Below are positions 1 through 64,000 of a stretch of 64,000 nt of DNA, one piece after another; position 1 is the first letter of the stretch, and every line of letters begins with the position of its first letter. The notes under the pieces were generated by a model, which saw only the letters and a program-made list of their open reading frames with translations, did not search any database and was not told the origin of the DNA. This DNA is from Mariniblastus sp. (GTDB lineage Bacteria; Planctomycetota; Planctomycetia; Pirellulales; Pirellulaceae). Both the position numbers and the translations under genes were made by a program. Location: NCBI GenBank assembly GCA_022447605.1, contig JAKVBG010000019.1, positions 1-64,000 on the forward strand. The letters run 5' to 3'.

Positions 1-517
1 AGGTGAGCCCAAGTTTGAATTATTCGACCTGCAAAATGATCCACATGAAATGAATGATGTCAGCGGACAGAATCCTGGCGTCGTCCAGGAGATGAAAACG
101 GCTTACGACCGATGGTTCAAAGATGTCAGCCACACACGAAACAACAATTACGATATCCCGTTGATTCAAATCGGATCGAGCGAGGAACCGGTCACCCTGT
201 TATCACGTCAGGACTGGCGCCGATCACCGAGCTACGGGGAACCGGGCCAGACCCGGCGGCAGTGGCTCTTGTCCAACCCTTCGGCGGGCAAGTACCAAGT
301 CACCATGCACTTCCCTCAGGATCTCGATTTCCGGACCATCATCCTGCATTGCAACGAGCGAGAGTACAACAGCAGCCAGATGACCTACCGGCGTGGCCAA
401 CGCCATGCCATCTTCGACGGGATCAGCTTGCCCCAGGGTAAAATCAAGTTGTGGGTCAGTTCCCCCCAAAAGGAATCGGACAACCTCGCCTATCAGGTAG
501 AAATCAAGGCGCAGTAG
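1..517 (+). CDS. Sulfatase, C-terminal part (partial at window start)
   Basis: The frame is open from base 2 and starts outside the window. The first residues, ELFDLQNDPHEMND, match the C-terminal signature of formylglycine-dependent sulfatases (LYDLxxDPxExxN). About 130 residues follow, predicted to be beta-rich, ending in a TAG at 515-517. The catalytic CxPxR region is not in the window, so the substrate cannot be judged. Planctomycetes carry many exported sulfatases of this kind. The next gene begins two bases after this stop, so the two are probably co-transcribed. Confidence 0.75.
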   Translation, partial: GEPKFELFDLQNDPHEMNDVSGQNPGVVQEMKTAYDRWFKDVSHTRNNNYDIPLIQIGSSEEPVTLLSRQDWRRSPSYGEPGQTRRQWLLSNPSAGKYQVTMHFPQDLDFRTIILHCNEREYNSSQMTYRRGQRHAIFDGISLPQGKIKLWVSSPQKESDNLAYQVEIKAQ

Positions 518-519
518 AA

Positions 520-1263
520 GTGGCTGTCCAACCGAAATTACCGCCGCCGGAAATCCTGCTCGAACAGGGAGCCTGTCTACTGATCAACAAGCCGGGCGGT
601 CTTTTGACTCAGGGGCCACCCGGGATCGACTCGCTGGAAACCCGGGTGAAACAGTTTCTCAAAATCAGGGATGCCAAGCCAGGCAAGGTCTATGTCGGGG
701 TGCCGCACCGTCTGGACCGACCCGTTTCCGGCGTGATGGTGATGGTCAAGAACGTGCGGGCCGCCCAGCGACTGTCTCGGCAATTCAGGGAACGGACTCT
801 CTGTAAAACGTACTGGGCCGTGGTCGAGGGAGAGCTGCAACAGGAGCGGGGAACCTGGCAGGACTGGATGCGAAAATTGCCGGATCAGGCCCGCTCAGAA
901 ATCGTATCACCTGACCATCCGGATGCCCAAAAAGCGATTTTACATTTTCATGTCCTGGCCAAATGGGCGGGACGAACCTGGCTTAAGATCAATCTGGAGA
1001 CGGGGCGGACCCATCAGATCCGTCTGCAAGCCAGCCATCACGGCCACCCGATCCTCGGTGACGAGATGTACGGCTCCAATCTTCCCTTTGGCCCCGCCAC
1101 GTCAGATCTGCGAAAACGCTGGATTGCACTCCATTCACAAACCCTCGAATTTGAACACCCGATTTCAAAGGAAACGGTTTCGCAATCCGCGCCGTTACCC
1201 GCCTGTTGGGAGTCATTGGAGTTGCCCCCTATCCAGGAGACTTCCGTCTCACCCGATTCCTGA
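520..1263 (+). CDS. RluA-family RNA pseudouridine synthase
   Basis: This protein isomerises uridine to pseudouridine in rRNA or tRNA. I chose the GTG at 520, two bases after the sulfatase stop, giving 247 residues; the frame is open upstream to 451 but that part overlaps the sulfatase. INKPGG near residue 22 and the catalytic motif HRLDRPVSG near residue 63 (Asp in HRLDR) are characteristic of the RluA/RluC/RluD family. LETGRTHQIR near residue 170 is the second conserved block. No S4 domain is visible, so it resembles the short RluA/TruC-type members. The exact target base cannot be assigned. It is followed by another RNA-modification candidate at 1319. Confidence 0.9.
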   Translation: MAVQPKLPPPEILLEQGACLLINKPGGLLTQGPPGIDSLETRVKQFLKIRDAKPGKVYVGVPHRLDRPVSGVMVMVKNVRAAQRLSRQFRERTLCKTYWAVVEGELQQERGTWQDWMRKLPDQARSEIVSPDHPDAQKAILHFHVLAKWAGRTWLKINLETGRTHQIRLQASHHGHPILGDEMYGSNLPFGPATSDLRKRWIALHSQTLEFEHPISKETVSQSAPLPACWESLELPPIQETSVSPDS

Positions 1264-1318
1264 TCCCACCCAGCAGGCCAAACCGTTTGTCCGTGGCACC
1301 GTCAACCTATCGCTCGTT

Positions 1319-2473
1319 ATGGCTCCCGAATCCCTCAAACTATTATCGATCCAACCATTTGGCGGCGGAAGCCACCAGGCGTTTATGGATGGCTGGATCC
1401 AAAACTCGGCGCATCAGTGGCAGGACCTCCTGTTACCGCCACGTCATTGGAAATGGAGAATGAGACAGGCAGCGCTCTATTTCGCTGAGCAGGTAGACCG
1501 ACAATGGGAGGCGGGAACCCGCTGGGATTCGATATTTACCACCGACATGTTGAACGTCGCGGAATTCAGGGGATTGCTTAAAACGGAGGCTCGGGAGGTA
1601 CCGATCGGGATTTATTTTCACGAGAACCAGGTCGCCTACCCCAACCGGCATACCGACCCGAGGGACTTGCACTTTGCGTTTACCAACCTGACCAGTACCC
1701 TGGCAGCCGATTACGTCTGGTTCAACTCGCAATTCAATCGCGATTCGCTCGTCTCCGGCTTAAAGGAGGCGGCACGGCAATGGCCTGACTTTGTTCCCCT
1801 GCGTGAAATCGAGACGATCCCCACCAGGTCGCAGGTCGAAATTCCCGGGATCCAGCTCCCTCCGGCCAACCCCGGTTTGCCGAATGAATACTCTGGACCC
1901 GTCCACCTGGTTTGGGCCGCCCGCTGGGAACACGACAAGAACCCCGCCGACCTGTTGCAGCTACTCCGGCAATTGCAGCAGCGCCAAATCCCGTTCAGTG
2001 TCAGCATTATCGGGCAGAGTTTTCGTGAACAACCACCCGAGTTTGAACAGATCCAACAGGAGTTCCACAACCAGATTGTGCATTGGGGCTACCAGTCCAG
2101 CCGGACAGCCTACTGGAAAGTCCTGTCCGAGGCCGACCTCTTCCTCTCCACCGCCATCCATGAATTTTACGGCCTGGCCGTCATGGAGGGTTTGGCGTCC
2201 GGGTTGATCACCCTTCTACCCAACCGACTGGCCTACCCGGAAATCAGCCAACGTTTCCAGCGAACCCCGGCCCAAGTCGCGCTGTACGACACCCTCGAGC
2301 AATGTGTCAACCAGATCGCCGCACTGGTGGATCGCCTACCGGAAATCCGAGACGGACGAACGGTTCGCCGGGCGGTCCCGCAAGTTGTCGATACCACGTG
2401 GCCACGGCGCGGCGCGCAAATGGACTTGGCGCTGGCCCGGGCTGTCGAATCTGCCTGCCGGAACAAAAACTAG
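1319..2473 (+). CDS. tRNA-queuosine alpha-mannosyltransferase-like (DUF3524/GTDC1-type) glycosyltransferase
   Basis: A 384-residue GT-B type glycosyltransferase. The N-terminal half (LLSIQPFGGGSHQAFMDG, then HWKWRMRQAA and TDMLNVAEFRGLL) matches the DUF3524 domain of human GTDC1/QTMAN, which mannosylates queuosine in tRNA-Asp. The C-terminal half has a GT4-type donor site, EFYGLAVMEGLASG near residue 282. I start at the ATG at 1319; the frame is open further upstream to 923 but that stretch overlaps the pseudouridine synthase in another frame. Its place after an RNA pseudouridine synthase fits an RNA-modification role. The substrate is inferred from family only. Its stop overlaps the stop of the opposing cupin gene. 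Confidence 0.75.
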   Translation: MAPESLKLLSIQPFGGGSHQAFMDGWIQNSAHQWQDLLLPPRHWKWRMRQAALYFAEQVDRQWEAGTRWDSIFTTDMLNVAEFRGLLKTEAREVPIGIYFHENQVAYPNRHTDPRDLHFAFTNLTSTLAADYVWFNSQFNRDSLVSGLKEAARQWPDFVPLREIETIPTRSQVEIPGIQLPPANPGLPNEYSGPVHLVWAARWEHDKNPADLLQLLRQLQQRQIPFSVSIIGQSFREQPPEFEQIQQEFHNQIVHWGYQSSRTAYWKVLSEADLFLSTAIHEFYGLAVMEGLASGLITLLPNRLAYPEISQRFQRTPAQVALYDTLEQCVNQIAALVDRLPEIRDGRTVRRAVPQVVDTTWPRRGAQMDLALARAVESACRNKN

Positions 2474-2835
2474 ATCCGTTCCAGGTCGGAAACCGTTTTC
2501 TCGTTACTGAGATTGCCGGTATTCAAAGTACTGGCTGGTTCAAACAGGACCACATGACATTCCGCCTGGGCAACCGGCTTGTGCTCCACCCCGCGTGGTA
2601 CGACAAACATGTCCCCGGCGTTCAGCTCGACAACCTGGTCCCGCAGGTGCATCTCCAGAGAACCGGACATGACCCAGAACAACTCATCTTCGTGCTCGTG
2701 AAAATGCCAATCAAATTCACCCAGTAACTTGGCCACTTTGACCTGCTGGCCATTTAATTCGGCAATGATCTTGGGAGACCAATGCTGGTCGACCATTTCC
2801 AGTTTCTGTTGGGCATTAACGACCTGTGTCTTCAT
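2470..2835 (-). CDS. Cupin-domain protein
   Basis: A 121-residue single-domain cupin. The motif HFHEHEDE near residues 43-50, with G-x-x-E-M and a later PRGVEHKP (His near residue 85), supplies the two conserved cupin motifs and probable metal ligands. The size and 'WVMSGSLEMHLRD' pattern are those of small mannose-6-phosphate-isomerase-like cupins of unknown substrate. No signal peptide. It converges on the mannosyltransferase gene with a four-base stop/stop overlap (CTAG). A perfect TATAAT lies on the minus strand about 60 bases upstream of the start. Confidence 0.85.
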   Translation of the reverse strand: MKTQVVNAQQKLEMVDQHWSPKIIAELNGQQVKVAKLLGEFDWHFHEHEDELFWVMSGSLEMHLRDQVVELNAGDMFVVPRGVEHKPVAQAECHVVLFEPASTLNTGNLSNEKTVSDLERI

Positions 2836-3164
2836 TCAACCGTATCTCCCGAGGGGGACCAAAAAGGGATGCCACCAAGCAGCATGGCCCGGGCATTATA
2901 GCATGGGACGGGCGATCTAAAGGGAGTCGGGCAAACAAGGATTCTGCCCAACCCGCGTCGCACCCGGACCAGGGGATGGCAAGGTGAAACAGAATCGACC
3001 CCATTTTTTAGAGCTTGCTGACCCCGCAGAGAGCCATAACCGTCGTGAGACAGGGACCACCCGGCAAATCTCCTGCCGTCAGTCGGCGGATCGACATTGA
3101 CGGAAGACCGAATCCCACGAAGAATAGAAGCCTCAAACGTTACTGACCTACCGAATCATTGAAG
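2836..3164. other. Intergenic region between divergent genes
   Basis: About 330 bases separate the divergent cupin and sulfotransferase genes. I see no convincing ORF, RNA gene or repeat in it. It presumably holds the promoters of both genes; only the minus-strand TATAAT stands out. Confidence 0.5.
2895..2900 (-). promoter_or_regulatory. Candidate -10 box for the cupin gene
   Basis: The minus strand reads TATAAT here, 60 bases upstream of the cupin ATG. No good -35 hexamer is visible at 17 bases, so this rests on the -10 match alone. Confidence 0.3.
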
Positions 3165-4010
3165 ATGGCTGAACGACGTTATTTCTGTTTACGCGGATTC
3201 ATGAAATCCGGCACGAACTGGCTGGGAAAATTGCTTAGCAGTCACCAGGATATTGGCTGTTACGGCGAATATCACTGGCAATCCATGGTCAAGCAGTTTG
3301 AACGGAATTTGGCCAATCTGCCGATTTATCAGGACCTGAACTACCGGGCCAAGATACGCACTGTTTTCGAGAGCATGATCAAGCAATGCCTGATCGAAAT
3401 CGATTCAGAATCGGCTTTACTGGGCGAACGGACGCCCACTACGCTGGAGCCCTTCATCCTGGGCAACGTCCCCCAAATTTCAATCATCCGAGATGGTCGC
3501 GACGTGTTGGTAAGCCGAGCGTTCCACTTGCACAACGAACCGGACGTACACCGCCTCTTCACCCGTATCCCGGCAATGGCCAAGCAGAACCGCCGCTTCC
3601 TGAAAGATCGGTGGTATTTCAAGAAAAACCCGGACCAACTCCTGTCCCATGAGATCCTGGTCAAAGAATCCGTCGAGTGGTGGCGCGACCACCTGGAACA
3701 GGACCGGGAAACCTGCCGGCAACACCCGGAGGTTCCCGTCAAGTTTGTTCACTACGAGGCGCTCCACCAGGATACGGAAAAGTATCGTCGGGAACTGTTT
3801 GAATTTCTCGAGGTGAACCCGGATTTATGTGGACCGATCGAGGGGAATTTAACTCCAGGATTTTCCAAAGAAAACCCGCAGAAGTTCAATCGCAAAGGAC
3901 AAGTCGGCGACTGGAAAAACTACTTTACCGACCATACCAAGGAGTGGTTCAAAGAGATTGGCGGCGACGAATTGATCCGCCAGGGTTACGAGGATTCGCT
4001 CGACTGGTAA
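3165..4010 (+). CDS. Sulfotransferase (PAPS-dependent)
   Basis: A 281-residue cytosolic sulfotransferase, which moves sulfate from PAPS to a hydroxyl group. The N-terminal GFMKSGTNWLGKLLSS is the 5'-phosphosulfate-binding loop, and IIRDGRDVLVSRAFH near residue 107 is the 3'-phosphate-binding motif. The C-terminal part (RKGQVGDWKNYF) matches the conserved RKGxxGDWKNxF of sulfotransferases. The start is either the ATG at 3165 or the TTG at 3159 two codons earlier; neither has a clear ribosome site. Its end overlaps the end of opposing truB by 25 bases. The acceptor is unknown. Confidence 0.9.
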   Translation: MAERRYFCLRGFMKSGTNWLGKLLSSHQDIGCYGEYHWQSMVKQFERNLANLPIYQDLNYRAKIRTVFESMIKQCLIEIDSESALLGERTPTTLEPFILGNVPQISIIRDGRDVLVSRAFHLHNEPDVHRLFTRIPAMAKQNRRFLKDRWYFKKNPDQLLSHEILVKESVEWWRDHLEQDRETCRQHPEVPVKFVHYEALHQDTEKYRRELFEFLEVNPDLCGPIEGNLTPGFSKENPQKFNRKGQVGDWKNYFTDHTKEWFKEIGGDELIRQGYEDSLDW

Positions 4011-4885
4011 CCGTGCTCTTCCCAGTAGTGCACGAAATTGGTACCGGGAGAATACTGTCCATCTTCCCGGCGCACCATGACAGCCATCAATCGCTGCTCG
4101 CTGTCCACGGCCGCCACCAGATCGGCCGTCTCGTCGAGGTCAACCAGAGTGCCATGCCGCAGTTTCTGGATCGTCGAAGCCGCGACGACGGTACGGGGCA
4201 TCCCCGGCAATGCCATCACGGGCGAGACCAGGTTCGCCTCGATCACCGCCCGCTCAAGTTCTTCGTAATCCAGTGATTGCGACAAGGAAAAATCACCAAT
4301 CCGGGTACGGCTCAAAGCGGTCATCACCGCGGCAGACCCGACATGGCGTCCGAGGTCACGACCAAGTGAACGAACATAGGTGCCCCCGCTACAATGAACC
4401 GACAATTGAAAGTCGGGGTAATCAAAACACTGCAGCTCCAATTCATGGATCGTCACGTTCCGCTCCGACAGCTCCACCGTTTTTCCTTTGCGGGCCAGCC
4501 TGTAAGCCCGTTGTCCATTCACCTTGACGGCAGAAAAATCGGGGGGCCGCTGCCGGATCGCGCCCGTGAAATCCAACAGTGCCGCCTGCAACTGGTCACG
4601 CGATACGACGGGGGCGGACTCCAGGTAATTCAGTTCACCTTCCAGGTCATCGGTGCTGCTACTGCAACCGAGGCGGAAATCGGCCCGGTAGTGTTTGGAG
4701 TGATGGAGCAGGTATTTCGCCAAGCGGGTCGCTGGCCCGACAGCCAAAACGAGCACCCCTGAAGCCAGGGGATCCAAGGTACCGGTATGCCCGACTTTCA
4801 CCCGGTTGAGAAGCTGCTGGACGCGATCGACCACCCGCCTGGATGTCTGGCCGACCGGTTTTGCTACATTCAGAAATCCAAACAC
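3986..4885 (-). CDS. truB: tRNA pseudouridine(55) synthase TruB
   Basis: A 299-residue enzyme that makes pseudouridine 55 in the T-loop of tRNAs. It begins MFGFLNVAKPVGQTSRRVVD, then KVGHTGTLDPLASGVLVLAVG, the TruB motif with the catalytic Asp in GTLDPLA near residue 38. YRADFRLG, GAIRQRPPDFSAVKVNGQRAY and SGGTYVRSLGRDLG are the other TruB blocks. Length is normal. Genes usually found beside truB (rbfA, infB, rpsO) are absent here. Its 3' end overlaps the sulfotransferase end. Confidence 0.95.
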   Translation of the reverse strand: MFGFLNVAKPVGQTSRRVVDRVQQLLNRVKVGHTGTLDPLASGVLVLAVGPATRLAKYLLHHSKHYRADFRLGCSSSTDDLEGELNYLESAPVVSRDQLQAALLDFTGAIRQRPPDFSAVKVNGQRAYRLARKGKTVELSERNVTIHELELQCFDYPDFQLSVHCSGGTYVRSLGRDLGRHVGSAAVMTALSRTRIGDFSLSQSLDYEELERAVIEANLVSPVMALPGMPRTVVAASTIQKLRHGTLVDLDETADLVAAVDSEQRLMAVMVRREDGQYSPGTNFVHYWEEHGYQSSESS

Positions 4886-4925
4886 AATCCAATCGACTCC
4901 AGTCGTACAGGCAAACCGACGCCAA

Positions 4926-5096
4926 CTAACTGTTCTTCAACTCGTTGATTTCAGATTTCAAATTCTCGATCTCGTTCTCCAGCGTGACCACTTCCGCTGG
5001 ATCGTCCATCTGCTCTCTCGAACCTTTCAACTGGATTTGCGTCTTTTCCAGCCGCTTGCGCAGGATTTCCAGTTTTTTCTTCGCTTTCTTATCCAT
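4926..5096 (-). CDS. Small Lys/Glu-rich coiled-coil protein
   Basis: A 56-residue ORF, MDKKAKKKLEILRKRLEKTQ at its start, ending ENLKSEINELKNS. It lies 40 bases upstream of truB on the same strand. Heptad-like spacing of Leu/Ile and very high Lys/Glu content predict one long helix or coiled coil, with a DDPAE break in the middle. No function is recognised. It is probably co-transcribed with truB, after the terminator at 5138-5167 isolates it from the tad block. Confidence 0.55.
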   Translation of the reverse strand: MDKKAKKKLEILRKRLEKTQIQLKGSREQMDDPAEVVTLENEIENLKSEINELKNS

Positions 5097-5137
5097 GCCA
5101 CTCCCAATGTTCTTGTCAACGTCTTACCAATATAAGC

Positions 5138-5167
5138 AAAAAACCCCGATCGTTAAATGACCGGGGT
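5138..5167 (-). terminator. Rho-independent terminator at the end of the tad block
   Basis: On the minus strand a 9-bp stem (5159-5167 with 5143-5151, one G-U pair) closes a 7-base loop and runs directly into six T residues (5143-5138). It lies about 50 bases after the stop of the secreted protein at 5219, so it ends transcription from the tadABC direction before the coiled-coil/truB unit. Confidence 0.8.
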
Positions 5168-5218
5168 AAACGTTTATCGAAACGGCGAACGTCAGGGCAC
5201 AGATTTCAGCCAAACAGT

Positions 5219-5902
5219 TTAGTCGTCCGAGGAAACCCCGCTGGCCGCACTTCCACCCAGGGGAACCGTCATGACGGGAGGCTGAAGTCCGTTCAAGTAC
5301 ATTTCACTGATGACTTCGGCCCTCGACCCGTCCCCCTGCAAGGGTCCTCGGCCGATCAAGGCGATCTCGTTGACCTGCTCCAAACCGTACCACTCTTCCA
5401 CTCGGTTTTTGAGGGTTGCCAAACGCTTGTTCGACAACTCCGCCGGACGCTCACGATCGAGGTAAAACGCCTTTTGACCGATCGGATAATTTTTCATGAT
5501 GGCGGCTATTTTCATCCGTCCCGCCTGGTTCAATTCTGCCGTATCGTCGACAAAGTGTTGCCGGCTGAAAACACAGGCAGACTTCCAGCCCGTTTCGAGC
5601 ATCGGGTCCCACATCTGGAAATACAACTGCCGATCGGCACAGGCAAAAGGTTTGGGCCAGGCCCGGTTTCGGCTGGAAACCACGCGGTTGATCTCTTTCA
5701 AATGGGCAACGTGGCCGGAGATTTCCTGGAAACAACCAACACCGACAGCGTGCCGGGAAACATTGGTGGTCGGGCCCATGACTTGGCAACCCTGGTACTC
5801 ATCGAGGCAGCTGTGACATTGTTGGGCCGCCGCAGGGTGGTTGGCGAGCAAAACGGAAACAACGATTACGGCATACCCGATCCGTGTTGGCCTAATGGTC
5901 AT
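5219..5902 (-). CDS. Secreted protein of unknown function, last gene of the tad block
   Basis: 227 residues from the ATG at 5902, which has a GGAG ribosome site. The N-terminus (MTIRPTRIGYAVIVVSVLLA, then NHPAAAQQ) is a Sec signal peptide with an AxA cleavage site. The mature part starts with a Cys cluster (QCHSCLDEYQGCQ) and has more Cys downstream, suggesting disulfides. Residues 150-200 (FYLDRERPAELSNKRLATLKN) are weakly reminiscent of OmpA-like domains, but I do not assign a family. It lies on the same strand as tadC, with a terminator after it, and may be an envelope accessory of that system. Confidence 0.7.
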   Translation of the reverse strand: MTIRPTRIGYAVIVVSVLLANHPAAAQQCHSCLDEYQGCQVMGPTTNVSRHAVGVGCFQEISGHVAHLKEINRVVSSRNRAWPKPFACADRQLYFQMWDPMLETGWKSACVFSRQHFVDDTAELNQAGRMKIAAIMKNYPIGQKAFYLDRERPAELSNKRLATLKNRVEEWYGLEQVNEIALIGRGPLQGDGSRAEVISEMYLNGLQPPVMTVPLGGSAASGVSSDD

Positions 5903-6090
5903 GACTGACTCCGAAGAATTACCCGAATTCCAGCCAAGGATGATCATCCCTCGGCTGGCACAACGATTGATGGGCGAACTGGTAAAGAACGCGGAGGGGC
6001 AGACTTTCCCCTACACTCAATATCGGTACAAGCGTTGTCAGTCGATCTGGGCAAATGGCAAGTTCCCCGAACAAAACCACCGGCCAGGGA

Positions 6091-7074
6091 CTACTTTTGT
6101 AAAGCCGGCAGCATTTCGTTGACCATCGTGATTGCGGCAGGTCCAACGAGTACGACGAATATTCCGGGAAAGATGAATATAACGAGTGGGAAGATTAGTT
6201 TAACCGCCGTTTTAGCCGCCTTTTCCTCGGCTATTTGACGTCGTCGGACTCGCATCGCATCGCTCTGGGTCCGCAACGCGGTACCAATTGACGTGCCAAA
6301 CTTGTCGACCTGAATCATGATGGATGATAGCGTTTTCAGGTCATCCACACCGTTTCGATCCCCCAGCTCTCTTAAAACCTGCTCGCGCTGCTTACCCATC
6401 TGTAAATGCTGGTTACAAATATTGAACTCGGATGCAATCACCGGGTGCGCGGAAAATAACTCGACGGCGACCTTCCTCATCGCCTGGTCGAGCCCCAGAC
6501 CTGCCTCCACACATACCACCATCAGGTCCAAAGCATCGGGCAAACCGAGAAAAACCTTCTGTTTTCTCGACTTGGCAATCAGGCTGAGAACCAGTTCCGG
6601 CAGGAACAGAAAAACACCGGTAAAAATCAAGGTGTAAGTCAGTGAGCTGATGTTCATTCCATTGAGCAACAAGGCACCGCCGCCAGCAAGGACGAAACCG
6701 ATGATCGCCATGACCATCTTCAGCGTATTGAACATGAGAGGTGCCTGCTCACCGCGAAAGCCAGCCTCATCCAGTTTTTGTTTCTGTTTACCGACTTCAT
6801 TTGGCTTGGTTGGCTTGAGAACATCGCCCAGCGCCGGGCTGGCCTTGGCCAACAACCGCGTGATCCCGTCCGTGGTTCGATTCACGTCTTTACCGTCATC
6901 CCCCGTCTTACCATCGCCCGCACGTTGTTTGATCAACATCAAGCGCTCTTCCGATTTGGAAGTCCGGTTGAACAGGGTTTCGGAGATGGCCCAAGCGCCA
7001 ACGGCAATCGCACCGAAAACGGCAAACGGCAAAATAGCGATGAAATCGATCTGGGAAAGCAATAAACTAATCAC
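6091..7074 (-). CDS. tadC: TadC-like type II secretion F-domain membrane protein
   Basis: 327 residues with a GTG start preceded by AGGTG. An N-terminal membrane segment is followed by a linker, two membrane segments (residues ~110-160), a T2SSF domain (GLPDALDLMVVCVEAGLGLDQAMRK) and a C-terminal membrane segment. The DALDLMVVCVEAGLGLDQA pattern is typical of TadC/GspF inner-membrane platform proteins. It follows tadB by 36 bases on the same strand. In Tad systems TadB and TadC form the platform for pilus or adhesin assembly powered by TadA. Confidence 0.9.
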   Translation of the reverse strand: MISLLLSQIDFIAILPFAVFGAIAVGAWAISETLFNRTSKSEERLMLIKQRAGDGKTGDDGKDVNRTTDGITRLLAKASPALGDVLKPTKPNEVGKQKQKLDEAGFRGEQAPLMFNTLKMVMAIIGFVLAGGGALLLNGMNISSLTYTLIFTGVFLFLPELVLSLIAKSRKQKVFLGLPDALDLMVVCVEAGLGLDQAMRKVAVELFSAHPVIASEFNICNQHLQMGKQREQVLRELGDRNGVDDLKTLSSIMIQVDKFGTSIGTALRTQSDAMRVRRRQIAEEKAAKTAVKLIFPLVIFIFPGIFVVLVGPAAITMVNEMLPALQK

Positions 7075-7110
7075 ATTGACACCTAAATTTAAATCGATCC
7101 GCGTAAGCCC

Positions 7111-8079
7111 TTAAACCTTGATGGTAATGATCTTCTTGATGGCAACCGCGCCGAGCAACTGCATCACGATCCCGACCGCCAACATCTTTTGACCCAACGG
7201 CTCCTCGAACAACATCATCACGTAGCTGTAGTTGAGTTTGAGCATGACCAGGAAAAGCGCGGGGGGCAGGGCCAGTAAGACGATCCCGGACAACCGACCC
7301 TCACCCGTCAAAGCCTGAATCTGTCCCCAGATTTGCAGTCGCTCACGGATCAACTTGGCGATTTTGTCCAGGATCTCTGCCAGGTCGCCACCCGTTTGCC
7401 GCTGCAGCATCACCGACGTGGCAAAAAACTGCAGGTCCAGGTTGGGAATCCGCTCCGTCATCCCGTTGAGTGAATCTTCCAGGGCGACGCCGAGGTTCTG
7501 TTGCTCGTAACAGCGTTTAAACTCCGGACCGAGCGGTTCCTGCATTTGCTGCGCTACCAACTGGATTCCAGCGGGCAGGCTCTGCCCGGCACGTAGTGCC
7601 TGGGTCATCAGGTCGAGTGCTTCGGGCAACTGTTTACCGAAAATTTTCAAGCGTCGCCTGCGGACAAACCAGATATAACCCAGCGGCAGAAACGAACCGG
7701 TGGCAAAAGCCAGCAGGGCGGCCGATTTCATGGGGGACAACAGGAAAAAGACCATCCCCAGGACGAACCCCATACCGAGCGACATGCCAAAGAAGTTCGT
7801 AATACTTATTTTTAGTCCGGATTGTTCAATGAACGCCGAGAGGTTGAACAACCTGGAAAGAAACTGTTCCAAATGGCTGGGAGAATCATCGAGCGGTGAT
7901 TTCAGGACGGAATCATTTGAGGTGACTTCCATCTGCTTGAGGCCGCGTCCGCGGTTGCTCGTCAGCGCGTCCAGTCGACTGTTGACGGCTTTGTCGTCGT
8001 TGGACAACAACATCGATGCACCGTAGACCATTCCGGCCGCGCCGATGACGACTGCCCCCAGTAGTACATAGATCAGCAT
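7111..8079 (-). CDS. tadB: TadB-like type II secretion F-domain membrane protein
   Basis: 322 residues. An N-terminal membrane segment is followed by a soluble region, two membrane segments near residues 100-145, the T2SSF domain (QLPEALDLMTQALRAGQSLP, GGDLAEILDKIAKLIRER) and two C-terminal membrane segments. The pattern PEALDLMTQALRAG is typical of TadB. It sits between tadA and tadC, 49 and 36 bases away, and is predicted to form the inner-membrane platform with TadC. Confidence 0.9.
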   Translation of the reverse strand: MLIYVLLGAVVIGAAGMVYGASMLLSNDDKAVNSRLDALTSNRGRGLKQMEVTSNDSVLKSPLDDSPSHLEQFLSRLFNLSAFIEQSGLKISITNFFGMSLGMGFVLGMVFFLLSPMKSAALLAFATGSFLPLGYIWFVRRRRLKIFGKQLPEALDLMTQALRAGQSLPAGIQLVAQQMQEPLGPEFKRCYEQQNLGVALEDSLNGMTERIPNLDLQFFATSVMLQRQTGGDLAEILDKIAKLIRERLQIWGQIQALTGEGRLSGIVLLALPPALFLVMLKLNYSYVMMLFEEPLGQKMLAVGIVMQLLGAVAIKKIITIKV

Positions 8080-8128
8080 GACATCAACTCACTCACCGAT
8101 TGCATGAACTCCAACCCCCGGACGAGGA

Positions 8129-9442
8129 CTAACCGCCCATCAAAACGCGTTCCTGAAAAATACTGGCCGGCAAGTTAATACCCGCGGCCTCCAGACGATC
8201 CATGCATTTGGGGCGAACGCCCGTACAGACGAACCTGCCCCGGGCGCCACCATCTTCATCCACGCCATCCTGGACAAAGCGGAAAATGTCCTGCATGACG
8301 ATCGTCTCGTTTTCCATCCCGCATATTTCCGTCACGTGCGTCACTTTGCGGGCCCCTCCCTGCAACCGGTTCGCTTGAACGATCAGGTCGACGGCGCTGG
8401 CAATCTGGGTCCTCATCGCTTTGACAGGCAATTCGAACCCAGACATCATGATCAAGGTTTCCAGCCTGGAAATACAGTCACGGGGTGAATTCGCGTGGGT
8501 GGTGGTCAGCGAACCATCGTGTCCGGTATTCATCGCCTGCAGCATATCGAGCGCTTCGGGACCTCGACACTCACCGATGATGATCCGCTCGGGACGCATC
8601 CGCAGACAGTTCCGCACCAGATCGGTCGCCGTAACCTGCCCTTTCCCCTCAATATTGGGTGGCCTCGTTTCCAGGCGGACAATATGTTCCTGTTGCAATT
8701 GAAGTTCGGCGGCGTCCTCAATCGTGACAATTCTGTCCTTGTTGGAAATGAAGCTGGAAAGCGTGTTGAGCAGCGTGGTTTTCCCCGAGCCGGTCCCCCC
8801 GCTGATAATAATGTTCAGCCTGGCCTTCATGGCTCCCTCGAGCAGCATCACCATTTCGGGCGTGAAAGCCCCGTAATTCAGCAGGTCTTCCAATTTCAAC
8901 GGGTTGGAACCGAACCGGCGAATCGACATCGCCGCCCCATCAAGAGCCAGCGGGGGAATGATCGCATTGACACGGGATCCGTCCTCCAGCCGGGCATCGA
9001 CCATGGGGCATGTCTCGTCCACCCGGCGACCTACCTTCGATACAATCCGGTCGATGATCTGCAACAGGTGCTGGTTGTCACGGAACTCGACCGAAGCCCG
9101 TTCCATTTTCCCACCCCGTTCACAATAAACATTCTTGGGACCATTGATCAGGATGTCACTGATCGTCGGATCCTTGAGCAGCAACTCCAACGGGCCCAGG
9201 CCGAAGGTCTCATCCAGGACTTCTTCGATCAGGCGGTCGCGTTCCTGCCGATTCAGCAGGTTGTTTTCATCGTCACAGAGACGCTCCACCACGACGCGAA
9301 TTTCCCGTCGCAGGACATCCCCCTCCAGTTCACCCACCCGCGTCAAATCGAGTTTGCCAATCAATTTTTGGTGAATCTGTTGTTTGAGCTGATCAAAACC
9401 ACTGACGCGGGGATCGGAAGTCGAACTGGGAGCAGTAATCAT
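8129..9442 (-). CDS. tadA: TadA/CpaF secretion ATPase
   Basis: 437 residues of the CpaF/TadA class of secretion ATPases, which hydrolyse ATP to drive Tad pilus assembly. After an N-terminal domain ([19 protein letters not shown]) come Walker [10 protein letters not shown] near residue 222, the Asp box ([10 protein letters not shown]), Walker B ([20 protein letters not shown]) and the His box (TTTHANSP). This is the first gene of a minus-strand block tadA-tadB-tadC-secreted protein. Pilin, prepilin peptidase, RcpC/CpaB and secretin genes are not adjacent. Confidence 0.95.
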
Positions 9443-9677
9443 CGTTATTCTTGAGTCCGGTAATCGCTGGATAAGAGGGGCTCTCCCGGTCGCTGAAGCG
9501 CGGAAAGAGCTGTGCCAAACGATAGCTTACAGCCGGACCCCGACCGGAAATTACCCGCAAGAAAACGGATTTTTGGTCACTAAAATTCCCGTAAACGTTA
9601 CAACCCGCAGGGGAATAACCTGCACCGGCCGGCAACACCGGGCGAGCCGGAAACGGCCAAAGATCCCCGGCCTGGAA
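9443..9677. other. Intergenic region upstream of tadA
   Basis: No coding region is recognisable. It presumably contains the tadA promoter and leader on the minus strand. It adjoins the structured region at 9678-9937. Confidence 0.4.
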
Positions 9678-9937
9678 GTTTTTATCGGGCCAATAACGGG
9701 TCGCTCAAGTGGCGATGCAAGCGTGCCTGAGGACCATGGGTGTGAAGCCGAGTACCACGGGGGCCCGATTGGGGAACGGCATCCAGGTCAAGTATTGCTC
9801 CGCGTCGCATCTTGGCCCAATCGTACCGATAGCGCAGACAGAGCCGACTTCCCCAGCGGGGAAGGCCACCGTCATGCTACGAATCAGGAACGCTCCGTTC
9901 CTATCTCGGCTTGACTTCCGTATTGGGGCGATAAAAC
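9678..9937. ncRNA. Candidate structured RNA, class unknown, strand undecided
   Basis: Nested complementary segments suggest a branched RNA of about 260 bases. The outer stem pairs 9678-9699 with 9918-9937 (18 pairs, one 2x2 internal loop and two bulges). The next stem pairs 9745-9752 with 9905-9912 (8 of 8). Inside these lie 9766-9773 with 9816-9823 (8 of 8), a hairpin 9848-9854/9858-9864 (7 of 7, loop AGC) and a hairpin 9886-9892/9896-9902 (7 of 7, loop CTC). All are nested without conflict. The 9901-9937 arm lies in the last codons of the alpha-CTD gene. I find no tmRNA, RNase P or SRP signature. Confidence 0.35.
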
Positions 9938-10176
9938 CCGATTGCCTCAAGCGAACGATACACTTCCTCGAGCGTTTTCTCTCCGAAATTGGAGATACTC
10001 AACAGTTCGACGCGGGTCGTGTTGAGCAGATCGCGAACGGTAAAGATACCGCGCTCTTCCAGGCAATTCGTGGTCCTGACAGTCAAACCGATTTCGGCGG
10101 TACTCAATTCGAGTTTTTCCTGCAGGTTCCTCTGCTCTTCTTCTGCGGCACTGAGCGGGATTCGCGTTTTGGCCAT
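9901..10176 (-). CDS. Free-standing RNA polymerase alpha C-terminal-domain protein
   Basis: 91 residues from the ATG at 10176, which has a strong GGGAGGG ribosome site. The frame is open upstream to 10275 but MAKTRIPLSAAEEEQ is the natural start. The core (LELSTAEIGLTVRTTNCLEE, RGIFTVRDLLNTTRVELLSI, NFGEKTLEEVYRSLEAIGF) is the alpha-CTD helix-hairpin-helix fold, with VRTTNCLEERGI, LLSISNFGEKTL and the terminal helix all present. No alpha N-terminal domain is attached. It may bind DNA or compete with RNAP alpha as a regulator; this is inference. Confidence 0.85.
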   Translation of the reverse strand: MAKTRIPLSAAEEEQRNLQEKLELSTAEIGLTVRTTNCLEERGIFTVRDLLNTTRVELLSISNFGEKTLEEVYRSLEAIGFYRPNTEVKPR

Positions 10177-10387
10177 TTGGGGTCCCTCCCATGGGTCTGT
10201 GATGAATGTCGACGGCCAAGGACTCGACACCAACGAGTGATACTTGTGGGCCAGTCCTTGCCTCAGTATGCTCAAAATATACCATAGGTCCGGGAGATTA
10301 CGATCAGCCTGACAGGCAAATTATCACGACGTTTTGCCCAATCGCCGAACGCCCGCTAGCACACAACGTTGGATTTTCTGGAACGCG

Positions 10388-12748
10388 ATGCCTGCTGCCT
10401 CAGAAAAAGAGATCATTGAACCACTGAACGAAGCACAGCGCCAGGCGGTGATGCACCGGGAAGGTCCGCTGTTGATGCTGGCGGGACCCGGCAGTGGCAA
10501 GACGCGGGTCATCACCCATCGCATCGCCTACCTCGTTTCCCAGGGTGTCCCGGCCCGCTCCATCCTCGCGTTGACCTTTACCAATAAAGCAGCCGACGAG
10601 ATGCGAAACCGGATCAGCGCCCTCGTGCCGGGCGCCCCGGCCTGGTCCGGCACGTTTCACCGATTCTGTTCCCGCCTATTGCGACAACGCGCCGAGATGG
10701 TTGGGCTGGGAGAGAATTTTTCGATTTACGACACGGCAGATTCCCGCAAGGTGGTGAAACAGGCGATTGAAAACGCGAAGGTCAATGCCCAGCATTACTC
10801 GGTGGATTCCCTCATCAACCAGATCAGCTTTTTGAAGGCCCGCGGCCTGACACCCGCTGAGTTCGATCCCCGGCCCGGTCATCCCCTGGACCAGATCATG
10901 GGGCGGGTTTACCCGGAATACCAGGAACAGTTACGCCGGGCCAACGCCGTCGATTTTGACGACCTGCTCCTGCATACGATCGATCTTCTCCGGCACAACC
11001 CGGAATTGCGGCGAGGCTTGGATGGCCAGTACCAGTACGTGATGGTCGACGAGTACCAGGACACCAACCATGCCCAGTACCAGTTGGTCCGGTTGCTGAA
11101 CCACGACACGCGCAACCTGAGCGTCACGGGGGATCCCGACCAGTCGATTTACGGTTGGCGGGGAGCCGATCTGAACAACATCCTGGAGTTCGAGCGGGAT
11201 TATCCGAATGCCGTCGTGGTCCGCCTGGAACAGAACTACCGGAGCACCGGCGCGATTCTGTCGGTGGCCGATCAGTTGATCGCCAATAATCTGCGCCGCA
11301 AACAGAAACGGCTGTTGACTGAAAAAGAGATGGGGGAAGCAGTCCGGCTGGTCACCTACCCGTCACCCCGGGAAGAGTCGGCTGACATTGCCGAGCAGAT
11401 CGATCTGGCGATTCGACAGGGCGGGCGGGCGCCGAGTGACTTTGCCATTTTCTACCGCGCCAACTGGTTATCCCGCTCCCTGGAACATGCGCTCGGTCGG
11501 ATGTCGATTCCGTACCAGATTGTCAACGGCCACGAGTTCTACCAGCGGCGCGAGATCAAGGATGTGCTGGCGTACCTGCACCTGATCAACAATCCACGTG
11601 ACAACGTCGCCTTTGAGCGAATTGTCAATGTTCCTTCACGCAAGATCGGCAAGGTGACGCTGGGCAGGATCCGGGAATTCGCCGAAGCGGAAAAGATCTG
11701 CCTGCTCGACGCGGCCCGCAAATGCGGATTGATCGAAACGATCTCCAAAGGCGCCGCCACGAAAGTCGCCAAGTTCGTCGCCCTGTTTGATGAACTGTCC
11801 GTGCTGGAAACGGAAGTGGTTGAGGCGATCATCCAGCAAGTGGTCACGCTGACCGGCTACCGGGATTGGCTGATCCAGGACGACAGTGACGAGGGGCACG
11901 AACGGGCCGGAAACATCGATGAATTGCTTGTGGCGGCCCAGGAATTCGACATGGAACACCCGGAGGATGGCGGCCTGGAGGCGTACCTGGAACAATCGGC
12001 ATTGGTCAGTGACACGGACGCCTGGGAATCCGAGGCCAATTTTGTCACCTTGATGACGATTCATGCCGCCAAGGGCCTGGAATTTCCCTCCGTATTCATC
12101 GTCGGTTGCGAAGATGGCATCCTGCCCCACGAGCGGAGCCAGGAGAGCGACGACGAGATCGAAGAAGAACGCCGTCTGCTATTCGTGGGAATTACCCGCG
12201 CCCAGGAGATCTTGCAGTTGAGCCGCTCGGTTTCCCGTTTTAAACGGGGTGCCTTTTGGCCGGCGATCGCCAGCCGGTTCCTGCTTGAATTACCCCGCGG
12301 CGAAATGCAGGTGATCGAACCCGCCCACCTGGACCTCGCCCCCACCGACGACTTGGAACATGACCAGCAGGTTCCCTTCGACGTGGACCCCTGGTTGCAT
12401 GAGGGGATTCAAATCGATGGTTCGCCTGAAGGGACAGCCGAATCGAGCGAGGGAAACGAGCCATCCGCTCCCTCGCCAACGACCGACGCTCCCGGGAAGA
12501 AGTCGGATCGGCCGACTTTCCCGCGACTGATGACCGGCACGGAACTGGCCGAGCAGGGGGCGGCCCGGGTCCACCCTTCAAAATTCCAGGTGGGCATGCG
12601 CGTCGAACATGAAGAATACGGTCAGGGGACGATCATTACCCTGTCCGGGGCCAATCTGAAGCGAACCGCGACCATCGAATTTGACGAACTCGGCAGCAAG
12701 CGTTTCCGCCTGGCCTTCTGTAACCTGCAGATCCTCGACCCCGCCTAG
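10388..12748 (+). CDS. pcrA: UvrD/PcrA-type 3'-5' DNA helicase
   Basis: 786 residues from the ATG at 10388 (an in-frame TTG lies at 10334). Superfamily 1 helicase used in repair and in clearing recombination or replication intermediates. Motifs in order: LNEAQRQAVMHREGPLLMLA, GPGSGKTR (Walker A), TFTNKAADEM, VDEYQDTN (Walker B), GDPDQSIYGWRGAD, LEQNYRST, MTIHAAKGLEF and VGITRAQE. The C-terminal end, VGMRVEHEEYGQGTIITLSG, is the Tudor-like PcrA/UvrD tail that binds RNA polymerase in other bacteria. A Ser/Pro-rich linker near residues 690-725 precedes it. It ends one base before the opposing SIMPL gene's stop. Confidence 0.95.
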   Translation: MPAASEKEIIEPLNEAQRQAVMHREGPLLMLAGPGSGKTRVITHRIAYLVSQGVPARSILALTFTNKAADEMRNRISALVPGAPAWSGTFHRFCSRLLRQRAEMVGLGENFSIYDTADSRKVVKQAIENAKVNAQHYSVDSLINQISFLKARGLTPAEFDPRPGHPLDQIMGRVYPEYQEQLRRANAVDFDDLLLHTIDLLRHNPELRRGLDGQYQYVMVDEYQDTNHAQYQLVRLLNHDTRNLSVTGDPDQSIYGWRGADLNNILEFERDYPNAVVVRLEQNYRSTGAILSVADQLIANNLRRKQKRLLTEKEMGEAVRLVTYPSPREESADIAEQIDLAIRQGGRAPSDFAIFYRANWLSRSLEHALGRMSIPYQIVNGHEFYQRREIKDVLAYLHLINNPRDNVAFERIVNVPSRKIGKVTLGRIREFAEAEKICLLDAARKCGLIETISKGAATKVAKFVALFDELSVLETEVVEAIIQQVVTLTGYRDWLIQDDSDEGHERAGNIDELLVAAQEFDMEHPEDGGLEAYLEQSALVSDTDAWESEANFVTLMTIHAAKGLEFPSVFIVGCEDGILPHERSQESDDEIEEERRLLFVGITRAQEILQLSRSVSRFKRGAFWPAIASRFLLELPRGEMQVIEPAHLDLAPTDDLEHDQQVPFDVDPWLHEGIQIDGSPEGTAESSEGNEPSAPSPTTDAPGKKSDRPTFPRLMTGTELAEQGAARVHPSKFQVGMRVEHEEYGQGTIITLSGANLKRTATIEFDELGSKRFRLAFCNLQILDPA

Positions 12749-12749
12749 C

Positions 12750-13478
12750 CTACTTGGGCGAGACTACGGATTCGAGGGCGAAATCGACCTGAACGCTGAT
12801 CTTGATTTCAATCGCGTCGGGAACCATCTGGCCATCGGTCTGGTCGGCTGCGCCTCGCTGCACTTCGTTGTAAGCAAAATTATTGGCTTGCGCCGGCCAA
12901 GAACTGCTCGATTCCGAAATCTGAATCGGCTCACCAATTCGCACCCCCAAAGCCTCCGCCATCGCAGCGGCCTTCTTTTGGGCGATCTTGACCGCGTTAA
13001 TCCGCGTCTGATTGCGCAATTCGTAACGCCGGGAGGTATCGTAACGGAAGCTCCCCTCCACCGGTCCACCCACGATTTCAGTCAAGAAATCATCGAAACG
13101 ATCGAGGTCCTTCTGTCGAATGGAAAATTGTCGCCGCACCCGAAAATTCTTGAACGTGGTCGTATTTCCATTGCGGTCACGATCGTACACCTTTTCAATC
13201 TGAACCCGACCCGAGGTCAACTGGTCCGGTGCAATTTCCAATTTATCCCGGATCGCCATGACCCTTGCCGCCGACTGATCGCTGGCCATCTTCGCTTTCG
13301 CCAAATCGGGGTTGTCATCGGTCGTGGTGATCGACCAGATAATTTCATCGGGTGTGACACAGGTAACCGCGGTACCTGTTACGGAAATTTTCCGCTGGTC
13401 CCCTACCTCCGCGGCCGCTTGAAACGGCATGCCCAGAACGATTATCCACAAACAACCAACCACAGAACATCGAATCAT
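12750..13478 (-). CDS. SIMPL-domain (DUF541) periplasmic protein
   Basis: 242 residues from the ATG at 13478, preceded by GGAG. The N-terminus MIRCSVVGCLWIIVLGMPFQ ends AAAEVG, a Sec signal peptide. The mature protein starts KISVTGTAVTCVTPDEI and has the repeated beta/alpha pattern of SIMPL proteins (SDQSAARVMAIRDKLE, RRQFSIRQKDLDRFDDFL, AVKIAQKKAAAMAEALGVRI). Related proteins include E. coli YggE and BP26. The biochemical role of the family is not settled. Longer starts to 13595 lack the signal-peptide logic. Confidence 0.88.
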   Translation of the reverse strand: MIRCSVVGCLWIIVLGMPFQAAAEVGDQRKISVTGTAVTCVTPDEIIWSITTTDDNPDLAKAKMASDQSAARVMAIRDKLEIAPDQLTSGRVQIEKVYDRDRNGNTTTFKNFRVRRQFSIRQKDLDRFDDFLTEIVGGPVEGSFRYDTSRRYELRNQTRINAVKIAQKKAAAMAEALGVRIGEPIQISESSSSWPAQANNFAYNEVQRGAADQTDGQMVPDAIEIKISVQVDFALESVVSPK

Positions 13479-13622
13479 CGACAAACTCCACAACAACCAG
13501 GAAAGAAAACCGAACAAGAGCCGGACAATATAACGGTCGGTTGTCGCCGCTTCAACAAGCAGGGGATCAATCGGAGATGAGCGTAAGCGATTCAACAGAG
13601 CCGAATTCGGCTTACCAACCGA

Positions 13623-14237
13623 TCAACAGGCCGCTGCCAGAACCTGGGGCTGAACGGCGTCGTACAGGAACATCAATCCCTCCCGGTAATCGCCGTCATT
13701 TTGATCGTACGCCAAACGCACGGTTTCCGTTTCCACACTTACGCCGCTCGCAGCGGAGAGACGCTGGACGATCTCTTGAAAATGATCCAAGGATGGCAAC
13801 AAACGAGCCAGCACCGGGAGGCCGAGACAAGTCTGGTGCGCGGTGACCAACAAGGATTTCTTTTGGACCCGACAATGACCGACCAGGCCGAACCGCTGGA
13901 CCAGCGACAAACGCTCCAAACCATCGACCACCCACAGCTCACCCTCGCCCTGACCGGCCAGACGGTTTACCATCTCGCCACGAAGTCCCCATTTCGCGGA
14001 TCGTCGAATCACCAGGAAATGGATTTCCCGAAACTCCGCGCGGAGCGACTTCGTCATGGCCCAGGCGAGACTCGTCTTGCCACAACCGTGAGGCCCGACG
14101 ATCTGGCCATACCCTCCTTTGCGCAGGAAATGGCTCGCCAAACTCCCGACTTCCAAACAACCGGGCGGTTCGACATATTGCTGGCCCGGCCAAATAAAGC
14201 GTGTGGCAAACGGGTTTTCTCGATCCGAAATCATCAT
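13623..14237 (-). CDS. P-loop ATPase, third gene of an arrestin-like operon
   Basis: 204 residues. Walker A GPHGCGKTS near residue 48 and a hydrophobic strand ending in Asp (ELWVVDGLERL, near residue 104) as Walker B identify a small P-loop NTPase. The later LLVTAHQT is a possible sensor strand. It does not match a named AAA subfamily that I recognise. Two ATGs (14237, 14234) follow directly on the TAG of the upstream gene, so translation is probably coupled. Confidence 0.75.
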   Translation of the reverse strand: MMISDRENPFATRFIWPGQQYVEPPGCLEVGSLASHFLRKGGYGQIVGPHGCGKTSLAWAMTKSLRAEFREIHFLVIRRSAKWGLRGEMVNRLAGQGEGELWVVDGLERLSLVQRFGLVGHCRVQKKSLLVTAHQTCLGLPVLARLLPSLDHFQEIVQRLSAASGVSVETETVRLAYDQNDGDYREGLMFLYDAVQPQVLAAAC

Positions 14238-14639
14238 CTAACCTGAGAGGTCACCGAGAATACTGTCGACGTTACCCAGTCGGAAAAACAGCTCTTCGGT
14301 CACCTCCGATTCGGCTTCCAGGAACAGTCGAACCCGCACCGCCCAGCGAACTCGGATCATCATCCCGTCATAGGAAAACGGGCTGCGCGGCAGGACCGTA
14401 CTGAACTTGCGGGGAAGATTCCAATGGTTGACTTCGAAGGGACCCTTTTGCCGATCGAAGAAATGAACACCCATATCCTCTTCGCCCTTGCCCACGGTCA
14501 TCCAGATGACAGACGCCTCGATCGCGTGGATTCGCTGCTCCCCCGGGTTGTCGATTACGTACTGACCAACCAGCACATCCCCTGGTCGATAAACCCGTTT
14601 CTCGTCAGTCAGGTTGATTTGGATCCTGGGACGACTCAC
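14238..14639 (-). CDS. Arrestin-like beta-sandwich protein
   Basis: 133 residues from a GTG at 14639 that overlaps the upstream TGA (GTGA), a coupled start. The pattern IQINLTDEKRVYRPGDVLVG followed by QYVIDNPGEQRIHAIEASVIW is that of arrestin-N/Spo0M-like folds (extended strands, 'Y.PGD.l.G'). The later part, SPFSYDGMMIRVRWAVRVRL, matches the 'fPFsfd' and 'WavrvrL' strands of the same fold. No signal peptide or membrane segment. It is probably a cytosolic partner of the membrane protein before it and the ATPase after it. Confidence 0.7.
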   Translation of the reverse strand: MSRPRIQINLTDEKRVYRPGDVLVGQYVIDNPGEQRIHAIEASVIWMTVGKGEEDMGVHFFDRQKGPFEVNHWNLPRKFSTVLPRSPFSYDGMMIRVRWAVRVRLFLEAESEVTEELFFRLGNVDSILGDLSG

Positions 14640-15706
14640 ACCTTTTCGTGGCTCCGCAGGCGACTTGTTGGTTCGGGACCAAGGTCGTGTGGCATGACGA
14701 TCAGCTCGAAGCTGCGCCTCACCCTGGGAAAGCCTTTGGCCTGTCCGTATATCTCGATCTTCCATTGCACCCGGTTACTGTCAGAGTTAAAGGAATGCAT
14801 GGCCCCTTCGGGAACCATCATGTCAAATTGGGTCTGGAAAGAACTGTTCGTATCGACGTTGATCCCACGACGACGAAACAGGCGTTGGGAATAGACCGCT
14901 TTCTTTTCGGTCCGGATATTCGTGCCCTGCTTGAATGTCGCTTCCTCGTAACAGACCAGCGTCACGTCCAACAATTGTATTCGCAAACGCCCGGATTGGG
15001 ACAGCTGAATTTGGTACTCTTTTCCGGGGACAACGGGATAATCGGAGATTTCCAGCTCGGTCGGACCGATACTGGTCAATTTCAACAGCTGTCTCAGGAA
15101 ATAACCGAATGACCAGACCGCTGCTATCAGAAAAGGGATCGCCAGGGCTCCCGAGGAATAATCACCTAATTGCAGGGAAACCTTGTTGTAGGTCACGATG
15201 ACCAGCGCCGCCGCCAAGCCTACAAAAACAACGAACACGATCGCCGCACCGACCAGGCCCCATAAATTCCGCCGCGAGGCGTGCAACCGGTACCCGAGGA
15301 CCAGGCCCTGGGTCGGCGCAATGGAATTTGTGGGGACCGTAGGCATCTGCTCCCTCAAGCCCCGCAAATCCTTGAGCAGGTCAAACTCGGTCGCCTGGCT
15401 GATCAAGGCCCCCCGCCTTTCCACAGAGGCACTCACTTTCCACATGGAAATCATCACCAGGTACGTTCCGATCCCGATCATGGCCATCGACAACAGAAGT
15501 TGTAGAATAAAAAAGGGAACGGTCATATAACCTGATTCGCCACCGGAAGAGACCGTGAACAGCGTTACGCTGGCTGCCAGCCAGACAACGCCAACCAGGA
15601 TCAGCAGCGACGCCAACACGGCAATCGTGACGCCCGCCCACCAACCGCGTTTGCTGCGGCTGAGGGCTTTTTGACTACTCAGCAACCAGGATGACCAGGG
15701 ACGCAA
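14636..15706 (-). CDS. Four-span membrane protein with C-terminal arrestin-like domain
   Basis: About 356 residues if it starts at the TTG at 15706, with GAGG upstream; the frame is open further up but that part overlaps the divergent gene. Four hydrophobic spans are visible: near residues 25-50 (WWAGVTIAVLASLLILVGVV), 65-90, 160-185 (LWGLVGAAIVFVVFVGLAAA) and 195-215. The C-terminal ~150 residues (KEYQIQLSQSGRLRIQLLDV, then MMVPEGAMHSFNSDSNRVQW) resemble the arrestin-like fold of the next gene. First gene of a tight three-gene operon. The start codon is uncertain. Confidence 0.65.
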   Translation of the reverse strand: MRPWSSWLLSSQKALSRSKRGWWAGVTIAVLASLLILVGVVWLAASVTLFTVSSGGESGYMTVPFFILQLLLSMAMIGIGTYLVMISMWKVSASVERRGALISQATEFDLLKDLRGLREQMPTVPTNSIAPTQGLVLGYRLHASRRNLWGLVGAAIVFVVFVGLAAALVIVTYNKVSLQLGDYSSGALAIPFLIAAVWSFGYFLRQLLKLTSIGPTELEISDYPVVPGKEYQIQLSQSGRLRIQLLDVTLVCYEEATFKQGTNIRTEKKAVYSQRLFRRRGINVDTNSSFQTQFDMMVPEGAMHSFNSDSNRVQWKIEIYGQAKGFPRVRRSFELIVMPHDLGPEPTSRLRSHEKV

Positions 15707-15718
15707 GGAACTTACCTC

Positions 15719-17089
15719 ATGATCGAAAAGATATCGAACGCTTGCATCATACCCGTCCGGGGACTCGCAAGTCCACGCCGATCCGGGACATTCACCCCAC
15801 GATTCCGTTTCCTCTTGCTGACAACCAGCTGCTTCCTGTCCGTTTCCGCGGCTGGAAACATGGCCGATGCGCGGGACTGGCCGCAAATCCTTGGCCCAAC
15901 CCGAAACGGGATTGCCATAGACGAAAAACTTCTCAAATCCTTTCCGGCGGGTGGCCTGAACAAGGTTTGGACCCACCCGGTCGGCGAAGGCTACTCCGGT
16001 CCGGTTGTGGCGGGCGACCGCGTTATCATTTTTCACCGCCCCCAATCGGGCCAGGTCGTGGAGTGTCTCTCACTGGACGATGGGAAAGAACTTTGGAAAA
16101 CCGACCTGCCGACCAAGTACCGGGGTGGGGGAATCGACCCGGACCGCGGACCGAAGGCCGTCCCTTTAATCCACGGCGACAAGGTCTATCTATTTGATAC
16201 GGCCGGCGAACTTTACTGTCTCGACCTGGGTAATGGAAACCTCCGCTGGAACCGGAGTACGGCCACTGATTTCCGGGCGCCCTCGGGTTATTTCGGGTTC
16301 GGCAGTTCGCCAATCGTCATCGGTGACACCTTGATCGTCAACGTCGGTGGCAACGAGGCGGGCATCGTCGGTTTCGACCTGCAAACGGGCCAGACGCGTT
16401 GGGTCGCCACCGACCAGCGGGCCAGCTATTCCTCTCCGGTGGCCAGCACTTTCAACGGCCAACCTTGCGCATTGGTCGTGACACGCTTGAAGTTTTTCGG
16501 AATCGACCCAACCAACGGCAAGATCCTGTTCGAATACCCGTTCGGCGATCGCGGACCGACCGTCAACGGAGCGATGCCGGTGGTCGTGGATGATCATGTC
16601 TTCCTGACTTCCTCCTACGGAGTCGGCAGCCGCTGGCTCACGCCCACAGCGGGCGCCGTGCAAGAGGACTGGTCCGACCCGACCCGGTTTGAGAGCCAAT
16701 ACTCGACCCCGGTTCTGCGCGATGGGATGCTGTACGGCTCGTGTGGCCGAGAGGATCGGCAGAACGGGAGCTACCGCTGCGTCGAGGCTGCCACCGGCAA
16801 ACTGGCTTGGGTCGAGGATGACGTCCCCGTCGGACACAGTATCCTGGTCGACGACAAGATCGTATTGATCGATCACAGCGGCAGATTGCACATTCTGCAG
16901 GCGACTCCCCGCGCCTTCACCCGTCTCTACCAGGCGGAACTTTTCGAAACTCCCGCGCGCGCCATTCCCGCGCTGGCGGGGGGGAAATTGTTGGTGCGAA
17001 GCAACGCGGTAGGCGGTGCAGGAGCTTTTCTGGGAAAACAGGGAGAACTCGCCTGCTTCGAAATTGGCGTTGAACCAACCGACCAATAA
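15719..17089 (+). CDS. Secreted PQQ-type beta-propeller repeat protein
   Basis: 456 residues. A long basic N-region leads to a hydrophobic stretch (RFLLLTTSCFLSVSAA) that is a Sec signal, possibly with a lipobox (LTTSC). The mature part begins DWPQILGPTRNGIA, typical of planctomycete PQQ-like propellers. It carries repeated blades with D/N-G-x-x-x-W (LDDGKELWKTDLP, LGNGNLRWNRST, LQTGQTRWVATD, ATGKLAWVEDD). These proteins resemble the PQQ-dehydrogenase/BamB propeller, but the catalytic PQQ ligands cannot be confirmed. Divergent from the arrestin-like operon, with only 12 bases between start codons. Confidence 0.85.
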   Translation: MIEKISNACIIPVRGLASPRRSGTFTPRFRFLLLTTSCFLSVSAAGNMADARDWPQILGPTRNGIAIDEKLLKSFPAGGLNKVWTHPVGEGYSGPVVAGDRVIIFHRPQSGQVVECLSLDDGKELWKTDLPTKYRGGGIDPDRGPKAVPLIHGDKVYLFDTAGELYCLDLGNGNLRWNRSTATDFRAPSGYFGFGSSPIVIGDTLIVNVGGNEAGIVGFDLQTGQTRWVATDQRASYSSPVASTFNGQPCALVVTRLKFFGIDPTNGKILFEYPFGDRGPTVNGAMPVVVDDHVFLTSSYGVGSRWLTPTAGAVQEDWSDPTRFESQYSTPVLRDGMLYGSCGREDRQNGSYRCVEAATGKLAWVEDDVPVGHSILVDDKIVLIDHSGRLHILQATPRAFTRLYQAELFETPARAIPALAGGKLLVRSNAVGGAGAFLGKQGELACFEIGVEPTDQ

Positions 17090-17120
17090 AGCGGATCCGT
17101 CGGTCGCCATCCCGCTGGGA

Positions 17121-17942
17121 CTACATCCAGTCGATGTGCGGACGGGCACCTTCCACCAGGGGGATCTTGAGTTCCCCCTCCAAACCTTCCAGGCGCCCCT
17201 TCTCGCGAGCGGCGACAATTTCGGTCCGGTTCCGTTGCTTATGATTGCTGACGTCCTTGGTCACCTTCATCTCGGCAAAGCCGAGCCAGTTCAGGATCTC
17301 GACCAGGATCTCGGGACTGTTGGGGAACCAGGCGAGCCGGTGCACGCCCGACATCACCTTCTCTCGGCTCTCGTAGGCGAGCGTCAGGCCGAGCGGATTG
17401 CCCGCCTGGGTTGCCGTCGACGTACTGAGCAGCAGGATATCGCGGGTCAAATCGGCGGCCACTTTCAAACCGGTAATCGGGTCGGGCAGGTGGTAAAAAA
17501 TACCACTGAAATAAGTGTAGTCAAACGGCTCTAATTCCAGTTTCGGCAGCTCGTAAAGGTCCATTTCACGGAACTCAATCCGGTCGGCAGGGAAACCTTC
17601 ACGGTGTTGCTGTACGAAACGGGCCTGGTCCACCCAGTGCTTTCGCACATCGAAACCGAACGAGTAATCGGCCCCCAGTTCGCGCGCATAAAAACAGTAG
17701 GCACCGGCGTTGCAGGCACAATCCAGGAAACGCTTGCCGGCCAGCCCCTCGGGGTAGAGCACCTCGGCCCGCCGTTCAAACCGGATACGGGGAGAGATCA
17801 GGCTGACGTTGTCATTGTCGGCCGGAAGCAGTTTCCCATCAGGTGAAAACGCTTTGCCGCTGCTGACCTGATCGTTGATTTCAATATCCTGGTGCCAGGG
17901 CCGCATGGCGCGAACCTGTTCCACCAGTTGATCATTATCCAT
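17121..17942 (-). CDS. CmoB-like/DUF1698 SAM-dependent methyltransferase
   Basis: 273 residues. The class I SAM motif is FLDCACNAGAYCFYARELGA near residue 72. FGFDVRKHWVDQARF is motif II, and FDYTYFSGIFYHLPDPITGL matches the DUF1698/CmoB 'FD.v...GvlYHL.dP' signature. CmoB itself carboxymethylates wobble uridine in tRNA; many DUF1698 members act on other substrates, so the reaction is not assigned. No signal peptide. It lies downstream of transketolase on the same strand with a 72-base gap. Confidence 0.85.
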   Translation of the reverse strand: MDNDQLVEQVRAMRPWHQDIEINDQVSSGKAFSPDGKLLPADNDNVSLISPRIRFERRAEVLYPEGLAGKRFLDCACNAGAYCFYARELGADYSFGFDVRKHWVDQARFVQQHREGFPADRIEFREMDLYELPKLELEPFDYTYFSGIFYHLPDPITGLKVAADLTRDILLLSTSTATQAGNPLGLTLAYESREKVMSGVHRLAWFPNSPEILVEILNWLGFAEMKVTKDVSNHKQRNRTEIVAAREKGRLEGLEGELKIPLVEGARPHIDWM

Positions 17943-18014
17943 CCCAAAGGCTCCTGCTGAGTGACTTCAGCCGCGCGGCCTGACGATTCCGCCCGACTGC
18001 GGGTCCGCCCTGCA

Positions 18015-20051
18015 TCAATTCCGACTGGCGGCTACCTGCTCCTTGGCTGCCTGACAGACCTGATCCGCCGTGATGCCAAAATGTTCGTACAGTTCCTCAA
18101 ACGGTGCCGAGGCACCGAACCCGTTCATGCCGATAAACCGGCCGTGACGACCAAGGAAGCGGAGCCATCCCATTTCGATCCCCGCTTCGACTGCCACCCG
18201 GGCCGCCACACCGCTGGGCAGAACCGATTCGCGATACTCATTCGGCTGCGCCTCGAACAGCTCGAAACAGGGCAAGCTGACCACCCGGGCCGCAATCTGT
18301 TCCTCGGCCAGCAGGGCGGCCGCCTCGAGGCAGACCTCCACTTCGCTGCCGGTCCCCATCAGGATCACGTCCGGGTTGCCACTGGTATCCTGCAGGATGT
18401 AACCCCCGCAGCGAGCGCCGGCGGCATCCCCCATCTTTTCCCGGTCAAACGTCGGAACATTCTGTCGGGTCAGGAACATGGCCGTCGGTCGTTTGGCTTC
18501 CCCGATCGCGGCGGCGTAACACTGCGACACTTCATTCGCATCGGCCGGACGCATCACCAGCAGATTGGGGATTGCCCGGCAGGCCGCCAGGTGTTCGACC
18601 GGTTGGTGCGTCGGTCCATCTTCCCCCAACCCGATCGAATCGTGTGTCAAGATGTACAGGACCGGCTGGTGCATCAAACCGCTCAGTCGCATGGCAGGCC
18701 GCATGTAATCGGTAAACACGGCGAACGTCGCGCCGTAACTGCGGATCCCGCAAAGCGACATCCCGTTGCAGATCGAACCCATCGCATGTTCCCGAATGCC
18801 AAAGTGGAAATTTCGACCCGAAAACTGGTCGGCGCTGAAATGTCCGGCATCCGCATCTTCAATGACAGATTTGTTCGAACCGGCCAGGTCGGCCGATCCC
18901 CCGATCAGCCAGCCGATCGGTCCGGCCAGTGCATTGAGCACCTTGCCCGAGGAGACACGGGTCGCCATCCCCTTGGCATCGGCGGGGAACACGGGCAGTG
19001 CCGCTTCCCAGTCATCCGGCAGGCGTCGCTCAAAGATCGCCTGCAAATCACCCGCGGCCGCCGGTTGGGCCGAAGCAAAGTCGGTCCAGGCCGCTTCCCA
19101 TTGCTGGTAAGCCTCCGCGCCGCGGCGACCCAGGTTTTCGGCAAACAGTTCCATCACTCCCGAGGGTACGTCAAATTTTTCTGCCGACCAGTCGTACGCC
19201 TGTTTGGCCAGTTCGATCTCCTCTTCACCCAGCGGGGCACCGTGAGCCGATGCCGTATCCTGTTTGTTCGGCGCGCCGTACCCAATGATGCTTTTCAGCA
19301 CGATCAGGGTTGGCTGGCCCTCGGTCTGCTTGAACTGTTCCAAGGCGCTGTCGATCGCCGCCAGGTCATTGGCATCCTCGATCGTCACCACGTCCCAACC
19401 CATGCTTTCAAATTTACCCGCCACGTCCTCGCTAAAGGCCAAGTCCGTCCGGCCTTCGATCGTGATCTGGTTGTCGTCGTAGATCCAGCAGAGGTTGTCC
19501 AATTTGAGGTGGCCTGCCAACGAGGCTGCTTCCATGCCGACCCCCTCCATGATGTCGCCGTCGCTACAGAGGGCGTACACGGAGAAACCGCAACCGGCAA
19601 ACTGGTAACGTTCACTCATCCACTTGCTGGAGATGGCCATGCCGACCGAGTTGGCGATCCCCTGCCCCAGCGGACCGGTCGTCGTTTCGATGCCGGCCGC
19701 CTCGCCATGTTCCGGGTGCCCGGCACACGGGCTGCCGAATTGACGAAAATTTTTGATATCCTCGATCGAGACGGCCGGTGTACCATCCGGGTTCTTGACG
19801 CCTGCCAGGTGCAACACCGAGTACAACAGCATCGAGGCGTGGCCGCAGGACAACACAAAGCGGTCGCGGCCCGGCCAGTCCGGGTGCTGCGGGTCATAGT
19901 TCAGGTGATCGTTCCATAAACTGTAGGCAACCGGTGCCAACGCCATCGGTGTTCCGGGGTGCCCGCTGTTCGCTTTCTGAACGGCATCCATGGAAAGGGT
20001 CCGAATCGTATTGATGGCCAAGTGTCGGGTATCAACTGCCGAAGTCGTCAT
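18015..20051 (-). CDS. tkt: Transketolase
   Basis: 678 residues from the ATG at 20051; upstream in-frame sequence to 20207 is not needed. Thiamine-diphosphate enzyme of the pentose phosphate and Calvin-type pathways. Visible signatures are ANSGHPGTPMALAPVAY (N-terminal), GPLGQGIANSVGMAI, the TPP motif starting CSDGDIMEGVGMEA, HGAPLGEEE, and the C-terminal SIGLGEDGPTHQPVEHLA (transketolase signature 2). Length is normal. The Met-Thr-Thr-Ser start is preceded by an AAAGG-like site. Confidence 0.96.
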   Translation of the reverse strand: MTTSAVDTRHLAINTIRTLSMDAVQKANSGHPGTPMALAPVAYSLWNDHLNYDPQHPDWPGRDRFVLSCGHASMLLYSVLHLAGVKNPDGTPAVSIEDIKNFRQFGSPCAGHPEHGEAAGIETTTGPLGQGIANSVGMAISSKWMSERYQFAGCGFSVYALCSDGDIMEGVGMEAASLAGHLKLDNLCWIYDDNQITIEGRTDLAFSEDVAGKFESMGWDVVTIEDANDLAAIDSALEQFKQTEGQPTLIVLKSIIGYGAPNKQDTASAHGAPLGEEEIELAKQAYDWSAEKFDVPSGVMELFAENLGRRGAEAYQQWEAAWTDFASAQPAAAGDLQAIFERRLPDDWEAALPVFPADAKGMATRVSSGKVLNALAGPIGWLIGGSADLAGSNKSVIEDADAGHFSADQFSGRNFHFGIREHAMGSICNGMSLCGIRSYGATFAVFTDYMRPAMRLSGLMHQPVLYILTHDSIGLGEDGPTHQPVEHLAACRAIPNLLVMRPADANEVSQCYAAAIGEAKRPTAMFLTRQNVPTFDREKMGDAAGARCGGYILQDTSGNPDVILMGTGSEVEVCLEAAALLAEEQIAARVVSLPCFELFEAQPNEYRESVLPSGVAARVAVEAGIEMGWLRFLGRHGRFIGMNGFGASAPFEELYEHFGITADQVCQAAKEQVAASRN

Positions 20052-20307
20052 AAGGAACCTTTCGGTGATGGATGTCGTCAAACAGGAAGAAACCACCGGA
20101 AGGCCCAGGCCAACCGAAAAAATAAAGAGTTTCCGTCCGGTAACCCTGCTGATTATCGACGGTTTAAGGGGCGGGTCAATTGGCCCTTCTGCGCAGGGGT
20201 GCCCCACGGCTCAAAACGGCTCCCGATCCGTTTTGACCGATTTACCAGGTCCGGCTATGATCTAGGCAGGTGACCATACCGTAATCGAGAAAAAACAGGC
20301 GGACAGG

Positions 20308-21369
20308 ATGGACCGACGCAAATTCAACCAGGCAGCCCTCGGGCTGGGATGCGCCCCGCTGATCGGTGCCAGTCCGAGCCTGGCGATGGATCGAAAAGCC
20401 TCGAAAAACGAGAAAACCCCCGCTCAACTGGTGACGGGCCCGGCCCGCGCGGCGATCGAACGGGGCCTCAGTTTCCTGCACGGCCGTCAGGTCAAATCGG
20501 GCCGCAACCGGGGCGCCTTTGGCAACTCCGGTTTATCGGCCGGCGTGGCGACCTGCTCGCTCTCCGGGTTGGCCTTCATGTGTGGTGGCCATGCCCCCGG
20601 TTTTGGCAAGTACGGCAAGACGATCGACCAGTGCGTCGAATTCATCATGCGGAATGTCCGCGACACCGGTTACATCGCCCGGCTGGACAACACGGCCCAC
20701 GAGAACATGTACGGCCACGGTTTCAGCATGCTTTTCCTCTCGCAGGCATATGGCATGACCCGCAAGGCAGAAATCGGCGAAAAACTCCGTATGGCGGTCG
20801 ACCTGACCTGCCGCTGCCAAAACGACGTCGGTGGCTGGCGCTATCAACCGCGGAAGAGTGACGCCGACCTTTCGATCACCGTCTGCCAGATCATGGCCCT
20901 GCGCGGAGCGCGCGATGCCGGGATCGACGTGCCGGACGAAGTGCGCAAGAAGTGTATCGATTACGTAAAAAAGAGTCAGAACAAGAATGGCAGTTTCCGC
21001 TACACGTTGCGGGGTGGCCATACCACCTTTGCCATGACGGCGGCCGGTGTCACCTCGATGTACAGTGCCGGCATCTACGAAGGGGAACAGATTGAAACAG
21101 CGCTGAAATACCTGAAGAAATTCAAACCGTCCGGGCTGCAAAGCGGCGGTCACTATTTCTATTCCAACTACTACGCGGTCCAGGCGATGTGGCATGCGGG
21201 TGGCGAGTACTGGAACGAGTGGTACCCGGCGATCCGCGACCAGCTGGTCAAGACCCAGGCGAGTGACGGTTCCTGGGGTTCCAGCGAAGCGGGCCCCGAG
21301 TACGGCGCCGCGATGGCCTGCATCATCCTGCAGATGCCGCTGAATTACCTGCCGATCTTCTCGGCCTGA
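20308..21369 (+). CDS. Secreted prenyltransferase/squalene-oxidase-like repeat protein
   Basis: 353 residues. The N-terminus MDRRKFNQAALGLG is a Tat-type signal (RRKFNQAALG), with possible cleavage near ASPSLA. The rest is an alpha/alpha-barrel of repeats with the QxxxGxW/F pattern (CQNDVGGWRYQ, SQNKNGSFRYT, TQASDGSWGSS), as in terpenoid cyclase/prenyltransferase folds. No DxDD or QW catalytic signature of hopene cyclase is visible, so it is probably not a cyclase. Family members are common and uncharacterised in planctomycetes. Confidence 0.85.
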   Translation: MDRRKFNQAALGLGCAPLIGASPSLAMDRKASKNEKTPAQLVTGPARAAIERGLSFLHGRQVKSGRNRGAFGNSGLSAGVATCSLSGLAFMCGGHAPGFGKYGKTIDQCVEFIMRNVRDTGYIARLDNTAHENMYGHGFSMLFLSQAYGMTRKAEIGEKLRMAVDLTCRCQNDVGGWRYQPRKSDADLSITVCQIMALRGARDAGIDVPDEVRKKCIDYVKKSQNKNGSFRYTLRGGHTTFAMTAAGVTSMYSAGIYEGEQIETALKYLKKFKPSGLQSGGHYFYSNYYAVQAMWHAGGEYWNEWYPAIRDQLVKTQASDGSWGSSEAGPEYGAAMACIILQMPLNYLPIFSA

Positions 21370-21372
21370 TCA

Positions 21373-21456
21373 GCAACTTTTTGCCGCAACTTTTTGCCGC
21401 AACTTTTTCCCGTAATCCTTTCCCGTAATCCTTTCCCGTAATCCTTTCCCGTAATC
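21373..21456. repeat. 13-bp tandem repeat (minisatellite) in an intergenic region
   Basis: Six full 13-base units and a 6-base partial unit. The first two read GCAACTTTTTGCC, the third GCAACTTTTTCCC and the next three GTAATCCTTTCCC, then GTAATC. The array starts just after the propeller-like repeat gene and runs into the GAGG ribosome site of the small membrane protein at 21470. Two block types with one hybrid unit suggest slippage from a diverging parent unit. Confidence 0.95.
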
Positions 21457-21469
21457 GAGGTATGCAATC

Positions 21470-21661
21470 ATGGTTGGACTGATTGGGGGCATCCTGCTCG
21501 CCGCGCTCACCATCTATTTCGTCATCAACAAGTTTGCTTCCCCCTGGTGGGTCGGCCTGCTGGCCTCGCTGGCCGTTTTCGCCGTATGTACGTTCACAGG
21601 GATCTTCGGCCTTCTCGCAGGTTCCTTGGTACTCGGGGCGCTGTTCAAAGCCGACTTTTAG
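21470..21661 (+). CDS. Small two-span membrane protein
   Basis: 63 residues, MVGLIGGILLAALTIYFVIN then PWWVGLLASLAVFAVCTFTG and a final hydrophobic run. Two to three membrane segments cover nearly all of it. GAGG lies 10 bases before the ATG. No family is recognised. The 13-base repeat array sits just upstream, and the leader may affect its expression. Confidence 0.7.
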   Translation: MVGLIGGILLAALTIYFVINKFASPWWVGLLASLAVFAVCTFTGIFGLLAGSLVLGALFKADF

Positions 21662-21781
21662 TGGTTTCAGCGCTTGGTGCGATCGGCATCACGAAAGGTC
21701 GGATCCAAATTTCAGATCGACTCGGTAAGCTCTTTCACGTTATCCGTCTCATGACCGAATCGTTTTGACCGGGACGAAAAT

Positions 21782-21810
21782 TTGCTGATTCGGCTCCGAT
21801 TGTGTATAAA
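21782..21810 (+). promoter_or_regulatory. Sigma-70-like promoter upstream of the thioredoxin-like selenoprotein gene
   Basis: A TTGCTG -35 element (21782-21787), a 17-base spacer and a TATAAA -10 element (21805-21810) lie about 100 bases upstream of the ATG at 21911. Confidence 0.5.
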
Positions 21811-21910
21811 TCTCGCAGGCAACACTTAACCACCGGGCTACCTCTTCCGCTCGTCTCACCCGGATCCGTATCGCGGCAATCTGTCGATTTTTTGAGAAAA
21901 GGGGAGAGTC

Positions 21911-23314
21911 ATGTTGAAGTCATTTCTCACAGGCACGAGCTGTTTTGTTTTAGTCAGCCTCCTTTCGTCAGGCGTTTCGGGGACCGAGTGGGTTGACACC
22001 CCAACGGACCACCCGGATGAAACGAGTTACTGCCAAACCAAGGTCAAGTTTCACACGGATTACGTGAAGGCCTTTGAACTCGCCAAACGGACCGGCAAAC
22101 CCCTCTTTGTTTTACAGCTATCGGGTGACCTGAAAAACGCGACGTTCACGTGAAATAACGCATTGAGTTTCAAGCAGTCTGCTTTGAACGATCCGGCCAT
22201 TGCCGAATTTTTGAACGAGAACTACATCTGCACCTATAAACAGGTTTCCACTTTCCGGGTATTGGCACCGGGAAAACGAACCAACGCGGACACCCGGCAA
22301 CTCGAACGCATTGAGGGGTGGGAACGGGAAAGCATTGAGAAGTTGGACCTAAACAGACAAAAAGAAGCGTCATCCTTCTTGAACCAAATCAAATTCAAAC
22401 GCAACGGCGGAAATGTCGCCAGTTATTTCCTGGAACCCGGCGGCCATGTCCTACAGATCGTGCTGGGCCCCGTCCGTCCGAATGACCTGTTAACTTCAGC
22501 CGAGAGTGCTCTCGAGTTAAATCAAAAACTTGCTTCCGCAACTGACCATGAGATTCGCGACCAAATTGCGTCCAAACACCTGAAGACCAGCATACCCCCC
22601 GAATATGTCACGGCCTATTCGGATCTGAGGTCCAACGGCCGCCTGAGCAAAGCGAAAAACCTGGACACCGGTGTTACGAGGACAGACCAAGAATTTCGAA
22701 ACGCTTTCTTAGCAAATTATCTTGCACTCCACATGTCTTACGGGAACGCTTACGGGCTGGACGACCGTTCGGTTTTTCCCGAGGTCATTCCACATGGTTT
22801 CACAACGGTTGGCCGATCCTGTGAGAACTTGGCGTTAACGGAATTCCCCTTGCCTGAGTTGCAGCAAATCGAAAAGCATGTCTTCCAAGTCTTGCTAGGC
22901 CAGCCGTATAACCCGGTGGGCGAGAAGTACCATGAAAAACTTGAAACCGTTAAGACCGCGTTTGCTCGAAAGCAAGGCGTCGTCGCTCTATTGACCGATC
23001 GCCAAACACAGAAGCATCCCACGGTTAAACCAAAGGAGTTTGTTCCTCTGAAAAAATCTGATTTGATGAAAATGGGTTCAATCCGAAACCAAAGCGAACG
23101 ATTCTGTCTGATTGAAATGTCCATAAGCGAACTATTTGCCATCTTCAGTGATTTGGGGATCACTCCCGTTCAGGGTTCACTCGAAAACCGAAAAGTCGAA
23201 TCCAATGGCTGGGGCGCGGTCTTATTTGATAGTTCGGGCCAAGTCAGAAAGGTGCTTCCCAGTGGCATTCGGCCACAACTGGTGAGTAACGCCATGAAGC
23301 GAATTACCGATTAG
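21911..23314 (+). CDS. Secreted thioredoxin-like protein with in-frame UGA; predicted selenoprotein
   Basis: Read with UGA (22151-22153) as selenocysteine this is 467 residues with Sec at position 81. The ATG at 21911 has a GGGGAGAG ribosome site and a signal peptide (MLKSFLTGTSCFVLVSLLSS, GVSG). The part before the UGA (FELAKRTGKPLFVLQLSGDL) has the first helix and strand of a thioredoxin fold, and FT-Sec-NNA stands where such folds carry the reactive Cys. After it, LNDPAIAEFLNENYICTYKQ continues the same fold. The frame stays open 1.16 kb downstream with no credible second start (only a TTG at 22163 without a ribosome site). A hairpin follows the UGA (see 22169-22188). The alternative is a nonsense-mutated pseudogene. 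The C-terminal 250 residues match no family I know. Confidence 0.7.
22169..22188 (+). promoter_or_regulatory. Predicted bacterial SECIS hairpin after UGA 22151
   Basis: The stem pairs 22169-22176 with 22180-22188 (8 pairs, one bulged U), apical triloop GUC at 22177-22179, starting 15 bases after the UGA. The apex GCA-GUC-UGC is almost the GCA-GGUC-UGC apex of the E. coli fdhF SECIS. A G in the first two loop positions and a loop about 23 bases from the UGA fit bacterial SECIS rules. Confidence 0.65.
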
Positions 23315-23346
23315 TCGTCCCGACTCCATGGGGCGTTCGGTAGACC

Positions 23347-23383
23347 CTCCATCCGCAAGCGACGCATGCGGATGGAGTTTTTT
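23347..23383 (+). terminator. Rho-independent terminator after the selenoprotein gene
   Basis: An 11-bp perfect stem (23347-23357 with 23367-23377) with a 9-base loop is followed by six T residues. It lies 33 bases after the TAG of the selenoprotein gene. Confidence 0.9.
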
Positions 23384-23590
23384 CACAGAACCAATCCAGG
23401 CTGGCTGTCTAACCCGTCATCACAAAACATGAAACCGGAGGCGATTCGCCGTTTTCTAGTGCCTGTGATAAGCTTCTGTTCCGGGCTGAACTGTCCACGC
23501 GGGCAGCTCCAAGATGACCTGGCCGAACATTCTCACAGGCATTTGTTAACGAGCGATAACTCACCAGACAATTTCCGTTCAGCAATATCC

Positions 23591-24190
23591 ATGAAACATC
23601 TCGAACCGATCACAACGACCGATTGGCGGCAATCACGCCTGTGGGAGATCTATCTTCCCCTGGCGGCAGCGGCGGTTCCAGCCACCCTCTTTGCACTGCT
23701 GGGGCTCGTGACGAAAGACTTTGCCAAGCCCCAGGCAGAAATCCCGCTGGCGGTCGTCCTGCTGATGATCCTCCTGCAGGGAACAGGCGTTGCCGCCATG
23801 GCGATCGTCAGCCTGATTCGATTGAATGCGGGCTACCAACGAATCCCACGCGACCCCGATGGTCGTCCGGCCATCTGGCGAAAACTTGCCGTCCAGCTGT
23901 CTGTCGGCTGCCTGTTGGTGTTTGACGTGCTGACCAACTTGGCCGCCGCCTTGGCGGGGGCTTCCTTTCTTCTCCTGTTGGCCATCCCGGCCTTCCTGGC
24001 CTATCTCGTCATCAGCCGGCTGGCCCTCGGCGGTCGACCCGCCGAACACGACCTGACAAAAGGTGAACCGGCGCCGATTCGCTCTGCTCCGGTTCCTTTG
24101 TTACACTTCTGGTGCGGGCTGAACGGGTTGGCCCGGCGATCACAGAATTTATGCAGAAAGATGGAAAGCGATTCATGTGGAATCCAGTGA
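23591..24190 (+). CDS. Multi-span membrane protein of unknown function
   Basis: 199 residues from the ATG at 23591. Hydrophobic spans are visible near residues 20-42 (IYLPLAAAAVPATLFALLGL), 53-76 (IPLAVVLLMILLQGTGVAAM) and 105-150 (LSVGCLLVFDVLTNLAAALA then SFLLLLAIPAFLAYLVISRL). No domain is recognised. Its 3' end overlaps the start of the GH51 gene by 16 bases. The C-terminal 30 residues are Cys/Arg-rich and unlike the rest. Confidence 0.6.
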   Translation: MKHLEPITTTDWRQSRLWEIYLPLAAAAVPATLFALLGLVTKDFAKPQAEIPLAVVLLMILLQGTGVAAMAIVSLIRLNAGYQRIPRDPDGRPAIWRKLAVQLSVGCLLVFDVLTNLAAALAGASFLLLLAIPAFLAYLVISRLALGGRPAEHDLTKGEPAPIRSAPVPLLHFWCGLNGLARRSQNLCRKMESDSCGIQ

Positions 24191-25773
24191 CTCACCGCAG
24201 CCTGGCACTGTTGAGTGCTTTGCTGTGCGCCCTCCCGGGAAACCTCTTGGCCCAAGCGACGCCCAACCAGGCGACCAACCAGGCGACCAACCAGGCGACC
24301 ATTCTGATCGCTACGGATGAACCGACAAAGACCTGCGACCCGATGATCTATGGTGGTTTCATCGAACATCTCGGCAAACAGATCTACGGGGGCTTCTTTG
24401 AACCAGGCTCACCCCTGGCCGACGAGCACGGATTTCGCCTCGATGTGATCGAGGCAGTCAAAGAACTGAAGGTGCCTGTGATTCGCTGGCCCGGGGGCTG
24501 CTTTGTAGACAGCTACCATTGGAAAAAAGGAGTCGGGCCAGACCGCCAGCCGTATGATGACGACCGCTGGGGTGTTCTCGAACCGAACACGTTCGGCACC
24601 CACGAATTCATCGAGCTCTGTCGCCGCGTCGGGGCGGAACCGTACATTTGCCAGAACAGCCTGGCCAGCATCGAGGAGATGGCCGACTGGGTCGCTTACT
24701 GTAACGCCACGACCGGTGAACTGGCCGAAATGCGCAAGCGGAACGGACATGCGGAACCGTTCGACGTCAAATTCTGGAGTGTCGGAAACGAAAAGGGTGG
24801 CAAAGGTTATATCGACAAAGTTCGCGACACGGCAGCCGCGATGAAAGAGGTCGACCCGAATATCTTGGTGACATGCTCGGGGTCCCACGGACCACGGGCC
24901 TATATCGACCCGTACCTGTTCCAGACGGCGGGGCCGTACCTGGACCTCCTCTCGGTACATGAATACTGGATACCGAATTTTCAGCAACACCAGACGCCCG
25001 ACTACCTGGCCTGCCTGATGCTCTCGGAAAAGCCGGATGCCCACATCAGCGCCGTCGTCCAATCGATCGACAAGGCCAAGATGCGAGAGCGGATCAAGAT
25101 CGCCTTTGATGAATGGAATCTGCGCTCCTGGCACCATCCCGGATTTTCAGGGCACCATCCGAGAAAGGTCGATTACCAGGATCCGGAAATCATCGCCTTG
25201 ATCAAAGACCGAGATAAAAGCCTTGAGCCGTCTCTCTACACGATGGCCGACGCGCTGTTTTGCGCCTCGTTCTTTAACGCCTGCCTGCGTCACGCCGAGG
25301 ATGTCACGATGGCCAACGTCGCCTGCCTGGTGAACCAGACCGGCCCCCTTTACGTCCATCCGGGGGGAATCGTCAAGCGGACCCATTTTCACACCATGGC
25401 GATGTACGCCAACCTGCTCCAGGCGAATGTGGCCAGGACCGAAGTCGATTCGGACCGTCTCACCCACGGCGAGTCATCAGTTGCCATGGTCGATGCGATC
25501 GCCACGGTAGATGAATCGGGAGAAAAATGGTCGGTCGCGATCATGAATCGTCACCCTTCCCAGGAAGTCACCTGCACGCTCAAAATGGGAGACTCGCCGG
25601 TCGACGGCACCTACCGGGCGACCGTTCTGACAGGTGACTCACCCGATGCCTATAATGATATCGAACACCCCAACCGGGTGGTGCCTCAGGAGATGATGCT
25701 GACCTTCAAGGATGGCAGAACCAGCCTGCCCCCCCATTCACTTGTCATCATTGATGGACGACTAAACCCATGA
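24175..25773 (+). CDS. Alpha-L-arabinofuranosidase (GH51), secreted
   Basis: 532 residues from the ATG at 24175, which has GGAAAG upstream and yields a signal peptide (LALLSALLCALPGNLLAQA). GH51 enzymes release terminal arabinofuranose from arabinan or arabinoxylan. MIYGGFIEHLGKQIYGGFFE, VIRWPGGCFVDSYHWKKGVG and WSVGNEKGG (acid/base Glu of the GNE motif) are GH51 blocks, and FDEWNLRSW carries the nucleophile Glu. After the signal peptide lie three NQAT repeats encoded by a 12-base tandem repeat. Length is typical for the family. Confidence 0.92.
   Translation: MWNPVTHRSLALLSALLCALPGNLLAQATPNQATNQATNQATILIATDEPTKTCDPMIYGGFIEHLGKQIYGGFFEPGSPLADEHGFRLDVIEAVKELKVPVIRWPGGCFVDSYHWKKGVGPDRQPYDDDRWGVLEPNTFGTHEFIELCRRVGAEPYICQNSLASIEEMADWVAYCNATTGELAEMRKRNGHAEPFDVKFWSVGNEKGGKGYIDKVRDTAAAMKEVDPNILVTCSGSHGPRAYIDPYLFQTAGPYLDLLSVHEYWIPNFQQHQTPDYLACLMLSEKPDAHISAVVQSIDKAKMRERIKIAFDEWNLRSWHHPGFSGHHPRKVDYQDPEIIALIKDRDKSLEPSLYTMADALFCASFFNACLRHAEDVTMANVACLVNQTGPLYVHPGGIVKRTHFHTMAMYANLLQANVARTEVDSDRLTHGESSVAMVDAIATVDESGEKWSVAIMNRHPSQEVTCTLKMGDSPVDGTYRATVLTGDSPDAYNDIEHPNRVVPQEMMLTFKDGRTSLPPHSLVIIDGRLNP
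24264..24299. repeat. 12-bp tandem repeat inside the GH51 gene
   Basis: Three perfect copies of CAACCAGGCGAC encode the NQAT-NQAT-NQAT stretch just after the signal peptide. The unit length is a multiple of three, so copy changes keep the frame. Confidence 0.9.
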
Positions 25774-26108
25774 ATCACAACGCCAAAGCCGAAAAATCCA
25801 AGGGTTACCGATCGCAAGAGCAGATGATCCTGCTCGGGTTCGTGCGTGGTTTTCTTATCTGGTTCGTCGTGTATCTATTCCTGCAAGAACCGGACGGTTT
25901 CTTTGCGGTCACCGCCGACCGCGTTTCATCAACCTGGCTGCAATTGATTTTCCTAAACGTTCCACTCCAACTGATCCTGGCGTTGATCGCCAGCTTCGGT
26001 TTGACCCAACGTGAATCGCCCGCCCGAACGCGTTTCGGATTAGCGGTCGCCATCCTCAATTCCGTGTTGATTATCGGCAATATTGGACTGTCGCTGATGA
26101 CGGCTTGA
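25770..26108 (+). CDS. Small membrane protein coupled to the GH51 gene
   Basis: 112 residues with three hydrophobic spans: LLGFVRGFLIWFVVYLFL near residues 21-38, WLQLIFLNVPLQLILALIAS near 55-75 and FGLAVAILNSVLIIGNIGLS near 88-110. The ATG overlaps the GH51 stop (ATGA), so translation is coupled. No family recognised. Confidence 0.7.
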   Translation: MNHNAKAEKSKGYRSQEQMILLGFVRGFLIWFVVYLFLQEPDGFFAVTADRVSSTWLQLIFLNVPLQLILALIASFGLTQRESPARTRFGLAVAILNSVLIIGNIGLSLMTA

Positions 26109-26181
26109 CCGTGCCGCGCAGCGAAATCCGCAGGCGCCTGCGACCGCGCCGCCGCCCTTAGGCAAATGTTGCGACCTACCG

Positions 26182-26187
26182 TATAAT
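26182..26187 (+). promoter_or_regulatory. Candidate -10 box upstream of the methyltransferase
   Basis: A perfect TATAAT lies 71 bases upstream of the ATG at 26258. The -35 position is poor (TAGGCA). Confidence 0.3.
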
Positions 26188-26257
26188 GGCCTTCCAGGCA
26201 GCCGACCACGCCTGCCTTAAAACTGAAATATGAAGCATCCAGCCTGAGTCTACCGGC

Positions 26258-27166
26258 ATGCACCCCCGAGAACTGAAAACGGCTTTCGAACGTGGCGAGA
26301 ACATTACCGATCTCCTGCGCCGCGAAAATGACTCGGGTCGTAACACCGAGGAGATCATCGAAACCGCGTACGATTTACAGACCGGATCCTATGTCGCGGC
26401 GCTGGACGACCCAACCTTTCACGAACAGAAGATCCACTACGCCGCGGCAATCGCCGAGGTATTAACCGGGCTGGTTCAAGATGGCGGCAGCGTCCTGGAA
26501 CCGGGCGTGGGTGAAGGAACGACCTTGTCATTTGTCATGCGCGCCTGTGGCGATTCTTTTCAGGCGTATCATGGGTTTGACATTTCCTGGTCACGAGTCG
26601 CCCAATGCAAGGAGTGGCTTGCCTCTGAAAGTGAGAACGATGTATTCCTCTCCGTTGCCAGCCTCTTCCACGCACCGTACGCCGACAATTCGTTTGATAT
26701 CGTGTACACCTCGCACACCATGGAACCCAACGGCGGTCGCGAAGTGCCCATTCTCAGGGAACTTCACCGCATCGCGGCCCGCTACCTCGTTCTCTTCGAG
26801 CCGGGGTATGAGCTGGCAACTCCGGCAGCGCAGGAACGGATGGAACGCCTGGGATACGTTCGGGACCTCCGCCAACACGCGATCTCACTCGGCATGAAGG
26901 TCGTTCGACACGAGTTGCTGGGCGTGACGGGGAATCCGTTGAATCCGACCGCCCTGACCGTGATCGAAAAATCATCTCAGGGGGGACCGGCCACGCCCCG
27001 TTTGACGTGCGCCCGACATGGCGATCCGCTGGTCGATCATGGGGACGCCCTGTATGCACCAGGCAGCCTGCGGGCCTACCCGAAGTTGCGGGGCATTCCC
27101 TGCCTGCGCCTGGAAGATGGGATCGTAGCCAGCCGGTTCGAAATGGAATCGGACGCTACCGCTTAG
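26258..27166 (+). CDS. SAM-dependent methyltransferase with C-terminal Trm112-like segment
   Basis: 302 residues. SVLEPGVGEGTTLSF near residue 78 is motif I of a class I methyltransferase, FDISWSRVAQCKEWL is motif II, and DNSFDIVYTSHTMEP is motif IV. The last ~60 residues (LTCARHGDPLVDHGDALYAP then RGIPCLRLEDGIVAS) resemble the Trm112p-like domain often joined to such enzymes. Only two Cys remain, so a zinc site is doubtful. The substrate is unknown. Confidence 0.8.
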   Translation: MHPRELKTAFERGENITDLLRRENDSGRNTEEIIETAYDLQTGSYVAALDDPTFHEQKIHYAAAIAEVLTGLVQDGGSVLEPGVGEGTTLSFVMRACGDSFQAYHGFDISWSRVAQCKEWLASESENDVFLSVASLFHAPYADNSFDIVYTSHTMEPNGGREVPILRELHRIAARYLVLFEPGYELATPAAQERMERLGYVRDLRQHAISLGMKVVRHELLGVTGNPLNPTALTVIEKSSQGGPATPRLTCARHGDPLVDHGDALYAPGSLRAYPKLRGIPCLRLEDGIVASRFEMESDATA

Positions 27167-27341
27167 GCCAACGGCCTGACTTGGTGCTGAGGTAAATTCC
27201 TTGCAACGAATAAAAAAAAATGCGTTGCGCACGCACGGTTCCTGTTTAGTACCCTACGAAGCAGGTGCCAAGATGGCATTGCAATTTGTGAAATCATCGG
27301 CATCCTGTTTTGAATCCAGGTTTTCTCAGTCTCAGGAGAAT

Positions 27342-27836
27342 ATGATGTTTAAACTCTGTTTTGCCGCGGCGGCCGCGCTGGTCCTGTTTTCACCCACACT
27401 CCAAGCACAAGACCAAAAACCAAAAACGCGCGCTCTGTACGAACAATCACAACAGGGTGTCACGGTTCGTCTTGAGAAGATTGCCGTGCAGAGCACGCTT
27501 GTGAATCCGGCTGACGCACCTCAAAATCTTCGGCAACGCTCGGTAGCTTTCTTCTTGTCTTTTTCCAACTGTGGAAATAACTTCGGCCCATTCGAGATTA
27601 CTTACGCCAATGATAACCGCCCCCATCGTTCTGAGTTGATCGGCATGTGGCCACCGCGTTGGGTACCTCATGTGAAAGGGACCGATGTCGATCCTCAAGC
27701 CATTGGGTATGAATTCAAACAATACATCACGGGCGATTTTGCCGTGGATGCTCTATTCCCACTCACAGTAACGGTCAACGCCGAAACAAAAACCGGAGAG
27801 AAAGTGAAATTCACTTTCAAGAATGTGCGGTTCTAG
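27342..27836 (+). CDS. Secreted protein of unknown function
   Basis: 164 residues from ATG 27342 (or 27345), with an AGGAGA ribosome site. Signal peptide MMFKLCFAAAAALVLFSPTL then QAQDQ. The mature part is beta-rich (VTVRLEKIAVQSTLV, FFLSFSNCGNNFGPFEITYA, VTVNAETKTGEKVKFTFKN), like a single immunoglobulin-type sandwich. No family recognised. The frame extends upstream to 27201, but the ribosome site and signal peptide set the start. Confidence 0.7.
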   Translation: MMFKLCFAAAAALVLFSPTLQAQDQKPKTRALYEQSQQGVTVRLEKIAVQSTLVNPADAPQNLRQRSVAFFLSFSNCGNNFGPFEITYANDNRPHRSELIGMWPPRWVPHVKGTDVDPQAIGYEFKQYITGDFAVDALFPLTVTVNAETKTGEKVKFTFKNVRF

Positions 27837-27917
27837 TTACTGTTGGACACCGTGGCGACCCGACTCAACCCGACACTAACCAGGGGTGCGACCGATGACC
27901 CCGATTCGAGATCGATT

Positions 27918-28919
27918 ATGACAAGACTTTTTTTAGACAGACTGACCTTTCTGAGTTTGGCTCTCACCCTGCTGACAGGAAGTCTGAACGCCCAGCAACG
28001 GGCAACCGAAAACCGGAACGATCGATCCGCGGCAGGGCAGGAGCAGGTCATCGCCGAGACAACCACGTCCCACCTGCCGAAAAACGTGGCAGCGATATTG
28101 CAGACGATTCCCGACGACATGGTGATCGGCTTGGTCGTACTCGATGATCGGGGTAAAGTCATGTTTCACCACAACTCCCAACGGGAACTGCCGGCCGCCA
28201 GTTCGGTCAAATCGATCCTGCTACTGGAACTGTTTAACCGGTACGCCGAGGAATTGGACCAACAACCCCGCCAAGACATCGCCGCCATTGTACAAAACAG
28301 GAAGCACCCAGCCGTCGCGCATTTTAGTGAACGGAGCCAACAGGAAATTGCCGCTGAACTCTCGGTCGTTTCGATCAAGCAACTCGGTTCGATCCTGATC
28401 GACTCCAAGGATCCATCCGGAAAAACCTACTCAAATATCGTTTACAACGGGGCGGCCAACGTGGCGATCGCTCTGCTGGGCGGTCCCGCTGCTGCCACCG
28501 CGCAAATGCAGCAGCGCCACGACGCATTTCAAGGTGTCCATCTGAGGCGGTACATGTTGGCCCGGCGGAATGTAACGGGGGATAACACGGCTACCCCGTT
28601 CGCCCTGGCCACCCTGTTCCAGACCACCGTTGGTAAAACGCCCCCCGATGTGATGGGCAATACGGTTCAGGAGCTGACCGACATCCTGCATGTCACCGAT
28701 TATCCCAATGGCGCCAAACTGTACGCCAAAGGGGGCACGCTCTATAGTGACCCGGTCACCCAGGTCCGATCGGGTCATTATTCCAACGGAACTAGGACGA
28801 TGAATTACGCCATCATGGCCAGCCAGAAACTCCGTTCCAGGACGTCGGGCAAACAACAACATGAAATTCTCAAGCAACTGACGCTGGACCTCTACACCGG
28901 TTTGCAAAACCCCAAATAA
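27918..28919 (+). CDS. Secreted beta-lactamase-like serine hydrolase with altered active site
   Basis: 333 residues from the ATG at 27918; signal peptide FLDRLTFLSLALTLLTGSLN then AQQ. PAASSVKSILLLELF has the class A beta-lactamase/PBP SxxK motif. YNGAANVAIALLGG sits where SDN-TAANLLL normally lies, so the second catalytic Ser (S130) is a Tyr. YAKGGTLYSD replaces KTG/KSG with KGG. The fold is therefore probably penicillin-binding, but hydrolysis of beta-lactams is unlikely. A role as a cell-wall serine peptidase or a binding protein is possible. Confidence 0.75.
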   Translation: MTRLFLDRLTFLSLALTLLTGSLNAQQRATENRNDRSAAGQEQVIAETTTSHLPKNVAAILQTIPDDMVIGLVVLDDRGKVMFHHNSQRELPAASSVKSILLLELFNRYAEELDQQPRQDIAAIVQNRKHPAVAHFSERSQQEIAAELSVVSIKQLGSILIDSKDPSGKTYSNIVYNGAANVAIALLGGPAAATAQMQQRHDAFQGVHLRRYMLARRNVTGDNTATPFALATLFQTTVGKTPPDVMGNTVQELTDILHVTDYPNGAKLYAKGGTLYSDPVTQVRSGHYSNGTRTMNYAIMASQKLRSRTSGKQQHEILKQLTLDLYTGLQNPK

Positions 28920-29154
28920 CGCGGCGCCGCCAGGACGAAGCAGGGAGATGAAAACGCCGACCTGAAGCGAGCCTGAAATCGACGCACCACGTCCCCATCC
29001 TCCCCGACCCGCATGGACTCGCCGGTTGTAGGCCGTGTTGTCCAGCTACAATTTTTCCGCTTCACCGCGTAAACTGCTAACAGGTTTTTCACGAATTTGA
29101 GCGGCGTCCGGATCGTCGCTGGCCACGTCAGATTTTTTTCGCGCGGAGTTCAAG

Positions 29155-29946
29155 GTGAGACTCATTTTAATTCTATCGATCACCTGTGCCCTATCTCAAC
29201 AACCGGTGACAGCGCAGGAGGAAAACCCGTCTGCCCAATCCGTCATCGAACGATATGTCCAGGCCAAGGGTGGCCAGGAAACGCTGGCTAAAATCAAAAA
29301 CTACACCATCAAAGGGGAAGTGATCTCGGAGGGAGAAGTTGTTGGCAAATTTGAGATTTTCCAAGCTCCGAATCTTCATCTTTCGATCAACAGGTTCCCG
29401 AACGGATCGAAACGAACGCATGGAACGGATGGAAAGATTGCCTGGCAAATTGACACCCAAGGCCAACCGAAGATTTTGACCGGCCAGGAAGCGCGGGATT
29501 ACATGCGACACTATTCCACCTTGCACGAAGCATTGAATTGGAGAAAACAGTTCGAGACCATTGAATATGTCAAAGAAACGACCCTCGACAAGACACCCGT
29601 CCATCACCTGGCTTTTCACACCAGCGATGGACGTAAAATTGATCGATTCTTTGACGTGCAAACCGGTTTGTTCGTGCGTGAAGAACAGAAAACGTCAGAC
29701 GAAAACGAGACCTTTATGGTCAGCGAAATCAAAGACTATGTGAAAGAGAAAAATGGCAGCATGGTATCACGTAAGCGGATCAATCACTTTGGTACTTTGG
29801 AACAGAATACATTGCTGGAAAAATACATGGTTGAATACAAAATACGTTCGATTGAGTCGAATACGATCAACGATTTAAAGATTTTTGCACTCCCTTTTTC
29901 GGTTGCCAAACTTCAACAATCAACCAAACCCGACAAAGAGAAATAA
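29155..29946 (+). CDS. Secreted LolA/LppX-like lipoprotein-carrier-fold protein
   Basis: 263 residues with a GTG start, GGAG upstream and a short signal peptide (MRLILILSITCALSQQPVTA). The start of the mature domain, AQSVIERYVQAKGGQETLAK, then IKNYTIKGEV, is the pattern of 'outer membrane lipoprotein-sorting' family proteins. The rest is a long run of beta strands. Its ligand is unknown. A/T content is higher than in neighbours, with many Lys codons. Confidence 0.65.
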   Translation: MRLILILSITCALSQQPVTAQEENPSAQSVIERYVQAKGGQETLAKIKNYTIKGEVISEGEVVGKFEIFQAPNLHLSINRFPNGSKRTHGTDGKIAWQIDTQGQPKILTGQEARDYMRHYSTLHEALNWRKQFETIEYVKETTLDKTPVHHLAFHTSDGRKIDRFFDVQTGLFVREEQKTSDENETFMVSEIKDYVKEKNGSMVSRKRINHFGTLEQNTLLEKYMVEYKIRSIESNTINDLKIFALPFSVAKLQQSTKPDKEK

Positions 29947-30041
29947 CCATGGCGTGACCCCCGCAGCCAACCTTTGTCGTCCGTCGGTACCACGGGCGTC
30001 CACCGGGTGATCTGATTCGTTATCCTTATTCATCGCATAAA

Positions 30042-30509
30042 ATGGCCACCACACTCCGCATTCTTATTTCGGTATTCAGCATCTTCCTGATCGGAAGTTA
30101 CCTATGCAACAGCATCGGCTTGATTGGGGGTCGACCGATCAGGGGGATCACGCATACCCCACCCTTATTGCTCACTACGATCATCACGTTCGTCATTCTG
30201 GAAACCTTCCTGATCGGCTTCCTCATGTTTCAGCGCAGGGAATCCGCCGCAGGCCGGCCGCGACAATTCAGCATCGGCGCACTATTGATCGCTACCTGCG
30301 TCATCGCTATCCCCTTAGCCATGGCCCCTATCTATGAATCGGTCCTGGCCAGCATGCCCACCCATCCAAGCGGGAAGCGAGGACTCTCGAACTGGTTGTT
30401 TATCGGGATCATCTACTTTATGTTGCTCCCCATCACTTACCTCTGCTATAGCGGAAAACAGATCATTCAAATGATCATTCAAGAGAAGCGGTCCTCATCG
30501 ACAGACTAA
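30042..30509 (+). CDS. Four-span membrane protein of unknown function
   Basis: 155 residues with hydrophobic spans near 5-28 (LRILISVFSIFLIGSYLCNS), 42-63 (LLLTTIITFVILETFLIGFL), 78-97 and 122-145. The ATG at 30042 is used; no clear ribosome site. The nearest neighbour is the selenoprotein gene 91 bases downstream. No family recognised. Confidence 0.6.
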   Translation: MATTLRILISVFSIFLIGSYLCNSIGLIGGRPIRGITHTPPLLLTTIITFVILETFLIGFLMFQRRESAAGRPRQFSIGALLIATCVIAIPLAMAPIYESVLASMPTHPSGKRGLSNWLFIGIIYFMLLPITYLCYSGKQIIQMIIQEKRSSSTD

Positions 30510-30600
30510 TCATGGCACGAGCAGTCACCGATCAACCCACACGATTCGGCCACATCGCGATCCCCGCAGCATGGTCATTTTTTCATTGAGGAGGAGCAAG

Positions 30601-30861
30601 ATGGCGATCAAAATCATTCACTGCCCTACCTGAAAAGCGTACGGACCGAAGGTAGCGAGTTACGCTGCCGCCATACGAGAAAGCCTGAAGCAGGAACCCC
30701 TCATCGAAACAGGTCGCCGGGGACAACTCGATTTCCTGGTCGACGATCGTGTCGTGCTCTCTCGCAAAGGAGGACTGTGGGCAATGCTGACCAAAAAACC
30801 GTGGCCCACAAACGACGATGTAGTGCAGGCCATTTTGACGGCTAAGGGGAAATCGGCGTAG
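30601..30861 (+). CDS. SelW/Rdx-family protein with CxxU; predicted selenoprotein
   Basis: 86 residues if UGA 30631-30633 is read as selenocysteine (residue 11). A strong ribosome site (GAGGAGGAGC) precedes the ATG. MAIKIIHCPT-Sec-KAYGPK carries the CxxU redox motif of the SelW/SelT/SelH (Rdx) thioredoxin-like family. The rest (LIETGRRGQLDFLVDDRVVL, then SRKGG and NDDVVQAIL) matches the family's 'G..G.Fdv.vdg.lvfSK...g.fP...ei...i' pattern. Standard calling would stop at residue 10 or miss the gene. A 7-bp hairpin follows the UGA. These are small cytosolic thiol/selenol redox proteins. Confidence 0.85.
30651..30669 (+). promoter_or_regulatory. Predicted bacterial SECIS hairpin after UGA 30631
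   Basis: Stem GGUAGCG (30651-30657) pairs with CGCUGCC (30663-30669), seven pairs with one G-U, closing the loop AGUUA. It starts 17 bases after the UGA. The loop has a G in its first two positions and a GU core, as bacterial SECIS elements do. Confidence 0.75.
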
Positions 30862-30896
30862 AATAATGGCGTTCCCATCACGCGATCAACGATCGC

Positions 30897-30922
30897 GCGG
30901 TCCGCTTGCTGAAACGGACCGC
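30897..30922. other. Hairpin between selenoprotein and sulfatase genes
   Basis: GCGGTCCG (30897-30904) pairs with CGGACCGC (30915-30922), eight pairs with a 10-base loop. There is no T-run, so it is not a typical intrinsic terminator. It may separate the two genes or protect an mRNA end. Confidence 0.45.
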
Positions 30923-30955
30923 CGAGTTTACCTAAGAAAATCGGAGACCCAGCTC

Positions 30956-32371
30956 ATGAGACGACGAACCGCTCTCCTGTTGCTAATCCTTGCCTGGTTC
31001 GCTTCCCTCTGGCCTGCCTTGACGAACGCTGAAGATACGGTGAAACGGCCAAATATCATCCTCGTTTTCATCGACGACATGGGTTGGTCCGATTTTTCCT
31101 GTTTCGGCAATCCGGATGCCGATACACCCCACATCGATCGTCTGGCGGCCGAGGGGATCGCCTTCCAGCAGTTCTACGTCAACTCGCCCATCTGTTCTCC
31201 CTCGCGAGTAGCGATCTCGACCGGGACGTACCCGCAGCGTTGGAACATCACCTCTTACCTCGCTTTCCGGGATAAAAACGCCCAGCGAGGAATGGCCAAC
31301 TGGCTCGACCCCCAGGCCCCGATGCTGGCGCGAGCCTTGCAGCAGAACGGCTACGCCACCGGTCACTTCGGCAAGTGGCATATGGGGGGACAGCGCGACG
31401 TCAATGACGCGCCGCCGATTACGGCTTACGGTTTCGACGAATCGTTGACCAACTTCGAGGGGATGGGGGCCAAACTACTCCCGCTGACGATCAACAAAGC
31501 AGGGAAAACCGGCAAAATTTGGGCCAATGCCACCAACCTGGGTCAGCCGGTCACCTGGATGCAACGGTCGGAGATCACGAACGGCTTCATCAACGCGGCG
31601 ATCCCCTTCATGGAGCGGGCCCGAGACGCCGGCAAACCGTTTTACGTCAACCTCTGGCCCGACGACGTCCACAGCCCATTCTGGCCGTCGTACGAACGGA
31701 TCAAGCAGACCAACAACAAACGCGAGCTCTACCTGGCCGTTCTCGAGGAGATGGATGCGCAGTTCGGTAAATTGTTTGACTTTATCCGGACCGACGACCA
31801 ACTGCGGGACAACACATTGATCCTGGTCTGTTCCGACAACGGGCCCGAAAAAGGCGCGGGGCGCGCCGGACCGTTCAAAGGTTTCAAGACACACCTGTAT
31901 GAAGGGGGGATTCGCTCCTCGCTGGTCGCCTGGGCACCGGGACTGTTGAAGTCGACGGCGCGCGGGACGGTCAACGAGACGTCGGTCTTTTCCGCCATCG
32001 ACCTGGTCCCCTCGTTGTTGCAGCTGACCGGTCAGGTCCCGGCCAATGGTCCCCAGCGTGACGGTGAAGAACTGGCCGACACGTTGCTGGGCAAGGCGAA
32101 AACGTCCCGGCAGGCGCCCCTCTTTTTTAGCCGTCCCCCGGACCGGAAGAATTTTTACGGCTTCCAAAATTTGCCGGACCTGGCGATGCGCGAGGGAAAA
32201 TGGAAACTGCTTTGTGATTACGACGGGGCCAGACCGGAACTTTATGACCTGGCCGCAGACCGGGCCGAGGCGAATAATTTGGCACCCGCTCACCCAAAAG
32301 TCACCCAACGAATGACCGAAAGCGTCCTGAACTGGTACCAGGCCATGCCGCCGATCAAACCGGTCGATTGA
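30956..32371 (+). CDS. Secreted sulfatase (arylsulfatase-type)
   Basis: 471 residues from the ATG at 30956, with GGAG upstream and a signal peptide (ALLLLILAWFASLWPALTNA). PNIILVFIDDMGWSDFSCFG holds the metal-binding Asp pair. CSPSR (SPICSPSRVAISTGTYP, near residue 80) is the sulfatase motif whose Cys is converted to formylglycine. GHFGKWHMGG and CSDNGPEKG are further active-site blocks. The C-terminus has ELYDLAADRAEANNLA. The substrate, probably a sulfated polysaccharide or its fragments, cannot be named. Confidence 0.93.
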   Translation: MRRRTALLLLILAWFASLWPALTNAEDTVKRPNIILVFIDDMGWSDFSCFGNPDADTPHIDRLAAEGIAFQQFYVNSPICSPSRVAISTGTYPQRWNITSYLAFRDKNAQRGMANWLDPQAPMLARALQQNGYATGHFGKWHMGGQRDVNDAPPITAYGFDESLTNFEGMGAKLLPLTINKAGKTGKIWANATNLGQPVTWMQRSEITNGFINAAIPFMERARDAGKPFYVNLWPDDVHSPFWPSYERIKQTNNKRELYLAVLEEMDAQFGKLFDFIRTDDQLRDNTLILVCSDNGPEKGAGRAGPFKGFKTHLYEGGIRSSLVAWAPGLLKSTARGTVNETSVFSAIDLVPSLLQLTGQVPANGPQRDGEELADTLLGKAKTSRQAPLFFSRPPDRKNFYGFQNLPDLAMREGKWKLLCDYDGARPELYDLAADRAEANNLAPAHPKVTQRMTESVLNWYQAMPPIKPVD

Positions 32372-32658
32372 CTGGCAGGCGGGCGCCAAAGACATGGCAA
32401 GGAAATGACATGGAAACATCTGTCCCATTACCGATGCGACAGGATGACCTTACCAACGGGCTGTACAGCCAATGATTATCCGGTCATTGCCAGTTTTGGC
32501 TTCTCATCGGGTGACCCGCTACAATGCTTCCTGCGAGCCGGTTACCCGGTCGATCGTAACGCACGTTATCGGGCTGCTATTTTTCCGGTTCCGTTTCGTG
32601 GTCCACACGTCGTCGACCGGTTTGGCGGGTCGGTTGAAATTTAGTTTGAGGAAACCGC

Positions 32659-33516
32659 ATGAAGGAAACGGCTTACCTGCTGCAAGCCGCATTGATTAGT
32701 GCCTGGTGGCTGGGACTTGCCATCAGCTCAAATTTTTTTAATGCGTTTCAATTCGCCGGAATCCCGCCGGTGTCGTTCTGGGCGTTCTTCGCACCGGATA
32801 TTCTGTTGATCGCCAGCTTGTCGGTCGTGCGAGCTTACCACCAGAACCGAGCCCTGGAACTTGTGATTCTGGGCGCCTTTGCGTACGCCACCCTTTACTG
32901 TTGCAATGCGACCATCCTCACCTTGAGTGGTTACCTGCCAACGGGTCTGATGGCGTTCGGATTGGGTTACAACGTCTTCCTCTGCTTCAATGAATCCCTG
33001 TTCCGCCGGTCCTGCGCCGGCATCGTGCGAAACGCGGTCAAGACGGTGATCCAGATAGTCTGCGTCTGGATATTGGCACTGGCGGTGGTTCCCTACATCC
33101 TCCTCGATGCTTTCAACGGCCTCATCGCACCCGCGCTGGACGCACAGACGGTGGCAGGAGGGCTCCTCTTCCTCGCTTTCAGCCTGCTCGGATTGACCAG
33201 TTCCTTCTTCCTGGTCCGCGATGGGGATGGCACTCCGCTCCCCTTGGATCAAACCAACGAGCTGGTCGTTTCGGGTCCGTATCAATATGTACGTAATCCC
33301 ATGGCGATTGCCGGGATCGGACAGGGCATCGCCGTCGCCATTCTCTTTCAGTCGTTTCCGATCCTGGTCTATTCATTACTGGGAGCCTTTGCATGGCACC
33401 TGGTCGTACGCCCATTTGAGGAACAGGATATGCTCAAAAGATTTGGTGACTCCTATCAGGGGTACCGTCAGCGCGTGCCCTGCTGGTTCCCGAGATTCGG
33501 GAAAAACGCCGGGTAA
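32659..33516 (+). CDS. Isoprenylcysteine/phospholipid methyltransferase-family membrane protein
   Basis: 285 residues with a GAGG ribosome site before the ATG. At least six hydrophobic spans. VVSGPYQYVRNPMAIAGIGQ near residue 205 is the ICMT/PEMT signature (GPYryvRNPmy.g), and the C-terminus (EEQDMLKRFGDSYQGYRQRV) matches the conserved E..l...fG..Y..Y...v. Such enzymes use SAM to methylate lipid or prenyl-cysteine groups in the membrane. The substrate is not determined. The N-terminal 130 residues are an added membrane domain. Confidence 0.85.
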   Translation: MKETAYLLQAALISAWWLGLAISSNFFNAFQFAGIPPVSFWAFFAPDILLIASLSVVRAYHQNRALELVILGAFAYATLYCCNATILTLSGYLPTGLMAFGLGYNVFLCFNESLFRRSCAGIVRNAVKTVIQIVCVWILALAVVPYILLDAFNGLIAPALDAQTVAGGLLFLAFSLLGLTSSFFLVRDGDGTPLPLDQTNELVVSGPYQYVRNPMAIAGIGQGIAVAILFQSFPILVYSLLGAFAWHLVVRPFEEQDMLKRFGDSYQGYRQRVPCWFPRFGKNAG

Positions 33517-33635
33517 ACCTCCGCAAGATTGGACGGGTCAATCCGAATCCTATAGGATGCTTTTCAGGCGGCCAGGGCAGCGATGGGAAGGCATCCACGG
33601 ACCGTTCGATGACCAATGTTTAGGGAGAGCATAGC

Positions 33636-34121
33636 TTGATTTACAGAATCAAAGAGAAGTTCTGGTCCTGGGGCAACGATTTCACCATCACCGACCAACT
33701 GGGGGCACCCCAATTCCTGATCGATGGCCAGGCTTTCTCTTGGGGCGACAAGTTGTCGTTCCAGGATATGCAGGGAAACGAATTGGCGTTCATCAGTCAG
33801 AAGTTGTTTTCGTTCCAGCCGCGTTACCAAATTCTGGTCAATGGGAACCTGTTCGCCGAAGTGGTCAAGGAATTCACCTGGTTCAAAAAGAAATTCACCC
33901 TCGATGTTCCCGGGCCGAACGATTACGAAATCGACGGCTCGTTCTGGGAACACGAATTCGAGTTCCGACGGTCCGGCCGGCGAGTCGCCTCGGTCAGCAA
34001 GAGCTACTGGGACTGGACTGACAGTTACGGGGTCGACATCATTGAAGACGAGGATGAAGTATCGATTCTTTGCGCCTGTATCGTGATTGACCAGGTATTG
34101 CACGACGACGACCGCCGCTAA
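33636..34121 (+). CDS. LURP-one-related (tubby-like) protein
   Basis: 161 residues from a TTG at 33636 with GGGAGAG upstream. IKEKFWSWGNDFTITDQLGA near the start, then FSWGDKLSFQDMQGNELAFI, is the LURP-one-related (DUF567) beta-barrel pattern, related to tubby and phospholipid scramblase folds. The final helix (VSILCACIVIDQVLHDDD) matches the family's central hydrophobic helix. Bacterial members have no known function; membrane or lipid contact is inferred. Confidence 0.85.
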   Translation: MIYRIKEKFWSWGNDFTITDQLGAPQFLIDGQAFSWGDKLSFQDMQGNELAFISQKLFSFQPRYQILVNGNLFAEVVKEFTWFKKKFTLDVPGPNDYEIDGSFWEHEFEFRRSGRRVASVSKSYWDWTDSYGVDIIEDEDEVSILCACIVIDQVLHDDDRR

Positions 34122-34265
34122 TCGGTCCTACTTGCCGGCGAACCGGGTTACCGAGAGACGCGACAGGACACTCAACGGCGCAACGCCCCCCCTTTTCTGG
34201 CCAACTGTTCCGCCAGGACCCGTTTTCCCTGAACCATCGTGTGCCAGCTCGCGTAACAGCAGGTG

Positions 34266-34670
34266 ATGAACGGTAAACGAACCATCTCGACCGCCCTGTT
34301 CTGCCTCCTCTTGGCATGGCCCCAGGGACCGTTCTGCCTCTGTTGCAATCAGGCGTTTGGGTCGTCAGAAGCGGTCAGCACGGGAGCCATCGAGTCCGAC
34401 GGGCGCCGTTGTTGCTCCCCCGGCTACCACGACAAAACCGGGATCGACCCGGTGCAGGCCGGTTGCCCGCAGTGTGATTGCTTCGATCCCGCCGCGAACC
34501 GGTTGTACACGGCAATGGGCGCCAGTCAGAACCTGGTAACGGCAGACCGTTTTTCGTACCGCTATGATCCCGCCTGGTCCGAAGGCCCGGGCCCCGCCCG
34601 CTGGGAATCTGTTCCCCACGTACCGGGACACCAACAGCGACAGGCAGCCTTGGCAGTCTGGTTGAAATAA
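34266..34670 (+). CDS. Cys-containing secreted protein of unknown function
   Basis: 134 residues from the ATG at 34266 (a GTG sits one codon earlier), with AGCAGG upstream. Signal peptide RTISTALFCLLLAWPQGPFC, followed by clustered Cys (CLCCNQ, RRCCSPG, GCPQCDC) that could bind metal or form disulfides. The C-terminal half has no recognised domain. The next gene is another secreted Cys-rich protein 62 bases away. Confidence 0.5.
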   Translation: MNGKRTISTALFCLLLAWPQGPFCLCCNQAFGSSEAVSTGAIESDGRRCCSPGYHDKTGIDPVQAGCPQCDCFDPAANRLYTAMGASQNLVTADRFSYRYDPAWSEGPGPARWESVPHVPGHQQRQAALAVWLK

Positions 34671-34687
34671 CTCTCCCCACCAATGTT

Positions 34688-34715
34688 GTTTATTGAATAA
34701 CGTTTATTGAATAAC
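34688..34715. promoter_or_regulatory. Tandem 14-bp palindromic repeat, candidate operator
   Basis: GTTTATTGAATAAC occurs twice head to tail (34688-34701 and 34702-34715). Each copy contains the perfect palindrome TTATTGAATAA. It lies 18-45 bases upstream of the Cys-rich protein at 34733, where a dimeric repressor could act. The AT-rich palindrome next to a Cys-rich metal-binding type protein suggests metal-responsive control, but this is inference. Confidence 0.5.
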
Positions 34716-34732
34716 GATTCGATGGGAGAATC

Positions 34733-34963
34733 ATGATGTTAACCAAAATATTACTCGGTCTCGCCCTGTTGGCGGGACTCGCCATCACCCCGTTGGCCAT
34801 GACGGGTTCGTTCCCCGCAGGGGCTGACCTATGTTCCTGCTGCGGCAACGGCTGCCTCTGCGAGGATTGCCATTGCCAGCAGGAGGATTGTCAATGCAAA
34901 ACGGGTAGCGAATCGGCCTGCAGCGACGCCTGCTGCACGGACTGCTGCCATGAAGATGCTTGA
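34733..34963 (+). CDS. Small secreted Cys-rich, probable metal-binding protein
   Basis: 76 residues with a signal peptide (MMLTKILLGLALLAGLAITP, LAMTGSFPAGA). The mature ~43 residues hold 14 Cys in CxxC/CC/CxC runs (LCSCCGNGCLCEDCHCQQED, then CQCK and ACSDACCTDCCHEDA), plus His and Asp. This is metallothionein-like in composition. It is preceded by a tandem palindromic site and followed directly by a strong terminator, so it is a single-gene unit. The metal is unknown; Cu, Zn or Cd are possible. Confidence 0.75.
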   Translation: MMLTKILLGLALLAGLAITPLAMTGSFPAGADLCSCCGNGCLCEDCHCQQEDCQCKTGSESACSDACCTDCCHEDA

Positions 34964-34976
34964 TTTGAATCAGGTT

Positions 34977-35012
34977 GGATCACCCGGGTTTCGACCTGGG
35001 TGATCCTTTTTT
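34977..35012 (+). terminator. Rho-independent terminator of the Cys-rich gene
   Basis: A 13-bp stem (34977-34989 with 34994-35006, one G-U pair) closes a UUCG tetraloop and is followed by six T residues (35007-35012). It starts 13 bases after the TGA of the Cys-rich gene. Confidence 0.95.
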
Positions 35013-35209
35013 CCTGGTGCTCTCAGCATTCAGTATCTCTTCGCATCGGTTGTCCTCATCACTTTTCCTGCTTCGCTCTGCGGCTTACAATCATCAGCCC
35101 GTAGCGGAACGGACAGGTGGTCAGAAAACAACCCGTTAACCCGGTCCGAAACTCACGGTTACCTGCTTTGTCTGTTTTCTCCCACCTTCGATCCCCAGGG
35201 TCCCACGCG

Positions 35210-35716
35210 ATGCCCACCACGCAAATCGAGGTCAACGACCGGATGCAGATCGGTTATCGCTATCTCCTGACCGAACCGGCGGGACGGAATTTCGATCCGG
35301 ATTTTGAACCGGAACTGACACCCCGACAAATGCTCGAAATCGGTGTTTTCGGCGGCAAATATATGACCGATTGCCGGGATGAGTTTCCAGTCAGCTGGTT
35401 CCAACGGGCCAAACTCTGTCGTGAACGACACGATCCAGAGCTCAACTTCTTCGGTGTCAACGCCTCCCAGTCATTGTCGGAGTGGAACCGTAAAGGCTGG
35501 ATCTGCGCCGACGATCCCCGCGGCTGGTTCCAGTGGTACTGTCGTTATTACCTGGGCCGACGCTCACCTGATGATCGCCGGCAGGTGAAACGGTGGCGGG
35601 CCATGCGGCGGCATATTGGACAGATCCGCAACAACTGCCGGCCGGGCGACCTCCAGTGCCGACGGAAACAGCGACAGGCGCTGCTGCACTGGGCCTATGA
35701 CTCACGAGTGATGTAG
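35210..35716 (+). CDS. Conserved protein of unknown function, Trp/Arg-rich
   Basis: 168 residues from the ATG at 35210; upstream in-frame sequence to 35117 lacks a ribosome site. The pattern GVNASQSLSEWNRKGWI, DPRGWFQWYCRYYLGRR, DDRRQVKRWRAMRRHIGQIR, NNCRPGD and RQRQALLHWAYDSR is strikingly rich in Trp, Arg and Tyr, as in highly conserved small basic proteins. I recognise no named domain. No signal peptide or membrane segment, so it is probably cytosolic and possibly nucleic-acid-binding. Confidence 0.65.
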   Translation: MPTTQIEVNDRMQIGYRYLLTEPAGRNFDPDFEPELTPRQMLEIGVFGGKYMTDCRDEFPVSWFQRAKLCRERHDPELNFFGVNASQSLSEWNRKGWICADDPRGWFQWYCRYYLGRRSPDDRRQVKRWRAMRRHIGQIRNNCRPGDLQCRRKQRQALLHWAYDSRVM

Positions 35717-35781
35717 TCGAAGTTGGCCTGGATCACCCGCTGATTCGCGGTAGGCCGAACCGGTGACATACCGCTGCCAGC

Positions 35782-37455
35782 TCACCGGCCCCCTTTCGCC
35801 GGAGAAGTCGGCTCCAATCCCAACACCTCGACCCCCTGTTCAAACACGATATCGGTCGGGATGCCGGCCCGTTCGACCCGCTGCAGGTCTTCCTTCAGAA
35901 CCGGCCCGACAAAGCCCATCTCGTCCATGAACTTGCGGGCCCCTTCATAATCACCATCGCCCTGCAGCTTGAGAATTTTGTTGGTGAGTTCGGTGGCCGC
36001 TATTTTAAGTTCCGGGATGTTGATTCGGTATTGGCCGTTATCGAGCCGCGTAAAGGCGTTGCGTTCCTTGAAGAAATTGAACCTCAGCATGTTCGCCTTG
36101 CCGTGGGCGCTGCTGGCCCCGAAACGCACCGAACGAAACACACTCGCCATGAAGGTGACGTAGTAATCTTCCAGTTCTCCCTCGCTCAACTGACCACTGT
36201 TGAACAACTCGGTCACCATGTACAGGCCGAGGATATCGGCTTTCCCTTCCTCCAGCGCACCAGCCGCTTCCCGCAGGCTCTCCCGCACGCGCCCCTGGCC
36301 GTCGATCGTGTTCTTGATCCCCAGACCATGAGCCACCTCGTGGAACATCGTGTTGGAAAAAAATGCATTGAATGTGATATGTTTCCGCTGCTCAGGGACG
36401 ATCAGGAAATTGGCAATCGGCACCAGGATCAGGTCGAACTTGGCCCGCATCGTGTTTTTCAGTTGCAGCCGTCGCGACCCTTTCTGAAGCTGCACTTCCT
36501 CGTCGTTGGGCAGGTTGATGGCGATCGTTTTGGACCCGGCATTGCAGTCCCCCGAGTAATAAATCACGTCGTACGCATTCAGGTCAGAATTGGTACCGGG
36601 CGATTCTTGTTTGTACGCTGCGGGAACCGGCAGACCTTTTTGCAGTTCCGGCAACATGGCCGCATACTTGCGCAACCGTTCGCTCCAGCTCAGGTCCTTG
36701 ACCAATACATAAGCCTCACAGGCCGCCTTGTAGCCGTTCAACTGGTCCTCATAATTTTCGATCGGCCCGATCACGATGTCGAGCGCGTTATCTTTCATAT
36801 CCATCCAGAGCATGTCACTTTCGCGGTACTCGTTCGACATCAGCGCGTCGGCGCGGGCCTCGAGATACGCTTTCAATCCGGGGTCTTCGGCCAACTTGGC
36901 CGCCTGCCGCAATTTCTGGGCGGCCAGCAGAAACTCGGTATAGAAAGCGCGGCTGTAAGGGATGGCGACCAGGCGGTCTTTTTCATCACGTCGGATCAAG
37001 GTGTAGAGCGATTTGAACGCCTCGGCATCATTCGGGTTCTGCTCGAGGTGCTGGTTGAATTCCTCGACCGTCAAATCGGCCGGGTACAAGTTGGCACCGG
37101 CTGGCTTGCTCTGAAAACCTTCGACAAAGGGCTTATTGCCATCCAGCCGGTTCCAGGGGCCGTAATTGATCTCGGCAAATTCCCGCAGTTCCGGGTCCGA
37201 GATACCCGCCAGTAAAGACTCCTGATCACCGTACGCCTGAACCCAGAAACAGCCGTCCATCGCCTCGGCTGCCTCGATCATCAGCACGATCATCTGCCGC
37301 TGCTTGTCGCTCAGATGGCTCAGGTCGGCCGTCAGCTTGAACGGTTCGTACTTCGTCAGTTTGGCCCGCTCCTGGGCCATCACGGGACTGAAAAAACTAT
37401 ACGACACGGCGAGGCTGAGCATGGCCACCCCCAGAAAACGACAAGACCGACGCAT
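35782..37455 (-). CDS. Secreted M49-type (dipeptidyl peptidase III-like) zinc peptidase
   Basis: 557 residues with a signal peptide (FLGVAMLSLAVSYSFFSPVM, AQE). HEVAHG at 372-377 and EEGKAD at 402-407 are the zinc ligands and catalytic Glu of an M49-family peptidase. The motif here is HExxH rather than the HExxxH of eukaryotic DPP III, as in some bacterial members. The mature N-terminal half has the long helical DPP III-like architecture. Substrate would be short peptides. The exported location is unusual compared with the cytosolic animal enzyme. Confidence 0.8.
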   Translation of the reverse strand: MRRSCRFLGVAMLSLAVSYSFFSPVMAQERAKLTKYEPFKLTADLSHLSDKQRQMIVLMIEAAEAMDGCFWVQAYGDQESLLAGISDPELREFAEINYGPWNRLDGNKPFVEGFQSKPAGANLYPADLTVEEFNQHLEQNPNDAEAFKSLYTLIRRDEKDRLVAIPYSRAFYTEFLLAAQKLRQAAKLAEDPGLKAYLEARADALMSNEYRESDMLWMDMKDNALDIVIGPIENYEDQLNGYKAACEAYVLVKDLSWSERLRKYAAMLPELQKGLPVPAAYKQESPGTNSDLNAYDVIYYSGDCNAGSKTIAINLPNDEEVQLQKGSRRLQLKNTMRAKFDLILVPIANFLIVPEQRKHITFNAFFSNTMFHEVAHGLGIKNTIDGQGRVRESLREAAGALEEGKADILGLYMVTELFNSGQLSEGELEDYYVTFMASVFRSVRFGASSAHGKANMLRFNFFKERNAFTRLDNGQYRINIPELKIAATELTNKILKLQGDGDYEGARKFMDEMGFVGPVLKEDLQRVERAGIPTDIVFEQGVEVLGLEPTSPAKGGR

Positions 37456-37582
37456 CGCACAACTCCCCTGCTGTTCTTAGTGACCTTTCATCCCCGACCG
37501 ATCGAGGCCACTACCATTATCCCTTTTTCAATGCGAATTCAAAGTAGTGTAAACGATCGACTCCGGGACAAACTGGCCTGCT

Positions 37583-38038
37583 TTATGACGGGTCTCGCCG
37601 TTGAAACCGGATGGGATCGATCGCGTACAGTTCGGCCGGGTCCCCATCGTAACGAACCGATTCTTCATACTGCATGCCGACCTTTTCCAGGACACGGATC
37701 GAGGCCACGTTCTCCGGCATGACCAGGCCGATCACGCGTTTCAGTCCGATCACCTCAAAACCGTACTGCAGCGACGCCCGCGAGGCCTCGGTCGCCAGAC
37801 CCTGGCCCCAGTACTCGGGCAGAAACCGGTAGCCGAGGTCGACCTCGCCCTGCCAGTCTTCCAGTACTTTCAAGCCGGTCATTCCCACAACCTCACCTGT
37901 GGCCCGTAGCACGGTCGCCCAACGGCCGAACCCGTGCCGCTCAAAATCGGGGTAGGCGGCGATCGCAGCCCGCGCCGTTTCGATCGAATCGCAGGCAGCT
38001 TCCCCCGTATAGCGATTCACCCGCGGGTCCGAATTCAT
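37583..38038 (-). CDS. GNAT (RimJ/RimL-type) acetyltransferase with uncertain N-terminus
   Basis: 151 residues from the only in-frame ATG (38038). The acetyl-CoA site is present (LGYRFLPEYWGQGLATEASR). The usual first strand, ERLILRAFEVDDAAAFYR, is encoded just upstream in the same frame (to about 38092), so the true protein probably starts near 38120-38131. No ATG, GTG or TTG exists there; a CTG at 38120-38122 and an ATC at 38129-38131 are in frame, the latter preceded by AGGGGAA. The substrate could be a protein or a small amine. Confidence 0.7.
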   Translation of the reverse strand: MNSDPRVNRYTGEAACDSIETARAAIAAYPDFERHGFGRWATVLRATGEVVGMTGLKVLEDWQGEVDLGYRFLPEYWGQGLATEASRASLQYGFEVIGLKRVIGLVMPENVASIRVLEKVGMQYEESVRYDGDPAELYAIDPIRFQRRDPS

Positions 38039-38331
38039 CCGGTAGAAGGCAGCGGCATCGTCGACTTCAAAAGCGCGGAGGATCAGCCGCTCAGTTTCCG
38101 GGCCTTGGCGATGGTCGGTCAGTCGGTCGATGGTAAATTCCCCTGCTGGATTGCCGCCAGCCGTTTGGCTCCCGATGGGCGATGGACAACCGCGAACGGG
38201 ACAGCCGAACGGCCCTCGAACGCGCCACTTGCCGTGTCCCGTTGTCTCAGGCCAGTTTGAACCAAACCAACCCGCGGTTCAAGCGGCTGCCACGTTTGTT
38301 GGGGGCGCATCGCGGGCGGCGGCGGCCATTT

Positions 38332-40575
38332 TCAAAGTTCAAACCGAAATGTCTGGCAAACGGTTCGCCACAGGCGCTGGCCGATCGATTGGGTCCCCGC
38401 GCGAATCCTGGCGTACCCGGTCGCCCCATCCAGTACCGACTCGCCCCGGTTCTCCAAGGGGACACTCAACAGGTAGCACGTGCTGGTGGGAACCTCACGA
38501 CCGGTCGCATCACGTCGACCGGCCAACGGTCCGCCAAACCGGCTGGAGAGGGACCTGGGCAATTCTTCCATACGGGTCGGCGACAGGGTCGGGGTGTGTG
38601 AGGCAAAACTTTCGCCCGGCAACTGATTGACCCGCAGGAACACCGCCTGCTCCGCCCGCACGAACTCGATGTCGGCCTGGTCGATCGCCAGGATTGCCTC
38701 CATCCTGGACGGGTCGGGCACGATCCGGGCCACCAGGGTTTTCTGGTCCAGGTAGGCACCCACATTGTCCCGGTCCAGCGGTGACCCGGACCAGCGTTGC
38801 AGTTCCCGCGCATCAGGGGCTGCCGGTTCGCGTCGCGGAGGTTCCAGCAGGATGCCGGCAGCCTGGGCCCGTACCGTGAGACGTGGCAGGTCGACCTCGC
38901 GCTGTTTCAGGTCTTCGGCCGCAGCCGTCCACTCCGTCTGGGCCGCATCCAATTCATCCAGTAACGACGCATCCCGTTGCGACATGAATTTCATCGATTC
39001 ATAAGCGACCTGTTTCACCCTGACCCGGCCCTGCAGTTGCTCGATCTGTTGTTCCAGTTCATCATCCTGCAGGCAGACCAGTGGGTCCCCAGGTGCGACA
39101 TAATGATTTGGCTTGACTTCCACCGACTGCAATACCCCGGGAACGTCGACGAAAACGTTCGTCACGTCGCTCGGCTGGACGTAAAACGAACAGTGGACGT
39201 AGTGGGGTATCGGGATCAACAGCAGCGCACTGAGTGCGCACGCCGCCACGATCGTCGACAGCAAAGCACGGGTCGGTTTCACGGTATCCCATCTCCCTGG
39301 CACGGAAAAAAATTGATAAAGCTTCAAGAGTGGCGCGCCCAGCAGACTCCAGACTGCCAACAGGGCGATCAGCTGACCGATCACCTTGGCGCCATACGGT
39401 TCCAGCAATTCGTACAGGAACCAGAAAATCGCCAACAGGATCACCCAGCGATAGACCACGGCGGCGATACTGTAAGCGGCAAACAGCCATTGTTTCCTGG
39501 CCGGCAAAAACGGGTCTGCTCGCTGCGGGAGACCCAGGAAAATGTGGCCCAGCCAGCGTTGCAGGAGTGTCGACGATTTCTGCCGCAGGTTGGGTATCTC
39601 CAACAGGTCCGACAGGATGTAGTAGCCGTCGTACCGGAGCAGGGGATTGCCGTTGAACAACAGGGTACTGATTGACGAAACGACCATGACGTTAAGTGCC
39701 AATTGGTTGACCAGGCCGGGTTGGCTGAACCACCAGACCAGCGTCGCCAGGGCCGCCAGCACCAGTTCGACATACATCCCCGCCGCGGCGATCAAGGCCC
39801 GTGACCACTTGTTGGCAATCATCCAGGTATCGCTCACGTTGCAGTACAGACAGGGCATCAGCACCAGGAACATGACTCCCATTTCATGACACTGCCCCCC
39901 CACACGCTTGCAGGCAATCCCATGCCCCAATTCATGCAGGATCTTGGTCCCGATCACGACCAGTGCCAGCCAGATCCAGTTATCGCTGGCAAAAAACTGA
40001 TGGAAACCGGGCAGTCGCTGCTCGAGTGTCTCCCATTGGCTGACCGCGATACCGATCGCCAGGAACCCCAGGAGCAGGAAGAACAGCGCAGCCGGCCAGG
40101 AAAAGAACCAGCCGGTGTAGCGGACCAACCAGCCAAGCAGGCGATCCGGGTCGAACCCCTTGCAACGGATCGCCAGCAGGTTGGTAAACGAACGGCTGAA
40201 GCGGCGCTGCCGTTGTTGCTGATGGCGGAGGTGCAACTCGCTCCCCTGGCCCGACTGTTCGCTGACCAACAGGCAACGGCGGTGCAACATCCCGACGAAT
40301 TGCCACAACTCCCGCATCCGAATCTTCTGAGGGGCGAAGCGGTTATCGAACCGCTGCTGGATCTGTTCTGCGCTGGCCTGCCCGTCGAACATCTGCAACA
40401 GGCCATACTCCTCCGGTTCGAAACGGTAGAATTTCAGGCTCAATGGGTCCTTGACCAACCAGTAGTCACGACCCTGATAGGTTTGCTGCATGAATTCCAG
40501 GTCCGCTCGCAATTTCAAGCGGAGCGGTCGGCCCGCACCGTGGGGCTGTGGATGAGATGTCTCGTGATCGGTCAT
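38332..40575 (-). CDS. PqqD - M50 peptidase - HlyD-like fusion membrane protein
   Basis: 747 residues from the ATG at 40575. The N-terminal ~100 residues resemble a PqqD-like peptide-binding domain (DYWLVKDPLSLKFYRF). The M50 site-2-protease core follows, with HELGH at 214-218 and NPLLRYDGYY at 310-319. About eight hydrophobic spans lead to a C-terminal HlyD/lipoyl-like arm (VPGVLQSVEVKPNHYVAPGD, then a coiled coil and a second barrel). This resembles the planctomycete peptidase/exporter type linked to RiPP-like or HlyD secretion. The zinc site is intact. No partner ABC exporter is adjacent. Confidence 0.8.
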   Translation of the reverse strand: MTDHETSHPQPHGAGRPLRLKLRADLEFMQQTYQGRDYWLVKDPLSLKFYRFEPEEYGLLQMFDGQASAEQIQQRFDNRFAPQKIRMRELWQFVGMLHRRCLLVSEQSGQGSELHLRHQQQRQRRFSRSFTNLLAIRCKGFDPDRLLGWLVRYTGWFFSWPAALFFLLLGFLAIGIAVSQWETLEQRLPGFHQFFASDNWIWLALVVIGTKILHELGHGIACKRVGGQCHEMGVMFLVLMPCLYCNVSDTWMIANKWSRALIAAAGMYVELVLAALATLVWWFSQPGLVNQLALNVMVVSSISTLLFNGNPLLRYDGYYILSDLLEIPNLRQKSSTLLQRWLGHIFLGLPQRADPFLPARKQWLFAAYSIAAVVYRWVILLAIFWFLYELLEPYGAKVIGQLIALLAVWSLLGAPLLKLYQFFSVPGRWDTVKPTRALLSTIVAACALSALLLIPIPHYVHCSFYVQPSDVTNVFVDVPGVLQSVEVKPNHYVAPGDPLVCLQDDELEQQIEQLQGRVRVKQVAYESMKFMSQRDASLLDELDAAQTEWTAAAEDLKQREVDLPRLTVRAQAAGILLEPPRREPAAPDARELQRWSGSPLDRDNVGAYLDQKTLVARIVPDPSRMEAILAIDQADIEFVRAEQAVFLRVNQLPGESFASHTPTLSPTRMEELPRSLSSRFGGPLAGRRDATGREVPTSTCYLLSVPLENRGESVLDGATGYARIRAGTQSIGQRLWRTVCQTFRFEL

Positions 40576-40801
40576 GACGTGTGACTTGTCGAAAACGGCG
40601 GCCGGCTTCGGCCCGTCAGGAGAAAGCAAATCCCGAATTGGCCGTAACGTTCCATCGAGGCGGGACGACTCTACCTGACCCGGGCGATCAGGATCAATGG
40701 CTGAATCCGGGATAACTGCTAGCGAAATGTCCCGTTTCGAGCTTGAGCCGCCCCATCGAACTCCATAGACTCCCCCGTCCGAGAAAAACTATGAGTTTCA
40801 A

Positions 40802-41803
40802 ATGAATGATCTTCACAACCCTGATCTGTCTGTTGTTGTCCCGGTTTTCCAGGAAGTGGAAAACATCAAGCTACTGTACGACGAAATCAGGTCGGCGCTG
40901 GAACAGGCCGAACTCGATTTCGAAATCGTAATCGTCGATGACGGTTCGACGGATGGGACGATCGAAGAACTACACGACATCGCCACAGACCCACGCGTCA
41001 AACTCGTGCTGTTTCGACGGAACTACGGGCAGACCGCCGCCATGAATGCGGGGATCAACAACGCCTCGGGCCAGTACATCGTCACAATGGACGGGGACCT
41101 GCAAAACGATCCACGCGATATCCCGATGATGATCGAAAAACTGGAGGAAGGTTACGACCTGGTTCACGGTTGGCGCAAGAACCGGCAGGACAAGTTCATT
41201 TCCCGCAAACTTCCTTCCAAACTGGCCAACTGGCTGATCTCGCGCAGCACCGGTTTCCCGATCCATGACCTCGGTTGCACCCTCAAGGCGATGCGCCGAG
41301 AAATTGCCCAGGAACTCGAGCTGTACGGCGAGATGCACCGTTTCATCCCGATCCTGGCGGATCAACTGGGCGCCCGGGCGGTCGAAGTGGTTACCCATCA
41401 CCGGGCCCGTCAATTCGGGGCTACCAAGTATGGAATTGGCCGGACGTTTCGCGTGATCCTCGACCTGATCACAGTACGTTACATGCAAAAGTATTTTTCC
41501 AGCCCAATGAAACTGTTCGGCATGATCGGCATCTGGATCGGAATGCTGGCCATCGGTTCCGTCCTGTTGACGACGATCATGAAAATCGGCTGGGGGACCG
41601 ACATGACTGGCAACCCGATGTTGTTATTGGGGATCCTGTGCGCCGTACTGAGCGTCCAGTTTTTCAGCCTGGGCCTGATCGGCGAAGTGGCGGCCCGCAT
41701 CTACTATTCCCAGCATGATCGCCAGAACTACCGCGTCCGCAAACGGGTCAATTTTGATCAGACATATCCCCGTTTGAAAATGTTCCCACGGGAAGCGGCC
41801 TGA
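40802..41803 (+). CDS. GT2 family glycosyltransferase with two C-terminal membrane spans
   Basis: 333 residues. [20 protein letters not shown], then VDDGSTDGT and MDGDLQNDP, are the GT-A nucleotide-sugar and DxD-like motifs of the DPM1/GtrB family, which charge polyprenyl phosphate with a sugar. [10 protein letters not shown] and [12 protein letters not shown] match the family's acceptor loop. Spans near residues 238-262 and 270-300 anchor it in the membrane. A protein or polysaccharide glycosylation role is probable. The sugar is not known. Confidence 0.88.
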
Positions 41804-41835
41804 ACTCGACCGTTCAAGATCGGGAAACGAAACGG

Positions 41836-42258
41836 TCAAATCGAAATTTCCCCCGCATCCAGCGCGGCCAGGAATTCGACATTGCTCTCCAACAGGTTCT
41901 CCGTTTTCTGCAATTCCGGCCAGCTCATCCAGCGAGCCCAGGCAATCTCCTCCGGGTTGCAGGCAATCATCGGGGCGACGGGGCAGGTCACCTGCCACCA
42001 GAAGAGGTCGACACCCCACGGTGCCCGGCTTTGCCAGACCTGCCGCAGGGGTTCAATCTCCAGGTCGAGCTCTTCCTTCATCTCCCGCACCAACGCCTGC
42101 TGCAACGTTTCACCCGATTCCACCGATCCTCCCGGAAAACAGATTTTCCCCGGGGCCACGACCTGATCGGAACGTCTTATCACCAGCACCTGCCGGTCTT
42201 GTTGCAGCAGGGCAATCACCGCTTTCCGTTGCACCGCTTCACCGGAATGATGTGACAT
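41836..42258 (-). CDS. Nudix hydrolase
   Basis: 140 residues from the ATG at 42258; the frame is open upstream to 42318 without a ribosome site. The Nudix box is GGSVESGETLQQALVREMKE then ELDLEI (GX5EX7REUXEEXGU, in which the REMKEE glutamates coordinate metal). The C-terminal WQVTCPVAPM...EIAWARWMSWPEL matches the family's last strands. Substrate could be a nucleotide di- or triphosphate. Tail-to-tail with the glycosyltransferase, 32 bases apart. Confidence 0.88.
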   Translation of the reverse strand: MSHHSGEAVQRKAVIALLQQDRQVLVIRRSDQVVAPGKICFPGGSVESGETLQQALVREMKEELDLEIEPLRQVWQSRAPWGVDLFWWQVTCPVAPMIACNPEEIAWARWMSWPELQKTENLLESNVEFLAALDAGEISI

Positions 42259-42362
42259 GCTGACCACCGTTACCCAAGGCTCTCTCGGCTGGCTTGACAG
42301 AAGGCGGGCGCAGATCAATCCACCTGGGTATCAACGCGCCTGGCACCGAAACGATTCTATTT

Positions 42363-45300
42363 TTAGGGTGCCGGGTCGGTCGGTTTTGCCCGGTACAATC
42401 CCGGTTCGTCAATGCCGTCACCATCCCAGTCACCGACCACAGGCTGATCACCCAATTCACCCATTTCATAATTCAGATCGGCCGCATCCATTTGACGGTT
42501 TCCGTTGACATCGATCCACCAGGTTCCCGCTCGGTAGACGGCAATTTCCTCGATCCCATCCCCGTTGAAATCACCCGTCAAAGGGTAATCACCCGGTTGA
42601 CCAAAGCGAACCACAGCATCCTGCTGATCGAATTTTCCATCGCCATTGATATCGAGATGCCACAGGCCCCCGTTGAACTTACCGATCGATCGAATCCCGT
42701 TCCCGTTCCAGTCGCCGGCCACCGGTACATCATCCTCTGTCCCGATCCCGAAGACATGGTCGACCAGGTCCGCCCGCTGTTGACCGTAACTGGTCAATTT
42801 CATGATTCGGGCACCGTCGGCCGCCGCCACCTGGGCCGCAGGGATATTCTTCGGTGCGGTAAACGGTCGGTTGTCGGGGTTGGGCAGACCCGGTTCATGG
42901 CTGATCGCTGCGATATCGTTGGGCCACATCGGGCCATAGATCCCGATATCTTCCTTGCCATCGCCATCCCAGTCACCGACCACCGGACGGTCCTGAGAGC
43001 CACCCAACCGGGCCAACAGATCTTCGCTATCCCATTGGCCGTTCCGATTGATATCAATCATCCAATAACCTTCGTGGTACACGGCAATTTCGTCCACACC
43101 ATCGCCATCGAAATCACCGACCACCGGGGTGCCACCGGCCGTACCAAAACGGGTGGCCTGGTCCGCCGCCAGCAGTTCACCCGCCTGCCCGGTCCGCGTG
43201 AACGACCAGTCCGCCGCCGACATCGTAAACCGGGACCAGTCCGTCTCCTTGATGGCGGCAACCTGCTGCCAAACCGTACTTGACTCGGCGGCCGCCTCGG
43301 CCACCGATCGCGGTTGCCCGGCATTCACTACGCTCAAATGCCAGGTGTAGGCCGGCTGTGCCAGGGAGACCTCAAATGTCGAACCATTGGTCCCGCCAAT
43401 CGTGAAAGTCAAACCGGACTGGGAGCCAGCCAGGGTCGGGTAGCTGGTGATCCCGGGAATGGGGGTCTGCGGGCTGCCGGCAAGTGGCCGCGGCGTCGGA
43501 TCTTCCCCCACAAAAACATTCCCTGGTTGATCCGGGTTCGGCAACAGGCGGAACTCGCCAAAATCATAGCCTTGCCCACGATCCCCGGAACGGAGCGCAA
43601 TCTGGTCAAACCGGTCATCCAGGGCCACACCCGGCGAAGTGATCTCGCCCTGGCTGGAAACGACGTTCCCCAGGACTTCACCACCATCGATAAACCCGGC
43701 GGGCTGGATCTCACGCAACGAGTACTGCCCGGCGGCAAGCCCGGTAAACGAGTAATTCCCGGCCACGTCGGTCACCTGCTGGGCCACCTTGATCCCCTGT
43801 TCATTGAACAGTTCGACCAACGCCCCCTGGATTCCCGTTTCGCTCACATCGCGCAGCCCATCCCGGTTGGCATCGTACCAGACCGCGCCCGACAATTCGG
43901 CCGGCAACTGTTCACAGAAATTGTACATCGTCCCGACTTGCCCCGAAGCCAACCGAACCCCGCTGAATCGGTCGTTGCCGAGCAGAACACCCTGTGTCTC
44001 TCCATCGACCTGGCCGAGATGATCGTGCCCGTCGAGGTAGGCAGACGGCTGAACCTCGACCACACCGTACGTACCGGGTCTCAACTGATCGAATTCGTAA
44101 TAACCGTCCGCATCGGTCAGGGTCGTCTGCACCAGCCGCTGGTTTCGCGTATACAACTCGACCGTTACGCCCTCTAAACCCTGGTGATCGTTGGAAGTCG
44201 GCTCGACACACAGACCGTCCGTGCCGACCAGGCTGACGTATCCACTGATCACCGCGGGACGGAGTTCACCAAAATCGTACTGGACTCCCTGCTGGGCCGC
44301 TTCCAGAACCACTTGCCGAAAACGGTCATTCACCGCCTCTCCCATTGCCTGGCCATCGACGGTCCCAGTACTGTCCTGTCCATCGATCCAGCCAGCCAGG
44401 GGATCAGGTCCGGACGGGTAGACATTGACTTCATTGATTTCATACACGCCCGGCGGGAGTTGATCGGCGGAAAAGAAGCCGTCGCCATCCGTTTGCACCA
44501 GGACCGACCCGAACGTGGAAAAAGGATCCTGGACCACGCCTTCGGCAGGCCCGGTCCGCACAACCCGAATGGAGACCTGGGCGATCCCCTCTTCCGTCGG
44601 TTCACGAAAACCGTTGTCGTTTCGATCATGCCAGACGTGTCCCGACAAGCTGGCCGGTCGGACCTCACAGAAATTGTAGTCGGTGGCCGCCGTGTTACCG
44701 ACCGGGATCGAGATACCGGCAATGACATTGGCCTGCTGATTTCCATCCGGCAACAGAGTTCCCACCTGGGTGCCATCGACCTGACCGACCGCGGCACCGA
44801 CGTCGAGGTAATCCTCCGGCTGAAGTTCGACCAGCCGATAGGTCCCCGGCGCAAGACCCAGGTCGTAGCCGAATTCGTAGTGACCCACTTCATCCGTCAC
44901 GGTCACCGCTACCGTTTCATAACGGTCTTGCTCGGTCCATTGTTGCAATTCAATCAGCACCCCTTCGATCCCGATCTCATCGGACCCCTGCAGACAATCC
45001 AGGTCCGGGTCATGAAAGACATTGCCGGACAGACTGATGGGCAGTGCCTGCAGTTCGTAGGCGACAACGGCAGCCGCCGTCCGGTCGGCATGACCCGTCT
45101 GGTTATCGTAACTCAGGACGAGTTGGTTACCGGCCAGGCGGCTCGCCTCGTCGAGCAATGCGTCGTATTCATCGTAGAAATACCCACCGGCCTGTTGCTG
45201 CACCCAACCGTCCTGCAAAGGGTGTTCGATTGAAACCGACTGGTGGACAAAGCGATGTTGGGGGTCGGCAAATTCGGCGCCCAATTCCGTCCCTTCGAAT

Positions 45301-45833
45301 TCGACCCCCGAGGCGATCTTGTCCGTCCGGAAACGTTCCACTTCATCGACGTCGGCCGAGAAGGCGAGGATGTCCCCCGCCTCGAAATTGCTGACCTGGA
45401 CGGTCATCAACAGGCCGTCGGCCGAGACATCGACCGACACGACATCGCTGGCCAACAGGCCACGGCTTTGGTCGGCATGAAATTCAAACCCGGCGTATCC
45501 GCCAGCCCCTGGCTGTCCCGAGTGGACATCAAAAAAGACATCCCCGTCACTCAGGTCGCCACTGTCATCCTGATCACCGTTGATCGTGAACTGGGTCAGC
45601 TGCGTGGTGGCCAAACCTCCCTGGAACGTCACTTCAAAGTGGTCCGGCGTCGTATCCTGGCCCAGGTCTCCCTCGAAATAGGTCAAGCCGGCAATCACCG
45701 GGTCGGCCGAGAGGACGCGTCGCGGTTCGAGTTCTTCAAATTGGCAACTGCGGTAAATCCCGTGCGCACGGCGGTCCGACACTGGACCCTTCACGCCCAT
45801 TACCCAGTCTTTTAATTCCTTGAAAAACCCCAC
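42363..45833 (-). CDS. LEPR-motif surface protein with SdrD-B and FG-GAP repeats
   Basis: 1156 residues. The N-terminal CQFEELEPRRVLSA at 31-43 is the planctomycete LEPR export motif. After a ~240-residue unknown region there are at least four SdrD B-type Ig domains (SLSGNVFHDPDLDCLQGSDE, ASLSGHVWHDRNDNGFREPT, AVISGYVSLVGTDG, AELSGAVWYDANRDGLRDVS), rich in Ca-binding D-x-D-x-D loops. The C-terminal third has FG-GAP-like repeats (VGDFDGDGVDEIAVYHEGYW, VGDWDGDGKEDIGIYGP, GDFNGDGIEEIAVYRAGTWW). A cell-surface adhesion or envelope role is likely. No Tat or Sec peptide in the classical form. Confidence 0.9.
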   Translation of the reverse strand: MGFFKELKDWVMGVKGPVSDRRAHGIYRSCQFEELEPRRVLSADPVIAGLTYFEGDLGQDTTPDHFEVTFQGGLATTQLTQFTINGDQDDSGDLSDGDVFFDVHSGQPGAGGYAGFEFHADQSRGLLASDVVSVDVSADGLLMTVQVSNFEAGDILAFSADVDEVERFRTDKIASGVEFEGTELGAEFADPQHRFVHQSVSIEHPLQDGWVQQQAGGYFYDEYDALLDEASRLAGNQLVLSYDNQTGHADRTAAAVVAYELQALPISLSGNVFHDPDLDCLQGSDEIGIEGVLIELQQWTEQDRYETVAVTVTDEVGHYEFGYDLGLAPGTYRLVELQPEDYLDVGAAVGQVDGTQVGTLLPDGNQQANVIAGISIPVGNTAATDYNFCEVRPASLSGHVWHDRNDNGFREPTEEGIAQVSIRVVRTGPAEGVVQDPFSTFGSVLVQTDGDGFFSADQLPPGVYEINEVNVYPSGPDPLAGWIDGQDSTGTVDGQAMGEAVNDRFRQVVLEAAQQGVQYDFGELRPAVISGYVSLVGTDGLCVEPTSNDHQGLEGVTVELYTRNQRLVQTTLTDADGYYEFDQLRPGTYGVVEVQPSAYLDGHDHLGQVDGETQGVLLGNDRFSGVRLASGQVGTMYNFCEQLPAELSGAVWYDANRDGLRDVSETGIQGALVELFNEQGIKVAQQVTDVAGNYSFTGLAAGQYSLREIQPAGFIDGGEVLGNVVSSQGEITSPGVALDDRFDQIALRSGDRGQGYDFGEFRLLPNPDQPGNVFVGEDPTPRPLAGSPQTPIPGITSYPTLAGSQSGLTFTIGGTNGSTFEVSLAQPAYTWHLSVVNAGQPRSVAEAAAESSTVWQQVAAIKETDWSRFTMSAADWSFTRTGQAGELLAADQATRFGTAGGTPVVGDFDGDGVDEIAVYHEGYWMIDINRNGQWDSEDLLARLGGSQDRPVVGDWDGDGKEDIGIYGPMWPNDIAAISHEPGLPNPDNRPFTAPKNIPAAQVAAADGARIMKLTSYGQQRADLVDHVFGIGTEDDVPVAGDWNGNGIRSIGKFNGGLWHLDINGDGKFDQQDAVVRFGQPGDYPLTGDFNGDGIEEIAVYRAGTWWIDVNGNRQMDAADLNYEMGELGDQPVVGDWDGDGIDEPGLYRAKPTDPAP

Positions 45834-45893
45834 GTCTCCCTCCCTGGTTCATTCTGGTTCTTCACGCCGCCCATTGGCCGGCAAACACGATGT

Positions 45894-46955
45894 TTACTTG
45901 ATCTCGCCCCGACCGCCTGTCAAAGGATCCGGATGGGGCAACGAGGCAACGAAATCCTTCTTGATCTGCCAAACCCGAACTTGGGTATCGAAACTGCCCG
46001 ATACGATTTTGCTCCGGTTGCTGTCCAGGCAGGAGACCGTACCGGTATGACCCTTGAGGAACCCGATATGTTGTCGGTCGTTCAACCGCCAAAGGTGAAC
46101 CCGATTGTCAGTGCCGGCCGTCGCCAACAGGCCTCCGTCGAGTGAGGTGACATCATAAATTTTGGCAGCCTGACGCGGGAAGTTATGAGAGTTTTGTGGG
46201 TCCAAAGGATCGGTAATGGCAACCACCTGGTCATCGGCACAACTGATGATCTTTCCCCGGGGATCGAACATCAAGGATCGGATGCGCCGTCGATGGGGAC
46301 GGTAGCTGGCAACCCGCTGGCCACTCTCAACTTCCCAGACCTGAATCGAACCGGTCCGCCCGCCGACTGCGACCCAACGACTGTCGGCGGAAAAACCGAC
46401 GGCGTGATTATCGTTGGTGGGACAGGGGATCTCACGTTTCAGTGTTCGGGAAGGCAGATCATATAACTGCAAAACCGGGGCAAAACCAACAGCGGCCAAC
46501 CGGCGGTTGTCGGCGGAAAAATCGATCCCGATAATTGCGTGTGGGTGCTTTCGAACCACCGGGGCCGCAGAAAAATCCTCGGTATCCCAGAAAATCAGGC
46601 GGCGGTCATTCCCGCCAGTGGCCAGGACGTTTCCGTTCGGGGAATATCCGGAACAACGAACCCAATCGGAATGTCGTTCCAGGTTCTGTACAAATTGTCC
46701 AGCCCGGAAATCGTAGATGCAGATGAAATGGTCATCGCCCACCACCGCCAATTGCTCACCTCCCGGCTGAAGGCTGACGTCGGTCACCACCGGGGCCCGC
46801 CCACCAGTCCGGTGCGACTCCATCGAAATCAGGTCACTGGTCCAGTTAAGCCGCTCGTACGGCCCGGTCGCCAGGTTTCCGGCCAGGCAGGGCAACGTGG
46901 CTGGCGCGGTCGCGCAAATGGCCAACGAACTCAAAAACTGCCTGCGCCTGATCAT
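45894..46955 (-). CDS. Tat-exported WD40 repeat protein
   Basis: 353 residues. MIRRRQFLSSLAICATAPAT is a Tat signal peptide (RRRQFLSS). The rest is a WD40 propeller; successive blades end LIFWD, QLYDL, IQVWE, HLWRL and VRVWQ. These serve as interaction platforms. It lies upstream of the LEPR gene on the same strand, 60 bases away, so it may be co-transcribed with it. The partner is unknown. Confidence 0.85.
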   Translation of the reverse strand: MIRRRQFLSSLAICATAPATLPCLAGNLATGPYERLNWTSDLISMESHRTGGRAPVVTDVSLQPGGEQLAVVGDDHFICIYDFRAGQFVQNLERHSDWVRCSGYSPNGNVLATGGNDRRLIFWDTEDFSAAPVVRKHPHAIIGIDFSADNRRLAAVGFAPVLQLYDLPSRTLKREIPCPTNDNHAVGFSADSRWVAVGGRTGSIQVWEVESGQRVASYRPHRRRIRSLMFDPRGKIISCADDQVVAITDPLDPQNSHNFPRQAAKIYDVTSLDGGLLATAGTDNRVHLWRLNDRQHIGFLKGHTGTVSCLDSNRSKIVSGSFDTQVRVWQIKKDFVASLPHPDPLTGGRGEIK

Positions 46956-47293
46956 CGATGCCCTCCTGGCAATGATAACTGTAGAGAAAAAGAGTAGAGC
47001 GAAGTGGTCCGCGTCTCCGCGGCGCGATGCCTCATGAAGTATCGTCCAGGAACGGTCGTTTCCGCACTTTTTCCGGCTGGGCCGTCCTATCCTACGGGTC
47101 CCGCGGGGAGACGAAGAAGGAGGGTACGATCGTCCGCAGCTAGCAGGCCCGGAATCGAGAAAATCGCCGCTGCATCAGCTTCGTTCCAAGCGGATGAGGC
47201 AGGCCAGAGGTGAAAAGTTAACCCAACCTGCAGAAACAGCACAAGCCACCCGGTCTCCCGTTCGCCGTTCCTTTGAACCACGCCCAAAAAACT
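46956..47293. other. Intergenic region without a recognised gene
   Basis: About 340 bases lie between the WD40 protein's start and the acs stop. A 66-residue ORF on the minus strand (47087-47287) has no ribosome site and no family resemblance. I see no RNA fold or clear promoter. Confidence 0.5.
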
Positions 47294-49252
47294 CTACTCT
47301 TTGTCGCCCTGTAATTTGGCCAACACGCTGAAGTCCTCCAGCGTCGAGGTGTCACCCGCCAACTCTTTGCCGGCCGCAATATCACGCAACAGCCGACGCA
47401 TGATTTTCCCGCTCCGCGTCTTGGGTAACGCATCGGTAAAACGGATATCATCAGGCACGGCCAGTGCGCCAATTTCTTTTCGCACGTGCTGCTTCAATTC
47501 CTGACTCAATTCATCCGAAGGTTCCGCTCCCTTGATCGAAACAAATACGGCAATCGCCTGACCCTTCAGGTCATGCGGCCGACCGACTGCGGCAGCCTCG
47601 GCCACCGCGGGATGGGAAACCATCGCGCTTTCGACTTCGATCGTGCTCAGTCGATGACCCGAGACGTTGATCACGTCATCAATTCGCCCCATGATCCAGT
47701 AGTAACCATCCTGATCGACACGGGCATTATCCCCGGTCAAGTACTTGCCTGGCACCATCGACCAGTACTGTTCGAGGTACCGGTCATGGTCACCCCAAAT
47801 TCCCCGCAACATGCCGGGCCACGGTTTGTCGATACACAACATGCCACCCTGTCCGGGTGAGACAGGATCGCCGGACTCGTCGAGTATCACGGGTACCACC
47901 CCGGGCAACGGTGTGGTGCAACTTCCCGGCTTGGTCGAGGTCACTCCGGGCAAGGGGCTCATCATGATTCCCCCGGTTTCCGTCTGCCACCAGGTATCAA
48001 CAATCGGGCAATTCGAGCCGCCAATCTTCTCGTGGTACCACATCCAGGCTTCCGGGTTGATCCCTTCACCGACCGTCCCCAGCAGGCGCAGGCTGCTCAG
48101 GTCGTGCTTGTCCACATGTTCATCTCCCCACTTGATAAAAGCGCGGATTGCCGTGGGCGCCGTGTAGAGAATGGTCAACTGGTGGCGAGCCACCATCTCC
48201 CAAAACCGATCGGGCCCCGGGTGATTCGGCGCCCCTTCGTACATGAAGACCGTAGCGCCATTGGACATCGGACCGTAGACAATGTAGCTATGTCCCGTAA
48301 TCCAGCCACAATCGGCTGTGCACCAGTAGAGATCATCCGGACGCCAGTCAAACACCCATCGGAATGTCATCTTGGCCCACAGGTTGTAACCGGCTGTCGT
48401 ATGGCGAATGCCTTTCGGTTTCCCTGTCGAACCGCTGGTATACAGAATGAACAGGTCGGCTTCGCTGTCCAGCGGTTCCGCCGGGCATTCTTCGGCCGCC
48501 TCCGACATCAACTCATGCCACCAGAAATCACGGCCCGGCGTCATGGAGACTTCGTTTTCCACCCGACGCAGGACAACACATTTACCGACAGTGGGCGACT
48601 GCTCGAGCGCCTGGTCAACCGTCTCCTTGAGCGGCAGGACTTTACCACGCCGGTACAGGCCATCCGAGGTCAACTGCAGAACCGCCTTGGCATCGTTGTT
48701 CCGGTCGGCAATCGCCCCGGCCGAAAAGCCGGCGAAAATGACCGAATGGATCGCACCGATCCGGGCACAAGCCAACATGGCGATGACCAATTCGGGGACC
48801 ATCGGCATGTAGATCGACACCACGTCTCCCTTGCCGACCCCCAGACTCTTCAGCACGTTGGCGAACTTGCAGACCTCGCGGTGCAATCCATGGTAGGTCA
48901 ATGTGCGGGTATCGCCCGGTTCACCCTCCCAGATAATGGCCGTTCGGTCCCCGTGGCCCGCCTCGATATTGGCATCCAAGCAGTTGTAGGAGACGTTGGT
49001 TTTTCCCTGTAAAAACCAACTGAAATCGGAACCTTGCTGTTCAAGGACCTGGGAAAACGGTTCAAACCAGTGCAACTCCTCCCGCCCCATTTCACCCCAG
49101 AAACCCTCCGGGTCCTGCTTGGCCCGATCGTACAGGGCTTCGTACTCTTCCTTCGAACCGATCCGCGCCGCCTCCGAAAACTCGGGGCTGGGCGGGAACA
49201 GTCGTTCTTCCTGCATGACGTTGGAAATCTGGCCTGTTTCGGGTTGCGACAT
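47294..49252 (-). CDS. acs: Acetyl-CoA synthetase
   Basis: 652 residues from the ATG at 49252, with AGGGAGAA upstream; a start at 49273 is less likely. ATP + acetate + CoA to acetyl-CoA + AMP + PPi. [16 protein letters not shown] near residue 265 is the AMP-binding P-loop, [11 protein letters not shown] is the acyl-adenylate motif, and [17 protein letters not shown] near the C-terminus holds the lysine acetylated in regulation. Normal length for AcsA/Acs. Confidence 0.96.
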
Positions 49253-49382
49253 CTGGTTCTCCCTGTACATCATCCCTGAGGCATAATGGACTCACGGTGT
49301 GACTACCGTGACACGATTCTTTCACTGGCGTGCCACGATTTTAAAACTCGCGCGGCACGCTGTCAACGAAACCGCCCACGGG

Positions 49383-51731
49383 CTACTTGACCTTGACCGG
49401 CTCGACAAAATCACGGCTGAGCGATTCAATCTCATCGACCTCCATCCCGTCATCCTGTAACCAGACCCGGTACCTTAACTGCAGCGGACGGTTGTCATCC
49501 AGCGTGTACTCGAAATACGAACCAAAGCGGCCGTAGTCGCGTTCGCTGTAACGAGACTCTTTCGGATTGTCAGGGTGGTCGAGGTAACAACAGGTGTAAT
49601 TGTTATCACCAATCGTAAAGTTCAAGGCATTCCAGGGCAGATTGACATGCTGCCGGTTGATCGACGTCTCATTCTTCTTGGCCGACCAGTTGCGGAATTT
49701 CCCTGGCTCCCCCCTTCCGTCCGGACGGATGTAGTAGGTCAAGTGCTTACTCTTATCCGGCACGGCCTGCGAAGCGCGGAACTGGAACCCGGCATGCTGT
49801 GGATCCCCATCCAACTTTACCGGGCCGGCATTCGATTCGAGAATCGAATCGAAATCGATCATGGTCGAACCGTTAATGCGATAAGCCGTCATCTCACGCA
49901 ATTCGTGGGCAAACGGCTTGCCGTCCTGGCCATTCCAGGCGATCAGGACCAGCTGGCTGCCAAAAACGGGACCAGCCACCGTACGAAGTGTCTTCTGGTG
50001 GACCTGGCTCTCACCGTTCTTGCAATGCCAGACATCGGCTTTCTGCTGGTCCCCGTAACTGATCCGGTTGAAACCGTAGAACAGGCCACGGTGGTGAGGA
50101 AACAGGCCACCCGGCCCCTTGGTCACCAACTCCGATCCATCCGGGCTGTAAACGTGGTGGTAGACTTTGTACGTTTCACCACGGCGCTCGGGGCTCGAGT
50201 CATCAACCGGCTCGTACATATATTTCATCACCGGCTTACCCGCGTATTGCAATTCGGCCGCGCCGTAACGATCGTCGTGCCATTCGAATTTCCGATAAGG
50301 CGTGAGCCCTGCCGGCGTCGCTTTCAAATGCACGGCTGTATTCGCTTTCAACTCCGGCAGGATCAGGGTCACCATCCGGTCGCCCGGTTTCACTTCCTGG
50401 AAATTGATCGATGGCGGCGACAGCTGACCCAGGTACTTGTTGCCGGCCGGATCGGATAGGGTCACGACCTCCCCCTGAAAATCAGGCAGCGAGACGAGCT
50501 GACGAACCACGACGTTCTGGCGATCGCCCGGCGTCGGCCCGACCTTCAGCTCAAACAGCGGGTTTGTATCGGCAGTCACCGGTTGCGATTTCAGATCGCT
50601 GGCTACCTGTTCGGCCTGACGCAGCACCCGCATCACGTTCCCGCCCAGGATTTTGTGAATCTCCTCGCGGCTGTATCCCCGCTCGAGCAGTTCCTGCGTG
50701 ATCTTCGGGTAGCAGGAGACGTCCTCGAGTCCCTTGGGCAGGCGGCCCACCCCGTCGTAATCAGAACCGATCCCAACATGATCGATGCCGGCGATCTGGA
50801 CGATATGGTCAATATGGTCACAGATCAGGTCACAATCACCCCGTGCCTGGCGGTCCTTTTCCAGCTCTTCCCGCGGCACCACGAAACCGGAATAGAAGTT
50901 GACCATCACGACACCGCCATTTTTGGCAGTCAATTTCAACATATCATCCGGAACATTCCGGGGGTGATCACCAATCGCCTTGGCCGAGGAATGCGAGTAA
51001 ATCACCGGCGCCCGGGAAATCTCCAGCGCATCCTGCATGCACTTGGGAGAGACATGCGACAGATCGACCAGCATTCCCAGACGGTTCATCTCCCGCACGA
51101 CTTCTTTACCAAAAGGCGACAGCCCATTGTTTTTCGGCTCGTCGGTACACGAATCGGCCCAGGCCAGCGTCTTGCTGTGAGTCAACGTCATGTAACGCGC
51201 CCCCCGATCGTAAAGTTCGCGCAACACCTGGAGACTATTCTGGATGCTGTGCCCCCCTTCGACCCCGATCATCGAGGCGATCTTACCGTCGGCCACGATC
51301 CTCTCGATATCGTCGGCGGTCTCCGCCATTTCAAATTGATCCGGGTACCGCTGGCACATGTCGTGAACCAACTGGATCTGTTCCAGCGTCTGCAGCAGGG
51401 CGTTGCCGGTCAGGTCGGTCCCTGCCGGGACGTAAACGGACCAGAACTGCGCCTTCAAGCCACCGGCCCGCAGTCTCGGAATGTCGGTATGAAATTCGGT
51501 TGGCTGCGAAATGTCGACCTTGTCGAACGAGGAGCCCGCCTTGACACGCATTGTCCAGGGCAAGTCGTTATGCCCATCGAACAACATCCCCGATTGATGG
51601 ATTTCCCGAGCTTCGGGCGAGATTTTCGCCGACGATGGATCGCCTGACTTCCCCTCCTGGGCTACCAGAGGGAAACATCCTCCGATTCCACACAGAGCGC
51701 CCACCAACAAAACTGAAATCCACTTAAGCAT
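49383..51731 (-). CDS. M19 membrane dipeptidase fused to a DUF6807-type domain
   Basis: 782 residues from the ATG at 51731, with GGGAGA upstream and a signal peptide with a possible lipobox (GGC near residue 19). Residues 35-400 are a renal-type dipeptidase: MLFDGHNDLPWTMR (HxD zinc ligands), GVEGGHSIQNSLQVL, LVDLSHVSPKCM, VIYSHSSAKAI and HVGIGSDYDGVGR. Residues ~440-780 match the DUF6807 (PmoA-like) family of planctomycetes (TFHHRGLFYG-type block: GLFPHHRGLFYGFNRISYG; NYTCCYLDHPDNPKESRYSE). Both halves are in one uninterrupted frame. M19 enzymes cleave dipeptides; DUF6807 function is unknown. Confidence 0.85.
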   Translation of the reverse strand: MLKWISVLLVGALCGIGGCFPLVAQEGKSGDPSSAKISPEAREIHQSGMLFDGHNDLPWTMRVKAGSSFDKVDISQPTEFHTDIPRLRAGGLKAQFWSVYVPAGTDLTGNALLQTLEQIQLVHDMCQRYPDQFEMAETADDIERIVADGKIASMIGVEGGHSIQNSLQVLRELYDRGARYMTLTHSKTLAWADSCTDEPKNNGLSPFGKEVVREMNRLGMLVDLSHVSPKCMQDALEISRAPVIYSHSSAKAIGDHPRNVPDDMLKLTAKNGGVVMVNFYSGFVVPREELEKDRQARGDCDLICDHIDHIVQIAGIDHVGIGSDYDGVGRLPKGLEDVSCYPKITQELLERGYSREEIHKILGGNVMRVLRQAEQVASDLKSQPVTADTNPLFELKVGPTPGDRQNVVVRQLVSLPDFQGEVVTLSDPAGNKYLGQLSPPSINFQEVKPGDRMVTLILPELKANTAVHLKATPAGLTPYRKFEWHDDRYGAAELQYAGKPVMKYMYEPVDDSSPERRGETYKVYHHVYSPDGSELVTKGPGGLFPHHRGLFYGFNRISYGDQQKADVWHCKNGESQVHQKTLRTVAGPVFGSQLVLIAWNGQDGKPFAHELREMTAYRINGSTMIDFDSILESNAGPVKLDGDPQHAGFQFRASQAVPDKSKHLTYYIRPDGRGEPGKFRNWSAKKNETSINRQHVNLPWNALNFTIGDNNYTCCYLDHPDNPKESRYSERDYGRFGSYFEYTLDDNRPLQLRYRVWLQDDGMEVDEIESLSRDFVEPVKVK

Positions 51732-51839
51732 CTCGATCTCCCAGCTGAATTTGACGCCGCTCATCCTAGCATGCTGGTCGCGCTTTAGGGGGCGGCTCAC
51801 CGCCTGTCGGGAGAATATTTTTCGAGCACCCAGGTCGCG

Positions 51840-52283
51840 CTACCTGGCAAACAACTGGCTCATGTCACGAAACGATTTGAATTCCAGTGCATTCCCTGCC
51901 GGATCGCAAAAAAACATGGTTGCCTGTTCACCGGTTTCACCCGCGAAGCGGATGTACGGCTCGATCACAAATTCGACGTTCTTTTCCTGCAACCGCCGAG
52001 CCAGATCATGCCATTGGTCCCACAGTAACACGACTCCAAAATGGGGAACGGGGACGTCGTGACCATCGACTGGATTGCGGTGAACCTTATCCGTCAATTC
52101 GGGTTCACGGTAGTGCGCCACAATCTGATGGCCAAACAGATCGAAATCGATCCAGGTATCGCTGCTACGACCTTCCGGGCATTGCAGCAATCCACCATAA
52201 AACTGGCGGGCCGCCTGCAGATCGTCAACGGGGAACGCCAGATGAAAGGGCGTGATCGTCGTCTTTGGTAATTCAGACTGCAT
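51840..52283 (-). CDS. VOC/glyoxalase-fold protein
   Basis: 147 residues from the ATG at 52283 with GAGGTGGAA upstream. [49 protein letters not shown] and [17 protein letters not shown] give the paired betaalphabetabetabeta modules of a single-domain VOC protein, with H14-, H-, H- and E-type metal ligands present (HLAF, HQIV, HFGV, ALEF). Possible roles are bleomycin-resistance-like binding or dioxygenase. Substrate unknown. Its start overlaps the end of the mannosyltransferase gene by 11 bases. Confidence 0.85.
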
Positions 52284-53070
52284 CCGTTCCACCTCGTTTC
52301 GGTTTCCTGAGATTCCTGATCGACATGCCGACGACCTGGAACAGGGAATGCACGGCAACACTTAGCCGAACCTTCGAACGCCCCTGCGTCCGATCAACAA
52401 ACACGATCGGGGATTCCGCCATCTGGAGCGGGACTGATTGTAACCGCCAGAGGATCTCTTCCAAATAGGCGTAACCGGTACTGTTGATCTCCGACAGGTC
52501 GACCTGTCTCAGTGCGCTCGAGCGGTAAACACGATAGCCACTGGTATTATCGTACGTTTTCAGTCGCAGGAACCAGCGGACGTACGTATTGACCGTTCGA
52601 CTGGCCAGGTGTCGATACCAGGGCCAACCCTGGATCGCCCCCCCCTCCACATAACGGGAGCCAATCACCCCACCCCAGCGAGCATCGGGGTCATTTTCCA
52701 ACATCGCCAGCATGGGTGACAACGCTGCCGGGTCGTGACTCAAATCGGCATCCATGGTGGCAATGAAATCAAACGACTGCCGCAAACCCCAACGGAAACC
52801 GGCCAGTGCGGCCGAACCAAGCCCCCGCTCGCCTACACGGTGAATGACCTCCAGGCGATCATCCCGTTTCTTGAAATCGTCACACCATTGGCCAGTCCCG
52901 TCCGGGGAATCATCGTCGATCACCAGGATTTTTGCCGCGGGAATGAGCTCGAATATGCGCGGGACGAGAATCGGCAGGTTCTCCCGCTCGTTCAAAGTCG
53001 CAATCACAACCAGAAACGTCTGGTCAGTCGGACGCCCCGGCTCTTTCGGTGGAATGGAAGTTTCGCTCAT
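52273..53070 (-). CDS. Polyprenol monophosphomannose synthase-type GT2
   Basis: 265 residues. [39 protein letters not shown] and [20 protein letters not shown] are the GT-A, DxD-bearing motifs of the DPM1 family; [13 protein letters not shown] and [15 protein letters not shown] are also diagnostic, and [11 protein letters not shown] matches the C-terminal family block. No membrane span at the C-terminus, unlike the GT2 at 40802. It would place mannose or another sugar on polyprenyl phosphate. The downstream VOC gene overlaps by 11 bases. Confidence 0.9.
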
Positions 53071-53144
53071 GGATGGTGGACATTGTAGAATGCCGCGAGA
53101 TAATTGCAGGGGCTTTTCAATTCAATTCAGGCATCTTTTCTATC

Positions 53145-54143
53145 ATGAACCACTCGAAAAAACCTGTCACCAAAAAGAACTGGCGCAAAATTATCATGCG
53201 AATCCTGGTCGTCATCCTCGTCCTTTACGTCCTGTTGATTGCCGTCATGCTGCTGTTTGAAAATCAGTTCGTGTACCCGGATCCCGGTATGCAAGGCGAT
53301 TGGCAACCGACCGACATCGAGTTCGAAGAAGTCACCTTCCCGTCTGCCGACGGGACCTCAATCTGCGCCTGGTTCCTACCCGCACCGGGTTCGGCCGAGA
53401 ACCCTGAAACCGTGCTGCTCTGTCATGGCAATGGTGAAAACGTGGCGATGTCGACCGCGCATATGGGGGATAAGCTCCGCCAATTGCTGGGTGCCAATGT
53501 CCTGGTCTTTGACTATCGGGGCTATGGCAAGAGTGGCGGCTCTTCACATGAAGCGGGCATTTTGCAAGATGTGGAAGCGGCCATGAAATGGCTGAACAAG
53601 AAAACCGAAACCACGCCAGATCAGGTCGTCGTCGCCGGCCATAGCATCGGCGGTGGACCGGCCTGTCACGTCGCTGCCAAGCTGGGAGCCAAGGCGCTGG
53701 TCCTGCAACGGACTTTCTCCTCCTTGACCGATGCAGCGCGGGCCAATTTCTGGTTCATCCCGGTCGACCTGTTGATGAAAAATCGCTACCCGTCGGCCGA
53801 GAAGATCAAGCAATGCGATCTGCCATTGTTTCAAAGCCACGGCGATCGGGATTACCTGGTACCGATCTCCTCCGGTCGAAAACTCTTCGAGAACTCACCG
53901 ACCCGCAACAAACAGTTTTACCTGAATCGCGGCGGAGGCCACTGGGACCGTCTGCCCGATGAGTACTGGTCGCAGCTGAAAAAGTTCATCGAATCGATTG
54001 ACGACGAACCCCAGGTAGAACCGGGTACCGAAGGGGAACCACTCGACAACGGCGAATTGGCCAACACCCTCGAAGAACAGTTCAAGGACCGGACTCCAGG
54101 TCACTCGCCTCGGGACGAGACCGAGGACAATGCAAAGCAGTAG
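53145..54143 (+). CDS. Membrane-anchored alpha/beta hydrolase
   Basis: 332 residues from the ATG at 53145. An N-terminal span (IIMRILVVILVLYVLLIAVM) anchors the protein. HGNGENV is the oxyanion area, FDYRGYGKSGGSS follows, GHSIGGG holds the nucleophile Ser, GDRDYLVP holds the Asp and GGGHWDRL the His. The family includes ABHD12/17-like serine hydrolases, lipases and thioesterases. A Glu-rich tail follows the catalytic domain. It ends 3 bases before the opposing gene's stop. Confidence 0.9.
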   Translation: MNHSKKPVTKKNWRKIIMRILVVILVLYVLLIAVMLLFENQFVYPDPGMQGDWQPTDIEFEEVTFPSADGTSICAWFLPAPGSAENPETVLLCHGNGENVAMSTAHMGDKLRQLLGANVLVFDYRGYGKSGGSSHEAGILQDVEAAMKWLNKKTETTPDQVVVAGHSIGGGPACHVAAKLGAKALVLQRTFSSLTDAARANFWFIPVDLLMKNRYPSAEKIKQCDLPLFQSHGDRDYLVPISSGRKLFENSPTRNKQFYLNRGGGHWDRLPDEYWSQLKKFIESIDDEPQVEPGTEGEPLDNGELANTLEEQFKDRTPGHSPRDETEDNAKQ

Positions 54144-54146
54144 CGT

Positions 54147-54551
54147 TCAGCGGCCGTCCGTTTTTTTCTTTTCCGCCATTTTTTCCGCCATAAACAGCGA
54201 CCAACCCAACCAGGTCGCGATCAGGCCCGGAACCAGCCAGATCGCCATGAACAACATGGAAACGGAGACCGGATGAGGAGTGCTGCCGGTCGCGCCGTCG
54301 GACCAGGCATGACGCCAAGCATTGAAAACACCGATCGAGAGATAGCTTCCCAACCAGACCCACAGACCGAGCACCATCCCGATCATCACCATCCAGACGA
54401 CCCAGTACTCGGTCCGTCGGCCAACTACATAACCGGCCACACCGCCCGACCAGACGAGCGCGGCTCCCTTGTAATCCAGCGAATAGAAGAGCGCCGCCAC
54501 GGCCAGCAGAGCCGTCAAGAAAAACAGGTCGAGCAACGAAAACTTGAACAA
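54147..54551 (-). CDS. Small multi-span membrane protein
   Basis: 134 residues with four hydrophobic spans: LLDLFFLTALLAVAALFYSL, GAALVWSGGVAGYVVG, WVVWMVMIGMVLGLWVWLGS and SMLFMAIWLVPGLIATWLGW. Its C-terminus is Lys-rich (AEKMAEKKKTDGR). No family is recognised. It may be co-transcribed with the HD-domain gene upstream, 17 bases away. Confidence 0.6.
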   Translation of the reverse strand: MFKFSLLDLFFLTALLAVAALFYSLDYKGAALVWSGGVAGYVVGRRTEYWVVWMVMIGMVLGLWVWLGSYLSIGVFNAWRHAWSDGATGSTPHPVSVSMLFMAIWLVPGLIATWLGWSLFMAEKMAEKKKTDGR

Positions 54552-54568
54552 ATGATAACCTTGTCTGG

Positions 54569-55123
54569 TTAATCACCCGGATCCGAGCGATTTCGTTTTT
54601 CCAGTTCAACCCGGGAATCCCGGATCAGCTCCTCCGCCCTTTGCCACAACCCCGTGTCCCCGTCCTGCAGGACCTCCAGCAACTGTTCTTTTTCGCCCAG
54701 GTACGTTTGGGCAAAGGTCGGATCAAAACGAACGATGTCTGTCAGGTTGTCGACCACATCGGCCAACTTGACCGTTTTGGCGCGCACATCGGCCCGCGCC
54801 GTATGTTCCCTGTCGATCGCCATGCGTGCGGCGCGGTTCCCATCCGAGCGGCGCGACACGTCCGTCAGGTCGTCCACCAAGGCGGCCACCTCATCACCAA
54901 ATTCCTGTCGAACCTGCTCCAGCTCGACCGGCGTATCTTCCACAACGTCATGCAGCCAGGCGGCGGCAATCACCTCGGGTCCGGCGCCGGTAGCGGCCAC
55001 CAGATCCGCCACCGCCTCGGGATGCACGATGTAAGGCAGCCCGGTGTATTTACGGCGCTGGTCGATACTGGCGTGGGCTTGGCTGGCAAAGGCTCGGGCC
55101 CGTTGAATCAGATCCTCGCTCAA
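54569..55123 (-). CDS. HD-domain hydrolase (RelA/SpoT-type, short form)
   Basis: 184 residues from a TTG at 55123 preceded by AGAGGG; a GTG at 55180 is also possible but has no ribosome site. RKYTGLPYIVHPEAVADLVA, then WLHDVVEDTP (His-Asp of the HD domain) and TVKLADVVDNLTDIV, are the (p)ppGpp hydrolase/MESH1-like pattern. No synthetase domain is present. It could hydrolyse (p)ppGpp or another pyrophosphorylated nucleotide. Confidence 0.85.
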   Translation of the reverse strand: MSEDLIQRARAFASQAHASIDQRRKYTGLPYIVHPEAVADLVAATGAGPEVIAAAWLHDVVEDTPVELEQVRQEFGDEVAALVDDLTDVSRRSDGNRAARMAIDREHTARADVRAKTVKLADVVDNLTDIVRFDPTFAQTYLGEKEQLLEVLQDGDTGLWQRAEELIRDSRVELEKRNRSDPGD

Positions 55124-55195
55124 CTGAATCCCTCTTGTCCTGAACGTTTTTCTTACTTCAATGCTCTTGAATCTTCTCACTGGGGGGAGTGAACC

Positions 55196-55813
55196 TCACC
55201 CCGCCGATTGAATTCGGACCAGGTTGATCCCCTCCTGGGCATCGTAACTCAGCAAGAGTGAGCCGGGGCGGCCACAGTCCTGAATGATGTTCTGGTACAG
55301 ATCGTGTTCTTCCGGCCAGGGATACGCGTAGATCAGATCAAAATCCCGCAACTCCATGTCGAGTTCGGCGTAACCGGACCCAGAGTCCATCACGGTCCGA
55401 CTGATTTCATGCCCCCTGGCCGGGTTCCATTCAAAGTCCTCCGGCATGAAATTGCCTGCCGCAAATTTGGCATCGGCCTGATAAGCCCGGGACAACAGCC
55501 TGGCGTACTCGACCAGTTCCGCCTCGGCCTCAATCCCGTACGCCTCGAATCCCATGCGGCTGGCCATGATCGAAACGACACCTAATCCCGAACCCCATTC
55601 CAGGAACGTCCGGGCATGTCCCTGCAACAGGACCAGCGACTCGTAGACGGCGCGATAATCGGCACTGACATAACCTCGAAACGAGGGTTCTTCCGTATTC
55701 GCATCCCAAATCTCGGCCGCCTCGTCCCACAGCGGCTGAAACTCCGACAACAGATCGTCCTGACCATTCCCATCACCAGACGGAACAGCATCATGACCGC
55801 CACCTATGTTCAT
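55196..55813 (-). CDS. SAM-dependent methyltransferase-like protein
   Basis: 205 residues from the ATG at 55813; upstream codons in the same frame are antisense to the metallophosphoesterase gene. FLEWGSGLGVVSIMASRMGF near residue 74 is motif I, followed by YGIEAEAELVEYARLLSRAY. DFDLIYAYPWPEEHDLYQNI is a possible motif IV with the acidic residue. A class I methyltransferase of unknown substrate; the N-terminal ~65 residues are an unknown acidic extension. Confidence 0.75.
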   Translation of the reverse strand: MNIGGGHDAVPSGDGNGQDDLLSEFQPLWDEAAEIWDANTEEPSFRGYVSADYRAVYESLVLLQGHARTFLEWGSGLGVVSIMASRMGFEAYGIEAEAELVEYARLLSRAYQADAKFAAGNFMPEDFEWNPARGHEISRTVMDSGSGYAELDMELRDFDLIYAYPWPEEHDLYQNIIQDCGRPGSLLLSYDAQEGINLVRIQSAG

Positions 55814-55871
55814 ATTTGGATTCCGTGTTAGGTCGGCGAGGAGCCTGGCGCGAGACAGACGGTTCCCATCG

Positions 55872-56870
55872 CTACTTACCTGTTGGCTTGCCCGTCCAAT
55901 CGAACGACTGTTTTCGAATACGGGGAACAACTGGGTTGTAGTCGGGATGAGCAATCGCCTTGACGTCGAGCTCGGCCGGCGTCGAACCGACCCATTCCGA
56001 TTCGCTCCCGGCAATCCGCACCTGCTTGGCGGCCGGGTCGATCGTGATCGTCGCGTACAAAGGGTCCCGGTACGGACAGGTGTACGCGATGTATGGGTGT
56101 TTCTCGTGAATCGCTTCCGGGTAACTTGAGTGGATGTGGTTCCCGCCGACCCAATGATAAGAAGCCGAGTTGACATGCCAATAGAGAACATCCTGAACCT
56201 TGGTCAGGTAATCCATATGCGTGTGCCCGTTCATGGCAAACAGGATCTTGTCAGCATGCCGTCCCAATAGATCTTGCATTTCCTGGGCGTTATCGACCGC
56301 GCTCGGTCCGGCCAGCGGCTGATGGGAAATCACAATCACCGGCTGAGTGGCACCGGTCAGTTGTGCCTCAAGCCACTCCACCTGTTCGGGACCGACGAAC
56401 CGCGCGTAACCGCCTTGGTGGGTTGGCGAATCCTTGTCATTGCCATCGAGCACCAAGAGCGTCAACCCCTTCACCTGGTGCGCCGCATAGAACCCGGGCA
56501 TCCCCCACACGTCGACGCACTGCTGACGGGTGTGACCATCATCCATATCGTGATTCCCCAGGACATGGATCGTCGGGTGACCCGCCTCGTTGAACGTTTT
56601 CACCAGAGGCTGGTTTTTCGCATTGGGATAAGCGAAGTCACCGAGCTGCAAAATGGCGTCCGGCTTTTCCTCTTGCATGGCCTCCAAAAAGATATCCATT
56701 CGCCGTGGCGCATCATGCATCACGTCCTGATGGAGATCGGCGATCACTCCGAACCGGATCGCGGGTTCACGGGGAGAAAGCAGATCGAATACGGATTGGG
56801 AAAGGGGCAGCACCAGCGACGTGGCTGCCGACGCCCGGACAAATTCTCGCCGGTTCCACTTGATTGACAT
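55872..56870 (-). CDS. Tat-exported calcineurin-like metallophosphoesterase
   Basis: 332 residues from the ATG at 56870 with GGAGAG upstream. MSIKWNRREFVRASA is a Tat signal (NRREFVRASAAT). Active-site motifs in order are GVIADLHQDV (DxH), LGDFAYP (GD), LGNHDMDD (GNHD), SHQPLAGPS and NGHTHMDYL (GHTH), all intact. Likely a phosphatase or phosphodiesterase of the cell envelope. The 3' end lies 58 bases from the methyltransferase start. Confidence 0.92.
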   Translation of the reverse strand: MSIKWNRREFVRASAATSLVLPLSQSVFDLLSPREPAIRFGVIADLHQDVMHDAPRRMDIFLEAMQEEKPDAILQLGDFAYPNAKNQPLVKTFNEAGHPTIHVLGNHDMDDGHTRQQCVDVWGMPGFYAAHQVKGLTLLVLDGNDKDSPTHQGGYARFVGPEQVEWLEAQLTGATQPVIVISHQPLAGPSAVDNAQEMQDLLGRHADKILFAMNGHTHMDYLTKVQDVLYWHVNSASYHWVGGNHIHSSYPEAIHEKHPYIAYTCPYRDPLYATITIDPAAKQVRIAGSESEWVGSTPAELDVKAIAHPDYNPVVPRIRKQSFDWTGKPTGK

Positions 56871-57019
56871 GCTCTCTCCGTTCGTTACGAGGGAAGACCT
56901 GAGCCTTTCACGGCAGCGTCCCGCTCTGGGACGCCTTACCCTGATTGTTTCCACTTCCCCCTCACGTTGCAACACCGCAGACCCGCCTATGGCCCGCCGA
57001 CTGGAAAACGCGTGTGAAA

Positions 57020-57048
57020 TTTACATTTTTTGCCTCGTTCGTTATAAT
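57020..57048 (+). promoter_or_regulatory. Sigma-70-type promoter of the PSD1/DUF1501 operon
   Basis: TTTACA (-35, 57020-57025; one mismatch), a 17-base spacer and a perfect TATAAT (-10, 57043-57048), 31 bases upstream of the ATG at 57080. This is the best promoter match I saw in the window. Confidence 0.7.
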
Positions 57049-57079
57049 AAACCATGTTCCATGCCCCGGATTTCCGCTG

Positions 57080-59962
57080 ATGAAAACCGCCACATTCCTG
57101 ACACTCTGCCTCATCATCCTGGCCAGCAGTTGCCTACCTGCTGCCGGGCAGACGGACCTGAATTCAGATCGGCAGGACGAGCTGTTCACCCTGCAGGTCC
57201 TGCCACTGCTGAAATCAAAATGCTTCGGCTGCCATGGCAATGACCCCGACAATCTCAAAGGGGAATACGATCTTCGCACGCGATCATCCGCGCTCGAGGG
57301 CGGCGAATCAGGAGGCCCCGCCATTGTGCCGGGTGAACCCGACCAGAGTCCCCTGCTGGAAGCGATACGCTGGGACGGGCTGGAAATGCCTCCCAAGGAG
57401 AACGACCGTCTGGACGAACAGCAGATCGCGTTGATCGAACGCTGGATCGAATCGGGCGCAAGCTGGCCAGCCGAATCGACCCAGGCAGAGATCCGGAAAA
57501 AACAATGGTCCTCGCCCGATCCAACGGACGGGATTCGCGTAAAAAATTCAGGTGGACTTGCCGACGAATGGACGTACCGCACCTACCCTCCCGAAGATAT
57601 TTGGGCGTTTCAACCGTATGAAACAACGCAACTTCCCGCTGGCCATCAACACCCGATTGATGCGTTTCTCCAGACGAAGCTGGAAACCGCCAAAATCGAG
57701 ATGGCACCGCGAGCCGATGCGGCGACCCTGATTCGAAGAGCGACCTACGACCTGACTGGTTTACCTCCCACTCCGGAAGAGGTGGCACAATTTGAGAGAG
57801 CATCCCGAAAGAACCAGACCAAGGCGTGGAATGATCTGATCACTCGCCTCCTAGCCAAACCGCAGTACGGGGAACGCTGGGGACAACACTGGTTGGACGT
57901 GGTCCGTTATGCCGACACAGCTGGGATGTCCAATGATTACGAACGTTCCAATGCCTGGCGTTACCGCGATTATGTCGTCCGTTCTTTCAATCAAAACAAG
58001 CCTTACAATCATTTTATCATCGAGCAACTGGCAGCCGACGACCTGGTCCGGGAACAGGAGAAATCCGAGGACGGGAAAAATTTCAATGGCTACACGATCG
58101 CTCCTGCCGAGGCCCAGGTCGCCACCGGTTTCCTGCGGATGGGTCCCTGGGAGCACACGGCCATGTCACCGGAACGGGTCAGTCGACAGAACTACCTGGA
58201 CGACACGGTCAATTCGATTGGCCAGGCTTTCCTATCGGTCCCCCTGCGCTGCTGCAAATGTCACGACCACAAGTTTGACCCGATCCCGACGCGCGACTAC
58301 TACCGGTTCTATGCGGCGCTGGCAACCACCCAGCCAGCCGAAATGAAAGCCAAGTTCCTGGCGTCGGAAAACCGGGATGCCTTCGAGGAAGAGCGAACCC
58401 ATGTCCAGGCGCTGCTCGAATACGCCACGACGGAACAGAACAAGCTATATGCCAAGCGCGAAGCGGCAGCTAAAAAATGGTATGAAGAGCGAGGGATCCC
58501 CGACCAGTACAAGCCGTTCAATGAGCGGCGCATTCAGGGACAGCAGAAGTTCTTTGCCAACGGTGAAGAGGCTCAAATCCCACCCCGGTTTATAGGTCTG
58601 ACCAGTGAGGAACAGGGTGTACTCAAAGTCCGCGAAGGGGAAACCAGAATCTGGACCCGGCGGCTGGAGCGATTTGAACCGCTGGCCCAATCCGTTTACT
58701 ACGGGGGAGACACCCTGCTCAACTCCCGTAAACTGCGACCGCCCAACACGAAAAACCGCAAATTGATGGAGCAGCACAAGACCCTGCCCCTATCCCACAT
58801 TTACGAAGGTGGCAGTGTCGAATCGTTGGGGGACCCCGTCAGCCCGGGCGTTCTGAGTTCCCTGCAGGTTGCCACGTACAGCGGAAACGAACAGGAGCCG
58901 TATTCCCTGCCTCAGGCAATGGACCGTCGCCGAGTCGCCTTGGCGCGGTGGATCGCCCACCCAGAGAACCCGCTGACCAAGCGTTCGATTGTCAATCGCA
59001 TCTGGCAATACCACTTCGGGAAAGCCCTGGCCGGCAATCCCAACAACCTGGGAGCCACCGGCAAGAAACCAACTCATCCCGATTTACTCAACTGGTTAGC
59101 CGACGATTTTGTGAACAACGGTTGGCGAATCAAGCGCTTGCACCGTTTGATCATGACCTCGGCAGCTTACCAAGCTTCCACCCGGCACCCGAATGCAAAG
59201 CAATTGGAAACCAGCGACCCGGAGGGCACGTTGTGGGCCGTCTTCCAGCCCCGCCGCCTGTCGGCCGAGGAAATACGTGACACTTTGCTTGCGGCTACCG
59301 GGGAACTGAACCTGGCTGTGGGCGGTTTGCCTGCCCGACCGGAAATCAACCTGGAGGTCGCGTTGGCGCCGCGGATGGTCCAGTTCAGCCTGGCACCGGC
59401 CTACCAACCGAGCCGAACACCCGAAATGCGGAACCGCCGTTCGATTTACGCCTACCGAGTCTGCGGACTGCCCAATCCGATGATGGAAGTTTTCAACCAA
59501 CCCAAACCGGAGGAGTCTTGTGAACTGCGAGATTCAGCCAGTGTTTCACCCCAGGTCTTCACGCTGATGAATAGTGACAGCGTGACCAAGCGCTCGATTG
59601 CCATGGCCCGCCGCCTGACAGCGGATGCCGATTCGATCGAGGAACGTGTGCGCCGCGGTTTTACCCTGCTGGGACTTCAGTCCCCTTCACCGGCGACCGT
59701 GCAATTGCTGGTCGACCACTTTGAGGAGATGAAAAAGTACCACACCGAAAACCAGCCCGAGCCCCGCGAATACCCGGTTCGACTGGCCCGTTCGGTGGTG
59801 GAAGAATTTACCGGGGAAGCTTGCCATTACATCGAGCGTCTCGATATTTACGAGAATTATGTTCCCGACTTGCACCCCTCGGATGTCCCGCCCGAAACCC
59901 GTGCCTTGGCCGACATCTGCCTGTTACTTTTCAACTCGAACGAATTCATCTTCGTCTATTAA
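57080..59962 (+). CDS. PSD1-type cytochrome c/DUF1549/DUF1553 protein
   Basis: 960 residues from the ATG at 57080; signal peptide TATFLTLCLIILASSCLPAA then GQT. KCFGCHG near residue 43 is a CxxCH haem-binding motif, with MPPKE as a possible axial Met loop. DUF1549 follows from about residue 190 (QYGERWGQHWLDVVRYADTA), and CCKCHDHKFDPIP gives a second CxxCH. DUF1553 covers the last third (NRIWQYHFGKALAGNPNNLG). These proteins pair with DUF1501 partners in planctomycetes and are thought to act on envelope or polysaccharide substrates, but no activity is established. Next gene starts 15 bases later. Confidence 0.93.
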   Translation: MKTATFLTLCLIILASSCLPAAGQTDLNSDRQDELFTLQVLPLLKSKCFGCHGNDPDNLKGEYDLRTRSSALEGGESGGPAIVPGEPDQSPLLEAIRWDGLEMPPKENDRLDEQQIALIERWIESGASWPAESTQAEIRKKQWSSPDPTDGIRVKNSGGLADEWTYRTYPPEDIWAFQPYETTQLPAGHQHPIDAFLQTKLETAKIEMAPRADAATLIRRATYDLTGLPPTPEEVAQFERASRKNQTKAWNDLITRLLAKPQYGERWGQHWLDVVRYADTAGMSNDYERSNAWRYRDYVVRSFNQNKPYNHFIIEQLAADDLVREQEKSEDGKNFNGYTIAPAEAQVATGFLRMGPWEHTAMSPERVSRQNYLDDTVNSIGQAFLSVPLRCCKCHDHKFDPIPTRDYYRFYAALATTQPAEMKAKFLASENRDAFEEERTHVQALLEYATTEQNKLYAKREAAAKKWYEERGIPDQYKPFNERRIQGQQKFFANGEEAQIPPRFIGLTSEEQGVLKVREGETRIWTRRLERFEPLAQSVYYGGDTLLNSRKLRPPNTKNRKLMEQHKTLPLSHIYEGGSVESLGDPVSPGVLSSLQVATYSGNEQEPYSLPQAMDRRRVALARWIAHPENPLTKRSIVNRIWQYHFGKALAGNPNNLGATGKKPTHPDLLNWLADDFVNNGWRIKRLHRLIMTSAAYQASTRHPNAKQLETSDPEGTLWAVFQPRRLSAEEIRDTLLAATGELNLAVGGLPARPEINLEVALAPRMVQFSLAPAYQPSRTPEMRNRRSIYAYRVCGLPNPMMEVFNQPKPEESCELRDSASVSPQVFTLMNSDSVTKRSIAMARRLTADADSIEERVRRGFTLLGLQSPSPATVQLLVDHFEEMKKYHTENQPEPREYPVRLARSVVEEFTGEACHYIERLDIYENYVPDLHPSDVPPETRALADICLLLFNSNEFIFVY

Positions 59963-59976
59963 CCGAGAGCAAACGC

Positions 59977-61365
59977 ATGAACCCGTTCCAACTTAATCGA
60001 CGCAATTTCCTGTATGGACTCGGCTCGTCTCTCGGTTCTGTGGCGTTCTCCAAATTGCTGGCCGATCAAACGGATATTCGCAATAAGCCTGAAAAAACAC
60101 CGCGGGCCAAGGCCTGCATCATGCTGTTCATGGAGGGCGGACCCAGTCATATCGATACGTTCGACCCGAAACCGAAGCTGGACGAGCTGCATTTGAAACA
60201 ATTCAAGATCGAGAGTCCACGGTTTTCCGGCATGTCCCGGGGCAATCGGTTTTACGTGAAAAGCCCCTACCGGTTCAAACGGACAGGCGAGAATGGAATC
60301 CCGATGTGCGAGCATTTCCAGCACCTGTCTGACCCGGAGGTCGCCGACGAGCTGTGTGTCTTCCGGGGATGCCAGGTCGACTCGGTCAACCATCCGACCG
60401 CTCTCTACCAGATGAACACAGGCAACCGCCTGGGAGGCGACCCGGCAATCGGTTCCTGGGTCACCTACGGGCTGGGAAGCGAAAACCAAAATCTTCCCGG
60501 GTACGTCGTGATGACCGAACTGGCCGCTCCTCAGGGTGGCAGCGGCAACTGGTCAAACGGTTTTTTACCGGCCAACTTTCAAGGAACCTTGCTCCGCTCC
60601 AAGGGGTCTCCGATCCTCGACCTGAATCCACCAAGCTGGAAATCACGACAACACCAGCGGGCCAACCTCGATGTATTGAACCAGCTAAATCGGCAGTCGC
60701 TGAAAAACCATCCCCAACACGATGATTTGCTGGCCCGCATGGACAACTACGAATTGGCCTTCCGCATGCAAATGGAGGTCCCCGGAGTCGTCAATATCGA
60801 AGAGGAACCGGAAGCGATCCGCTCACTCTACGGCCTGGACCGACCGGAAACATCGGCTTTCGCCCGGCAGTGCCTGATGGCCCGTAAAATGGTCGAGAAG
60901 GGCGTTCGTTTTGTGCAGATTTTTTCCGGTGGTTGGGACTCACACGATTTCATTGAACGAGCGCATAAGAAACGAATCCAGTCGATTGATCAACCAATCG
61001 CGGCCTTGATCAAAGACCTCAAAGCGCGGGGCATGCTGGATGACACGTTGATCGTATGGACCGGTGAATTTGGTCGGACGGCCGATAATACGGTACGCGG
61101 CGGGGAAACAGCGATCGGACGGGATCATAACAACAAGGCAATGAACATGTTTTTTGCCGGAGGCGGAACCCGGCCGGGCATCGTCGGGGCCACCGACGAA
61201 ATCGGGCAAACGGCCGTCGAAAACGTGCACCCTGTGCGCGATGTCCACGTAACGCTGCTGCATCTGCTGGGCCTGGACGACAATAAATTGACCTATTTCC
61301 ACGGGGGGCGGTTCAAACAGCTCTCCCAATTCGGTGGCAATCTGATTGACGGGATCATTGCCTGA
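59977..61365 (+). CDS. DUF1501 protein, Tat-exported
   Basis: 462 residues. MNPFQLNRRNFLYGLGSSLG is a Tat signal (NRRNFLYG). The alkaline-phosphatase-like DUF1501 core shows MLFMEGGPSHIDTFDPKPKL, FRGCQVDSVNHPTALYQMNTG, IFSGGWDSHDFIER, WTGEFGRTADNT and GRDHNNKAMNMFFAGGGTRP, with the possible metal ligands Asp, His and Glu. It lies 15 bases after the PSD1 gene, the standard planctomycete pair. Substrate unknown. Confidence 0.93.
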   Translation: MNPFQLNRRNFLYGLGSSLGSVAFSKLLADQTDIRNKPEKTPRAKACIMLFMEGGPSHIDTFDPKPKLDELHLKQFKIESPRFSGMSRGNRFYVKSPYRFKRTGENGIPMCEHFQHLSDPEVADELCVFRGCQVDSVNHPTALYQMNTGNRLGGDPAIGSWVTYGLGSENQNLPGYVVMTELAAPQGGSGNWSNGFLPANFQGTLLRSKGSPILDLNPPSWKSRQHQRANLDVLNQLNRQSLKNHPQHDDLLARMDNYELAFRMQMEVPGVVNIEEEPEAIRSLYGLDRPETSAFARQCLMARKMVEKGVRFVQIFSGGWDSHDFIERAHKKRIQSIDQPIAALIKDLKARGMLDDTLIVWTGEFGRTADNTVRGGETAIGRDHNNKAMNMFFAGGGTRPGIVGATDEIGQTAVENVHPVRDVHVTLLHLLGLDDNKLTYFHGGRFKQLSQFGGNLIDGIIA

Positions 61366-61554
61366 TTGGCTGGTCTGGGTTGCCGACTTTCGGCGCGCGA
61401 TGAAACCGGGCCAACGAGGTCGCCCCGCCATTGCATGACCGGCGGCGTTTTGTCACCATGGAACCTCACCACCTGCGGCGCATCCCTTTTCATCGGCAGA
61501 CCGATCGAAGCGGCGCAGGGATTGATTGGACACGTTTTTTGAGACCAGTAAGCC

Positions 61555-62520
61555 ATGCACAAAATTGTCCCTACCCTCATGCTGTCCATCCTGATCTGCT
61601 CTCTCGGTGTCCCCGCCCTGACAGCGCAAACGGCAACAGGCAGACCATCGAAACCGAAACAGGATTCCCCTCCGAAAACGGCAGGCCCACCCAAAAAGAA
61701 CAGCCAACCGAAATACGCCGATCAAACCCACGTCTACAAGCAAGTCGAGGGTCAGGACCTGTCCCTGCATGTCACCCAACCGGCGGGCTGGAAGCCGACT
61801 GATCGAAGACCGGCCGTCGTCTTCTTTCACGGCGGTGGATGGGTTGGTGGGAAACCGGGGCAATTCGACGAACACTGCAAACACCTGGCCGAATTGGGAC
61901 TGGTCACGGTCCAGGTGCAATACCGTCTGTTGAAACGGACGCCGAAGCAGGACGATCCGAGTACTTCCGTCGACAAAACGCCAACCCGCTGCATCCAGGA
62001 CGCACGATCCGCCATGCGTTGGGTCCGCCAGCGCGCCGGGAAGCTCGGTATCGACCCGAACAGGATTGCCTCCGGCGGCGGGTCAGCCGGGGGACACCTG
62101 GCCGCCTACCTGGGTACAAGCGATGGAATCGATGATCCCCAGGATGACCTTGCGGTCTCCGCACGCGCCAATGCGATGCTGCTTTTCAACCCTGTTTATG
62201 ACAACGGCCCAGAGGGATGGGGAACAGCCCGTGTGGGAAACCGCTACCCCGAATTCTCACCGGCCCACAATATCACCAAGGATGACGCGCCGGCGATCGT
62301 TTTCTTGGGTACCGAAGACAAATTGATCCCGGTCGAAACGGCAAAACGATTCCAGGACAAGATGCGTCAACTGGGGATTACCAGCGAATTGCATCTTTAC
62401 GAGGGGGCGGGTCACGGGTTCTTCAATTATGGTCGTGACGACGGGAAGTGGTTTGGCCTGAACATGACCGCCCTGGATAACTTCCTTGCCAAGCTGGGCT
62501 GGATTCCTGCCGAACAGTGA
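61555..62520 (+). CDS. Secreted alpha/beta hydrolase (esterase/lipase type)
   Basis: 321 residues with a signal peptide (MHKIVPTLMLSILICSLGVP, ALTAQ) and a Lys/Pro-rich linker. FFHGGGWVGG is the oxyanion HGGG, GGGSAGGHLAAYLG carries the nucleophile Ser, GTEDKLIPVE the Asp and GAGHGFFNYG the His. The HGGG/GxSxGG pattern is that of the hormone-sensitive lipase/BD-FAE group, which includes carbohydrate acetyl esterases. It follows DUF1501 by 189 bases. Confidence 0.9.
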   Translation: MHKIVPTLMLSILICSLGVPALTAQTATGRPSKPKQDSPPKTAGPPKKNSQPKYADQTHVYKQVEGQDLSLHVTQPAGWKPTDRRPAVVFFHGGGWVGGKPGQFDEHCKHLAELGLVTVQVQYRLLKRTPKQDDPSTSVDKTPTRCIQDARSAMRWVRQRAGKLGIDPNRIASGGGSAGGHLAAYLGTSDGIDDPQDDLAVSARANAMLLFNPVYDNGPEGWGTARVGNRYPEFSPAHNITKDDAPAIVFLGTEDKLIPVETAKRFQDKMRQLGITSELHLYEGAGHGFFNYGRDDGKWFGLNMTALDNFLAKLGWIPAEQ

Positions 62521-62601
62521 GCTCGGCAAAACGGCGCGTCACGGCCCTCACGGCGTTCACGGATCGATCCCATGCGGCCGGGAACATTTACCCCAGCCAT
62601 G

Positions 62602-63552
62602 CTAGTGAACCACGCAGCTGAGCCTCTCGGTTCCCATTGCCCGCATGCGGGAGACGGCCGAACGGGCGATCGCCTGGCTTGATCGTTCCCTGTCCACGGA
62701 CAAGTAGGCTGCATCACAGTATTCGCTCCACAACGGGAGCGATACTCCATGGGCATCCCCCGCATTGACGCAGACATGGAGATATTGGCGGTTCAGCTTT
62801 TCGAGCCAGAGACCCGTGTTGAGCGAAGCCGTTTCCAAGGGGCCGAAAGAACAGTCACCGGTCGGCACAAAGATCACATGATCCCGATCAGTCCGGTACA
62901 GCCACTGACTCGAGCGGGCTGACTGGAACAGATAATTCGAAATACCGGGATCGAGTTCAAGGCCGTAAACACGTGTCAGCCGCCGATTTTCGAAGTCCGA
63001 GTCAACGAGGATGACTGGCTTTTCGAGGCGACAAGCCAACGCTACCGCCACCGAGCTGGCCAAGCTGTCGCTGTTGGAGTGGCGATCGGTGGACGCGAAA
63101 ACCGAGACGCTGGCTTCCCCGTCCTGGGAACCGTTGATGATCTGATTCACGATCGGTTCAATGTCTTCAAAGGAGCGACAGAGATCGGTTACGCATCCTT
63201 CGACGGGATGGCGATGGCCATCCGGTGTTTCCCGTTCCGTTGCCCAATGATCCGGAGACTCGTCCAAATCGGCCACGGGAAAATCGATTCCCCGTGAGCC
63301 ATGCTCCGTTTGACTTGCAGGCAGGGCCGCCTGACTGGCCAACGCACCGCCCGGAATCGACGGGTGGGCTGCGGGCTTGCTCTGCTGGCCGCGGGGCCCA
63401 TCCTGTTGATTCATGTCCGGTATGGAAACTATTGCGACATCCCCGTCACCATCGGGGTCGACCGGTTCCGCGAAAGTGCTGGAATGCAACAGATCATGGA
63501 TGCTCTGAAATTTTCGCTTGCGGTACGAAGCAGGTTGTATTTCTTTATCCAT
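62602..63552 (-). CDS. CpsD/BY-kinase-like protein with a degenerate P-loop
   Basis: 316 residues. The fold resembles bacterial tyrosine kinase/MinD-type proteins: VSVFASTDRHSNSDSLASSV, then KPVILVDSDFENRRLTRVYG and LDPGISNYLF. The expected SxxPGEGKST Walker A is replaced by STDRHSNSDS, lacking the catalytic Lys, while the Walker A' (ILVDSDFENRRL, normally DxDxRxP) is partly kept. It is therefore probably not a kinase. The N-terminal 130 residues are disordered and Pro/Gln-rich. It lies 44 bases from the partial gene at the window end. Confidence 0.65.
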   Translation of the reverse strand: MDKEIQPASYRKRKFQSIHDLLHSSTFAEPVDPDGDGDVAIVSIPDMNQQDGPRGQQSKPAAHPSIPGGALASQAALPASQTEHGSRGIDFPVADLDESPDHWATERETPDGHRHPVEGCVTDLCRSFEDIEPIVNQIINGSQDGEASVSVFASTDRHSNSDSLASSVAVALACRLEKPVILVDSDFENRRLTRVYGLELDPGISNYLFQSARSSQWLYRTDRDHVIFVPTGDCSFGPLETASLNTGLWLEKLNRQYLHVCVNAGDAHGVSLPLWSEYCDAAYLSVDRERSSQAIARSAVSRMRAMGTERLSCVVH

Positions 63553-63596
63553 CTTGCACCCTTGAACCTCTCACAAACTGGTAGACTCTGCCGCCA

Positions 63597-64000
63597 TCAG
63601 GCATCTCGAAGTTGTTCAAACAACTTGTGGTAGTCCATGCGGAGCGCATTGCCAGTCGAGGGCTGCTCGTGAACATGGGGCACTTCGGCATCGGCTTCCG
63701 CGGCCCTGGCATTCAATTGCTCGGACCGGCTGATCACCAGCATGTCCCGATCATCCACCCTGGAATGACCGATCAATTCTTCTTCAACCGGCGTTTGCGT
63801 ATCGGACCACTCTTCGTTTACGACCGGGTTTGAGAGCGCCTCGGCCGGGTTCGTTTCACCCAACCCGTCCGCCTGATCTGCGTCGGTAAAACGGCGAATC
63901 TGTTCCAGCAATCTTTCTGCCTCACTCAAGGCATCTGTATCCGCATCCACCATTTCCGGCGTTTCCGGATCAACGGGATGGCCAGTCTCGCCGGAAAAAT
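63597..64000 (-). CDS. Acidic C-terminal part of a protein (partial at window end)
   Basis: The frame is open through the right edge, giving at least 133 residues. It ends YHKLFEQLRDA with a stop at 63597. The visible portion is acidic, with no membrane span (DADTDALSEAERLLEQIRRF, EEWSDTQTPVEEELIG), and looks like a cytosolic tail. It is upstream of the CpsD-like protein, so a Wzz/polysaccharide-export subunit is possible; no domain supports that directly. Confidence 0.5.
   Translation of the reverse strand, partial: FSGETGHPVDPETPEMVDADTDALSEAERLLEQIRRFTDADQADGLGETNPAEALSNPVVNEEWSDTQTPVEEELIGHSRVDDRDMLVISRSEQLNARAAEADAEVPHVHEQPSTGNALRMDYHKLFEQLRDA

Follow-up and report, generated by a model that had tools for sequence, protein, structure and literature searches.

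The locus studied here raises the question of whether an in-frame UGA ends a short exported peptide or is decoded as selenocysteine (Sec) within a much longer protein. The gene lies in a stretch of 64,000 nucleotides from Mariniblastus sp. (contig JAKVBG010000019.1), referred to here as the window. An earlier note on this DNA had placed a TGA at 22151-22153 and a TAG at 23312-23314. We found both codons at these coordinates, in the same frame as an ATG at 21911 (Table 1). Only that one TGA occurs within the 467 codons. When the stretch past it was shuffled 20,000 times by mononucleotides, the frame never stayed open. The note had also stated that no ribosome site or ATG restarts the frame. The earliest in-frame ATG past the TGA is at 22733, and an in-frame TTG is present at 22163, so the statement is valid for ATG alone.

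Table 1 Features of the gene and its immediate surroundings in the window.
Feature	Coordinates	Strand	Description and basis
Shine-Dalgarno-like sequence	21900-21908	+	AGGGGAGAG ahead of the ATG; by eye
Candidate selenoprotein gene	21911-23314	+	ATG to TAG, 467 codons with UGA read as Sec; homologues
Probable signal peptide	21911-21982	+	first 24 codons; hydrophobic N-terminus, by eye
Predicted thioredoxin-like domain 1	22022-22534	+	residues 38-208; model residues 13-183
UGA codon for putative Sec81	22151-22153	+	motif FT-U-NNA; read-through translation, homologues
SECIS-like hairpin	22167-22189	+	inner stem AAGCA/UGCUU, loop GUC at 22177-22179; fold, relatives compared
Probable second thioredoxin-like domain	22922-23311	+	residues 338-467, without conserved Cys; borderline scores
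Terminator-like stem	23347-23383	+	stem of 11 pairs with a 9-base loop, followed by six T; by eye

The hydrophobic N-terminus, judged by eye, suggests that the protein is probably exported. A promoter scan of 21660-23450 found none, and the stem at 23347-23383 is absent from the list of the terminator scan, which takes loops of 3-8 only (the loop here has 9). Directly upstream of the gene, at 21470-21661, is a hydrophobic frame of 63 residues without a Pfam match. Tandem repeats were also observed in the window (21373-21456 and 24263-24301), comprising intergenic 13-base units, repeated 3.1 and 3.9 times, and, within an arabinofuranosidase frame, a 12-base unit repeated 3.2 times. The neighbours in the window encode a transketolase, a prenyltransferase-like protein, the arabinofuranosidase and a methyltransferase. 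No common theme was found among the flanking genes of relatives that were scanned (10 of 38 picked). Together, the flanking genes of the window and these ten suggest no pathway.

Conservation of the UGA and of the frame beyond it

A homologue with 82% identity in a genome of the same genus (G026) was found to keep the UGA, and the residues around the UGA in a further relative (L107) are identical to those of the G026 gene. Against the closest homologue, dN/dS was 0.32 downstream of the UGA, compared with 0.26 upstream, which indicates that the downstream part is selected as protein. The earlier note had named a downstream pseudogene as an outcome that would count against its proposal; the nearest relative is instead intact, with this same low ratio downstream. 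In the comparison with the relative L010, dS was 0.73 before the UGA (21911-22150) and 0.23 after it (22154-23311); the higher value ahead of the UGA possibly reflects recombination.

We searched 99 genomes, comprising the window's own and 98 relatives, and found matches in 18, the own genome included. Exactly one TGA was present in 12 of the 26 listed matches, counted by hand; among the remaining 14, five represent second pieces of these genes. Within the genus the distribution is patchy, with any match in 3 of the 27 other genomes. A ten-sequence profile gave matches in 97 genomes out of the 397 of the class, counting the window's own. Among the listed class matches at E<=1e-40, which leave weaker matches outside and were counted by hand, 83 of 84 (window included) have one TGA or more; 80 have a single stop, which is a TGA, and one gene (G380) is without any stop. 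The close homologues were therefore found to span the TGA (83 of 84), not to end there, which was another outcome that the note had set against its proposal.

A DNA pattern scan of a collection of 84,980 species matched 97 stretches, of which 90 show family residues in long open frames and seven are chance matches in short frames (about 15 had been estimated). Titles were taken for 80 of the 97 stretches; 74 of these are from planctomycetes, and the other six are all among the chance matches. The pattern requires a TGA within [FYL]-T-U-N-N-A, so the motif is no finding for its matches. The read-through genes of the class and of the relatives were found independently of this pattern.

Sister families and the selenocysteine machinery

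The earlier note had proposed looking for Cys or Sec at position 81 of homologues, and a sister family with Cys at the Sec position was found. This family, with the invariant motif SCANSR, aligns to the family of the window protein (FTUNNA family) at E 4.5e-15, with Cys on Sec; its alignment holds seven proteins, with L023, L024, L177, L178 and L194 left out. The SCANSR family is closer to a second UGA family of eight sequences, mostly with the motif F(T/C)UTNA (E 4.5e-42), which is itself related to the FTUNNA family at E 1.9e-26. Judged from these alignments, the SCANSR family is the Cys form of the F(T/C)UTNA family. A third UGA family of seven sequences, mostly with the motif LUSAG, is related at E 3.8e-26. 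Two members of the FTUNNA family without the UGA read Ser, or Ala with Cys one place before, so that neither has Cys at the Sec position.

A search across the phylum gave matches in 60 genomes out of 294, counting the window's own. By hand count, a single TGA is present in 83 of the 109 listed matches, and the other 26 lack one. On this search, the window gene is one member of a phylum-wide superfamily. Other members were observed in passing. Nine loci (L201, L205, L207, L209, L215, L021, L186, L187 and L192) belong to the F(T/C)UTNA-type UGA family and have a hairpin loop that starts with CGUG. Six (L202, L203, L204, L206, L210 and L214) belong to the third UGA family, with UUSAG-type motif U-SAG-x-S(L/M)RAV; three scanned members of this family reach no NCBIfam cut-off. 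A tandem pair of similar UGA genes with the motif GCTUNNG (L031, minus strand, in G085) is a further superfamily relative.

The machinery for Sec insertion, whose four genes selA, selB, selC and selD the earlier note had listed as a check and whose absence it had set against its proposal, is present in the window's genome. The selA, selB and selD genes score 573.5, 377.1 and 270.8 bits, each above its curated cut-off, and so does tRNA-Sec at 68.7 bits; ARAGORN calls the same tRNA. A clear tRNA-Sec (E<=1e-11, a threshold set after the values were seen) was found in 47 of the 58 genomes with strong family members versus 136 of 338 others (p 8e-9, kinship ignored). Even on closer search, 11 of the 58 genomes were without a clear tRNA-Sec. 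Five of these 11 exceed Rfam's tRNA-Sec cut-off, as do 5 of 14 control genomes. A full selA is present in ten of the 11, and the remaining genome (G229) shows neither.

The hairpin after the UGA

A hairpin had been claimed in the earlier note at 22169-22188. It is present, folded here over 22167-22189, with its loop 23 nt past the UGA. Its folding energy alone does not set it apart (z -0.88), and 36 of 200 shuffled sequences reach as stable a fold. Energy was therefore not used as evidence, and the support for the hairpin comes from comparison with relatives. A Rfam scan of 21850-23400 at E<=10 gave a sole match, to a snoRNA family on the opposite strand and far under its cut-off, and the loci of five relatives gave no SECIS match in Rfam.

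In the relatives, we found two main types of hairpin. Type A was counted in 21 genes, with L080 and L107 excluded because their hairpin is in another register. Its stem is CAGRGC/GCYCUG in most genes, and each of its pairs is formed in at least 20 of the 21. Arg is encoded by AGA or AGG in 21 of 21 genes, when 2.2 would be predicted from the same genes. At a pair where both sides can change synonymously, we found G-C in nine genes, A-T in eight and G-T in four, while the loop ends are G-C in ten and A-T in 11. Fisher tests of this covariation gave p 0.005 and 1e-5 for 20 distinct sequences, kinship ignored. The loops are AGGU (10), GGGC (7), GGUC (3) and AGUU (1); GGUC is also the loop that the earlier note gives for E. 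coli fdhF.

Type B, counted in 67 genes, has the stem GCN-YUC/GRR-NGC, with the loop CGUGU in 53. Codon choice is again constrained, with CTC in 55 of 55 Leu (expected 15.3) and CGT in 63 of 67 (expected 8.3). One pair is G-C in 57 of the 67, A-T in three, C-G in three, T-A in two and G-T in one; another inner pair shows standard pairing in only 33 of 67. One short type B member (L014) has an identical gene, by sequence, in L168. The hairpins past the UGA in relatives are thus, on comparison of the genes, found to carry compensatory synonymous changes. The window hairpin is in a third register, shared with just two relatives, with L010/L107 and in part with L011/L080.

Rules for bacterial SECIS elements are given in a 2026 inventory: a loop of 3-9 nt that lies 16-37 nt past the UGA and has G within its first two positions, and a G followed by either G or U, with the ends of the loop paired (PMC13188914). 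The energy threshold applied here was -7.5 kcal/mol or below. The window hairpin agrees with the rules on loop size, G position and spacing (GUC, 23 nt past the UGA), and its energy is -6.5 kcal/mol over 30 nt and -8.2 over 48 nt, reaching the threshold of -7.5 at 48 nt and not at 30. The hairpins of the family resemble bacterial SECIS in their spacing of 16-37 nt and in a small loop having G and then G or U, and those of type A also in their paired loop ends, in agreement with the published rule. Unlike bacterial SECIS, a single family here has two hairpin types plus the third register of the window, and the type B loop is CGUGU in 53 of 67.

Fold, alternative readings and proposed function

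On the structural model, domain 1 of the window protein very probably has a thioredoxin-like fold. Sec had been placed by the earlier note at the reactive Cys of thioredoxin. This was confirmed as far as the first Cys of CXXC is concerned, the position that Sec81 takes; the second Cys is replaced by Ala, so that the full CXXC is absent and the motif is corrected to a lone Sec, UxxA. Nor is a resolving Cys kept across the family. The note's statement that the C-terminal 250 residues match nothing known to it can be extended, as this region has homologues in other planctomycetes and probably ends in a second thioredoxin-like domain. A Foldseek search of the whole model against the PDB gave no match at E<=0.001. 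A sequence search of the PDB with a long profile gave weak matches only, the best of them (E 0.057) to AGR2 and stopping short of the Sec.

We consider it highly probable, from the comparison of homologous genes, that the UGA at 22151-22153 is decoded as Sec. Three other explanations of the UGA were weighed. The locus could hold two genes, an 80-residue exported peptide ending at the UGA and a second gene begun by coupled restart at TTG 22163, and that TTG, ten bases past the UGA, does open a frame of 383 codons. However, the TTG is not conserved (90 family genes encode Gln, Ser, Glu, Thr, Asp or another residue at this place), the split falls mid-domain, ahead of the active-site helix, and coupled restart accounts for neither the Sec machinery nor the Cys of the sister family. 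With its start codon unconserved and the domain split, we rejected this very improbable arrangement. The least probable explanation is that the UGA is a recent lesion in a pseudogene, or a sequencing error. The genome is a draft of 203 contigs and most of the genus lacks the gene, but the homologue with 82% identity and members in many other genera share the UGA, and the part past it is under purifying selection; this explanation was rejected on these grounds. Plain read-through, too, can be favoured by a hairpin that follows a stop codon, so that the UGA could be read as another amino acid, or serve a programmed extension, with the hairpin as the signal; the 11 of 58 strong-member genomes without a clear tRNA-Sec would fit this. 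Against it stand the Cys at the Sec position in sister families, the co-occurrence of the family with tRNA-Sec (p 8e-9, kinship ignored), the selA of ten of those eleven genomes, and the coincidence of the UGA with the redox Cys of the fold. We regard read-through without Sec as improbable, if a little less so than the two-gene arrangement.

A different question is what a Sec-containing protein would do. Sec binds soft metals, and the protein could bind a metal, metalloid or other ligand through its lone Sec without redox turnover, a role with which both this affinity and the lack of a resolving Cys conserved in the family would agree. The position of the Sec and the fold are, however, those of thiol redox proteins, and the ten flanking genes scanned in relatives include none recognisable as a metal gene, which is a weak argument. 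We regard ligand binding of this kind as unlikely. We put at roughly 85% the probability that the window protein combines Sec insertion and a thioredoxin-like fold with a redox function of some kind.

A more specific mechanism can be proposed. SelB and tRNA-Sec would decode the UGA, aided by the hairpin with its loop 23 nt downstream, as comparison with relatives indicates. The same comparison backs the fold and the lone Sec, which would sit at the start of the active-site helix, at the first CXXC Cys of thioredoxin, with Ala replacing the second. For the steps that follow, we infer export, chemistry and the role of the second domain. Once outside the cytoplasm, the exported protein would most likely catalyse redox reactions as a monoselenol, its selenolate attacking an oxidised substrate such as a peroxide, sulfenic acid or disulfide. 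An outside thiol would resolve the intermediate, since the family as a whole shares no further Cys, and the C-terminal domain may bind the substrate or a partner. We hold this exported monoselenol role, with its external resolving thiol, only tentatively, at slightly less than even chances.

The earlier note's proposal of a probable undescribed selenoprotein is supported by the kept UGA, the machinery and the Cys sister family, and by the lack of a catalogue entry in Pfam, in NCBIfam or by names and motifs. The window protein reaches no Pfam or NCBIfam cut-off, and the scanned relatives likewise. The 2026 inventory holds 119 prokaryotic selenoprotein families; in the part of it cited here, compared by name and motif and not by sequence, none matches (PMC13188914). 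The Trx7/PDZ family (NF041199), a selenoprotein with the motif CxxU in that inventory (PMC13188914), also has a thioredoxin-like start and matches residues 46-68 weakly. It differs in score (13.3 bits versus a cut-off of 300), in motif (UxxA here), and in its PDZ domain, of which the Pfam scan of the window protein found none. The VPGUxxT families (NF041382 and NF041383) are likewise thioredoxin-like with Sec, and match sister UGA families weakly, at best with 20.3 bits (L186), far under their cut-offs of 350 and 275 bits; the window protein is unlisted there at E<=1 and has FTUNN, not VPGU. Thioredoxin_7 (PF13899) does not match the window protein, the best of whose relatives scores 20.9 bits versus a cut-off of 27, and in contrast to Thioredoxin_7 and DsbD C-terminal-like domains the second Cys of CXXC is Ala here. 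Thioredoxin-fold selenoproteins are already known as a kind, and this is, as far as our searches go, a new planctomycete family, set apart by profile scans and by names and motifs. Selenoprotein candidates of two planctomycetes are listed in a supplement of 2016 (S9 Table of PMC4807772), so that this table may already hold family members.

We give about equal odds to a broader reading: that a superfamily of exported selenoproteins with a thioredoxin-like fold (FTUNNA, F(T/C)UTNA, LUSAG and related) extends across the Planctomycetota as a lineage, multicopy in some genomes and uncatalogued in our searches, with a lone Sec that lacks a resolving Cys and at least two hairpin types, forming a selenium-based extracytoplasmic redox system. 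If this is true, ordinary annotation would cut such proteins at the UGA, and the planctomycete members are probably recorded as fragments ending there. A method paper notes that filtering may remove a family that lacks Cys homologues (PMC12013277), and close Cys homologues of the FTUNNA family are few. If the broader reading is true, the use of selenium in a large environmental phylum is underestimated, and a lone-Sec thioredoxin fold would be open to study. With 21 genes of type A and 67 of type B, the family provides natural sets of hairpins for probing recognition by SelB.
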